In this document: positions 1 through 47,374 of the stretch, piece by piece
Layout: each line of letters begins with the position of its first letter
Position numbering within the stretch: position 1 is the stretch's first letter
Source: a virus
Length of the DNA: 47,374 nt
Virus record (IMG/VR): IMGVR_UViG_3300032770_000004
Span: 1-47,374 of that record
Direction: 5' to 3' (one strand)
Made by a program: the position numbers and the translations under genes
Notes under the pieces: generated by a model
The model's database searches: none
Told to the model about the DNA's origin: nothing
What the model saw: only the letters and a program-made list of their open reading frames with translations

Positions 1-2
1 AT

Positions 3-164
3 CCAGATGGCGAGACCATCATCGATACGTACCCTGAAGAACACGAAACTCGGCCTGATACAATGATGGAGGAGCATCAAGCGCTGACTACTATGAGAGT
101 AGCCTCTGAAAATCTCAGCTTGCTTGACAAGAAGCTCCTTAGACTGAAGGGAGTACGTATATGA
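3..164 (+). CDS. C-terminal part of an unidentified protein (5' truncated by window)
   Basis: The frame is open from the window edge and ends at a TGA that overlaps the next start (ATGA), so this is the last ~53 codons of a coupled upstream gene. The visible part is acidic, then helical (MMEEHQALTTMR...LLDKKLLRLKG). No family is recognised. Continuity of the open frame and the ATGA overlap support it as coding. Confidence 0.55.
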   Translation, partial: PDGETIIDTYPEEHETRPDTMMEEHQALTTMRVASENLSLLDKKLLRLKGVRI

Positions 165-445
165 GTTATTCGTGTGTAAAGGGAAAGATTGCAGTTGAAC
201 CATTTAACGATACTGCTGTCAAAACTACGGCCATGGGAGGCGGTACAGTGAAGGTCGGAATGATTGTTCAAAAGAACGAGCTAGCTCGTCTGAAGGTGAT
301 TTTCCCCAGCTTCGAATTGTCGGGGAGTTATGTACACGTGCCTTCCGAGTACTATACCCAACCATACGCCAAAAAGATTTACGAGATGGACGGTCAGAAG
401 TTCATCATCATCCCTCTTAACATCGTCGAGATTGTAGAGTACTAA
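161..445 (+). CDS. Small beta-rich protein, possibly GroES-like
   Basis: A 94-aa protein with alternating short hydrophobic strands, a Gly-rich turn (MGGGTVKVG) and a C-terminal strand ending in IPLNIVEIVEY. That layout resembles the GroES/T4 gp31 beta-barrel, whose last strand also ends in a hydrophobic-acidic 'ILAIVE' type sequence. Fold assignment is inference only. It overlaps both neighbours by ATGA/TAATGA junctions, so it is translated in the same operon as the phosphoesterase and terminase genes. A co-chaperonin would fit capsid folding, but a plain hypothetical protein is equally possible. Confidence 0.5.
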   Translation: MSYSCVKGKIAVEPFNDTAVKTTAMGGGTVKVGMIVQKNELARLKVIFPSFELSGSYVHVPSEYYTQPYAKKIYEMDGQKFIIIPLNIVEIVEY

Positions 446-1422
446 TGAACTCCCTCCTCCTAGTGGGAGATCCTCACGTAACCGTTGAAGAAATCCCCGA
501 CTGTAACAGGCTTATCGATTGTATTCTAGACGTACTTGGCAAAGTTCCTGTCAAAGGTGTTGTCTTTTTGGGCGACCTCCACCACAACCATGCGCTTGTG
601 CGTATCGAGGTCATGGAGTTCTGGCGTAAGGCCTTTCATCGCATCAAACTCGCCTTTCCAAACATCAACATCTATGCGTTGGTGGGTAACCACGACAGAA
701 GCCATGACTACAGCGTAAAGGCTAACGCTCTACAGTCCTATGCGATTGACGTGATTCAGAGTCCATCTGAAATCATGCGTGGCGTAGTCGCTGCACCTTG
801 GTATCCGGATCCATCCAGCTTCTTGAAGGCACTTGATGGCCAACAAGGCAAGACACTGATTTGTCATCAGACATTCGATGGCAGCAAATACGAGAATGGC
901 TTTTTCGCTAGTGACGGTGTGGATCCAGCGCTTGTCCAATTCGACAACGTAATTGCTGGCCACATCCACGCTCCTCAGATTGTTGGTAAGGTTTGGTACA
1001 TCGGAGCACCTCGATGGAGGATCGCCAGTGATGCTAATACCCCGAGAGCACTATGGGTTTTCGATTTTGACGATGATGGAAATATAGTTGGACGAAAGCC
1101 ATTTCCGACCAGTGGCTGGTGTCGTGAAATATGGCATCTTGTTGACAAAGAAGAGGATCCAATTGAAGTTACTAGGCCAGAAAAGGGAATCTTAAGAGTA
1201 GACATTCATGGATCCGCCGAATGGGTCGAGGCAAAGAAGGCTAAATGGGAGGCGGTTGGGGCACGTGTCGCCACCTTTCCGGTTGTGGCTCGTTCCAGTT
1301 TGGTGAGAGAATCGGAGGGTATCTCCGTGGCTCTTTCTAAGTTTGTGGATGTCTGGGTACCTAAGTACGGTACTTCAATTGACCAGCTCAAGAAGATGGT
1401 CGCAGAGAGAATCAATGTCTGA
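445..1422 (+). CDS. Calcineurin-like metallophosphoesterase (SbcD/Mre11/T4 gp47-like)
   Basis: The 325-aa protein carries the metallophosphoesterase signature in order: GDPH near residue 8, GDLHH near 46, GNHD near 81, a lone catalytic CHQ near 137 and GHIH near 174. These are the two-metal ligands of the Mre11/SbcD/T4 gp47 nuclease family. The length and ~150-residue C-terminal extension suit a recombination nuclease subunit rather than a small phosphatase. It would act on DNA ends in recombination-dependent replication, usually with an SMC-like partner (gp46/SbcC), which is not in the window. The ATG overlaps the previous TAA (TAATGA). Family assignment is firm; DNA-end processing is inferred. 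Confidence 0.85.
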   Translation: MNSLLLVGDPHVTVEEIPDCNRLIDCILDVLGKVPVKGVVFLGDLHHNHALVRIEVMEFWRKAFHRIKLAFPNINIYALVGNHDRSHDYSVKANALQSYAIDVIQSPSEIMRGVVAAPWYPDPSSFLKALDGQQGKTLICHQTFDGSKYENGFFASDGVDPALVQFDNVIAGHIHAPQIVGKVWYIGAPRWRIASDANTPRALWVFDFDDDGNIVGRKPFPTSGWCREIWHLVDKEEDPIEVTRPEKGILRVDIHGSAEWVEAKKAKWEAVGARVATFPVVARSSLVRESEGISVALSKFVDVWVPKYGTSIDQLKKMVAERINV

Positions 1423-1801
1423 TAAATATGCAAAGACTGGATACAACGAATCGCTTGTCAATCTCTTCAACGTGTTGAATAAGCGTGGATACAATAATGA
1501 TCCATCCGATCCCAAATTCGGTGCTTTCGAAATGTATCGTCAGCTCACCATTTGGACTGGCATAGTCTCGCCTCCTCAGCTAGATACTCTGAAGCGTAAT
1601 GGCATGCTGCTTGGTGGTGGCTCTGTCACTATCACGCTCGATACGGATCAGAAGAAGATCAACTTCCTTTATGAGGAGCAAGGAGTACTTCCATATGAAC
1701 AGAAGCTTGAAAAACTCCAGCAGGTGGTGACCGCTACGCTCGGTCCAAACTGGGAAGTATCAACCAACGTGGTTAAGCATGGAAAAGCTGTCACTCGATA
1801 A
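1415..1801 (+). CDS. Hypothetical protein in the terminase operon
   Basis: A 128-aa protein starting MSDKYAKTGYNES. This ATG was preferred to one 72 bases upstream because it overlaps the end of the phosphoesterase gene by only 8 bases, as the other junctions in this operon do. Mixed alpha/beta composition, with a strand-rich middle and a C-terminal basic stretch. No family recognised. Its position just before the terminase genes suggests a role in replication-packaging coupling, which is inference. Confidence 0.65.
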   Translation: MSDKYAKTGYNESLVNLFNVLNKRGYNNDPSDPKFGAFEMYRQLTIWTGIVSPPQLDTLKRNGMLLGGGSVTITLDTDQKKINFLYEEQGVLPYEQKLEKLQQVVTATLGPNWEVSTNVVKHGKAVTR

Positions 1802-2396
1802 AAAGCTTGCGTTGCTATCGGACTTAGAACGCGAAGCTTACGATAAGGTACTGACGTATCCGCCGCTGTCGCCAGTGACGGCAGCGAAGTTCTTTGGCTT
1901 ATTCCTTCAGGGTTATGGGTGTGTTGACATCGCTCGTACCAATCCAGAATTCGGCTCCCTCGCTCTTGGTCTGATTGTACGAGCACGTGTTGAATACGAT
2001 TGGGATACTGAACGTGATGTTTACATCAGGACCATGATGGAACTGATTCGTGTCAAGACCGAGAAGGCAACGTTGGAGGGGATCCAATTCGCTAGTGATG
2101 GTATGGCTGTTTTTCACAAGCTAGTGGGAGATAAGTTTCGCAGGTTCATTCAGACAGGCAACGAAGAAGAACTTGGTGAATTCAAGCATATGAGCTTCAA
2201 GACCTACAAGGAGTTTGTTCAAATCTTCACCAAGCTGACTGGTAAGGATCAAATTGTCATTCCTAGTGCCGAACTTGATTCTCAGGATGGCCCCAAGAGC
2301 GAGCTAAAGGTCGCCTCCTCTGAAGACAAGCCGGTTACAGCCGAAACCGCCGAAGACATGTTCAAGCTTCTTAGCTCGGTGAAGGTAAAGTCGTAA
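1779..2396 (+). CDS. Probable terminase small subunit
   Basis: A 205-aa, mostly helical protein immediately upstream of and overlapping the large terminase gene (TAATGG junction), the standard position of the small subunit. Residues ~28-60 (LSPVTAAKFFGLFLQGYG...IARTNPEFGSLALGLIVRAR) read like a helix-turn-helix with a preceding helix, as expected for DNA recognition. The tail after ~165 is acidic and disordered. It would bind the packaging site and regulate the large-subunit ATPase. The call rests on synteny and the HTH-like segment, not on strong sequence similarity. Confidence 0.65.
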   Translation: MEKLSLDKKLALLSDLEREAYDKVLTYPPLSPVTAAKFFGLFLQGYGCVDIARTNPEFGSLALGLIVRARVEYDWDTERDVYIRTMMELIRVKTEKATLEGIQFASDGMAVFHKLVGDKFRRFIQTGNEEELGEFKHMSFKTYKEFVQIFTKLTGKDQIVIPSAELDSQDGPKSELKVASSEDKPVTAETAEDMFKLLSSVKVKS

Positions 2397-4357
2397 TGGC
2401 TCTTGAGATGCTGTCTGATACTGAGAAACTGCGACGCAGGCTTCTGTTTGTGCCGTGCGAAACCCGAGAGCATCTCAGGGCGTGGATCAAGGAATATCTT
2501 GGTATCGATTTCCCAGATTGTACGGTCAGCGACGAATCCAACAGCAACCCACTCGATAACATTTGGGAGGCGTATGATCGTCTCCGACGCAATGACGTAA
2601 TTGGATTTTCACGTGTGATGGCATACGCCAATCGTGGAGGCTTCAAAACTCTCGGCGCCTCGGTGCTTGAAGTCATGGTCGTGCTCCACCTACGTCGCAA
2701 TGTCGCTCACATGGCTGCTACTCTTGAGCAGTCTTCTGCTTCACAGGAGTATGTGAAGAACTTCTTCAACATTCCCATCATCCAACAATTCGTAGCAGCC
2801 CAGGCCGAAAAACACGTCCGCGTAGTGCGCTTTCAACATAAGGTCACCGGCTATTGTATCACCAAGACGGAATACGGAACGCTCTCTCTTGCTGACAAAA
2901 AGAACTACGTTCGCATTGAGAACTACATCAAGATTGTCGCCTGTACGATGCAGGGCGCCAACTCTAAGCACGTTGAATTTTTCGTTGTTGACGAGGTAGA
3001 CGTCGTCGCTCCTCAGAACGTAAAAGCCTACCAGCAGGCCAAGAATATTCCGGATCCGCGAGACGGAATGCTTCCTCTCACGTTGATGGTCTCTACTAGA
3101 AAGTCACGCACTGGCTTGGTACAGCGTGAAATCGACGAGGCAGAGCATACGAAGCTCCAGTTGCGTCACTGGAACATTATCGACACTACAGAAGCATGTA
3201 AGCCAGAGCGCCACAAGCCCGACTTACCGCGTCAGACATACTACATAAATGATGGCGATGTGAAACACATCACCAAAGAAGAGTATGACATCCTGAATCC
3301 TGCCGAGCAGAAAAAGTACTATCCAACCGAGGGATTTGCTGGCTGCCGTGGATGTCGTCTGTTTGCTGCCTGCAAGGGTCGTCTGGCTACCCATCAGAAG
3401 TCGACCTCTCCGATGCTTAAGCCCATCGAAGATGGCATCGCTAAGTTTCAAGGCGCTCCCAGCCCTGAGTTCATCATCACAGAGTATCTTTGCCGTAAGC
3501 CTGACACCAGCGGTCTAATCTATCCGCGCTTCAACCGCGAGAAGCATATGATTTCTACGGCTCAGATGGCCGAACTAATCACAGGCGATCCAATGCCTCA
3601 GGTAAAAGATAAGGCAGCTCTCTTGGCGCTTATGAAGCTGAAGGGCGCTGAGTTCTATGTTGGTATGGACTTCGGTTTCTCTCACAACTTCTCTGTCGTC
3701 ACTTTTGCTGTTTACGGCCAGTATGCTTTCGTAATCGATGTGTTCTCACAAGCCGGTCTAGAACTGGATGACAAAATCCAGGCATGTGAATATCTCAAGA
3801 CGGTTTATGACAATCCGATGATCTATCCTGATCCTGCTTATCCTGCTGACATTAAGACCTTTCGACGTAAGGGCTTTAAGGTGAAGGAATGGGATAAAGG
3901 CAAGGATTCGGTCAAGGCTGGCATCGAAATCGTGCGCACGCTTCTGTGGAGCGGTAAGAATGCCATTCGTCTCTATCTCATCAAAGAAGATCCAGGTTGC
4001 GAGCTACTGGCTAGTCGAATGGAAAAGTACAAGTTCACTATGGATGCAGCTGGTCTATATACGGATGTTCCAGACAAGACCGAGGACGACGAATGCGATG
4101 CCATTCGATATGGTATCATGAATGTCTTCGGTTCGAAGGGTGCTCTGAAGGTTCAGACAGGTGCTGCCATTGTGGTGGATGAATCTGGGAAGGTCAAGCA
4201 AGTAGCGTCAAATCAACAGCCGGGCCAGCAACAGGATTGGATGACACAAATGATTCGTCAGGCAGTTGGTGGTGGTGGCACAGACAGCAATGATCAGACG
4301 GATAGTAAAGTGCCACCAGCACAAATCAAAAAGGGTCGGTTCTTCTCCGACCTGTAA
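2396..4357 (+). CDS. terL: Terminase large subunit (packaging ATPase/nuclease)
   Basis: The 653-aa protein has an N-terminal ATPase with a variant Walker A (ANRGGFKTL, ~residues 78-86), Walker B FFVVDEVD (~195-202) and a coupling motif around STRKSRTG. A C-terminal RNase H-fold nuclease begins at VGMDFGFSHNFSVVTF (~420) with the later acidic cluster DDECDAIRYG (~563). Between them lies a cysteine group (GCRGCRLFAAC, ~318-328) that looks like a small metal-binding insertion. The motor pumps DNA into the procapsid through the portal and cuts the concatemer. The start overlaps the small subunit stop. Confidence 0.95.
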   Translation: MALEMLSDTEKLRRRLLFVPCETREHLRAWIKEYLGIDFPDCTVSDESNSNPLDNIWEAYDRLRRNDVIGFSRVMAYANRGGFKTLGASVLEVMVVLHLRRNVAHMAATLEQSSASQEYVKNFFNIPIIQQFVAAQAEKHVRVVRFQHKVTGYCITKTEYGTLSLADKKNYVRIENYIKIVACTMQGANSKHVEFFVVDEVDVVAPQNVKAYQQAKNIPDPRDGMLPLTLMVSTRKSRTGLVQREIDEAEHTKLQLRHWNIIDTTEACKPERHKPDLPRQTYYINDGDVKHITKEEYDILNPAEQKKYYPTEGFAGCRGCRLFAACKGRLATHQKSTSPMLKPIEDGIAKFQGAPSPEFIITEYLCRKPDTSGLIYPRFNREKHMISTAQMAELITGDPMPQVKDKAALLALMKLKGAEFYVGMDFGFSHNFSVVTFAVYGQYAFVIDVFSQAGLELDDKIQACEYLKTVYDNPMIYPDPAYPADIKTFRRKGFKVKEWDKGKDSVKAGIEIVRTLLWSGKNAIRLYLIKEDPGCELLASRMEKYKFTMDAAGLYTDVPDKTEDDECDAIRYGIMNVFGSKGALKVQTGAAIVVDESGKVKQVASNQQPGQQQDWMTQMIRQAVGGGGTDSNDQTDSKVPPAQIKKGRFFSDL

Positions 4358-4381
4358 TCTACGATTCTGGAGATTTTTCAA

Positions 4382-5374
4382 ATGGATGCAATCCTAAACG
4401 TAGTTGTAAAGCTGCTCGCTTTCAGCGATCCGACCAACAATTCGAATCCTAGGTTGCGCCATGTTGACTGGACACGTGACATGAGCGGAATCGCTGTCCG
4501 CGATCCACGTTCGCAAGCATACGAAATCCTTCCAGGTTCAAGCCTCACCGTCTTTAATGGAACCAGGACTACTACCATCGATAGTACAACCGCTTTTACA
4601 GTATCGTTGCTACCTATCAATGGATCTGCTTCGCAGTATCGTTTCACTTACGTTTCGGGTACCGCTCCTGGCTTCCGTACTAGCCGCAGTCTAGCTGTCA
4701 CCGGAGTAGCCATAACGATGACCATGAACACGAATGCCACACTTGGTGTTCATGCCGCCTCTGGAATTTTTGGATCAGTTATCCCCGGCGACTCGGTCTT
4801 CATTCCTAACACGACTACTGGTGATTCTGCCAATGTATTCAGTGTGTTGAATTCTGGTTACTGGCAAGTTCTCTCTGTCGCCAGCGCTACTGACATCACC
4901 CTTGTACGTCCTGTAGGTCAGGCTTTCTCCGGCGCTAACGAAACCCAAACACCTGAATCCAATAGTCAGTTTGTGGCATTCAGTGCCGCAGGCGTTCAGA
5001 TTGGCGATAGCGTCGATATCAACGCCGGCTTCAATACCTCAACCTTGAAGGTCTTCGAGGTAGTCAATGTCACCGATTCTTTCTTCGAGGTGGTTAGCTC
5101 GGCTCCTCTTGCGCTGGATGTAGGCGTGACTCCTGGTGCTTCCGGGATGGCTTTCTATTCGGACTCTAAGCAAATGGTCTATGTCGAGGCCGATCAGGAA
5201 GTCGCTATTCAGATTAATGGAGATACCGGCCAGACGCAACGCGTAGGTTCCTTTGATCCTAGCGATCCAACTCAACCGGGCGTGTATCTAAAGATTGGCC
5301 CCACGTGGTCTTTGACAATTGTGAATCGCTCGGTCTCCTTGGCTAATGTAATTGTCATCCATGCAGCGGAGTAA
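4382..5374 (+). CDS. Beta-rich virion structural protein (unassigned)
   Basis: A 330-aa protein rich in Thr, Ser, Val and Gly with a strand-turn pattern and no obvious catalytic motif, typical of head-fibre, decoration or adaptor proteins. A ribosome binding site (CTGGAG) lies about 9 bases before the ATG. It sits between terminase and portal, so a virion component is likely. The N-terminus includes a short helix (MDAILNVVVKLLAF). Specific role unknown. Confidence 0.7.
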   Translation: MDAILNVVVKLLAFSDPTNNSNPRLRHVDWTRDMSGIAVRDPRSQAYEILPGSSLTVFNGTRTTTIDSTTAFTVSLLPINGSASQYRFTYVSGTAPGFRTSRSLAVTGVAITMTMNTNATLGVHAASGIFGSVIPGDSVFIPNTTTGDSANVFSVLNSGYWQVLSVASATDITLVRPVGQAFSGANETQTPESNSQFVAFSAAGVQIGDSVDINAGFNTSTLKVFEVVNVTDSFFEVVSSAPLALDVGVTPGASGMAFYSDSKQMVYVEADQEVAIQINGDTGQTQRVGSFDPSDPTQPGVYLKIGPTWSLTIVNRSVSLANVIVIHAAE

Positions 5375-5376
5375 GC

Positions 5377-7452
5377 ATGTCGAAGAAGAATCGTATTGAC
5401 ATCGGCGCGCTAAGCCCCTTCCAGCAGGAAGTGATTCGTTCCGTTATTGGCGGTAGTAGCCCGACACCTCAAGGAGAAAAGAGGCGTGTAAGTGTTGCTT
5501 TTGCGGATCCATTCTTCGTTGGTTCTTCTGGTGGCGCTCCACTAACTAAGGCCGATACTCAAGCCCATCAAGAAGCCGTTAGCAACAGTGACCCGCTTGT
5601 AAAGTCCATCCTCAACGTCCTCAATGGTCCTGGTGATAGCATTGAACGCCTTGCCTTCCAGGTAAGCCCCTATACTCAGAACACGTATGGCGGCCTATGG
5701 AAGCGCAAGCTTCGTCTACTGCCTGACGAAATTTTGAAGCGCGTTTCGATTCAAGACGACCTTGTCGCCGCTGTTGTCAATACGCGTAGCAACCAAATTG
5801 CAGCCTTTGGTCGTCCACAGCCGGATCGCTTCAGCACCGGCTTCAAGATTGAACCAGAGCCAGGATACACTGAGCACCTTACTTCCGAGCAGAAGCGCGA
5901 GCTTCAGAACAAGATTGCCGATGTAGAGGCACGTCTCCTTACGTGTGGTGAGACTAAGGGTTGGAACGACGAAGACGCTCTTGGCTTCGGACACTTTCTT
6001 TTCATGTCGGCACGCAATGCTGTAGTGTTCGGTAGGATTGCCACAGAAATCATTCATGTTGATACTCCTGGTGGTCGCAAGTTCCACTCGTTTAGGCCTA
6101 TTGACGCCGGAACCATCTATCGCGCTGCTCCTTACAAGAATGCAGCAGAGCAGGTACGTAGAAATGCTTTGCACATGTTGGAGCAGATCAAGAACAAGAA
6201 ACTTCAGCCCGAACGTTACGTTGCTGATGAATACACTTGGGTCCAGGTGATTGATGGTCGTCCGGTACAGGCCTTTACGAGCGAGGAATGTGTAGTCCAC
6301 AACTTCTATCCAACTACGGATGTCGAGCTTGATGGTTATCCCGTTTCGCCTCTAGATACGGTAATCACAGCTGTCACTACGCACATCAATATCGGTGTTC
6401 ACAACAAGCTTTATTTCCAGTCTGGCCGCGCTGCCCGAGGAATGATTGTCATCAAGTCTGATGACATTGATGAATCCATCACTGGATTTATCCGTCAACA
6501 ATTCAATGCCTCTATCAATAGCGTCGGCAACGCCTGGAGAATGCCTATCTTTGGTATTGGAACTGATGATGATGTGGGTTGGTACCCCATCGACAACAGT
6601 AGCCGTGACATGGAATTCCAGTACCTCAGCGACACCAATGCTCGTGTGATTCTTTCCGCATTCCAAATGTCGCCTGAAGAACTTCCTGGATATGCCCACT
6701 TGTCGCGCGGTACTAACAACCAAGCGCTCAGCGAATCCAACAACGAGTACAAGCTCGAAGCTCACCGTGATGTCGGTATTCGTCCGTTGATCGCACAGTT
6801 CCAGAACTTCATCAACGCCACTATCATGCCGTTGATTGCTCCGGAGCTTGCAGATTTCTGCCACTTCAAGTTTGTTGGTCTTGACGTAGACACTGCCGAG
6901 AAAGAAAGCACCCGCCTCCAGCAAGACATGGCCATTCACATGAACATGGACGAAGTACTGGAGAAGGTTGAGAAGAAGCCAGTGGGTCAGCGTTGGGCTG
7001 GTCAATTCTTGCTCAATCCCCAATGGGCTGCCGTTCTCGACAAGTACTTCCTGGTTGGCGACATCATGGAACACTTCTTTGGCATCAAAGGTGCTTCGCA
7101 GGATCCGCGCTTCCAGTTTGTTAACAACCCGATGTGGTTCAATTGGCAGCAACTCATGCAACAGCAACAGCAGATGGAGCAACAGCAACAGCAACAACAG
7201 ATGCAAGCTCAGCAGCAACAACAGATGCAGCAGCAACAGGGTCAAGAGGAACAGGGCGACCTTTCTCAGGGTGTAGACCAGCTTCACGGGCAGCTCAGTA
7301 AAGGCGAGAAGCAGCTCACTCCTAGTCGCAAGGCCCTATTGGCTCATGAACGCCGCATCCTCAAGAATGTACTGAAGGGTTTTGAGGAAGACGTGGCTAA
7401 GGCCACCGAAGACATTCTAGATGCAGCCGATGGACATTTGCCGGAGGAGTAA
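5377..7452 (+). CDS. Portal protein
   Basis: A 691-aa protein with the order of features seen in SPP1/HK97-type portals: a segment with TRSNQIAAFGRPQP, a long beta-rich wing domain, and a stem/clip segment with HLSRGTNNQALSESNNEYK followed by helical crown. It forms the dodecameric channel at the capsid vertex, binds the terminase and the head completion proteins. Residues ~592-625 are almost pure Gln with Met (CAG/CAA repeats at bases 7148-7250), an unusual low-complexity insertion near the C-terminus. It begins 2 bases after the previous stop and overlaps the next gene (TAATGG). Confidence 0.9.
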   Translation: MSKKNRIDIGALSPFQQEVIRSVIGGSSPTPQGEKRRVSVAFADPFFVGSSGGAPLTKADTQAHQEAVSNSDPLVKSILNVLNGPGDSIERLAFQVSPYTQNTYGGLWKRKLRLLPDEILKRVSIQDDLVAAVVNTRSNQIAAFGRPQPDRFSTGFKIEPEPGYTEHLTSEQKRELQNKIADVEARLLTCGETKGWNDEDALGFGHFLFMSARNAVVFGRIATEIIHVDTPGGRKFHSFRPIDAGTIYRAAPYKNAAEQVRRNALHMLEQIKNKKLQPERYVADEYTWVQVIDGRPVQAFTSEECVVHNFYPTTDVELDGYPVSPLDTVITAVTTHINIGVHNKLYFQSGRAARGMIVIKSDDIDESITGFIRQQFNASINSVGNAWRMPIFGIGTDDDVGWYPIDNSSRDMEFQYLSDTNARVILSAFQMSPEELPGYAHLSRGTNNQALSESNNEYKLEAHRDVGIRPLIAQFQNFINATIMPLIAPELADFCHFKFVGLDVDTAEKESTRLQQDMAIHMNMDEVLEKVEKKPVGQRWAGQFLLNPQWAAVLDKYFLVGDIMEHFFGIKGASQDPRFQFVNNPMWFNWQQLMQQQQQMEQQQQQQQMQAQQQQQMQQQQGQEEQGDLSQGVDQLHGQLSKGEKQLTPSRKALLAHERRILKNVLKGFEEDVAKATEDILDAADGHLPEE

Positions 7453-8228
7453 TGGCGAAGAATGTACGCCTATCCCCGACAGCCCTTAAGCTGATCGACA
7501 AGGCAGTAGACCTACTCTTTGAACGCGCTAAGGCTCGTCTTTTGGGCCCTGGCGCTCACAAGATGTATGCCCGCAAACAGCTTGTCTTGAAGCTCAATCC
7601 TAAGGATACCTTGACCGGTCTCTATCGCCAAGCTTCTCAATTCGAAGGCATGGATCCAAAAGAGAATGTCATGAAGGGCCTTCTTCGAATCGCAGGTTCA
7701 TATCTCGACGCGACGAAGGAAAAGACCAAAGCCAAAGTTCAGCACTCTGTACAGAGCTTTCTGACTGACGCTATCGCTCAAGGAATCAAGACTGACGCAC
7801 GTACAGTTCTAGGAGGCCAGCTCGCAGAGCTTTGGGGTGACGTCAAAAAGGATGTACGTCGTATCGTCGAGACAGAGACTACAGTAGTACGAAACACCAG
7901 CATCTATGATGCTATCGGCAGAATGTCGGCGCTTGATGGCGTAGAAGATCCAACCGTCTTCTTCGTAACCGTGCGTGACGATGTGCGCTGTGATGAATGT
8001 ACCCGCCTCCACCTTCTCCCAGACGGGACAACGCCTCGTGTTTGGAAGCAATCAGAATTAGGATCCGGATACCATAAAAAAGGAGACCCGAATCCGAAGA
8101 TCGCGGGTCTCCATCCCCACTGCCGTTGCGTTCTTACGGTTCTAATGCGTGGTTACGGTTTTGATTCTGGTGGAATGGTAACTTACAAAGAACCTGACTG
8201 GGACGAATACAAGCATCAAAGGGAATGA
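7452..8228 (+). CDS. Mu gpF-like head morphogenesis protein
   Basis: The 258-aa protein ends with the characteristic metal-binding signature of the phage Mu F / SPP1 gp7 family: VRCDECTRLHLLPDG (~175-189) followed by LHPHCRC (~218-224). The N-terminal two thirds is helical. This family binds the portal and is carried into the procapsid as a minor head protein. Overlap with the portal gene (TAATGG) supports coupled synthesis. Confidence 0.9.
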   Translation: MAKNVRLSPTALKLIDKAVDLLFERAKARLLGPGAHKMYARKQLVLKLNPKDTLTGLYRQASQFEGMDPKENVMKGLLRIAGSYLDATKEKTKAKVQHSVQSFLTDAIAQGIKTDARTVLGGQLAELWGDVKKDVRRIVETETTVVRNTSIYDAIGRMSALDGVEDPTVFFVTVRDDVRCDECTRLHLLPDGTTPRVWKQSELGSGYHKKGDPNPKIAGLHPHCRCVLTVLMRGYGFDSGGMVTYKEPDWDEYKHQRE

Positions 8229-8282
8229 ATCTACCTGCGATGTTAACCGCAGATCCCGTTTAGGGGTGCTCGATTCGCGTGT

Positions 8283-8621
8283 TTAAGCCTTGACCTTCTC
8301 GTTGGGTTGAATCAGCGCCCGGGCAGCCGCCATTGCCTGACGAAGCTCGGTGGTGGGCTTGTGGGCGATCACCGTGACATGCGCATCGCCAACCTTGACG
8401 ACCTCAGGACCCGTGAAGTTCTCGACCGCAGTGAGAAGCTTGAGGAGCGTAATGCGAAGCGTTCCGATCGCCTTGTGGTCGATCTTGTAATCGACCTTGG
8501 TCTCGGTGACAGGCTGGGCGGTCGTCGTAGACGCACGGGCTGCCTCCAAGTCCTTCACCTTCTGGCGAAGATACCGCAATTCGGCAATCTGCATTCCATT
8601 CTCGGGCTTGTGGGGCTTCAT
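8283..8621 (-). CDS. Small reverse-strand hypothetical protein with coiled-coil start
   Basis: The reverse strand encodes 112 aa. It was preferred over the + strand frame because it has a good ribosome binding site (GAAAGGA, 7 bases before ATG) and a consensus promoter upstream. Residues 10-30 (MQIAELRYLRQKVKDLEAA) look coiled-coil; the rest is a small alpha/beta domain. No family recognised. It is the second of two reverse-oriented genes inserted in the head operon, a moron-like arrangement. Confidence 0.65.
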   Translation of the reverse strand: MKPHKPENGMQIAELRYLRQKVKDLEAARASTTTAQPVTETKVDYKIDHKAIGTLRITLLKLLTAVENFTGPEVVKVGDAHVTVIAHKPTTELRQAMAAARALIQPNEKVKA

Positions 8622-8651
8622 TGTATGGTCCTTTCGGGTTGAACTACATTT

Positions 8652-8680
8652 AGGCTAACAGGCGTTTCGGGGAATGTCAA
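8652..8680 (-). promoter_or_regulatory. Sigma-70-type promoter for the reverse gene ending at 8283
   Basis: On the reverse strand: TTGACA (8680-8675), 17-base spacer, TAGCCT (8657-8652). The start codon lies ~30 bases downstream with a ribosome binding site, so this transcript is leadered. Confidence 0.65.
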
Positions 8681-9105
8681 TTGTGGTCGTCATTGTCGGG
8701 GTCGTATTCGGCCTTGAAATAGCCTTCTTCGTGATAGTATTTTGACCAGATGCCGCTTTCGTCGAAGCGCTCGACGGACACGTTTTTGAATCCAGCGTCG
8801 TCGAGGATTTGTCTCATAGCTTCGGCGCCTATGGTGTTGTGGGAATGGATAATCACCTTCTCGGGCCGCTGATCCTTAGGAATGTAGGAAAGCGCCCAGG
8901 CGGCCATCTGGCCGTTGCCTTCGTAATTGTCATCACCCAGGTCGTGGTCGAGGCTGATCAGATCGAAAACGGTCGGGTAATTGTACAGGTAGCGCAAAAA
9001 GGTCGCGATGTTGGTGGCGACGGTGATTTGATAGGTCTTGCTGTTTCTGGCACGAAAGGCATCTGCGCGGGCCTTCATGTCGTCGAGGAAAAGTGCCTGT
9101 TTCAT
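8677..9105 (-). CDS. Cyclic-phosphate-processing receiver-like protein (cREC)
   Basis: The 142-aa protein has a receiver-type fold pattern: LFLDDMKARADAF at the N-terminus, a central DLISLDHDLGDDNY and a later VIIHSHNTIGAEAMRQIL. LDD, LDHDLGD and the HSHN histidine pair are the marks of the cyclic-phosphate-processing receiver family, proposed in the literature on RNA repair systems to handle 2',3'-cyclic phosphate ends. It is not a response regulator, since the usual Lys region differs. A phage copy may heal RNA or tRNA ends, which is of interest next to the odd tRNA genes in this genome. Function in this phage is inference. Confidence 0.7.
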   Translation of the reverse strand: MKQALFLDDMKARADAFRARNSKTYQITVATNIATFLRYLYNYPTVFDLISLDHDLGDDNYEGNGQMAAWALSYIPKDQRPEKVIIHSHNTIGAEAMRQILDDAGFKNVSVERFDESGIWSKYYHEEGYFKAEYDPDNDDHN

Positions 9106-9111
9106 GAGGGC

Positions 9112-9140
9112 ATCTTACTGTAATGGCGTTATTACTGCAA
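9112..9140 (-). promoter_or_regulatory. Leaderless-type promoter for the cREC gene
   Basis: Reverse strand TTGCAG (9140-9135), 17-base spacer, TAAGAT (9117-9112). Only 6 bases separate the -10 box from the ATG at 9105, so transcription should start at or next to the start codon. Confidence 0.55.
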
Positions 9141-9156
9141 GGTAATCTAATGTGAG

Positions 9157-9810
9157 ATGAAGCCCGTTAACTCACTAAACGAAGAATTTTTCGAGCAAAT
9201 AGATTCAGAAGAAAAGGCTTACTGGCTTGGATTTTTACTGGCGGATGGTGGGGTTAGTCGGAATCAACTTACCGTTTCTTTGGCGATCGAAGATGGGCTC
9301 CATGTTGAAAAGCTTCGTAGTGCTCTCGGTTCTGATGCTCCTCTCAAGAGAATTACCTTTAACAATGCGTGGAAGTCTAAGGATCAAATTCGTCTTGTTA
9401 TCAAGCGAAAGGCTATGGCTGTTCGGCTAGCCAAATGGGGTATCGTTCCAAACAAGATGTTGTATGGCTGGGTACCGGAGCTGCCAAGACCTCTTCAAAG
9501 GCACTTCTGGCGGGGAGTATTTGACGGTGATGGGTACATTTCCATAATGGTTTCGAGGAACGAGGTTGGAATTGGTCTTTGCGGTAACCTTAAGACTATG
9601 GAAGCGTTTGTTGAATTTCTTGGAAAAACACTAGGATTCAGGCCCACAATCCATCCCATTCCAAAGAGAGATGGAGGAGATCCTGTTTGCTTTCGAATCG
9701 TCATCTCTGGGAAAGCAAAGCCCATCTCGGTACTTAGAGTTCTTTATGGTGCTTCGACACTGTACCTGGATCGTAAGGCACGTAAGGTGCATCAGTTAGG
9801 AGTTCAATAA
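9157..9810 (+). CDS. LAGLIDADG homing endonuclease (free-standing)
   Basis: A 217-aa protein with two LAGLIDADG helices: AYWLGFLLADGG (~23-34) and HFWRGVFDGDGYIS (~113-126), each ending in the catalytic acidic residue. It is a single-chain site-specific endonuclease that promotes its own spread. TAATCT lies 8 bases before the ATG, a leaderless-type start like other endonuclease genes here. Its stop directly abuts the start of the next gene, whose ribosome binding site (TTAGGAG) lies inside this gene, so insertion preserved expression of the head operon. Confidence 0.9.
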   Translation: MKPVNSLNEEFFEQIDSEEKAYWLGFLLADGGVSRNQLTVSLAIEDGLHVEKLRSALGSDAPLKRITFNNAWKSKDQIRLVIKRKAMAVRLAKWGIVPNKMLYGWVPELPRPLQRHFWRGVFDGDGYISIMVSRNEVGIGLCGNLKTMEAFVEFLGKTLGFRPTIHPIPKRDGGDPVCFRIVISGKAKPISVLRVLYGASTLYLDRKARKVHQLGVQ

Positions 9811-12800
9811 ATGTCAACAGGATTGCTTTTGGATGGAGTTTTTGCTTCTGAGCATATCGATAGCTCTGGCGAGATCTTGGATATCAAAGGCCTAGACATC
9901 ACGGATTTTGACGAGGGCAAAGGTCTTGCTAATTACGAGCACAAAGGTCATGATGGCAATTCTAACGGAGAAGAGATTGTCGGCAAGATAATTTTCGCTC
10001 GCAAGATTTTCAAGCAATCTGATTGTACCAACGAACGGGAGAAGATGTTCTGGGACAAAGTTGGCTTGCCTTTTCTCTATGGTATTGTCCGTTTGTATGA
10101 TGGAGCGGGCCATGAAGGAGCAAAAGCTCTTGCGGCCATCATTCGTGATAGTCACGCCAATGACGAGCCTATCATTGTGGGTTTCAGTATCGAAGGATCA
10201 ACATTAGAGAAAGATTCCAAGACCAATCGATTAGTTCGATGTATTGCACGCAAGGTTGCGCTGACAGTACGTGCTTGTAACAAGATGGCAATTTCCGGCC
10301 TCCTTGCGGATCCAAATGCACCAGAAGGCTACGAGAAATTCCCAGTAAAGCCCGACCTACTTGCTATGGTACCAGTCGCCAAACAGACTATTGCTAAAAA
10401 GTCTGAAGCTGATCCGATGTACATACGTCTTGGCGGAAGTGAAGCCGTCTATGGTTCGGAAATCACCAAGGCCATGACTGCTGGCAGTTACAATGCAGCT
10501 CCTGGTACTTTGAGTGGCGGGGCTGCTCTTCAGGTCGAAGACCGTACACGTAAGGCTCTTGCCATGGCAGCTCTGCGAGATTGGGACAAAGTTACACCTT
10601 TCCGTAAGTTCATCAAGCACCGTATGCCTGATGCCAGCGACGAATTCCTTGACCACTTCTCGGACCTTGTGGAGCGTCACATGTTCCGTGTCAAGAAGGC
10701 AGAAGAAGTCATCACCTCATTGGCAAAGGCTGGCAAACTCAAGTCACCTCGTGAAGCTGGTATCGCAGCTAAGCCCAAGGAAGAGCCGCGCCTTACCATT
10801 CAGGGTCGCGCTGTGCCGAAGTCGATGGTCACCAAAACCACGTTCGATCCAAAGAGTGGACAGCTCTTCACGCCAAAGGGTATCTTTCAGGCTCAGACTC
10901 CAAGCGCAGTTCACCCGCATCTTGCTCGTCACATGCGAGCAAATGGAATGGATCCTTCGCGGTCGGGCCAACTCTTCGCCAATGAAGTTGCCAAATCACG
11001 TGACGCTCACAAACGCGCTATGAATAACTGGTTCAATGTGAATCAGAAATTCGTAAACGGCAATATCGACCCGGGTCTCGTTAGCCACGCGGTCGCATTC
11101 GCTCTGATGTCTCCTGGTGTTCCTGTACCTATGCAGGAAACCATGTACGGCCACTTTGTCGACTCCCTTAAGAGTCGAGGTCTTGCCAGCATCGTCAATC
11201 CAAAGGATTGGGATGCTGTCTACAAGGATTGGATGGCTCGCAACCGTTCTGGTCTTCCTCAGCATAGCCGCCAGCACTTCTTGGATCTCGAAAAAGAAAT
11301 CCGCTCAAAGAACGGCGCCTTCATCGGGTTCAACAAGCCAGATAAATTTGCGGAATACTTTTCTGGTTATTTGAAAGATCATCACAATGACATTGTTGAT
11401 GCCATTCGACAGGCTAAGGGCGATGCCCATCCTGTTGCCCGCCGCCTTACTGAGGTTCGTGGTATCGCTCCTAAGCTTTCTCGTTATCTTCTCGGCATGA
11501 TGGGCGCCGGTAACATGGTTGTTCCTGATACACACTTTACTCGCCATCTGTTTGGCGCTCGCCCCGATGCTCCAGGTTCGCAGCCCGGCTCAAGTCCAGA
11601 CTCTGAATCGCAGAACTATCTGAAGCACGCTCTCCTTGGCACTGGCGGCGCTCACGACGTTCTCGAAGGAATCGATGATTGGTATCTTCGCAATCATGAT
11701 GCAGTGAAGCATCTACTTGCGGATCCAGAAATGGGTCCATACTTCAAGGGTCGCGAGAATCAAGCAATCTTCCCCGCCTTCTGGTCACACTGGATTAGCA
11801 TTCCGGGTCACGAAGCGGCAGTTGGAACTCCTAACCGTTGGGCACAGAATGCAGGTACTGACCATGCGCCCTTCTGGGATGCCGTAGCTCCGATGCTTCA
11901 AAAGAGCGAGAACTACGATGCTGACCTGCCTATGCGTACTGCCATGCAACATCGCCGCTGGGTAGAACAATACGGCCCCGTCCACGCATTGGGCCTCTAT
12001 TACCAGTATCTTGTACCTCGTCTCCAGGCCAACGATGCTTTGCGTGGCCAAGAAATGGTTCGCAAGTTCCAGTCGATTGATGTCGACCTTCGAAAGGCTG
12101 TACGCGAATCAACAACTCCTAATGAAGAGCGCCAGCCTGAGCGGGTGAAGTTCCGTGGCCATACAGTCTCGCCTGGAGAAATGTTCCCACACAAGGATCG
12201 CTCTAAGCGCTTTTCGGTTCTGGGCACTGATCCAAAAGAGTTCACAGTAGTCCCATCCGAAAAGCTACACAGCTATACCCATCAGGATATGCTCAGGATT
12301 CCACGAGCTGAAGCTGGTGACTACCGTATTCTTCGTTACCCTGAAACGCTTGAAGAGCCTCTGGTGGTGAACGCCCTGACACATGGTGTTGGTGAATACA
12401 ATACCCATCCGGAAGTACAGAACCTTGTACACGGCTTCAATTTTGGTTATCCCAAGGAGTCCGCTCTTCAAGGTAGTCGAGCAGAAACTTCTTTCTGGAG
12501 CAAGACTCCTAATGGCCAGCGTGTCTACGTGAAGGCCGCTCCTGAAGAGGGTTCCTTTAACGAAGCCCGCAAGGAAGGTGTTTACTCTGCTCTTGCTCGT
12601 GAATACTTCGGCCTAGGCAAGTACGTGCCTCGTGTCGGAGTAGTGCGCCATCCTAAGACTGGACAGGAACATGCCATCATCGAGCACATGCCTGGAGAAG
12701 AGTTTGCGCCTGAAGATCCAGCACACGAAGGCGTACTCAATAGACTCAACGATTCCGGTGAACTAGATAAGCTGGGTCTCATGGACATGATTATGGGTAA

Positions 12801-13209
12801 CTCCGACCGTAGCAATGAGAATTACCTAGTGGATCCAGAAAACAACACTCTTCGTCTGATTGACCACAACATTCTTTTTGACAACGCTCCTCGTCATACG
12901 GCAACTCCAATGTATTGGTCAGACCACGAGATGAGCAATATGATTCCTTTGGATTCTTCACAGCTACATCCTGCCGCAGTTCAGTGGGCACACTCCCTTA
13001 AGCCTGATGAGCTAGAATCTATGTTGCGCCGTTACGAGGTTCCAGACGAGCTGGTACAAGGAACTAGAAGGAGACTTGAAAAACTTCAGGGACATTTGAA
13101 GCATCGACCGAATTCTGATCGCGAATCTGCGTGGGTGATTCCACAGGCCCTAGCAGACATGCCTGATGACATTCAAGCAAAGTACTCCAATGAACCGGAG
13201 AAAGAATGA
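9811..13209 (+). CDS. Prohead protease fused to HhH-like and PI-kinase-like domains
   Basis: This 1132-aa protein is far longer than ordinary prohead proteases (~200-300 aa). Residues ~1-190 read as an XkdF/prohead-protease-like domain: ANYEHKGHDG supplies the likely catalytic His and IVGFSIEGSTL the Ser. At ~214-236 it contains a motif also present at the N-terminus of the major capsid protein. Residues ~540-580 (VRGIAPKLSRYLLGM...VVPDTHFTRHLFG) match the helix-hairpin-helix plus PxDTH pattern of HhH-GPD DNA glycosylases. Residues ~900-1040 (VYVKAAPEEGSFNEARKE...LMDMIMGNSDRSNENYLVD...LIDHNILFD) match the catalytic loop and metal site of PI3/4-kinase-like or HipA-like enzymes. Likely a processed virion protein. 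Domain calls are by eye. Confidence 0.75.
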   Translation: MSTGLLLDGVFASEHIDSSGEILDIKGLDITDFDEGKGLANYEHKGHDGNSNGEEIVGKIIFARKIFKQSDCTNEREKMFWDKVGLPFLYGIVRLYDGAGHEGAKALAAIIRDSHANDEPIIVGFSIEGSTLEKDSKTNRLVRCIARKVALTVRACNKMAISGLLADPNAPEGYEKFPVKPDLLAMVPVAKQTIAKKSEADPMYIRLGGSEAVYGSEITKAMTAGSYNAAPGTLSGGAALQVEDRTRKALAMAALRDWDKVTPFRKFIKHRMPDASDEFLDHFSDLVERHMFRVKKAEEVITSLAKAGKLKSPREAGIAAKPKEEPRLTIQGRAVPKSMVTKTTFDPKSGQLFTPKGIFQAQTPSAVHPHLARHMRANGMDPSRSGQLFANEVAKSRDAHKRAMNNWFNVNQKFVNGNIDPGLVSHAVAFALMSPGVPVPMQETMYGHFVDSLKSRGLASIVNPKDWDAVYKDWMARNRSGLPQHSRQHFLDLEKEIRSKNGAFIGFNKPDKFAEYFSGYLKDHHNDIVDAIRQAKGDAHPVARRLTEVRGIAPKLSRYLLGMMGAGNMVVPDTHFTRHLFGARPDAPGSQPGSSPDSESQNYLKHALLGTGGAHDVLEGIDDWYLRNHDAVKHLLADPEMGPYFKGRENQAIFPAFWSHWISIPGHEAAVGTPNRWAQNAGTDHAPFWDAVAPMLQKSENYDADLPMRTAMQHRRWVEQYGPVHALGLYYQYLVPRLQANDALRGQEMVRKFQSIDVDLRKAVRESTTPNEERQPERVKFRGHTVSPGEMFPHKDRSKRFSVLGTDPKEFTVVPSEKLHSYTHQDMLRIPRAEAGDYRILRYPETLEEPLVVNALTHGVGEYNTHPEVQNLVHGFNFGYPKESALQGSRAETSFWSKTPNGQRVYVKAAPEEGSFNEARKEGVYSALAREYFGLGKYVPRVGVVRHPKTGQEHAIIEHMPGEEFAPEDPAHEGVLNRLNDSGELDKLGLMDMIMGNSDRSNENYLVDPENNTLRLIDHNILFDNAPRHTATPMYWSDHEMSNMIPLDSSQLHPAAVQWAHSLKPDELESMLRRYEVPDELVQGTRRRLEKLQGHLKHRPNSDRESAWVIPQALADMPDDIQAKYSNEPEKE

Positions 13210-13562
13210 TGGCTACTTCAAGAGCGTACTATCAGCGGAATAAAAAAGCCATCCAAGCCAAAAACGCTGAACGATACAAGAAAAATCGTGAGCGCTACTT
13301 GAACATCACCCTAGTGGCTCATCGTCTACGCAAGTACGGTGTCACCAACGATCAGTATGAGACAATGAAAAGGGATCAGGAAGGCCGTTGCGGAATTTGT
13401 CGAAAAGTGCCTACTGAAACTCTTGAAATAGATCACAATCACACCACTGGCAAGGTACGTAAACTTCTTTGTAAGCGCTGCAATCTCATGATTGGTTACG
13501 CGCTAGAATCCCCCGAAACTCTACGTAACGCTGCCGCATATTTGGAAGGCCACAATGGCTAA
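13206..13562 (+). CDS. Endonuclease VII-like (HNH) nuclease
   Basis: The 118-aa protein has CGIC (~58-61), LEIDHNHTTGKVRKLLCKRC (~71-90) and a helical C-terminus, the zinc-binding His-Me finger signature of T4 endonuclease VII (gp49), which resolves Holliday junctions before packaging. The basic N-terminus (SRAYYQRNKKAIQAKN) probably contacts DNA. The ATG overlaps the stop of the fusion protein (ATGA), and it overlaps the next gene by 8 bases. It could instead be a free-standing homing nuclease of the same family. Confidence 0.85.
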   Translation: MMATSRAYYQRNKKAIQAKNAERYKKNRERYLNITLVAHRLRKYGVTNDQYETMKRDQEGRCGICRKVPTETLEIDHNHTTGKVRKLLCKRCNLMIGYALESPETLRNAAAYLEGHNG

Positions 13563-14685
13563 TGAAAACATTTATTACTGTTTCGGAGTTCATCCCCAGC
13601 CCAACGGGGAGATCCATCACACCCTAAAAGGAAAGTTTTTCTTGCGCGATGGACACTTAAGCGTGCTTGAGGACCATGGTCTAGCTCGTGGCATTGATTT
13701 AGAGAAGGTGCCACCTGCTGAAGCTGCTGCTCGTATCCGCAGAATGACCCATAGCCAGAGACGCATGGTGGTGAATGGAGAAGACCTACGTCAAGGCCTA
13801 CATCCTGACCTTTTGGCAACAACTGAGAAACCGCGCGTGATTCCGGGCGACCTTCGAGAAGCCATGGGCAAACAATTCAAAGACCCAGATGATCAGGTCG
13901 CAATGTACGACTACCATCGACATGGCATGCCTGGACCGCAGGTTCTTGAAATCCACGGCTCGAAGGCTTATCTTGATGGACACGAAGTTTCACCGGAAGA
14001 ACTAACAGCGATCATGTCCAACGTCAAGGCCGGGAAAGCCGAAGTACGACACTCACTAGCAAAACACGAAGGCCTGGAAAAGATTGAACCAGACCTAGCG
14101 AATGCGCTTGGCCATGTGCGCTCGGCGGTACAATCAGGTCACGTTCCTCCTGAGGCATACAAACAGCTATCTCGTAGTTTATTTACCGACACGCTGGTGC
14201 CTACTGTCGGAAACAGAAAGGCGTATCAAGATTTTTTGTCAAGACCAAAAAATGGAATCCACGTTCGAATTGACATGAACGATTTTGGTGATGTCAATAA
14301 AGTTCATGGCCATGAAACAGGTAATCAGGCTATCATTGCTGCGTTTCGAGCCGCACGTGAGGCTGCGGATGAGTCCGTAGGCCGTAAAAATGCAAAGCTT
14401 TTTAGGATCGGCGGCGATGAAGGACATCTATTTGTTCCATCTACCGAGCATGCAGCTTCTTTTGCCCGCGCATTTCGTGCCAAGCTCGAAGCAATTCCTT
14501 CGATTCGTGGAACTCATAGCCTAAGCGCAAGCATTGGCTATGGGCGTACGCCACAGACAGCGGAGGAAGCTCTTATTCAGGCAAAGACCCAAAAGAAGGC
14601 TGGGCTTCATCCGAAAGGTCAAGCGCCGAGCTATGTTCAGGCACATCCTGAATTGCTGCCGCCGCAGCTTTCCTTGAAAGGCTGA
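13555..14685 (+). CDS. GGDEF-domain protein in the head module
   Basis: A 376-aa protein. Residues ~1-200 are an uncharacterised region with an N-terminal beta-hairpin. Residues ~215-360 follow the diguanylate cyclase pattern: DTLVPTVGNRKAYQDFL, the metal-site strand VRIDMNDFGDVNKVHGHETG (compare D-FK-vND-GH--GD), then LFRIGGDEGHLFV and SASIGYGR. The signature loop reads GGDEG instead of GGDEF/GGEEF, with both acidic residues kept. Such domains make cyclic dinucleotides from NTPs. The gene lies between capsid genes and overlaps its upstream neighbour, so the product may be a virion component. Activity is unproven; the final Phe/Gly change may alter it. Confidence 0.85.
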   Translation: MANENIYYCFGVHPQPNGEIHHTLKGKFFLRDGHLSVLEDHGLARGIDLEKVPPAEAAARIRRMTHSQRRMVVNGEDLRQGLHPDLLATTEKPRVIPGDLREAMGKQFKDPDDQVAMYDYHRHGMPGPQVLEIHGSKAYLDGHEVSPEELTAIMSNVKAGKAEVRHSLAKHEGLEKIEPDLANALGHVRSAVQSGHVPPEAYKQLSRSLFTDTLVPTVGNRKAYQDFLSRPKNGIHVRIDMNDFGDVNKVHGHETGNQAIIAAFRAAREAADESVGRKNAKLFRIGGDEGHLFVPSTEHAASFARAFRAKLEAIPSIRGTHSLSASIGYGRTPQTAEEALIQAKTQKKAGLHPKGQAPSYVQAHPELLPPQLSLKG

Positions 14686-15523
14686 TATGGTCATTTCCCG
14701 TATACTGTAGAAACTTGCTAGTTTTAGCTGCCATAAATACGTAAATCCGTCCTTGTGGCCGTACTTTGGCATTAGTTTCCTTCTGTGATCTGATCCAATT
14801 AGCGTACTTGGACACCATCTGAAAATTTCCGCAGAATCCAACCGCTTTTTCAGTAACCCACCCATCTCCATCGACACATCCGCGCCAGTAATGGGGCATT
14901 AAGTGATCTGGTCCAGACCAAGGTTGAACTGTGAAGGTTTTATTTGGCGTAATTGAGTAGCGTGCAAGGTCTGAGACCATTTGCTTGTTTCGAAAGGAAA
15001 TTTTGAACAGTTCGTATCTACCCTTGAAGTACCTTTTGATCGGCGCTGAGGATCCGATTGCTTTCCGGAACTTTTCGAGGTGCTCGCGATCCTTCAGGTT
15101 GATTTGGATACGTGAACCATAGACGTTTCCGTCTGTTGCGATAAAACCGAGCCAGTACGCTTTTTCTGGTGTATCGATTAGTGAAAAGAAATTCTGATTC
15201 ACAAGGAATCGCTTGTAGCCTGGGTCTCGTTTCACAACACCCATCGCAGTTAGTTTTCTGTGGACAGTGGCATAGCTTGCCCCGATTTTGCGGGCAATTT
15301 TCATAATACTTTCGCCCTGTGCATATCGACTTCGTACCTTTTTGGCAGTGGAGTCTGAAATCGAGCAAGGGCGCCCAAGCGGTCTCCCTGTTCGAATTTT
15401 TTCTAGTGTACATTCTTTGCATTGAGATCGACCCAAGTAGAAGTCGTCACGTAAGCTCAGGATATATTTACACTTCGAACACTGTTTTAGATCTAATTGT
15501 TTGTTGATCAATAGTTTGGCCAT
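14573..15523 (-). CDS. LAGLIDADG homing endonuclease with zinc ribbon and HTH (reverse strand)
   Basis: The 316-aa reverse-strand protein starts with a CxxC...CxxC ribbon (CSKCKYI...QCKECT), then a resolvase-type helix-turn-helix (~75-92), then two LAGLIDADG helices: AYWLGFIATDGNV (~122-134) and HYWRGCVDGDGWV (~209-221). It is convergent with, and overlaps by 113 bases, the end of the GGDEF gene. The last ~24 residues are antisense to that gene, so the natural C-terminus was probably replaced on insertion. A ribosome binding site (AGAGGGG) precedes the ATG, with TAATCT further upstream. Confidence 0.88.
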   Translation of the reverse strand: MAKLLINKQLDLKQCSKCKYILSLRDDFYLGRSQCKECTLEKIRTGRPLGRPCSISDSTAKKVRSRYAQGESIMKIARKIGASYATVHRKLTAMGVVKRDPGYKRFLVNQNFFSLIDTPEKAYWLGFIATDGNVYGSRIQINLKDREHLEKFRKAIGSSAPIKRYFKGRYELFKISFRNKQMVSDLARYSITPNKTFTVQPWSGPDHLMPHYWRGCVDGDGWVTEKAVGFCGNFQMVSKYANWIRSQKETNAKVRPQGRIYVFMAAKTSKFLQYTGNDHISLSRKAAAAAIQDVPEHSSALDLSDEAQPSFGSLPE

Positions 15524-15613
15524 GGTGCCCCTCTGATCCGAAATAGATTACGTTGTAATCTCACTTGTTGTCCAGGTTTTCAAAACCACTTTTCCCGTAA
15601 GGAGAACACTTAA

Positions 15614-16054
15614 ATGTCCGCTAAGAGCCTTAATGAAGCCCAGGAAGCCCAGAACGCGCTGTCGAAGCGCTTTGCTACCGTTGGTGCTGTTTCGTTTGAC
15701 ACCGATGGCGAGCCGTACTTCCTGATCGGCGCCGGTACCGCTGGTACCCAGTCGGCTATTGTCAAGTACAAGACCTATCAGCCCCTCGGCGTTGATGGTG
15801 TCGGTCTCACTCCTCGCGCATTCACTCCCGTGACTTGCCAAGTAGTTCTTGAGACTTCTACCATCGCTAACACCCCGCTTCTTACGGGCGCTAACGACAT
15901 CGCTCTCCTTGGTGAACTTGCTCACCGCGGCAACCGCATCGAGCTGTATATGACTGCGAACACCACTGCTGTCAGCACTGCTGGCATCACGACCGCTAAC
16001 CTCAAGGCTACATTCGACCCGGATCTCAAGTACAAGCTGATGGATTCGCAGTAA
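15614..16054 (+). CDS. Putative head decoration/stabilisation protein
   Basis: A 146-aa Ala/Thr/Gly-rich protein with a beta-rich profile, placed just upstream of the scaffold and major capsid genes, where lambda gpD-type decoration proteins commonly lie. AGGAG lies about 9 bases before the ATG. Strong bias for preferred codons, as in the capsid gene, suggests high expression. Family not proven. Confidence 0.7.
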   Translation: MSAKSLNEAQEAQNALSKRFATVGAVSFDTDGEPYFLIGAGTAGTQSAIVKYKTYQPLGVDGVGLTPRAFTPVTCQVVLETSTIANTPLLTGANDIALLGELAHRGNRIELYMTANTTAVSTAGITTANLKATFDPDLKYKLMDSQ

Positions 16055-16088
16055 TAGGTTCATCAACTACCAACTGGAGATTTTATCC

Positions 16089-17141
16089 ATGGCAAAGACT
16101 AATTTCAAAGACGAAGAGCTTCGCAGTGTCATTGCAGAAATGGCAGAACAGCTCGAAGGCGCATGGCAGACCTCAAAGCAGGAATTGCTCGCAAAGGCAG
16201 TTCCCGAAGAGTCTGACGACAAGGCGCCTGTAGATCCTAGCTCGTCGGATTCGTCTGCTCCCGCTTCGGACCCTGCTACCGCTGGTCCTGGCCCTGATGC
16301 TGGCGATGCTTCTGCTGCTCCTGCATCGGATGCCTCTGCTCCTGCAAGTGCGGATCCTGCCGCCGATGCAGCCCCACTGACTCCTGAGGCTCTACAGGCT
16401 GAGTATTCTCAGCTCGCGCCCGAGGAACTCGATATGCACATCAAGGCCGCTCTCGCTGCCAAGGAAGCTCTCGCTGCTTCGGCCTCGGCCGTTGCTCCTG
16501 ATGCTGCCTCGGCGGGCGCTCCTCCGATGGCTATGAAGGCTGAAATCGGTGGTCATGAGACCAGCGAGTCGGCTGTTTCGGAAGACACTGTCGATAAGGG
16601 CGAATGGAGTGAATCTTCTTCGTCGTCCGTTGGAAAGGCTGAAATCGGTGGTCATGAGACCAGCGAGTCGGCTGTTTCGGAAGACACTGTCGATAAGGGT
16701 GAGATGAGCGAATCGTCTTCTTCTTCGTCGTCCGTTGGAAAGGCTGAGCTGATTTCTTCGCACAAGAAGGCATCGGGTGGCCAGATGGTCAAGAAGTCTG
16801 AAAAGGCTGTTGATCCTCGCGACGCTAAGATTGCTGAGCTTGAAAGTCTTGTTAAGACCCAAGCCGGAGACATCCAGAATTTGACCAGCGCTGTGAAGAT
16901 GGTTCTTGAACGCCCCGAGCGCAAGGCTATCACCACAATCGCCGCTCTTTCGAAGCACGAAGCGCCCGACCAGGGCAAGAAAGAGTTCACTGCTGCGGAA
17001 GCGCGCGAGTACATTACCTCGCTCGCCCCGCGACTCAACAAGGCTGAGCGCGAACTAATGTTCGACTTTTACGGTGGAAAGGTAAAGGCCGACAAGCTCG
17101 CTCCCATCTTTGAGAAGTACAACGCCTCACCCAAGAAGTAA
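16089..17141 (+). CDS. Putative capsid scaffolding protein with internal repeat
   Basis: The 350-aa protein has a helical N-terminus, a Pro/Ala/Ser-rich linker (~45-100), a duplicated ~33-residue Ser/Glu-rich block (~150-217), a coiled-coil (DAKIAELESLVKTQAGDIQN, ~244-263) and a helical C-terminus ending NASPKK. This composition, and position immediately before the major capsid gene, is typical of scaffolds that fill the procapsid and are later cleaved or expelled. Ribosome binding site CTGGAG upstream. No sequence family recognised. Confidence 0.75.
   Translation: MAKTNFKDEELRSVIAEMAEQLEGAWQTSKQELLAKAVPEESDDKAPVDPSSSDSSAPASDPATAGPGPDAGDASAAPASDASAPASADPAADAAPLTPEALQAEYSQLAPEELDMHIKAALAAKEALAASASAVAPDAASAGAPPMAMKAEIGGHETSESAVSEDTVDKGEWSESSSSSVGKAEIGGHETSESAVSEDTVDKGEMSESSSSSSSVGKAELISSHKKASGGQMVKKSEKAVDPRDAKIAELESLVKTQAGDIQNLTSAVKMVLERPERKAITTIAALSKHEAPDQGKKEFTAAEAREYITSLAPRLNKAERELMFDFYGGKVKADKLAPIFEKYNASPKK
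16536..16739 (+). repeat. Tandem duplication inside the scaffold gene
   Basis: Two near-identical in-frame copies: 16536-16634 (99 bases) and 16635-16739 (105 bases; two extra Ser codons). Both encode KAEIGGHETSESAVSEDT plus VDKGE and a Ser run. The DNA identity indicates recent duplication. Confidence 0.9.
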
Positions 17142-17171
17142 TCAAACTTTCCTGCTGAAGGAGATAATACA

Positions 17172-22679: not shown

Positions 22680-22782
22680 GGGGAAGTCGTCTAACAGGAT
22701 AACCCTCCGCAAGGAGAATAAGTAAGACACCGTAACAGCCCTCCTAGGCACGGAGTCGTTGGTGCAAATCCAACCTTCTCCA
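22680..22782 (+). tRNA. 103-nt tRNA-like gene with D-loop and anticodon-loop insertions
   Basis: Acceptor GGGGAAG/CTTCTCC and T-arm GTTGG-TGCAAAT-CCAAC are intact. D-stem GTCT/AGAC encloses an extra hairpin CTCC-GCAA-GGAG. The anticodon stem CCGTA/CACGG closes a 14-base loop (ACAGCCCTCCTAGG) instead of 7. The isotype cannot be assigned. Confidence 0.6.
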
Positions 22783-22891
22783 CTTGAAGTACTAAAGCCT
22801 CCTGACGAAAGAGCCGTTGGCACTAGCGGCTTGATCACTAAATAACTAGAAAACCCTTTGCTGGGGAGGGGCCAAGAACCCAGCGTAGTTT

Positions 22892-22963
22892 GCTCCCGTA
22901 GTACAATAGATAGAACGCAGCCCTGCGAAGGCTGAGATCCAGGTGCGATTCCTGGCGGGAGTA
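22892..22963 (+). tRNA. tRNA-Arg(GCG)
   Basis: Acceptor GCTCCCG/CGGGAGT, anticodon arm CAGCC-CTGCGAA-GGCTG, T-arm CCAGG-TGCGATT-CCTGG. GCG is an uncommon Arg anticodon; bacteria usually use ACG. Confidence 0.85.
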
Positions 22964-23063
22964 CAACGCGATCAATCCAAAAAGATTGCGCCAGTCGCTG
23001 GTGAAGGCCGTTAACCTCACTGGCGCAGCCCGCGAAATGTGACGGCTAGAGTAGCGGGTGTTT

Positions 23064-23140
23064 GGTCCCGTATCAGACCGAGCTTCGAACTCGGATCTTG
23101 TAATTGGATGAAAATGTAGGTTCGAGCCCTATCGGGACTG
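23064..23140 (+). tRNA. D-arm-less tRNA-Arg(TCG)
   Basis: Acceptor GGTCCCG/CGGGACT, anticodon arm CCGAG-CTTCGAA-CTCGG, T-arm GTAGG-TTCGAGC-CCTAT. Only 7 bases (TATCAGA) lie between acceptor and anticodon stem, too few for a D-arm, and the variable region is 21 bases. Confidence 0.6.
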
Positions 23141-23219
23141 CCTTCGAAGTGCCAGTTGCTTTGCGCTAATTGCCATGCGATAGTGACATATGAGAGACGA
23201 TTTGAATGAGGAAGAAAAT

Positions 23220-23290
23220 GCTCTGTTAGTTCAGTGGTAGAACGACGGTATGACTCACCGTAGGAGCTGGTTCGATTCCAGCACAGAGTA
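23220..23290 (+). tRNA. tRNA-Val(GAC)
   Basis: Acceptor GCTCTGT/ACAGAGT, anticodon arm ACGGT-ATGACTC-ACCGT, T-arm GCTGG-TTCGATT-CCAGC. Confidence 0.9.
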
Positions 23291-23320
23291 CTTCGAACGC
23301 GAGATCGAAAACAAAATTGA

Positions 23321-23392
23321 GTCGCTATCGGCTAGGAGTAAGGCTGTCAGATTCTCAATCTGAAGACCTGGGTGCGAATCCCAGTAGCGATA
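23321..23392 (+). tRNA. tRNA-Glu(CTC)
   Basis: Acceptor GTCGCTA/TAGCGAT, anticodon arm TCAGA-TTCTCAA-TCTGA, T-arm CTGGG-TGCGAAT-CCCAG. Confidence 0.9.
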
Positions 23393-23396
23393 TGAA

Positions 23397-23468
23397 GCGC
23401 CTATCGTCCAAAGGCTAGGACACAGACCCGATAAGTCTGATATGTTGGTTCGACTCCAACTAGGCGTA
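23397..23468 (+). tRNA. tRNA-Ile(GAT)
   Basis: Acceptor GCGCCTA/TAGGCGT, anticodon arm CAGAC-CCGATAA-GTCTG (C33 in place of U33), T-arm GTTGG-TTCGACT-CCAAC. Confidence 0.85.
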
Positions 23469-23682
23469 CATGCACGACCGATAGAACCGGACACACGAAA
23501 CCGGCAAGGTAGGTTCGTAAAGTGGCTTCTACTGCTCCACGTGCAAAAGGTAGAGGACTACAGTCCCTAAGATTGTCGAGCTGATCGCCGTAAGAGGATC
23601 AGGAACACGAGCTGAATGGATTTTCAGGCCTCTCCGGCTACGCGAGGATTAGGGGGTTCGATTCCCTCCGTTAAGTTTCTTA
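23469..23682 (+). other. Structured tRNA-array interval, not resolved
   Basis: Holds TGCACG...CGTGCA and CTGATC...GATCAG stems, a D-arm-like GGTAGAG, and near its end a clear T-arm (GGGGG-TTCGATT-CCCTC) with acceptor-like CGTTAAG. A matching 5' acceptor strand was not found upstream; CTTAGCC three bases downstream nearly matches. It probably contains one broken, permuted or heavily inserted tRNA. Confidence 0.4.
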
Positions 23683-23743
23683 GCCGAATGCTCGTAAGTC
23701 TACATTTACTTAAAAATAAACGACTTACAAAATACTTGTCGGC
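23683..23743 (+). ncRNA. Scaffold RNA module without tRNA (copy C)
   Basis: Outer helix GCCGA/TCGGC, AATGCTC, inner helix GTAAGTC/GACTTAC (7 Watson-Crick pairs), TACAT at 23701-23705, AAAATACTTG before the closing strand. Terminal loop 21 bases. Confidence 0.65.
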
Positions 23744-23748
23744 ATTTT

Positions 23749-23821
23749 CTGGGTGAGGTGCATACGGGTGCATACACGGTCGGGATCCGTGGGGGAGCTG
23801 GTTCGATTCCAGCCACTCAGA
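23749..23821 (+). tRNA. tRNA-Pro(GGG)
   Basis: Acceptor CTGGGTG/CACTCAG with C1-G72, anticodon arm CACGG-TCGGGAT-CCGTG, T-arm GCTGG-TTCGATT-CCAGC. Confidence 0.88.
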
Positions 23822-23825
23822 CTAG

Positions 23826-23897
23826 CAGGGAATGCGGTAATGGCTAACCACTACGTTTTGGATACGTAAATTCTGGGTTCGAATCCCAGTTCCCTGA
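23826..23897 (+). tRNA. tRNA-Pro(TGG)
   Basis: Acceptor CAGGGAA/TTCCCTG with C1-G72, anticodon arm TACGT-TTTGGAT-ACGTA, T-arm CTGGG-TTCGAAT-CCCAG. Confidence 0.9.
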
Positions 23898-23914
23898 CAA
23901 GTAATCTTGGAACC

Positions 23915-24244
23915 ATGGCAAAGGTTTCCAAGGAGTATTACCGAGACTGGTATCAAAAGAACAAGGATCGGATTAAAGGACGCAAGAAAGAAGCTCGACA
24001 GAGAGCACGAGCTAAACTTCGTGCGATCGTGGATGTAGCCAAGCAGATTCCGTGTAAGGATTGTGGCGTTCAGTATCCACCATATGTAATGACTTTCGAT
24101 CATCTTGGTGACAAGAAATTTAATGTTGCGGACCTTGGTGGAGTGAGCATTGACGCCCTAAAGGCCGAAATCGCTAAGTGTCAAGTGGTCTGTGCTAATT
24201 GCCATGCTGAAAGAACTCATCGTAGGCGTATTGACAAAGGCTGA
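23915..24244 (+). CDS. HNH endonuclease (phage free-standing type)
   Basis: A 109-aa protein with a basic helical N-terminus, CKDC (~48-51), VMTFDHLGDKKFN (~59-71) and VVCANCHAERTHRR (~91-104): the zinc-bound His-Me finger of small phage HNH nucleases. A close paralogue lies at 46347. TAATCT lies 7 bases before the ATG, so it is likely leaderless. It sits directly after a tRNA, a common landing place for such elements. Confidence 0.88.
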   Translation: MAKVSKEYYRDWYQKNKDRIKGRKKEARQRARAKLRAIVDVAKQIPCKDCGVQYPPYVMTFDHLGDKKFNVADLGGVSIDALKAEIAKCQVVCANCHAERTHRRRIDKG

Positions 24245-24259
24245 TTTGGATGCTACATT
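24231..24259 (+). promoter_or_regulatory. Leaderless-type promoter
   Basis: TTGACA, 17-base spacer, TACATT, 6 bases, ATG at 24266. The -35 box lies inside the end of the HNH gene. Confidence 0.7.
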
Positions 24260-24265
24260 GACACC

Positions 24266-24412
24266 ATGGAAAACGATCTCCGCAATCTTGATTGGGGCGA
24301 GGGGATGAATCAGGCACTGTCGGCGGATCTCAAGGTCGACATTGCGGGCAATCAGGCCCAACTGACTTTGGAGCTGCTCAAGGCTCTGGATCGGAAGAAG
24401 GCCAAAAACTGA
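24266..24412 (+). CDS. 48-aa helical micro-protein, leaderless
   Basis: Starts MENDLRNLDWGEGMNQALSA and ends LLKALDRKKAKN. Its position exactly 6 bases after a consensus promoter supports it as a real gene. No family recognised. Confidence 0.55.
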   Translation: MENDLRNLDWGEGMNQALSADLKVDIAGNQAQLTLELLKALDRKKAKN

Positions 24413-24421
24413 GGTACTGAA

Positions 24422-24670
24422 ATGGCAACGTACGCAATTTTTTATGATCATGGCGTCTATGAATATGGTTACGCGACCATGGAGGACGCCGCCAATGAAT
24501 TGGCAGGTCTTACTAACCCCGAGCGATTCTACATAGCTGAATGCTGCCCTGGCAGCACTGCTTACTGTGAAGATGCTGAAAAAGGAAAGTGTCCTTTTTG
24601 TGATCTCGGGGAACAGGACCCCATTGACCCTCAGGACATCGCGGCGTATGATAATGAGGTTGATCTGTAA
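24422..24670 (+). CDS. Small Cys-rich acidic hypothetical protein
   Basis: 82 aa with CC (~41-42), C (~49) and CPFC (~57-60), a possible small zinc site. The N-terminus MATYAIFYDHGVYEYGYATM is strand-like. It follows the 48-aa gene by 9 bases and probably shares its transcript. Confidence 0.55.
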   Translation: MATYAIFYDHGVYEYGYATMEDAANELAGLTNPERFYIAECCPGSTAYCEDAEKGKCPFCDLGEQDPIDPQDIAAYDNEVDL

Positions 24671-24679
24671 GTAACACTC

Positions 24680-24758
24680 GTCCGGATGGTGGAACGGCAG
24701 ACACGGTGGCCTTAGAAGCCACTGCGCAAGCGTGAGGGTTCGAATCCCTCTCTGGACA
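24680..24758 (+). tRNA. tRNA-Leu(TAG), class II
   Basis: Acceptor GTCCGGA/TCTGGAC, Leu-type D-arm GTGGAACGGCAGACAC, anticodon arm GTGGC-CTTAGAA-GCCAC, long variable arm TGCGCAAGCGT, T-arm GAGGG-TTCGAAT-CCCTC. Confidence 0.92.
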
Positions 24759-24827
24759 CTGCGCTCTTAGCCCGAGGCGCGCGATATAAAATTCGGTCAC
24801 TTCGTTGGTGCAGAAGAGCATCATAAT

Positions 24828-24898
24828 GGCGGTATCGTCTAGTGGTAGGACACGAGACTTTCAATCTCAGAACCGGAGTTCGATTCTCCGTATCGCTA
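24828..24898 (+). tRNA. tRNA-Glu(TTC)
   Basis: Acceptor GGCGGTA/TATCGCT, anticodon loop CTTTCAA on stem GAGA/TCTC, T-arm CGGAG-TTCGATT-CTCCG. Confidence 0.9.
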
Positions 24899-25024
24899 CT
24901 GTAGTAATGTGCTAACTGTCATCGTGACAGGACGCATAGACAAGAAATTGCCGACAAGCATTAAAGTGATGCAAGGGCCTTTGAAGCCCTGGAACTGGGC
25001 GCAATACCTAGGTCGGTAGCTTTT

Positions 25025-25095
25025 GCTCCTATCGGTTAACGGCAGGCCACGGTCTTGGTAAGACTGAAGTCAAGGTTCAATTCCTTGTGGGAGCA
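25025..25095 (+). tRNA. tRNA-Thr(GGT)
   Basis: Acceptor GCTCCTA/TGGGAGC, anticodon arm CGGTC-TTGGTAA-GACTG, T-arm CAAGG-TTCAATT-CCTTG. Confidence 0.9.
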
Positions 25096-25184
25096 TGTAA
25101 GTTAGGCGTAAGATCGATTGAGAACCGTCCTAACACAGTGGGTGACGATGCGGATCGCAACCGTACGGAATACTCCCACAATTT

Positions 25185-25258
25185 GCCTCATTAGCTCAGT
25201 GGATCAGAGCTGACGCCTTCTAAGCGTATGGTCGGGAGTTCGATTCTCTCATGAGGTG
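25185..25258 (+). tRNA. tRNA-Arg(TCT)
   Basis: Acceptor GCCTCAT/ATGAGGT, D-arm GCTC...GAGC, anticodon loop CTTCTAA, T-loop TTCGATT, G73. Confidence 0.9.
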
Positions 25259-25263
25259 CTGAT

Positions 25264-25337
25264 GTCCCTATAGCTCAGTGGAAAAGAGCAACGCGGTCCT
25301 AACGCGATGGTCGGGAGTTCGATTCTCTCTGGGGATA
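25264..25337 (+). tRNA. tRNA-Arg(CCT)
   Basis: Acceptor GTCCCTA/TGGGGAT, D-arm GCTC...GAGC, anticodon loop GTCCTAA, T-arm similar to the preceding tRNA-Arg, which suggests local duplication. Confidence 0.88.
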
Positions 25338-25399
25338 TAGCCTAGCTTAGATCGGCACGGCGTCTAGCTAGGGCCGCTCGAAAATTGAGCCGTGCTTTC

Positions 25400-25471
25400 G
25401 CCCGTAAAAGATAGGTAGCGATCATCAAGCCTTGTAAACTTGAAAGTTCGGCGCAAGTCCGAATATGGGCA
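25400..25471 (+). tRNA. tRNA-Thr(TGT)
   Basis: Acceptor GCCCGTA/TATGGGC, anticodon loop CTTGTAA, T-arm TTCGG-CGCAAGT-CCGAA. Confidence 0.8.
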
Positions 25472-25475
25472 CTCC

Positions 25476-25504
25476 TTGACAAAAACTACGTATTCAGTTA
25501 GACT
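25476..25504 (+). promoter_or_regulatory. Leaderless-type promoter
   Basis: TTGACA, 17-base spacer, TAGACT, 6 bases, ATG at 25511. Confidence 0.75.
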
Positions 25505-25510
25505 CTAGCC

Positions 25511-25993
25511 ATGCTCTTCAAGGTCGAAATCCTTCGTGGAATCCCTGGTTCTGGCAAGAGTACTTTCGCCAAGAAGCTCATCGAAGCTCGCAGCAAAGAG
25601 CTGAGTCGCCCTCTTGTCGCATGGGTAGACTATGTCATCGTGTCCGCCGATCAATTCTTCGAGCGTGATGGCGAGTACAAGTTCGATGCGAAGGAACTTG
25701 ATTCTGCCCACAAGATGTGCCTCCAGAACTTCGAGGCCGCTCTTCGTGGCAACATTCCCTACATCATCGTTGACAATACCAATCTGTCAGCGTGGGAAAT
25801 CTCGCCCTATTACCTGCTGGCTGATGCCAAAAACTACAGCGTGCGGATCATTACTGTGCGCGCCCCGCCCGAGGTGGCTCACAAGCGTGGTATTCACGGT
25901 GTGACTTGGAGCAAGACCACCCGGATGTTCGAGCGCTTGATTAAGGGTGAGCAGGAAATGCCCTGGCACTGGAAGAAAGAGAACTACCCATGA
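25511..25993 (+). CDS. P-loop kinase (polynucleotide-kinase/AAA_33-like)
   Basis: A 160-aa protein with Walker A GIPGSGKST (~10-18), YVIVSADQFF (~41-50; the SxD of nucleotide/polynucleotide kinases), IIVDNTNLSAWE (~89-100) and a lid with RGIHGV. This is the zeta-toxin/PNK/NEDD4BP2-like kinase group, here without a phosphatase domain. A 5'-RNA or DNA kinase role is plausible and would complement the cREC protein in end repair. Leaderless start. Coupled by ATGA to a small membrane protein. Confidence 0.8.
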   Translation: MLFKVEILRGIPGSGKSTFAKKLIEARSKELSRPLVAWVDYVIVSADQFFERDGEYKFDAKELDSAHKMCLQNFEAALRGNIPYIIVDNTNLSAWEISPYYLLADAKNYSVRIITVRAPPEVAHKRGIHGVTWSKTTRMFERLIKGEQEMPWHWKKENYP

Positions 25994-26199
25994 CCGACTA
26001 TAAGACCACACTCCAACAGATCGCTCTATACGGCCTTATTGGGGCTATATGCGTTCTTGTGTGCGCGGTCTTCTTCGCGGTATGGGTCGCTTATACAAAC
26101 GCAGCCTGGGCCTGGGTAGGCCTGTTTATCGCGGTTTTTGTCGAGGGGTTCCTTTGGACGACTGTGGTGGCCGCTAAGGACTTGTTGACAAAATTCTGA
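25990..26199 (+). CDS. Small protein with two membrane helices
   Basis: 69 aa with hydrophobic segments at ~12-33 (LYGLIGAICVLVCAVFFAVW) and ~40-60 (WAWVGLFIAVFVEGFLWTTV) joined by a short loop. Overlaps the kinase stop (ATGA). Could be holin-like or an early membrane protein; no lysis genes are nearby. Confidence 0.6.
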   Translation: MTDYKTTLQQIALYGLIGAICVLVCAVFFAVWVAYTNAAWAWVGLFIAVFVEGFLWTTVVAAKDLLTKF

Positions 26200-26213
26200 G
26201 CTTTTGTTAGATT
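26185..26213 (+). promoter_or_regulatory. Leaderless-type promoter
   Basis: TTGACA, 17-base spacer, TAGATT, 6 bases, ATG at 26220. The -35 box lies inside the end of the membrane-protein gene. Confidence 0.75.
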
Positions 26214-26219
26214 GTCATT

Positions 26220-26576
26220 ATGACGATGATTCAGAGCGCTGGCGAGCTGTTTCCCCTCCCAATCAGAAAGCAGGCAGAAAACATGGCTGCACACGTTACG
26301 ATGGAGACCCTCAAGGAAATCAACAAGCTGGGCCTAGGCGCCGAGGTCGCGGCTATGGCCTACTGCAAGTCCTTGTTCGACTTGGTGGCTGATCCCACGG
26401 ACTGGAAGGGGCCAATCAACAAGTTCATCGACTCCTGGCGCCTGGATTGCAGTCTGGAGGTGCTTTCCTACGCGATCCGCGCTCACACCGGCAACGACGA
26501 TCTCCAGATCGATGTGGTCGCTAACACCATTCACGTTCGTACGGCTGGCTATCGTGCTGGCCCCTGCGGTCCCTGA
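26220..26576 (+). CDS. Hypothetical protein, leaderless
   Basis: 118 aa, mainly helical, starting MTMIQSAGELFPLPIRKQAE and ending in a strand-rich IDVVANTIHVRT segment. No family recognised. The start is set by the -10 box 6 bases upstream. Confidence 0.6.
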   Translation: MTMIQSAGELFPLPIRKQAENMAAHVTMETLKEINKLGLGAEVAAMAYCKSLFDLVADPTDWKGPINKFIDSWRLDCSLEVLSYAIRAHTGNDDLQIDVVANTIHVRTAGYRAGPCGP

Positions 26577-26587
26577 AAGGAAGCTGG

Positions 26588-26773
26588 ATGAAGCGGAGGA
26601 TTGAATTCAAGGTTGGCGACAAGGTAATGACTCGTCGTCCTGACAGTCCTGTGATGACAATCCAGAAGCTTGCGCAGGGCATCAAGGGACCATTGGTGCT
26701 CTGCGCCTGGGGATCTCAGGCATGCATATTTACTGCCGCAGAGCTGATCCTGGCCCCAGACGGTTCGTGTTGA
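26588..26773 (+). CDS. YodC/DUF2158-like small protein
   Basis: 61 aa: FKVGDKVMTRRPDSPVMTIQ followed by VLCAWGSQACIFTAAELILA, the FxxGDvV-(x)-PxMTV...CxW pattern of the YodC-like family, a small beta-barrel of unknown role. GGAAGCTGG lies before the ATG. Confidence 0.6.
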   Translation: MKRRIEFKVGDKVMTRRPDSPVMTIQKLAQGIKGPLVLCAWGSQACIFTAAELILAPDGSC

Positions 26774-26796
26774 CAAAACCCCGAATCCGGAGCCTG

Positions 26797-26825
26797 TTGA
26801 CAAACCAATAGGCTCCATGTATACT
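26797..26825 (+). promoter_or_regulatory. Promoter with CATACTCGCAG leader
   Basis: TTGACA, 17-base spacer, TATACT. The transcript begins near CTTCCATACTCGCAG and has a leader of about 35 bases. Another TTGACA at 26770 has no matching -10 box. Confidence 0.7.
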
Positions 26826-26864
26826 CCTTCCATACTCGCAGGACTCGCAGGAGTGGATTGATTC

Positions 26865-27107
26865 ATGAGCCAGTATGCCCACGCATCCAGAGCAGCGATC
26901 GATCTCATCCTCGGGAGGCACACGAAGGTCGAAAACTATGGGTTACGAGCCTGTAGCGAAGATCGTGCCACTCCTGGCGATCTGTTGATCCAGCACATTG
27001 TAAATTCTCCTGGCAAAGAGCATCTGCTGCCGCTACCTAGCTGCGAGAGTTGCGCAGCGAAGGTGAAACAAGCTTTGGCCGATGTTGACATTCCCAAAAA
27101 GGCGTGA
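26865..27107 (+). CDS. Small hypothetical protein with C-C pair
   Basis: 80 aa starting MSQYAHASRAAIDLILGRH; the end LPLPSCESCAAKVKQALAD holds a CxxC. Some similarity to small zinc-binding phage proteins; no family named. GCAGGAG in the leader serves as ribosome binding site. Confidence 0.55.
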   Translation: MSQYAHASRAAIDLILGRHTKVENYGLRACSEDRATPGDLLIQHIVNSPGKEHLLPLPSCESCAAKVKQALADVDIPKKA

Positions 27108-27113
27108 TACTCT
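27085..27113 (+). promoter_or_regulatory. Promoter with CATACTCGCAG leader
   Basis: TTGACA, 17-base spacer, TACTCT; the leader contains CATACTCGCAG and AAGGAA before the ATG at 27146. Confidence 0.7.
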
Positions 27114-27145
27114 TCTTTCATACTCGCAGTTAAGGAAACAATCCA

Positions 27146-27328
27146 ATGCCCACCTCGCTTCCGAATGCCCGCCAGGACCTCATCACCGCCATCAACGACC
27201 TGCTCCTGGAGAAGCAGCACGGTTTGGCGCACAACCTGATTGATGCTCTCACGATCATCGACAATGTCAACAAGGCTCTTGACGGTGGCGAGCGCATGGG
27301 TCTCACCCAGAAAAGGAGCGTGACCTGA
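27146..27328 (+). CDS. Small helical hypothetical protein
   Basis: 60 aa, helical (ARQDLITAINDLLLEKQHGL). Ribosome binding site AAGGAA. It overlaps the next frame, which starts at a non-ATG codon. Confidence 0.5.
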   Translation: MPTSLPNARQDLITAINDLLLEKQHGLAHNLIDALTIIDNVNKALDGGERMGLTQKRSVT

Positions 27329-27483
27329 TCTGCGGCGGTTTCTTCATCGACGCCATCAAGGCTCTTCGCGAGCGCACCAACATGGGCCTCAAAGAGGCCA
27401 AGGACGTCGTGGACGCGTACCACAAGAGCCTGACGTTCGCTGGTGTCGTTGGCGGTCAGAACACCTACAAGGAACCCCAGTGA
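27325..27483 (+). CDS. bL12 C-terminal-domain-like small protein, non-ATG start
   Basis: The frame encodes FIDAIKALRERTNMGLKEAK followed by DVVDAYHKS, the first two helices of the ribosomal L7/L12 C-terminal domain (compare [20 protein letters not shown]). In-frame ATG is absent upstream; CTG at 27325 lies 7 bases after AAGGAG and is the likely start. The last helix and strand of the bL12 domain are missing, so it is a half domain. It may bind translation factors; that is inference. Confidence 0.5.
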   Translation: MICGGFFIDAIKALRERTNMGLKEAKDVVDAYHKSLTFAGVVGGQNTYKEPQ

Positions 27484-27614
27484 GCACCTGTCCACACTGC
27501 GGTCATTCTGGTGAGCCAAGGTCGCATATCTGCCTTGGCCAGAAGCCTCCGGAGCAGAAGTCCAACCACACTCTTCTTGGTACACCGCTCATTCAGCAGA
27601 TTCAGCAGACCTGA
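27480..27614 (+). CDS. 44-aa zinc-ribbon micro-protein, GTG start
   Basis: GTG overlaps the previous TGA (GTGA). Starts MSTCPHCGHSGEPRSHICLG: CPHC plus HxC could bind zinc. No family recognised. Confidence 0.45.
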   Translation: MSTCPHCGHSGEPRSHICLGQKPPEQKSNHTLLGTPLIQQIQQT

Positions 27615-27621
27615 GGAACAT

Positions 27622-27745
27622 TGAAGTGATATCTGTACCGTGTCAGACATCCTTACGCGCGAAAGCCCCTTTGGATGGAAGTGTACGGTATGTGCAGAAT
27701 GCACAACGGGTGTTGAAGGTTGAGTTTGATATCGCTTCATTTTTG
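27622..27745 (+). ncRNA. Multi-branched structured RNA with terminator-like end
   Basis: Closing helix TGAAGTGATATC (27622-27633) / GATATCGCTTCA (27728-27739), 12 pairs with one G-U; second helix TACCGT (27636-27641) / ACGGTA (27685-27690); inner helix CATCC (27648) / GGATG (27673); hairpin TGTGCA-GAA-TGCACA (27691-27705). TTTTTG follows. It lies upstream of a gene with its own ribosome binding site. It could be a small RNA or a riboswitch-like leader. Confidence 0.6.
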
Positions 27746-27788
27746 TCCTCCCGCAGTGATTCTTAATTGACAAGAAAGGAGATTAATC

Positions 27789-28145
27789 ATGGGCTTGGAT
27801 ATGTATCTGGTGGCAACGGCGGGTGACCAAGAGGTCGAGGTTGGTTACTGGTGCAAGGCGAATTCGATTCACGCTTGGTTCGTGGACAACTGTGCCGATG
27901 GGGTGGATGATTGCCAGCCCCATCCGGTGACCCGTGAGCAGCTGTCAGCGCTCCTTGCTCTTGTTGAAGCTGTCCGTAAGGATCCGTCGCGTGGCCCGGA
28001 GCTGTTGCCTACCCGAAGTGGGTTCTTCTTCGGAAGTACCGCATACGATGATGACTATCTTTTCGATCTCAGGTTGACCGCAAAGATTCTTGCCAAAGCT
28101 CTTGCGAGCGACTACTCCGATTTCTATTACCGAGCTTCTTGGTAG
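27789..28145 (+). CDS. Conserved phage hypothetical protein (MGLDMYL family)
   Basis: 118 aa beginning MGLDMYLVATAGDQEVEVGYWCKANSIHAWFVDN, with a later LLPTRSGFFFGSTAYDDDY. This is a frequently met phage and bacterial small protein of unknown function. Ribosome binding site AAAGGAG. Ends in TAG. Confidence 0.7.
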   Translation: MGLDMYLVATAGDQEVEVGYWCKANSIHAWFVDNCADGVDDCQPHPVTREQLSALLALVEAVRKDPSRGPELLPTRSGFFFGSTAYDDDYLFDLRLTAKILAKALASDYSDFYYRASW

Positions 28146-28174
28146 TTGACAAAACAAACGAGATCCGCTATCAT
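28146..28174 (+). promoter_or_regulatory. Promoter with ACTCGCAG leader
   Basis: TTGACA, 17-base spacer, TATCAT; the leader contains CTACACTCGCAG and GAAAGG before the ATG at 28209. Confidence 0.75.
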
Positions 28175-28208
28175 TCTTCTACACTCGCAGTACCGAAAGG
28201 CAACAAAA

Positions 28209-28574
28209 ATGAACACCCAGACCAATACCCCGGCATTCAAGATGAACAACGGCATGCTCGCGTACGTGTCGGCGCAGCGCAACAAGGTCGCCAAGGCCGC
28301 TCCGAAGCGCAAGCTCTGCCCGGCCTGCAAGTCTGAGCGTGCGATCCAGTTCTTCGGCGTGCGGACCCACCGCAACCCGCTGACTGGCAAGCCGGAGCGC
28401 TTCAGCCTCCAGTCGTACTGCGTCGACTGCCGTGCGAAGGGTTCCAAGCCGGTGGCACGCAAGACCTCGGCCCCGAAGGTGGTGGCTCCCGTGCAGTCCG
28501 AGCGCCCGCTCGATGCAGTGATGGCTGACATGGTGGCTTCCGTGCGCCTTGCGCGGGCCGTTTCTCTGGTGTAA
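28209..28574 (+). CDS. Zinc-ribbon hypothetical protein
   Basis: 121 aa. CPAC (~37-40) and CVDC (~71-74) separated by ~30 residues form a zinc ribbon; the rest is basic and Ala/Val-rich. The upstream in-frame start overlaps the promoter, so ATG 28209 with its GAAAGG site was chosen. Possibly nucleic-acid-binding. Confidence 0.6.
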   Translation: MNTQTNTPAFKMNNGMLAYVSAQRNKVAKAAPKRKLCPACKSERAIQFFGVRTHRNPLTGKPERFSLQSYCVDCRAKGSKPVARKTSAPKVVAPVQSERPLDAVMADMVASVRLARAVSLV

Positions 28575-28581
28575 AGTAGTG

Positions 28582-28669
28582 TGTGAGGTCCCACTGGGTT
28601 TGGGCTGCTCTCATCGTGAGCATGCAAAGGGTAACCGGTTGCCTCTCCGTTCGATTCGGAGCCTCACAT
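28582..28669 (+). tRNA. Isolated class II tRNA-like gene, anticodon uncertain
   Basis: Acceptor TGTGAGG/CCTCACA, D-arm CCCA...TGGG, anticodon stem TGCTC/GAGCA with loop TCATCGT (C33), long variable arm GCAA...TTGC, T-arm CTCCG-TTCGATT-CGGAG. Leu/Ser-like by its long variable arm, but ATC at 34-36 fits neither. May be decayed or non-canonical. Confidence 0.6.
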
Positions 28670-28704
28670 TGAAGTTCCACCCGCAGTATTGAAAGGCAAG
28701 TCCA

Positions 28705-29049
28705 ATGTCGTCGTTCTACCTGAAGTCCAAGCGAACCCCCAATTCTGCCCGACCGAAGGGCGCACGCAACCTCACCCTTCGTGCCGAGAAGGCCCGTCGC
28801 CGCAAGGAAGCTGAAGCTCGTCAGGCAGCCTACTCGGCCCTCTCGCTCGAAGAGAAGATCGCCAAGGTCTTGGCGCGTGGCGGTTCGGCTCACGAGCTGG
28901 GAAAGCTGCTGACTAAGCAGCTGGAGAAGCAGCAGGCGGAACTGTCACTGCCCGGCCAGGGTACTGATCCACTCGCAACTCAGCCACAGCCCGAGAAGAA
29001 GCCGAAGCGTCAGCGCAAGCTGAAGGTCGTTGACACCGAGAATTCGTGA
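28705..29049 (+). CDS. Basic helical hypothetical protein
   Basis: 114 aa, Lys/Arg/Ala-rich with long helices (LRAEKARRRKEAEARQAAYS) and a basic tail. GAAAGG precedes the ATG. Looks nucleic-acid-associated; no family. Confidence 0.55.
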   Translation: MSSFYLKSKRTPNSARPKGARNLTLRAEKARRRKEAEARQAAYSALSLEEKIAKVLARGGSAHELGKLLTKQLEKQQAELSLPGQGTDPLATQPQPEKKPKRQRKLKVVDTENS

Positions 29050-29088
29050 AGCCGTAGTCAGTCCCACCCTAACCAGCTGTAAAACAAT

Positions 29089-29457
29089 ATGACAATCAAG
29101 AAGATGATGTGCGTGGACGACAAGCCCACGATCGTTGGTGAGCCGATGTACATTCACAAGGGCAGAATCTACGAGATCGAGTTCGAGGACAATCACCCGT
29201 ACGACAACATCGTGCGAGTGCTCAACCCCGATGATGAGGAGGACTTGCGACTGCTCAACCCTGATCGCGCCGCGCAGATTCGGTGGCCCGATGTCGAGCG
29301 TGCTCGCCAGGGATTCGAACTCGCCAGCTTGCTGCGGCGTTCGCCTGCCCATCTGACCCGTGAGCCGACGAAGGATGAACTCCTGAACGATCCCACGATT
29401 CGGCATCGCCAGTCGCCTCGCTACGGAGTGGAGCGTTTCGTCGAAGTCGGTTTTTAA
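29089..29457 (+). CDS. Hypothetical protein
   Basis: 122 aa; N-terminal strand-rich half (MYIHKGRIYEIEFEDNHPYD) like a small barrel, C-terminal half charged. No family recognised. Confidence 0.55.
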   Translation: MTIKKMMCVDDKPTIVGEPMYIHKGRIYEIEFEDNHPYDNIVRVLNPDDEEDLRLLNPDRAAQIRWPDVERARQGFELASLLRRSPAHLTREPTKDELLNDPTIRHRQSPRYGVERFVEVGF

Positions 29458-29476
29458 CCCTAACCAGAGAAAACAC

Positions 29477-29731
29477 ATGGGAATCAACAAGAGCAACAAG
29501 ACGGCAATGAAGATGATGGAGCACTGGACCACGGCTGAAACGCCCAAGGTAATGAGCGGACATCAGACTCATCGGCCCATCGTTCCGGGCGGTCGCGGTC
29601 TCAGCAAGGAGCAGCGCGGTGCAGGTAAGTACGACCGCGATGGTATCAAGCACAAGGTTCGGGCGGCTGCGTTCGCTGTCATCGCACAGAAGCGGGCGGC
29701 TCGTCGAGCAGCCGGTCAGAAGAAGAAGTAA
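29477..29731 (+). CDS. Basic hypothetical protein
   Basis: 84 aa, basic throughout, ending AIAQKRAARRAAGQKKK-like. AGAGAAAAC precedes the ATG. Followed by a strong terminator. No family recognised. Confidence 0.55.
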   Translation: MGINKSNKTAMKMMEHWTTAETPKVMSGHQTHRPIVPGGRGLSKEQRGAGKYDRDGIKHKVRAAAFAVIAQKRAARRAAGQKKK

Positions 29732-29759
29732 ACCGTCGAGGCGGGTCCTCGCAGAAGTG

Positions 29760-29790
29760 CCCCCAGGAGGATAAGCTCCTGGGGGTTTTT
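29760..29790 (+). terminator. Intrinsic terminator
   Basis: CCCCCAGGAG / CTCCTGGGGG, a perfect 10-pair stem, then TTTTTG. Confidence 0.9.
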
Positions 29791-29813
29791 GTTTGTGGTG
29801 TAATCTTTGGTCT

Positions 29814-31400
29814 ATGAGAATCCAAGGACTAAGCCCACATATTCAGCAGTATCTCGACGACGCTTTCAATCGCATGTTGCAGACTGTTGGCGGTCTTCCC
29901 AATCTCTCCCAGCTCGTTAGCTTGACTGATTCCACGTCGATCTATTCTGGTGGCAGCGAGACGTACTGGGTAGACTGTGTGAATGGCAACGACAACAATC
30001 TTGGCTCTCAGAGTCAGCCCTTTGCCACCATCAATCGTGCCCTGGATCAGATTCCTCTAGCTCCATTGGATCGATTCATCATTAATGTCAACGCGGGCAC
30101 GTACCATGAAACTCTAGACCTCAACTACATCTTCTCTGGTCTTCAGGGCTGTATTGACATTGTCGGACAGAGCTGGCTTCCAGTCACTCCTACTACTGGA
30201 ATCTCTTCCGGTACATTCGACGCAAGCTTTGGATCGCCAACCCTTCCAATCACTGCTTCTGTTACTGGTGCTGGATGGACTGCTTCTGACCTACGCGGCA
30301 AGTTTGTTCAAATCACGAGCGGCTCAAACAACGGCAAGGTTTTCCCGATTGCTGACAATACTGCGACCACAATCGATTTTGCTTTTAATGCAACTGGTGG
30401 TGGTGGATACAATCTTCGAAGCGCGACCTTCAATATCGTAACCCCAGGCGTTATCGTCGTCGGTACTCCTGGTTGGGATCATATCTTCTCTATCAACGGC
30501 TCGTCATTCTCTAGCTTCAGTACTTCGACTACATCTAGTTCGAACGGTGTTCGTTTCTCAAATATGGCCTTCAATCAGGGCACTGGATTCTATACTGGTC
30601 ACCGTATCGGAACTGGCGGTAACGTGCTTTTCCAGTCGTGCTATTTTGGTGTCGGGTCTAATTCCTATGCTTTCTTGACTGGATCTGGCGGCGCAAAGCT
30701 CGCGGCCAATGATTCCTACCTGGAACTCTCTGGATCTGGTGGTGGAGCAATCCTTCTAAGTCCGTATAATACCCTGAGTTTTCAGCGTGTTATTTTGAAC
30801 GGCGGTGCCAATGGAATCGCTGCTACTCAGTATAATGGCGCGGTAGGTATTAGCTTTACTGGTGTCATTCAGAATCAATCTTCCACAGGCATCTCTCTTC
30901 AGGGGGGCGGCTTGTCTGCGTATTCGGGTCTGATCATTCGAAATGTCCCTATTGGAGTTGAAGCCTATGGCGGCGCTGTAGTGGATATTTACACTTTCAA
31001 TGCTGGCGAAAGCGTGATTACAAATGTCACCAACGCTATTGTTTGTGCTCATACAGGTTTCGGTGCCAATGAAGGTGCTGGCAATAGGATCAATCTCGTT
31101 GGTGTTAAAATCACTAACTGCTCTGGTGATGGTATTGCTGTACAGGGATCTCACAACACCATTGACCTGGGTGCTAGTACGATTACCAACTGTACAGGTA
31201 AAGGTGTGAATCTCGGTGCCAGTGCAGTTGCTGGCTTGAATCAGTGCCTCAGTAACACCGGTCTTTCTATGTCATCGAATACCGGTGGAGACTTCTCGAT
31301 TGACGGGACTACTACTTTCAGCCTCGCTAATCTTCGTGCAGCTCCTAATAAGGCTGAGGTCGAGAACACCCTGCGTCTTTCGCGCGTCATCGAGCCCTAA
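29814..31400 (+). CDS. Right-handed beta-helix (pectate-lyase-fold) protein, tail-spike-like
   Basis: 528 aa. After a helical start (SPHIQQYLDDAFNRML) comes a WVDCVNGNDNNLGSQSQPFATINRAL motif typical of phage spike beta-helix domains (VdsvnGnDsn-G--pFaTI-yAl), then many short Gly/Asn-rich strand repeats to the end. Such proteins bind or degrade surface glycans. TAATCT lies 7 bases before ATG 29814, so it is probably leaderless, and it stands alone from the virion operons. A spike or an internal polysaccharide-active enzyme are both possible. Confidence 0.75.
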   Translation: MRIQGLSPHIQQYLDDAFNRMLQTVGGLPNLSQLVSLTDSTSIYSGGSETYWVDCVNGNDNNLGSQSQPFATINRALDQIPLAPLDRFIINVNAGTYHETLDLNYIFSGLQGCIDIVGQSWLPVTPTTGISSGTFDASFGSPTLPITASVTGAGWTASDLRGKFVQITSGSNNGKVFPIADNTATTIDFAFNATGGGGYNLRSATFNIVTPGVIVVGTPGWDHIFSINGSSFSSFSTSTTSSSNGVRFSNMAFNQGTGFYTGHRIGTGGNVLFQSCYFGVGSNSYAFLTGSGGAKLAANDSYLELSGSGGGAILLSPYNTLSFQRVILNGGANGIAATQYNGAVGISFTGVIQNQSSTGISLQGGGLSAYSGLIIRNVPIGVEAYGGAVVDIYTFNAGESVITNVTNAIVCAHTGFGANEGAGNRINLVGVKITNCSGDGIAVQGSHNTIDLGASTITNCTGKGVNLGASAVAGLNQCLSNTGLSMSSNTGGDFSIDGTTTFSLANLRAAPNKAEVENTLRLSRVIEP

Positions 31401-31428
31401 TTGACATTCTTTTGCGAAGTGGTATCAT
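31401..31428 (+). promoter_or_regulatory. Leaderless-type promoter
   Basis: TTGACA, 16-base spacer, TATCAT, 6 bases, ATG at 31435. Confidence 0.78.
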
Positions 31429-31434
31429 ATTCGC

Positions 31435-32052
31435 ATGAGATACCTCGTTCTACTCCTTTTGTTGGGAGCTTGCGACCTTAGGCCCGTGGTATGTCAGACG
31501 CGTTGCGGCATGCAGTTGGTTGGCCCAATCCCTGCAAGGAACGATGGTGATGGTGGCTACTCTGGCGTGCCCTGGTGGACCTGTGAGAACTTCCAGAAGT
31601 TTGAAGATGATGCCTTCGATATTTGGCAGCGCGATGTGGTCGATCACGATCCACGTTTCAACCGTGACAACGCTTGTCAAGCTCTAAACGAGTATCAAGT
31701 AGCTGTCATGCCTGAAGAGTCATGGGTAGACCCCTCCGATGGACCTGTTTATGGCCTTACCGAGTGCTGGGCGCGTGACATTCAGGTGAATGACGTTCCG
31801 CCCTACGCAGGCAGCCTCCTTCACGAAATGTCGCATGCAGTTCAACAGTGCGATCCTCTTCCACCGATTCCACCATGTGATGGCGGCGCTGATTGTATCC
31901 AGGCCCAGTATCACGCCAATTGGATCCCCGATGGTATCTACCTTTCTGTCGATGATATGTACACCTATATCTACCTCGAACAGTGGAATGTCTGCCACCT
32001 TGGCCTACCTCCAGCCGATGGCGGAACTGTTGACGCAGACTTTTGCAACTGA
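31435..32052 (+). CDS. Secreted lipoprotein with HExxH zinc-metalloprotease motif
   Basis: 205 aa. MRYLVLLLLLGAC is a signal peptide with a lipobox (LGAC, lipidation at Cys13). Residues ~131-141 (LLHEMSHAVQQ) hold the HExxH zinc site, and YHANW (~160) may supply a third ligand. Eleven or so Cys suggest disulphides outside the cytoplasm. The product would be anchored in the host envelope and could cleave surface proteins or block superinfection. It has its own leaderless promoter, so it is probably made early. Substrate unknown. Confidence 0.75.
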   Translation: MRYLVLLLLLGACDLRPVVCQTRCGMQLVGPIPARNDGDGGYSGVPWWTCENFQKFEDDAFDIWQRDVVDHDPRFNRDNACQALNEYQVAVMPEESWVDPSDGPVYGLTECWARDIQVNDVPPYAGSLLHEMSHAVQQCDPLPPIPPCDGGADCIQAQYHANWIPDGIYLSVDDMYTYIYLEQWNVCHLGLPPADGGTVDADFCN

Positions 32053-32066
32053 TATGAAGCCCCCCG

Positions 32067-32234
32067 ATGAATGAGCATTTCAAAGAAGCACGAAGGTTAG
32101 CAGCACAACTCCAGGCCGCCCTCTCCAAGGTTAAGGAGATCGAGGTCGACAGCGTTAAACGCTACATTCCCAAGGCACAAGGCCTAGTGAATGACATTGA
32201 ACACCTGCTGAAAAAGGCAGAGAAGGACGTATGA
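32067..32234 (+). CDS. 55-aa coiled-coil protein
   Basis: Starts MNEHFKEARRLAAQLQAALS and continues as one amphipathic helix to KKAEKDV. Stop overlaps the next ATG (ATGA). Function unknown. Confidence 0.55.
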   Translation: MNEHFKEARRLAAQLQAALSKVKEIEVDSVKRYIPKAQGLVNDIEHLLKKAEKDV

Positions 32235-32578
32235 CCGAAGAAGAGAAGACGAGAATCCAAGGCGTAGTAAACGAGTCTCGAAAGGAAATGGCTCGTGTGT
32301 TTCATGACATGTCAGCCAAGCTCGCTGAGCTGTCTACCAAGGCTGATGTCATTTCAAAGGGCCTGCTAGAAAGCGATCCCCGCGTTCAAGATGAAATTGG
32401 CGAATGGGACAAGATGGTCCGAGACTTCAATACGTTGCAGACTGAACTCAAGGCAGTAGCCCTTGACGCTCTCCGCAATGCAATGGCATCAGCCCTTGAA
32501 AAGCTGAAGGAAAAATTGCATATTTCGAATAATGATGATGTAGTAGATGTACCTGATGACAAAACGAAGTGGAACTAA
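32231..32578 (+). CDS. Coiled-coil hypothetical protein
   Basis: 115 aa, almost wholly helical with heptads (MSAKLAELSTKADVISKGLL) and an acidic tail. Coupled to the preceding 55-aa coiled-coil gene, so the two may form a complex. Function unknown. Confidence 0.6.
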   Translation: MTEEEKTRIQGVVNESRKEMARVFHDMSAKLAELSTKADVISKGLLESDPRVQDEIGEWDKMVRDFNTLQTELKAVALDALRNAMASALEKLKEKLHISNNDDVVDVPDDKTKWN

Positions 32579-32592
32579 AAGGAATACGAAAA

Positions 32593-33111
32593 ATGGGAAT
32601 GAATTTGGAAGATTTGTTGAGTATGTTGCAGTCGGGCGTTCCGGCTCCAACTAAGAGCGGAAGCAAGGCCGCGCGCGTTGCTGCAATCGCGAAGTTGATG
32701 CCTGAGATCAAGTTTGATCTGGACACCGTGAACGAAGAGACCAAGAAGCTTTTTGTTCGCATCGCTGAGCAGACCAAGCAGCTGGCCGAGCATGCGACTA
32801 CCTTGACTCAGGTTTTCAAGGATCACGCCGATCGCCGTAAGCCTGAGGGCGCAGCCGTTAGCGACGCACTTGAGAAGTTCTACGACGCTCTTGATGCTGT
32901 CGAGCTTGGCATCGGTGACTTCGACGTGCTGGTGAAGAAGTACCACAATGCGACCTGCTCGACCTGCTCGACCGACAGCACTGAAGAGAAGACCACGAAG
33001 AACACCACCGAGACCTTCCAAAAGTTCTTGGCTCCTGCTCTGACTTCCGGCAAGACCGACGAGGCTCCTGCCTTCGCTGATGAAGACGACAGCGACGAGA
33101 AGAAGGTCTAA
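32593..33111 (+). CDS. Coiled-coil hypothetical protein with acidic tail
   Basis: 172 aa from MGMNLEDLLSML; helical to ~125, then a CSTCSTDSTEE stretch and an acidic end. The ATG at 32593, with AAAGGAA upstream, was preferred over one 24 bases upstream. Similar build to the two preceding proteins. Confidence 0.6.
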   Translation: MGMNLEDLLSMLQSGVPAPTKSGSKAARVAAIAKLMPEIKFDLDTVNEETKKLFVRIAEQTKQLAEHATTLTQVFKDHADRRKPEGAAVSDALEKFYDALDAVELGIGDFDVLVKKYHNATCSTCSTDSTEEKTTKNTTETFQKFLAPALTSGKTDEAPAFADEDDSDEKKV

Positions 33112-33113
33112 GC

Positions 33114-33143
33114 TTGACATTTAGACCTTGCCGTGCATAGAGT
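33114..33143 (+). promoter_or_regulatory. Leaderless-type promoter
   Basis: TTGACA, 18-base spacer, TAGAGT, 5 bases, ATG at 33149. Confidence 0.65.
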
Positions 33144-33148
33144 AAGCC

Positions 33149-33703
33149 ATGAAACTAAACGATAAGATGCAAGTGGCGATGTACTTTGCGAACGCTATTC
33201 ACACCGACGCAAATCAGCTCTATGACGGCAAGGCCTATGTGACTCACCTTCAGGACGTAGTGAATGTCCTCATGGACTTCGATGTCACTGATCGCAGTAT
33301 CCTGGCAGCTGCCTATCTGCATGACATCATGGAGGATTGCAAAGTACCGCGATCTGTCCTTGATGAGCTGTTTGGTGTCGATGTTGGTATGCTCGTCTGG
33401 TGTGTGACTGATGAAGAAGGTGTTAACCGTAAGGAACGCAAGGCTAAGACTTACGGAAAGATCAAGGCGAATGATAATGCTGTTGCCATTAAGTTGGCGG
33501 ATCGCATTGCAAACGTCGAACATTCGATCCAGTCCAAGAACATTCGGATGTTCAAGATGTATCGTAAGGAGATGGCAGACTTCACCGCCGCCCTTTACAC
33601 CCCGAATCTCCTAGAGTCTATGTGGAATCGCCTACGTGAGGCGATTGCTGAGGGCACCCGAGTTTTTGATGCGCACCAAAACAGCAAGCCAGCGATTGCG
33701 TGA
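33149..33703 (+). CDS. HD-domain (MESH1/SpoT-hydrolase-like) phosphohydrolase
   Basis: 184 aa with H at YVTHLQDV (~28-36), the HD pair in AAAYLHDIMEDC (~54-65), and AIKLADRIANVEH (~113-125): the H...HDxxED...KxADRxxN signature of (p)ppGpp hydrolases of the SpoT/MESH1 type. No synthetase, TGS or ACT domains are present. It may lower alarmone levels during infection or act on another pyrophosphorylated nucleotide. Leaderless. Confidence 0.8.
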   Translation: MKLNDKMQVAMYFANAIHTDANQLYDGKAYVTHLQDVVNVLMDFDVTDRSILAAAYLHDIMEDCKVPRSVLDELFGVDVGMLVWCVTDEEGVNRKERKAKTYGKIKANDNAVAIKLADRIANVEHSIQSKNIRMFKMYRKEMADFTAALYTPNLLESMWNRLREAIAEGTRVFDAHQNSKPAIA

Positions 33704-33854
33704 GCTGGTAAAGTATCACGCTAAAGAACATGGATGGGCTGCTGAGGTCACGGCTGCGTTTGCCGAAGTGATCAAACAGGTCGAGTTCCTAGAGAAGTCC
33801 GTGGAACGGCAAATCAAAGAATTAGGACAAGAACCTCATGATCCCAACGGATAA
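33669..33854 (+). CDS. Small helical hypothetical protein
   Basis: 61 aa from ATG 33669, overlapping the HD gene by 35 bases; helical (VTAAFAEVIKQVEFLEKSVE). No clear ribosome binding site, so moderate confidence. Confidence 0.45.
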   Translation: MRTKTASQRLRELVKYHAKEHGWAAEVTAAFAEVIKQVEFLEKSVERQIKELGQEPHDPNG

Positions 33855-34110
33855 ACAGATCGAGGACATCCTGAATAGTCCGCACTATGCTGTTTTTGAA
33901 TACATCGATGAGAATGGTGTACTTTGGTATCGGACCTGGTGGTTAGATCGACACCCAGATGGGATTCTTTTCCTAAATGACTTCGCGTTTCCATTAGATC
34001 CTCATCGTATAATCGGCCTGAAGGTTTTCGCGCAAGAATTGCCAAGAAACCTCTCTCGTGATATTAGAGGGTATGTAGCAAGACTACGCGCAGAGGAGAA
34101 GAATGGATAA
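33838..34110 (+). CDS. Hypothetical protein
   Basis: 90 aa, strand-rich N-terminal half (YAVFEYIDENGVLWYRTWWL) and helical basic end. Overlaps both neighbours by 8-17 bases. No family recognised. Confidence 0.55.
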   Translation: MIPTDKQIEDILNSPHYAVFEYIDENGVLWYRTWWLDRHPDGILFLNDFAFPLDPHRIIGLKVFAQELPRNLSRDIRGYVARLRAEEKNG

Positions 34111-34807
34111 GCACTCCGAGGTAGAAGCAAAGTTCGATGTCACTGATCATTTCGACAAACACAACGATATGATCATCAACATCGACGAAAAGCTAAAGGA
34201 ACTAGTCGTGGATGGCGAAACCTATAAGGTGTCTCGCTACCTCGATATGGCCGGTGTCGATTCGTTCTATAGGATCGGCAAGAAGGTCTTCCGCTACCGT
34301 TCTGATGTCATTACTAAGCAGATCGATTACCACGAGCATGGTGGTTCGACCGTCCGTGTCGCTGGTGCAAATGGCAAGGCCGAGTCTGATGGTTTCCAAG
34401 CCAATCAGTTTCTTCTCACTGTGAAGGAACGCAAGACAAAGAAAAGCCTCTTCAACCGAGCAGAGATTGACATTCCGCTGCGCGCTGAACGAGGCGACTT
34501 CGAGGCTTTCATGTCCATGTTGGACGTTGAGCCTTGGTACCAGATCAAGAAGGAGTACAAAATCTGGCAGCTTGAATCCGGAAATGGCATCAAGGTCTGT
34601 GTGGCCGTCTACACCGTGTATCGTCCTGATGGCTCTGATCGAAAACGCTTCCTAGAGGTGGAGATCGAGAAGGATTCCGCATGTAGTCCAAAGCAGGGAA
34701 TGAGCACACTAAGGAAGTGGGTTACCTTCCTGCGTACTACGTTCGGCCTGGATACTCCTTCCAATCAGTCCCTTTCTGAGCTATACTGTCCGAAAGAAAA
34801 GGAATGA
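34103..34807 (+). CDS. CYTH-domain triphosphate tunnel enzyme
   Basis: 234 aa with the CYTH signature EVEAKF (ExExK, ~6-11), RYRSD (~66-70), TVKERK...NRAEIDIPL (~109-126), KKEYKIW (~147-153) and FLEVEIEKD (~183-191): charged residues alternating along an eight-strand tunnel. Members hydrolyse inorganic or thiamine triphosphate, act as RNA triphosphatases, or make cAMP (class IV cyclases). Which reaction applies cannot be told. It sits in a run with the HD hydrolase. Confidence 0.82.
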   Translation: MDKHSEVEAKFDVTDHFDKHNDMIINIDEKLKELVVDGETYKVSRYLDMAGVDSFYRIGKKVFRYRSDVITKQIDYHEHGGSTVRVAGANGKAESDGFQANQFLLTVKERKTKKSLFNRAEIDIPLRAERGDFEAFMSMLDVEPWYQIKKEYKIWQLESGNGIKVCVAVYTVYRPDGSDRKRFLEVEIEKDSACSPKQGMSTLRKWVTFLRTTFGLDTPSNQSLSELYCPKEKE

Positions 34808-34810
34808 AAC

Positions 34811-35272
34811 ATGTCTACCGACGAGGAACTTCAACATCTGCGTAGCTACGTTTCGAAGCTGATTGACCGCTACGAGAATTGGATGCCCAAGGACCCAGCT
34901 GTCAGCCCGCTGTATTCAGCTGGTATGATGGAGGCATTCATGGAAGTTGCCAGGGACCTACATCAGTGCATGCCGCAAGAACCGGGATTTCTTTTCTCTC
35001 CTGTGTTCTCTGGTGGAACAGCCGCAGACCCTCTTCCCGACGAGACCGAGGTGAAGGTGATATTGATCTCCTTGCCGACTGAGGGCAAGGAACTCTACGA
35101 GGTGGTCAAGGTCGTTCGGGCAGTCACTCCAATGTCATTGCCTGATGCCATTCAGATGATTCGCAAGGTCGGGAAAGAGCCGGTCGTCGTCAAGGACCAC
35201 ATGATTCGGCGCGATGCTGTCAAAATCAAGGAAGCCTTCAGGAAGGCGGGGGCGACCGTCGAGCTAGTTTGA
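34811..35272 (+). CDS. bL12 C-terminal-domain fusion protein
   Basis: 153 aa. Residues ~1-75 are a helical domain without known relatives. Residues ~80-153 (EVKVILISLPTEGKELYEVV...LPDAIQMIRKVGKEPVVVKD...KIKEAFRKAGATVELV) follow the ribosomal L7/L12 C-terminal domain throughout, including the final helix-strand (compare ALKKALEEAGAEVEVK). That domain recruits translational GTPases. bL12-type proteins have been reported in viral genomes. Ribosome binding site AAAGGAA. A second, shorter bL12-like frame lies at 27325. Confidence 0.75.
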   Translation: MSTDEELQHLRSYVSKLIDRYENWMPKDPAVSPLYSAGMMEAFMEVARDLHQCMPQEPGFLFSPVFSGGTAADPLPDETEVKVILISLPTEGKELYEVVKVVRAVTPMSLPDAIQMIRKVGKEPVVVKDHMIRRDAVKIKEAFRKAGATVELV

Positions 35273-35303
35273 AGACTAGGTAATCTAGGTACTTGGAGGC
35301 CCA

Positions 35304-35735
35304 ATGTACCTCGACCTAGAGCAGTATTTGATGAAACTGAAGGAGTGTTGGTCACTGGAGGCTGATGTCGTGGAAATTGCAAAAGAGACTTTCCCGGACC
35401 TGAAAGCGTTTCAGGATCCTGATGGAACAGTAAAATTTTGCAGCCCGACAGCTACCAAATTCGCTGATCGATTTGATGTCAAACACGACTCAGAAGGTCG
35501 TACATACGTTACTGCATTCATCATTAATGACAAGGTTCAGGTGTACGCTGATCCTCCGATCCTTTGGGTCGGCAGATACAATACCGAAGGATTCGGGGAG
35601 ATTCCAAATGAAGGGTACCAAGAAAAAGTCGAAGAAGCGTGGAGTAAAGACTTCGCCAAAAAAGTCAAGGACTACTTCCTCCAGCATGCTCCAGCTTATT
35701 GGACAACTGAAAAAGATCGTGTCGGCCGGGAATAA
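35304..35735 (+). CDS. Hypothetical protein
   Basis: 143 aa with ribosome binding site TTGGAGG 5 bases before the ATG; TAATCT lies upstream. Mixed alpha/beta, acidic N-terminal half. No family recognised. Confidence 0.6.
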   Translation: MYLDLEQYLMKLKECWSLEADVVEIAKETFPDLKAFQDPDGTVKFCSPTATKFADRFDVKHDSEGRTYVTAFIINDKVQVYADPPILWVGRYNTEGFGEIPNEGYQEKVEEAWSKDFAKKVKDYFLQHAPAYWTTEKDRVGRE

Positions 35736-35832
35736 GTTGATAGAACTTCACAAGGATCGCAAGACCTTGCTGGAAGAATTCGATCCAGAAGTGCGTTACA
35801 CAGTTATGAAGAAATATGGAGCGGACTACTGA
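35686..35832 (+). CDS. 48-aa basic hypothetical protein
   Basis: Starts MLQLIGQLKKIVSAGNKLIE, overlapping the previous gene by 50 bases; ends overlapping the next ATG (TGATG). The longer in-frame version would overlap most of the previous gene. Confidence 0.4.
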   Translation: MLQLIGQLKKIVSAGNKLIELHKDRKTLLEEFDPEVRYTVMKKYGADY

Positions 35833-36167
35833 TGAACCTGTTCAAACGCAACATCTTCCACAAACCCATCGGCCTTCAGATGCAGTGGGAACTCAAGAAG
35901 CCAGAGAAGCCCGGCCCCAAGGCCACCAAGAAGCAGCTCCGTGAGTACGCCGCCAAGCTGGATAAGTGGCATGAAGGTAAGGCTGAGGCGCTAGAGAAGC
36001 AACGCAATGAGACACGTCGGCAAGAAGCTGATCGCCGTCGCGAAGAGAATGAACGAGCCAATCGCATCGAGTACGAAGCTCCTGGTGTGGGTCGCCGCTG
36101 GGTGAATGATGGCCGTGGTGGCTACTACGAGTATTCCCGTCACGACGAATATGATGGTGGCCGATGA
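35832..36167 (+). CDS. Basic coiled-coil hypothetical protein
   Basis: 111 aa; a long charged helix (KQLREYAAKLDKWHEGKAEAL) then a Gly/Tyr-rich tail. Overlaps the following gene (ATGA). Function unknown. Confidence 0.6.
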   Translation: MNLFKRNIFHKPIGLQMQWELKKPEKPGPKATKKQLREYAAKLDKWHEGKAEALEKQRNETRRQEADRRREENERANRIEYEAPGVGRRWVNDGRGGYYEYSRHDEYDGGR

Positions 36168-36496
36168 AGGCTGATCGAATTGTTTCTGGCGATGAGTATG
36201 ATCGTCTTCAGACTACCCGCAAGCTTTGGTGGACTGGTTGGCTGTTCGCTGCCGTGATGGCTGTCGTGTCAATTTATGACACCGCGAAGCTTCGAGTTTC
36301 TCAAGGCGAAATGTGCAAGCTCCAGAAGATGGAACAATCCGTTCGAGAAGTACAGGAAGATCAGCAGAAGATTAATGCCTCGTTCGAGAACAATCTTCAA
36401 CGCCAAGAAGCCCTCAGTGATGTGATCATTGAAGCTAGCGAACGAATCAAAGAGCATCAGAAGTTCGTGGATCTCAATCGAGGCATGAAACAGTGA
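36164..36496 (+). CDS. Single-pass membrane protein with coiled coil
   Basis: 110 aa; hydrophobic helix ~22-41 (LWWTGWLFAAVMAVVSIYDT) followed by a coiled coil (~50-100). Resembles small inner-membrane spanin- or inhibitor-like phage proteins in build, with no family proof. Coupled to both neighbours. Confidence 0.6.
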   Translation: MKADRIVSGDEYDRLQTTRKLWWTGWLFAAVMAVVSIYDTAKLRVSQGEMCKLQKMEQSVREVQEDQQKINASFENNLQRQEALSDVIIEASERIKEHQKFVDLNRGMKQ

Positions 36497-36615
36497 TTCC
36501 TGTTCTGATCGCGCTCGCGCTCCTCGCTCCTGCCATTTTTTGTATCGCATTCATTTGGCTGGGGCTGATGAACTTTTTTGAGTGGGTCATGAAGAAAGTG
36601 AAGTCGAGCACTTGA
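36493..36615 (+). CDS. 40-aa membrane micro-protein, GTG start
   Basis: GTG overlaps the previous TGA. MIPVLIALALLAPAIFCIAF continues as one membrane helix, then a basic end KKVKSST. The stop overlaps the TTGACA of the next promoter. The run of membrane genes suggests an envelope-acting unit. Confidence 0.5.
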   Translation: MIPVLIALALLAPAIFCIAFIWLGLMNFFEWVMKKVKSST

Positions 36616-36636
36616 CATACTACACGGATTCACAAT

Positions 36637-36831
36637 ATGGTCTCGTCAATCATGACGATGACAAAGCTCGAAAAGAAGATGTACGACGCTTTGCAGTTAG
36701 CGCTCTGGGAACTGGTAGATTCCAAGAGTAAGAACGCTAAGGTTCTGGACGAAGTCCTGAACGCTTTGGCAGCAGTAGATCATCGCGAAGAAGTGCTGCA
36801 CCTACCATTGCGCGCGAGCGCGAGACCATGA
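36637..36831 (+). CDS. Small helical hypothetical protein
   Basis: Up to 64 aa. TTGACA at 36612-36617 lies upstream, but the -10 box is unclear (CAATAT or ATATGG), so the start may be ATG 36637 or ATG 36652. Helical (KLEKKMYDALQLALWELVDS). Function unknown. Confidence 0.5.
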   Translation: MVSSIMTMTKLEKKMYDALQLALWELVDSKSKNAKVLDEVLNALAAVDHREEVLHLPLRASARP

Positions 36832-36908
36832 TATGGACCTATCGATGGCCAAAGTGGTCGAGATTTTGAATTCACCAGTTTTTAACAATAACCTTAGGAG
36901 AAAAGAAA

Positions 36909-38573
36909 ATGGCAACTGTAGTTTTGACAATTGGACAACTGAAGAACGCGATCACGGAGTCTGGCCTCAAGCCTGCTCCCGATACGCGAGTGTTTGAAGA
37001 TGGCGGCACCGACAAGAACGGGAAGCCGATTCGTACTCCCGTTGGCCACTATTGGCCGTATAACGGCGTTCGTGAGGACTACATCGACGGTACTCGTTAC
37101 AGTGACCAACAGGGCATTCAGATAGATCTCGACAAGCTTGACCGCCGAATCACGGTGCTCATTGCCAAGGACAAGTCTGTTGCTCCGCGAAGTCGTATCG
37201 TCATTCGCAAGTTTCTGGGCATTTTCGAAGAGGTTCAGCTCGACAAACTGCTCGTGAATCCGAGCGAATTCGCTGAGGCACTTCTCACTCTTCCTGAAAT
37301 CGAAGGATTCAATGCAGAGGTGAATTTCCTCGGTCACTGGTATCCGTTGGCGATGTCTTTCGACACCTTCGATACCATGATGGGACCGATTAACTTCTGC
37401 AATGGTGAGTTGGTCATCGATTCTGGATTCTCGGACTACCGCTACTTCAGCGTTGGTACCTCCACCTTCACGGAAGATGGCGTCCCTTGTCCAAAGACTC
37501 TTCGTCAGATCTTCACGGAAAACAATCTACGTACGATCACGAAGGAAACGATCGCTGATTACCACAAGCGCCTGGAGCGTGCGGCTGCCTTCCGAACCCA
37601 CAAGGGTACACAGGTTCTCTTTACGGGCCCCAGCGTGGGCGTCAGCATCTTCGGTTCTCCGCGTATGGTTCTCACTGGTTCTCCTGAAGCGCCTACTAAG
37701 GGCGTCGTCGAGTCAGAATTGGAGAACTCCACTCGCGAGAAGACCCGCTACACCATTCAGCAGGAAGCTACGGTCGCCCAAATGCCTTTCGTCCGTGTCT
37801 TCAGTCTCCAGCTGAAGCGCTACGTGTGGACCGATGTCGACGACCTGAAGATGTACGACTATGATCAGACGGCCATTGACCGCCTGACTCTTCCAGACAA
37901 CATCAACAGCGTGATTCGCAAGGTGTTCGAATCGAGCAATAACGTGCTCGGCGGTGACGTTCTCTCCAACCGCCATGGCGGCATGATCATCTTGGCCAAC
38001 GGTGGCCCAGGCGTCGGCAAGACCCTGACTGCCGAGGTGTTCGCTGAGTTCACCAAGCGCCCCCTCTACGTGATGGAGATCGGTGAAATCGGTACCGACA
38101 TCAACGAGTTGGAGGACAACCTCACGAAGATTTTCGAACGTGTGCAGAAGTGGAACGCCGTACTCCTCTTCGACGAAGCGGACATCTTCCTCCACAAGCG
38201 TGGTGACAATCTCCAGCACAATGCTGTGGTCGGCATCTTCCTGCGTCTCATGGACTACTACCGTGGCTTGCTGTTCATGACCACGAACCGTGGTGACGCA
38301 ATCGATCTCGCCTTCCAGAGTCGAATCACTCTGCGCCTGGAGTATCCGAACCTGGACCTACACGCCCGCAAGAGTGTCTGGACCACGATGTTCAAGCAGA
38401 ACAAGCTCGAAGTGGAAGACACGCTGCCGACCCTCCTGGCCGAAAAGTACTCGACCATCAACGGTCGTCAGATTCGCAATGCCGTCCGCTTGATGAAGGT
38501 TCTGTATCCCAACGGCAACTTCACCATCGCTCAGGCCTCCGAGGCGATTGACTTCACTCCTGGACTGGCGTAA
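36909..38573 (+). CDS. AAA+ ATPase
   Basis: 554 aa. A unique N-terminal region (~1-340) precedes a classic AAA+ module: Walker A NGGPGVGKTLTAE (~364-376), Walker B AVLLFDEADIF (~416-426), sensor-1 MTTNRGDAID (~456-465) and arginine-finger region AFQSRITLRL. The C-terminal lid has NGRQIRNAVR. Sequence style is nearest the classic AAA clade (FtsH/BCS1/ClpA-like). Strong ribosome binding site (AGGAG) indicates abundant synthesis. It may remodel proteins or DNA complexes; substrate unknown. Confidence 0.88.
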   Translation: MATVVLTIGQLKNAITESGLKPAPDTRVFEDGGTDKNGKPIRTPVGHYWPYNGVREDYIDGTRYSDQQGIQIDLDKLDRRITVLIAKDKSVAPRSRIVIRKFLGIFEEVQLDKLLVNPSEFAEALLTLPEIEGFNAEVNFLGHWYPLAMSFDTFDTMMGPINFCNGELVIDSGFSDYRYFSVGTSTFTEDGVPCPKTLRQIFTENNLRTITKETIADYHKRLERAAAFRTHKGTQVLFTGPSVGVSIFGSPRMVLTGSPEAPTKGVVESELENSTREKTRYTIQQEATVAQMPFVRVFSLQLKRYVWTDVDDLKMYDYDQTAIDRLTLPDNINSVIRKVFESSNNVLGGDVLSNRHGGMIILANGGPGVGKTLTAEVFAEFTKRPLYVMEIGEIGTDINELEDNLTKIFERVQKWNAVLLFDEADIFLHKRGDNLQHNAVVGIFLRLMDYYRGLLFMTTNRGDAIDLAFQSRITLRLEYPNLDLHARKSVWTTMFKQNKLEVEDTLPTLLAEKYSTINGRQIRNAVRLMKVLYPNGNFTIAQASEAIDFTPGLA

Positions 38574-38644
38574 ATGAAGTCTCTGAAGACAATGATGGAT
38601 GTTTAAGGTTACTAAGCTCGGTTTTTGGCGAAGGCGACGAGGCG

Positions 38645-38803
38645 ATGAAGAAAGGCGTTAGCAGTAAGATCCCACATCGATGGTTTCGACCTAAGCGAGC
38701 CAGTTGGTTGCAATACTGCTGGCGTTGTGGTCTAGTCGCACTGAAGAACGAAGCAACACAAAAAGCAATCAAAGAAGGGTGCTTCAAAGATGAAGACGAA
38801 TGA
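38645..38803 (+). CDS. 52-aa zinc-finger-like micro-protein
   Basis: Starts MKKGVSSKIPHRWFRPKRAS and contains YCWRCGLVALKNEATQKAIK and GC, the CxxCGLVxLKNxxT pattern seen in many small phage proteins. Overlaps the next gene by 14 bases. Confidence 0.6.
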   Translation: MKKGVSSKIPHRWFRPKRASWLQYCWRCGLVALKNEATQKAIKEGCFKDEDE

Positions 38804-39137
38804 AAATGATACGACACTTTGGGCTACGTACAAGAAACACGCTCCTGGTTTCCTTCTTGGTTGCATGATCGGCATGTGCTGGTTGGGTGCGACTCAAGGC
38901 CGAGCATACTTTCTTACCCCTCTATTGCTGGCTGGCTTGGTATTCATTGACTGGCTACTGGTCACCGGTTTCACTAAGCGCGCTCTCCGTAGGGAAGCCA
39001 AAGAGGTCGATACGACTTCTTCTCGCTCGACAGCCCAGTACGTTCTCCTTAGAGCTTGTGACAAACACGAGCGTTGCATGCGAGATTCCTGCAAGACCTT
39101 GACTGCGCACTGTGAACATTGTGGACACCCGCTCTAA
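38790..39137 (+). CDS. Membrane protein with C-terminal Cys/His cluster
   Basis: 115 aa; one or two membrane helices (~20-60), then a cytoplasmic tail with C-x6-C-x4-C...HCEHCGH, a possible zinc site. Function unknown. Confidence 0.6.
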   Translation: MKTNENDTTLWATYKKHAPGFLLGCMIGMCWLGATQGRAYFLTPLLLAGLVFIDWLLVTGFTKRALRREAKEVDTTSSRSTAQYVLLRACDKHERCMRDSCKTLTAHCEHCGHPL

Positions 39138-39150
39138 GAGCTGCTATAAT
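39122..39150 (+). promoter_or_regulatory. Leaderless-type promoter with perfect TATAAT
   Basis: TGGACA, 17-base spacer, TATAAT, 6 bases, ATG at 39157. Confidence 0.72.
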
Positions 39151-39156
39151 GACACT

Positions 39157-39708
39157 ATGACTACTTGGTTTACCAGTGACCCGCATTACGGGCACAAGAA
39201 CATTCTGAAGCTTTGCAATCGCCCTTTTGCTTCTATCGAAGAAATGAACGAGCGCCTGATCGCCAATTACAACTATCTGGTCCACTCTGGTGATAATGTT
39301 TACATTCTGGGTGACTTTAGTTTTGGGGATGCTGCTTTCACGAATTCTGTTCTTTCTCGGCTGAATGGAAACAAGCACCTGATCTTCGGCAACCACGACC
39401 ACGTATTTTTCAAGGACAAGAGTCTTCTGAGTCACTTCGTTTGGGCCAGAGACATGTCCGAGATCAAGGTCCAGGACCAGAGGATCGTCCTTTGTCATTA
39501 CTCGATGCGAGTCTGGAACAAGAGTCATTTTGGCTCTTACCAGCTCTACGGCCATTCCCACGGTACTCTGCCCGACGATCCGAACCTGTTGTCAATGGAT
39601 GTTGGGGTTGATCCTTGTCACTACAAGCCGATCAGCTTCGATGAGGTACGTGCTCACATGGACAAGAAGACCTTCAAGCCGATCGACCATCATGGAGAGA
39701 AGAAATGA
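39157..39708 (+). CDS. Calcineurin-like phosphoesterase
   Basis: 183 aa with SDPHYGHKNIL (~7-17), ILGDFSFG (~50-57), LIFGNHD (~75-81), VLCHYS (~111-116) and YGHSHG (~130-135): the complete metal-site set of small metallophosphoesterases of the type often seen in phages. Known members include phosphodiesterases acting on cyclic or nucleic-acid substrates. The ATG was placed by the leaderless promoter. Stop overlaps the next gene. Confidence 0.85.
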   Translation: MTTWFTSDPHYGHKNILKLCNRPFASIEEMNERLIANYNYLVHSGDNVYILGDFSFGDAAFTNSVLSRLNGNKHLIFGNHDHVFFKDKSLLSHFVWARDMSEIKVQDQRIVLCHYSMRVWNKSHFGSYQLYGHSHGTLPDDPNLLSMDVGVDPCHYKPISFDEVRAHMDKKTFKPIDHHGEKK

Positions 39709-39962
39709 AGAATCCGGTACGCGCATATGCAAGCTGGCTTGAGAAAATGGCGCTCAGTGATGACTTTCTCGATTACGCAGCTGGTGGATTCTCTTTTATG
39801 GGAATCGTCTTCTTGTTCGTCGTGATCGTTTTCGCGATCGGCGCAGCACTTGTGGCTCCCGGGCCCTGTGTGGATTGGAAGCAGGAACGCTGCCTCGATG
39901 CTAGCGGAGCTATCCACGACTGCCGGGGAGCCTGTCTTAGGCATCAAGGCGAGGCTCCTTGA
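39705..39962 (+). CDS. Small membrane protein with C-terminal Cys
   Basis: 85 aa; membrane helix ~28-52 (FSFMGIVFLFVVIVFAIGAA), then an exported-looking tail with four Cys. The stop overlaps the promoter of tRNA-Gln. Confidence 0.55.
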   Translation: MKNPVRAYASWLEKMALSDDFLDYAAGGFSFMGIVFLFVVIVFAIGAALVAPGPCVDWKQERCLDASGAIHDCRGACLRHQGEAP

Positions 39963-39986
39963 CATCGTTCGCGGCTGTGGTAATCT
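39959..39986 (+). promoter_or_regulatory. Promoter firing at the 5' end of tRNA-Gln
   Basis: TTGACA, 16-base spacer, TAATCT; the mature tRNA begins 7 bases after the -10 box, so transcript start and tRNA 5' end nearly coincide. Confidence 0.75.
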
Positions 39987-39993
39987 AACGATC

Positions 39994-40065
39994 AGCGGCT
40001 TGGCAGAATAGTTATGCAGCAGCCTCTGAAGCTGCCTTAAGTTGGTGCAAGTCCAACAGCCGCTG
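39994..40065 (+). tRNA. tRNA-Gln(CTG)
   Basis: Acceptor AGCGGCT/AGCCGCT, anticodon arm GCAGC-CTCTGAA-GCTGC, T-arm GTTGG-TGCAAGT-CCAAC, G73. Confidence 0.9.
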
Positions 40066-40066
40066 C

Positions 40067-40095
40067 TTGACAACCCACCTGGGGAGTCATATAGT
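40067..40095 (+). promoter_or_regulatory. Promoter of tRNA array 2
   Basis: TTGACA, 17-base spacer, TATAGT. About 150 bases of hairpin-rich leader follow before tRNA-Tyr; no convincing gene lies in it. Confidence 0.75.
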
Positions 40096-40247
40096 AGGAA
40101 CAATCATGTTGACTTTGAAATCACATAGTTTCAGTTCGACGACGGGCTTTTCGAGCCTGGATAGTTTTTATTGCCTTGATCTCGCGTAAGCGAGGATCGG
40201 CATACGGCCTAGGCACCCGTGGTGCCGATCCATTGAAAATTGAATAA

Positions 40248-40331
40248 GCGGCATTGGCAGAGCAGCAATTGCGATGCGCTGTAAACGCATTGGCCTTTGG
40301 GCCTACGGAGGTGCAAGTCCTTCATGCCGCA
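40248..40331 (+). tRNA. tRNA-Tyr(GTA), class II
   Basis: Acceptor GCGGCAT/ATGCCGC, anticodon arm ATGCG-CTGTAAA-CGCAT, long variable arm, T-arm GGAGG-TGCAAGT-CCTTC. Preceded by GAAAATTGAATA. Confidence 0.92.
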
Positions 40332-40334
40332 CAT

Positions 40335-40409
40335 GTCCAAGTGAAGGGAACTGGTATACCTGTACGATTGAGAATCGGACGCTTGTGGGTTCGAATCCCA
40401 CCTAGGACA
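40335..40409 (+). tRNA. tRNA-Leu(GAG) with short variable loop
   Basis: Acceptor GTCCAAG/CTAGGAC (one mismatch), Leu-like D-arm GGGAACTGGTATACC, anticodon loop TTGAGAA, T-arm GTGGG-TTCGAAT-CCCAC. The variable region is only 5 bases, unlike normal bacterial tRNA-Leu. Confidence 0.75.
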
Positions 40410-40425
40410 CTAAAAATTGAATATT

Positions 40426-40498
40426 GGAGCTTTAGCAAATCTGGTGATTGCACTGGTCTGAAAAGCCGAGAAGGTCGGATCGTAACCGACAGGCTCCA
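40426..40498 (+). tRNA. tRNA-Phe(GAA)
   Basis: Acceptor GGAGCTT/AGGCTCC, D-arm GCAA...TTGC, anticodon loop CTGAAAA, T-arm GTCGG-ATCGTAA-CCGAC. Preceded by AAAATTGAATA. Confidence 0.88.
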
Positions 40499-40568
40499 CA
40501 AGGCAGTCCTATCGGAGTGTTGGGATAGGACAACGCCCTCCCGAGGCGGGTAGTGGAGGGCAACATAT

Positions 40569-40652
40569 GGTGGTCATGATGTAGTGGAGCCGCAAGGCGT
40601 AGCATGACAGGCTGTGACCCTGTTCGGCTGGGTTCAAATCCCAGTGATCACC
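40569..40652 (+). tRNA. tRNA-His(GTG) with hairpin inserted in the D-loop
   Basis: G-1 opposite C73 (His identity), acceptor GTGGTCA/TGATCAC, anticodon arm ACAGG-CTGTGAC-CCTGT, T-arm CTGGG-TTCAAAT-CCCAG. The D-loop reads AGTGG then AGCC-GCAA-GGC then GTAGC: an 11-base GNRA-tetraloop hairpin added to an otherwise ordinary D-loop. Confidence 0.85.
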
Positions 40653-40688
40653 CTGTAGTAGTCTTTGACAATTGAATAGCAGTTATTT

Positions 40689-40762
40689 GCCGATGTAGCC
40701 CAAAGGTACGAGGCGCTGCGCTCAGAACGCAGAGGTTGCGAGTTCGAATCTCGCCATCGGTA
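40689..40762 (+). tRNA. tRNA-Leu(CAG) with short variable loop
   Basis: Acceptor GCCGATG/CATCGGT, anticodon arm CTGCG-CTCAGAA-CGCAG, T-arm GCGAG-TTCGAAT-CTCGC, variable region AGGTT. The D-arm is not Leu-like either. Confidence 0.8.
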
Positions 40763-40763
40763 T

Positions 40764-41053
40764 GAAGTAGGTGCGACGATCGCTAGGACTGTATGTCTAG
40801 AGGAAAGTCGGGGCTCCGTAAGACACGATACCGGTTAACGGCCGGGTGGCAGTAATGTTACGCAACCTGCAACAGTGACGAACCGATTTAGTTCGGGTGA
40901 AACGGGCAGACTATCGGGAGCAAGCTCGAAACGGGATGGTCCGTCTGGCCATAATCCCAGGTTGAGTGCTTGAGGGATGTGGTAACATATCTCCTAGACG
41001 AATGATCGTCCCTCGCAAGAGGAACAGAACCCCGCTTATGGCCTACTACTTTT
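40764..41053 (+). ncRNA. rnpB: Bacterial-type RNase P RNA
   Basis: Contains, in order, the universal bacterial RNase P RNA blocks: GAGGAAAGTCGGGGCTCC (5' strand of P4), CTGCAACAGTGACGAACCG, GGGTGAAACGGGCAG, GGGAGCAAG, GAGTGCTTGAGG, TAGACGAATGATCGTCC and ACAGAACCCCGCTTAT (3' strand of P4). AGTAGG near the start pairs with CCTACT near the end (P1). Compared with E. coli, P4 has C-to-G on one side and the matching G-to-C on the other, a compensatory change that argues for a functional RNA. At ~290 nt it is shorter than the 377-nt E. coli RNA. It begins one base after tRNA-Leu(CAG). No rnpA protein gene is seen, so a host protein is presumably used. Confidence 0.93.
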
Positions 41054-41506
41054 ATGAAGTGTGAAACTTGTACGAATGAGATTGCTAGATACTCCACGAC
41101 AGGGCTGTGCAAGAGGTGTTATGGCCGTAAGTGGTGGAAAGAAAAGGCAAAAAATCCGGAAGTTCTTCGAAACCGAAGAGAACAACAAAAGCGGCCATTG
41201 CCTCGTTTTCAGCATGCCAAACGATCCGCTGCACACAGAAGAATAGATTGGAATTTGACGTTTGAGGAATGGGTCGAGATCAGTAGTCGTCCGTGTCACT
41301 ACTGCAACAACGAGATGGGGAAGACTGAGGGATATGGTGTCAATTTGGATCGTATCGATTGCTCAAAGGGATATTCTAAAGACAATGTGATTCCGTGTTG
41401 TGGGATTTGCAACAAGATTCGTAACAATTTTTGGACGGTGGACGAAATGAAGGTTGCCGTCAAGGCAGTTCTGGAGTATCGTCGTAAAGTTAGTTTGGAG
41501 GCTTAG
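41054..41506 (+). CDS. HNH endonuclease next to RNase P RNA
   Basis: 150 aa. N-terminal CETC...CKRC zinc ribbon (~3-22), a basic middle, then PCHYCNNEMG (~81-90), GVNLDRIDCSKGYSKDN (~96-112) and VIPCCGICNKIRN (~113-125): an HNH nuclease with structural cysteines. It starts directly at the 3' end of the RNase P RNA and its TAG stop lies inside tRNA-Lys(TTT), so it fills the gap between two RNA genes exactly. Likely a mobile homing element. Confidence 0.85.
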   Translation: MKCETCTNEIARYSTTGLCKRCYGRKWWKEKAKNPEVLRNRREQQKRPLPRFQHAKRSAAHRRIDWNLTFEEWVEISSRPCHYCNNEMGKTEGYGVNLDRIDCSKGYSKDNVIPCCGICNKIRNNFWTVDEMKVAVKAVLEYRRKVSLEA

Positions 41507-41570
41507 CAAATCTGGTGATTGCAGTGGGCTTTTACCCCACCGAGACAGGTTCGATTCCATGTAGCCTTCA
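41497..41570 (+). tRNA. tRNA-Lys(TTT) with bulged T-stem
   Basis: Acceptor GGAGGCT/AGCCTTC, anticodon arm GTGGG-CTTTTAC-CCCAC. The T-stem ACAGG/CC-A-TGT carries one extra A. The first 27 bases closely resemble tRNA-Phe at 40426 (TTAGCAAATCTGGTGATTGC), so the two share an origin. Confidence 0.8.
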
Positions 41571-41629
41571 CTTCATGAATGGGAATGCGGGGCACTCCTG
41601 AGGATACGATCTTCGAAACCCTAGCGTAT

Positions 41630-41702
41630 GTGCGAGTGGTGAAACGGTAAACACAGGGGCCTTAAAATCCCCGGATTGTGGGTTCGAATCCCACCTTGCA
41701 TA
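41630..41702 (+). tRNA. tRNA-Leu(TAA) with short variable loop
   Basis: Acceptor GTGCGAG/CTTGCAT, Leu-like D-arm GTGAAACGGTAAACAC, anticodon loop CTTAAAA, T-arm GTGGG-TTCGAAT-CCCAC, variable GGATT (5 bases). Confidence 0.82.
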
Positions 41703-41705
41703 CAT

Positions 41706-41778
41706 CCCATCTAAGAATGCTGGTGCGTTCAGCTGCCTGTCACGCAGAGAGAGGTCGGTTCGATTCCGTCAGGTGGGG
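41706..41778 (+). tRNA. tRNA-Asp(GTC)
   Basis: Acceptor CCCATCT/AGGTGGG, D-arm GAAT...GTTC, anticodon loop CTGTCAC, T-loop TTCGATT, G73. Confidence 0.85.
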
Positions 41779-41809
41779 CTTTGAGGTATAATCGAGGTAT
41801 AATCAAGGC

Positions 41810-41995
41810 ATGGAGGAAGACCAATTGACATTTCATGCAAGAGGACATTGCTGGTTTGGTTGGGTAAGACACTTCACTGCTGTCTGTCCAGCTGACAGAG
41901 AACCTGATTTGGATTTGTGTTGCGGACTGTGCCAATCAGGCTTTAACGGATGCGGCCCATGGCACTGGAGGGCCAAGAATGAAAGTAGATTCTAA
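41810..41995 (+). CDS. Small Cys/His-rich hypothetical protein
   Basis: 61 aa with HARGHCWFGWVRHF and CCGLCQSGFNGCG, a likely zinc-binding protein. TATAAT lies 6 bases before the ATG; GAGGTATAATC is duplicated (41783-41804), but no good -35 box is visible. Confidence 0.5.
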   Translation: MEEDQLTFHARGHCWFGWVRHFTAVCPADREPDLDLCCGLCQSGFNGCGPWHWRAKNESRF

Positions 41996-42161
41996 TGGCG
42001 TGAGACAGATCGCGAACTTTAAGACCAAGCACGGCAAGAGTGTTAATGTGCAACTTAAAGTCAACAAGGGAGATGGTCAGATACAGCTTATGGCGAATAC
42101 CAGTCAGCTTATGGCGAATACCAGTATGGCGGCCCTAATTTTGGTTGGGTTCAGGATCTGA
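41979..42161 (+). CDS. Small hypothetical protein with heptapeptide repeat
   Basis: 60 aa; overlaps the previous gene by 17 bases. QLMANTS occurs twice because of a 21-base tandem repeat. Function unknown and coding status uncertain. Confidence 0.4.
   Translation: MKVDSNGVRQIANFKTKHGKSVNVQLKVNKGDGQIQLMANTSQLMANTSMAALILVGFRI
42084..42125 (+). repeat. 21-base tandem repeat (2 copies)
   Basis: Two exact copies of CAGCTTATGGCGAATACCAG plus T, in frame with the surrounding small gene. Confidence 0.9.
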
Positions 42162-42233
42162 CAAAGACCTGTTGCGACAAGATGAATTTCGAATTGAAAA
42201 CTGAAGTAGTAACAAGGAAGTACAAGTAACTCT

Positions 42234-42318
42234 GGAGAGTAAACTGGAGAGGATCCAGAACAGCCTGCTAAGCTGATTGCACTCGCAAGGGTGCGAGTTT
42301 CGAGTACTCTGCTCTCCG
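42234..42318 (+). tRNA. tRNA-Ser(GCT)
   Basis: Acceptor GGAGAGT/GCTCTCC, anticodon arm CAGC-CTGCTAA-GCTG, variable hairpin GCACTC-GCAA-GGGTGC, T-loop TTCGAGT, G73. Confidence 0.9.
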
Positions 42319-42324
42319 CATTTT

Positions 42325-42409
42325 GGAAGGAAAGATGGCGCTAGATGCCATACCGAGCTTGAACCTCGGGTGCCACGTAAGTGGTCGGGGGCAGATCCTA
42401 TTCCTTCCG
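42325..42409 (+). tRNA. tRNA-Ser(TGA) with degenerate T-arm
   Basis: Acceptor GGAAGGA/TCCTTCC, anticodon arm CCGAG-CTTGAAC-CTCGG, variable hairpin CCAC-GTAA-GTGG, G73. The T-arm region (GGGGGCAGATCCTAT) lacks a normal TTCGA loop. Confidence 0.75.
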
Positions 42410-42412
42410 CTT

Positions 42413-42497
42413 GGAGTGAAAGACAGGGATAGTTCCTGTACTCGGCTCGAAACCGATGGTCCTCTTTATGGGGCGCGTGCAACTCGTATTCGCTCCG
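42413..42497 (+). tRNA. tRNA-Ser(CGA)
   Basis: Acceptor GGAGTGA/TCGCTCC, anticodon arm TCGG-CTCGAAA-CCGA, long variable arm, weak T-arm around TGCAACT, G73. Confidence 0.8.
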
Positions 42498-42508
42498 CTT
42501 TATGTAAA

Positions 42509-42597
42509 CGCCATCAGCGCAGGGTGCGCAGGGAGCATTTATACAGCTCTTTCTCCGGACTGGAGACCAAGGCAGGGTTCGATCCCCTGGGTGGCGA
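42509..42597 (+). tRNA. tRNA with long variable hairpin, possibly Ile(TAT)
   Basis: Acceptor CGCCATC/GGTGGCG, D-arm GCGCA-GGG-TGCGC, stem GAGC/GCTC around loop ATTTATACA (TAT if the loop is TTTATAC), variable hairpin CTCC...GGAG, T-arm CAGGG-TTCGATC-CCCTG. Ile with a long variable arm would be abnormal, so the isotype is tentative. Confidence 0.6.
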
Positions 42598-42778
42598 CTG
42601 ATAAATGCCAGAGACTGAATCTCCTTAACTGGAACGGTGTCCAAAGACCGGTGGCCCGGAAGGGTCCGGCAGCCGGGTAAAATGGCGAGCAGAATTGACT
42701 GCTTGGCTATATCATGGTGTAGGGCTACCAGATGTCGATCGGACGATCGAGGTCTCTTTATATAAACGCCCTGTGTAT

Positions 42779-42865
42779 GGAGCTAGCTGAGGAAGAGGGG
42801 TTCCCACCACGCTGGAAACGTGGTAAAACGAGCAATCGTTTGATGTTCGAGTCGTCCTAGCTCCG
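42779..42865 (+). tRNA. tRNA-Ser(GGA)
   Basis: Acceptor GGAGCTA/TAGCTCC, anticodon arm CCACG-CTGGAAA-CGTGG, variable hairpin AACGA-GCAA-TCGTT, T-loop TTCGAGT, G73. Preceded by CTTTATATAAACGCC, also found (one change) before the tRNA at 42509. Confidence 0.9.
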
Positions 42866-42871
42866 CTTATA

Positions 42872-42942
42872 GACGAGTTCCCTCCAGTGAGGGCAGTGGT
42901 CTGCAAAACTACTTGAGGTCAGTGCAACCCTGACACTCGTCT
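42872..42942 (+). tRNA. tRNA-Cys(GCA)
   Basis: Acceptor GACGAGT/ACTCGTC with U73, anticodon arm GTGGT-CTGCAAA-ACTAC, T-arm GTCAG-TGCAACC-CTGAC. Confidence 0.93.
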
Positions 42943-42943
42943 C

Positions 42944-43387
42944 ATGCTGTTTCCATTCATTTGGATCACTACTGAATCGGATCTGCCGAGATCCAATCCT
43001 AGAGGCTTCTTGACACCCAAAGAGGCCAAAGAAGATCTTGACCGTGTACAAGCCGAACGGGCAGCCTGGAGGCAAGAGTTTGCCGCCTGGGTAGCCGCTA
43101 ATCCTGCGCCAGTTATCATAGAACCAGTTCGCACTCACTACCCAAGCCTCGGCAGTGTTCCTGAGTCTGACTCGGCACATCGCCTGAGGGAAGCGAACTC
43201 CAAGCGGCGTGCCGAATGGCACGAAAGACGACAGGCATTCCTCAACCAGATGAATGCGAAGATACCTGCCTATACGGCTAATTCTGAACGTATTTGGTTC
43301 CGCGTGCCGATCGGCAATGTGAGCCCAGAGGACCACCTAGTGGCACATGATATGGAAGAGGAAGCCGGGTTGACAAAACCCGATTGA
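42944..43387 (+). CDS. Hypothetical protein
   Basis: 147 aa starting one base after tRNA-Cys. A helical, charged middle (KEAKEDLDRVQAERAAWRQE) and a strand-rich end. No ribosome binding site is visible because the tRNA occupies the upstream region; processing of the tRNA could leave a leaderless message. Confidence 0.55.
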   Translation: MLFPFIWITTESDLPRSNPRGFLTPKEAKEDLDRVQAERAAWRQEFAAWVAANPAPVIIEPVRTHYPSLGSVPESDSAHRLREANSKRRAEWHERRQAFLNQMNAKIPAYTANSERIWFRVPIGNVSPEDHLVAHDMEEEAGLTKPD

Positions 43388-43398
43388 GCTTGTACTGT
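43370..43398 (+). promoter_or_regulatory. Promoter
   Basis: TTGACA, 17-base spacer, TACTGT; the ATG at 43409 lies 10 bases further, a near-leaderless message with AAGG just before the start. Confidence 0.65.
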
Positions 43399-43408
43399 AT
43401 AAGGTACC

Positions 43409-43690
43409 ATGACTTCTCCCCATCTGACGATGTGTCTGAGGAATCCGGCCTTTCACGAAGAAGAAGGGGTAACGATCGAGAACGGCAAGGTAATCGCCTT
43501 CGTCAATAGCGATGGGATCGGCAGAATGCTCCACGTCACGGCGTGTGAAGAGCTACCCAACCACTCGGGCCTCCACGTGGTAATCGCCACCGAGCCTAAC
43601 GGCAAGTGCGCGGTCTGCAAGGAGCGCTACGACCAATTCCACAATGACAATGACTCGTTTCGCGCCTGGGTGGCGACCAAGAAGATTTGA
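43409..43690 (+). CDS. Hypothetical protein with CxxC
   Basis: 93 aa: strand-rich N-terminal half (GVTIENGKVIAFVNSDG) and GKCAVCKERYDQF near residue 72, a possible half zinc site. No family recognised. Confidence 0.55.
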   Translation: MTSPHLTMCLRNPAFHEEEGVTIENGKVIAFVNSDGIGRMLHVTACEELPNHSGLHVVIATEPNGKCAVCKERYDQFHNDNDSFRAWVATKKI

Positions 43691-43739
43691 CAACCGGAAT
43701 GCCTCCTGGTTTGACAACCGGAATGCCTCCTGGCATGCT
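43687..43739 (+). promoter_or_regulatory. Duplicated promoter region
   Basis: A 24-base unit TTGACAACCGGAATGCCTCC (plus TGGT/TGGC) occurs twice in tandem (43687-43710, 43711-43734). The second TTGACA is followed after 17 bases by CATGCT, then 7 bases and ATG 43747. The first copy has no -10 box at the right distance. Confidence 0.65.

Positions 43740-47374: not shown

Follow-up and report, generated by a model that had tools for sequence, protein, structure and literature searches.

A class A RNase P RNA encoded in a tRNA array of a large tailed phage, with relatives in other tRNA-rich viral contigs

The stretch of DNA analysed here, referred to as the window, comprises the first 47,374 nucleotides of a 169,962-bp virus contig (IMG/VR record IMGVR_UViG_3300032770_000004). 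It carries two groups of tRNA genes, the second of which encloses a gene for a 290-nt RNA that begins on the base following tRNA-Leu(CAG), just as a preliminary description had placed it (Table 1). The start codon of an HNH nuclease gene follows immediately 3′ of this RNA, and the end of that gene overlaps tRNA-Lys(UUU) (41497-41571) by 10 nt. The nuclease gene thus occupies the entire gap between the RNA and tRNA-Lys, as would be expected of a homing gene inserted at this site. ARAGORN predicts 29 tRNAs in the window and 36 in the full record; three to four weaker candidates obtained with Rfam only (at 21386, 21955, 23064 and perhaps 42871) bring the total to about 36 to 40. The tRNA array proposed earlier is thus real, with fewer genes than the ~45 then counted.

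Table 1. Features of the RNA locus and the tRNA arrays (window coordinates)
Feature	Position	Strand	Evidence
First tRNA array: 18 ARAGORN tRNAs and 3 weaker Rfam candidates; probable substrates	21128..25338	+	ARAGORN, Rfam
Second tRNA cluster: Gln, Tyr, Leu, Phe, His, Leu - P RNA - HNH - Lys, Leu, Asp	39994..41779	+	ARAGORN
tRNA-Leu(CAG), last base adjoins P RNA start	40688..40763	+	ARAGORN; Rfam 63.5 bits
Class A RNase P RNA (catalytic subunit of RNase P), 290 nt, without P13/P14	40764..41053	+	RF00010 154.9 bits; 86/86 modelled pairs
P4 5′ strand AAG(U)CGGGG, bulged U, within conserved block GAGGAAAGUC-GGGGC	40805..40813	+	pairs with 41030-41037, 8/8 standard
P6 pseudoknot 5′ strand AGAC, partner L17 GUCU at 40943-40946	40821..40824	+	4/4 pairs standard
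GGU motif, L15	40960..40962	+	sequence reading and Rfam alignment
P18 with GUAA loop	40974..40993	+	8/8 pairs standard
P19-like hairpin CCUC-GCAA-GAGG	41011..41022	+	hand model
P4 3′ strand CCCCGCUU, within conserved block ACAGAACCC-GCUUA	41030..41037	+	Rfam match, hand model, phage alignment
HNH / endonuclease VII-like homing-type nuclease	41054..41506	+	phrog_3118 E 2e-16, phrog_1035 E 3e-15

Several smaller features accompany the tRNAs. A similar leader, AAAATTGAATA (or ACAATTGAATA), occurs shortly 5′ of the tRNAs at 21226, 40248, 40426 and 40688, and a TTGACA-type leader ahead of tRNA-Leu was rejected as a repeated promoter, there being one full copy only. Beside the first array lies the gene for a small kinase that resembles seryl-tRNA(Sec) kinase or polynucleotide kinase (25511-25993, plus strand), and the second tRNA region contains a weak tRNA-Sec-like match (42871-42942, plus strand).

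Searching with Infernal and all Rfam families, we obtained for the 290-nt RNA a match to RF00010 (RNaseP_bact_a) that spans model positions 1-367 (E = 4.1e-48) and lies well above the curated cut-off of 100 bits, with class A as the top match within the clan. The locus encodes a full-length class A RNase P RNA (P RNA), the identity assigned beforehand from its conserved blocks, with boundaries that agree to the base. In a secondary structure built by hand, comprising P1-P12, P15-P19 and both pseudoknots (P4, P6), all 86 pairs are standard, compared with at best 50 and on average 32 in 10,000 shuffled sequences; the figure is favoured by the choice of pairs, which was guided by the window sequence itself, comparisons between homologues being less affected. 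The catalytic core is present, with the bulged U in P4 and the blocks GAGGAAAGUC, ACAG, GGGUGAAA and ACAGAACCC-GCUUA; the eight pairs of P4 are intact, as is P15 with its GGU motif. Neither of the signs named beforehand as refuting, a weak covariance-model score or a broken P4/P15, is therefore seen. P6, P16 and P17 are all paired, the class A arrangement rather than the P5.1/P15.1 of class B.

In class A RNAs, the P18 loop docks on P8 and the GGU of L15 binds the 3′ RCC of the substrate tRNA. The tRNAs of the window do not encode CCA, while the P RNA retains this CCA-binding motif, a point that we count against the function proposed below. Where E. coli has GGGC/GCCC in P6, the window RNA has AGAC/GUCU, and one pair of P4 is G-C instead of the C-G of E. 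coli, in line with the compensatory change noted in the preliminary description. We considered this P4 variant as a sign of an unusual RNA and rejected the idea because the variant is common in bacteria, being present in at least 120 bacterial genome stretches, mostly of Actinomycetota.

Overall, the window RNA resembles the bacterial class A rnpB product (M1 RNA; RF00010) in its conserved blocks, P1-P12, P15-P18, P4/P6 pseudoknots, L15 GGU and P18 tetraloop, but differs in being phage-encoded, in lying within a tRNA array, and in lacking both an accompanying rnpA and P13/P14. It is also short and low-scoring (290 nt, 154.9 bits) next to the listed chromosomal RNAs of myxococci (about 345-475 nt, about 263-313 bits). 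In the Rfam alignment, the missing P13/P14, usual in class A RNAs and a loss that the preliminary description did not note, appears as 43 skipped model positions between GGGUGAAA and the 3′ strand of P10. We count against a functional reading both this loss, which may make the fold weaker, and a predicted minimum free energy only moderately below that of shuffles (z = -2.4). The absence of P13/P14 is not decisive against class A, because many RNase P RNAs of CPR bacteria also lack P13 and P14, along with P16 and P17, and score under the model cut-offs (PMC8172020); those RNAs are chromosomal and cellular, whereas the window RNA resides in a phage and keeps P16/P17.

The record is a genuine phage. 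Genes for the large terminase, portal and major capsid proteins all lie within the same window as the P RNA. The nearest cultured phage found by capsid comparison, Myxococcus phage Mx1 (genome of 169,621 bp; capsids 61% identical), has the identical gene order from terminase to capsid and matches 85 ORFs of the record over the full 170 kb. The contig ends are adjacent in Mx1, so the genome is near complete. From this relationship, the carrier is likely a large tailed phage of a myxobacterial or myxobacteria-like host. In Mx1 the capsid gene adjoins that for thymidylate synthase, whereas ~37 kb separate the two in the window phage, and this interval holds nearly all the tRNAs together with the P RNA. 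A profile search of the entire 169,962-bp record found no rnpA (PF00825), bearing out the earlier remark that no protein-subunit gene is seen.

Could the P RNA be common to the whole Mx1-like family? We reject this, since it is missing from all 45 records of capsid relatives and from Mx1. Eleven large IMG/VR records of such relatives without P RNA have 0-11 tRNAs each, versus 35 in the window phage, and within this family the link to tRNAs is not built in because the relatives were gathered by capsid regardless of the RNA. Mx1, without a P RNA, nevertheless has 32 tRNAs; a tRNA-rich phage of this kind can therefore do without one, which speaks against the function we propose.

Other genes of the window phage also relate to RNA and translation. 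Outside the window, on the minus strand of the same record (105263-106852), a Ro60/Rsr (TROVE) protein is encoded (PF25045, E 2e-19; TROVE, E 1e-8) that is 45% identical to its Mx1 counterpart. The first tRNA array includes a weak Y RNA-like (YrlA) match below cut-off (RF02553; 22474-22586, plus strand, E 8e-4), and the plus-strand gene at 34811-35272 encodes a protein that contains the C-terminal domain of ribosomal L7/L12 (PF00542, E 4.5e-9). Together, these make a wider RNA and translation toolkit plausible. Two further plus-strand genes specify a RelA/SpoT-type HD domain protein, possibly an alarmone hydrolase (33149-33703; PF13328, TIGR00691 over residues 10-124), and an AAA ATPase (36909-38573) that matches a phage 'ATP-dependent protease' family and, weakly, the model of the anti-phage ATPase IteA.

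The preliminary description had called a phage P RNA at least rare, a statement that needs amending. Scanning IMG/VR for two conserved P RNA blocks and filtering by nearby tRNAs, we found 33 records, the window phage included, with a P RNA within or close to a tRNA array, corresponding to ~31 distinct RNAs; the link to tRNA arrays is partly built into this number because tRNA proximity was what separated phage-like from host-flank contigs. RF00010 matches are present in 31 of the 33 records, 25 of them above the cut-off. The remaining two loci, L094 and L098, rest on motifs, L094 having a 41.9-bit match in addition. Phage hallmark genes were confirmed directly in the window record (G000) and, as terminase, portal or capsid matches, in G003, G013, G025, G030 and G031; the phage nature of the other carriers follows the IMG/VR classification. 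The carriers tested have 23-67 tRNAs, and rnpA (PF00825) was found in none of the 33 records by the identical search that detects it in 10 control genomes.

The organization of these loci is recurrent as well. Wherever a flanking tRNA allowed a check (28 loci), P RNA and tRNAs share a strand, often with no more than 12-50 nt between the P RNA and a tRNA. Typically, a tRNA ends 25-50 nt upstream of GAGGAAAGUC, i.e., beside P1, and in many loci the next tRNA begins 12-30 nt downstream of GCUUA. The same neighbours are seen repeatedly: tRNA-Cys and tRNA-Gly flank the P RNA in L095, L225, L228, L230, L233 and L252, tRNA-Leu and tRNA-Arg in L236, L242 and L246, and tRNA-Thr and tRNA-Gly in L227 and L250. 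In L094, one phage tRNA array holds a GOLLD RNA (2630-3102) and a very divergent RNase P RNA (5365-5646).

Many other matches were set aside. Most single-block pattern matches in IMG/VR had no second block, and those inspected resembled chance or protein-coding sequence; ~19 P RNA contigs were host flank with no tRNA array. Searching INPHARED with the window RNA gave no match, and with two carrier RNAs the inspected matches were host flank or bacterial, the others being unannotated fecal contigs and short partial matches; these three queries thus yielded no genuine P RNA from a cultured phage. The 274-kb record of Microcystis phage MaAM05 (MW495066.1, L308) was rejected as a carrier: it contains fabI, engB, glyS and a full-scoring rnpB and therefore looks at least partly like bacterial chromosome. 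An Acinetobacter match adjoins an integrase and coaD and is of host type.

The nearest homologue of the window RNA is L003, at 68% identity, from a phage contig that shares almost no proteins with the window phage (one weak match). Of the 86 modelled pairs, 51 are unchanged between the two RNAs, 24 are compensated double changes, none is changed on one side, 7 are unpaired and 4 fall in gaps; compensated changes thus make up 24 of the 31 pairs that differ. So many double changes at 68% identity argue that the structure has been held under selection. Across nine phage RNAs, 50 of the 86 pairs change on both sides, and the covariation score is 0.371, versus 0.153 for shuffles and at most 0.135 for slid structures; these figures are under-counts because the alignment, made from sequence alone, puts P6 and P16/P17 out of register in the more distant RNAs. 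In P18, 7 of the 8 pairs vary on both sides among phage homologues, and P4 shows no variation in the phage alignment except for one compensated pair.

When placed in a tree alongside chromosomal RNAs, the window RNA groups with L003 (support 0.99), its only supported neighbour, the deeper nodes being poorly supported. That it was recently copied from a myxococcal rnpB receives no support, as it did not group with the Myxococcota RNAs tried. The phage RNAs split into several tree groups, with L227, L250 and L251 next to the RNAs of two contigs of probably bacterial origin. These several groups, together with the differing neighbour tRNAs, make repeated capture probable; what fits best, as far as the sequences tell, is repeated capture of P RNA by tRNA-rich phages with some movement between phages.

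Phage P RNAs also tend to be small. Measured from GAGG to GCUUA, their cores span 154-309 nt with a median of 271, compared with a median of 305 in the chromosomal set. Some match the model over its full length while scoring under the Rfam cut-off: L057 (192 nt, 58.3 bits), L099 (221 nt, 71.7 bits), L038 (243 nt, 84.9 bits) and L007 (266 nt, 64.8 bits). On visual inspection, L057 seems to retain P1-P5, a P15 with GGU and a P16-like stem, with a single hairpin standing in for the specificity domain, a structure that gets no support from free-energy folding alone (z = -0.1). L057, L038, L098 and L099, at roughly 190-245 nt, appear to have lost most of that domain. Archaeal type T RNase P RNAs have likewise lost most of the specificity domain, and these four shortest phage homologues resemble them in this respect; in contrast to type T, the window RNA retains the domain except for P13/P14, and the phage RNAs are of bacterial type A by sequence. 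For RNase P biochemists, the series shrinking to about 190 nt would offer candidate minimal natural type A ribozymes; the catalytic domain of type A RNAs, taken on its own, is able to cleave substrates with lower efficiency (PMC5839562).

The closest precedents in the literature are the reduced CPR RNAs described above and a case in mycobacteria. Mycobacterium austroafricanum and M. sp. YC-RL4 have extra RNase P RNA homologues, one with an altered specificity domain, with an endonuclease gene between them, and the authors suspect horizontal transfer (PMC9569102); these are located on bacterial genomes and were not reported from phages. Theta ribozymes in the tRNA regions of gut phages are a phage ribozyme proposed for tRNA end processing (PMC10879173), but they are self-cleaving, were proposed for 3′ trailers and are unrelated to RNase P. 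Full-text searches of 5.4 million open-access papers turned up no description of an RNase P RNA from a phage, and neither 'Clades of huge phages' nor a jumbo-phage survey mentions RNase P; a search of this scope does not establish priority. In the sources found, phage P RNA genes are neither annotated nor named, and some score under the Rfam cut-off. By family the RNA belongs to class A; what sets it apart is its phage-borne, RNA-only form without P13/P14, placed in tRNA arrays.

We think it probable that the window encodes a functional class A RNase P RNA, which would join host RnpA to mature phage pre-tRNAs. The data establish the identity of the RNA, its intact fold, the covariation between phages, the recurrence in tRNA arrays and the absence of rnpA from the searched records; its transcription, the trimming of its ends, its binding by host RnpA, its catalysis and its selective advantage are what we infer. 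The P RNA would be co-transcribed with the phage tRNA array and then freed from the joint transcript, its 5′ end being produced by 3′ processing of tRNA-Leu. In most related loci, where a tRNA lies directly downstream, the 3′ end would come from cleavage at that tRNA, so that RNase P would form the end of its own RNA. As the phage record yielded no RnpA gene, the RNA would assemble with the host protein, and the resulting enzyme would cut the 5′ leaders off the 36-40 phage pre-tRNAs. RNase P capacity might thereby be kept matched to a sudden pre-tRNA load while transcription of host rnpB may be shut down.

That the locus is bacterial contamination or a misassembly is the least probable reading. 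It does account for several of the IMG/VR and INPHARED matches (the ~19 host-flank contigs, MaAM05, Acinetobacter), but the window contains the terminase, portal and capsid genes, Mx1 matches extend across 170 kb, the P RNA is flanked by phage-type tRNAs and the HNH gene, and five further carriers show phage structural or terminase genes. Scarcely more credible is a regulatory use, in which the RNA would act chiefly on phage or host mRNAs rather than on tRNAs: bacterial RNase P is known to cleave some non-tRNA substrates, and yet the placement within tRNA arrays is consistent across unrelated phages.

Two further explanations deserve somewhat more weight, and we still consider either one improbable. 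The P RNA might be a passenger or relic that arrived with the tRNA block and is carried along without an effect of its own, as its patchy presence (absent in the 45 capsid-relative records and Mx1) and its location in an accessory region with many HNH nucleases would suggest. A 290-nt RNA under drift, however, would lose P4, P6 or P18, whereas all modelled pairs are intact at ~68% identity to L003 with 24 compensated changes, and there are ~31 distinct carriers in several tree groups. Alternatively, the phage RNA might be a decoy that occupies host RnpA, lowering host tRNA maturation or shifting the choice of precursors toward the phage. No carrier has rnpA, so any holoenzyme must use the host protein, and phage RNAs diverge and shrink, some apparently (on inspection) without the part that reads the tRNA; against a pure decoy stand the full conservation of a catalytic core that it would not need and the 5′ maturation that phage tRNAs still require.

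RNase P belongs to the few ribozymes that are nearly universal, and it is viewed as a cellular housekeeping enzyme. Extending our preferred reading of a working P RNA, one may speculate, though we think it rather unlikely in full, that long-standing P RNA lineages circulate among phages, some reduced to ~190-nt catalytic domains, and recruit host RnpA into a phage-specific, self-freeing RNase P that prefers phage over host tRNAs, bringing tRNA maturation under phage control. A virus that has the catalytic RNA but not the protein is likely to form a hybrid ribonucleoprotein with its host, and the phage P RNA suggests that tRNA maturation, beyond tRNA supply, may be worth taking over.
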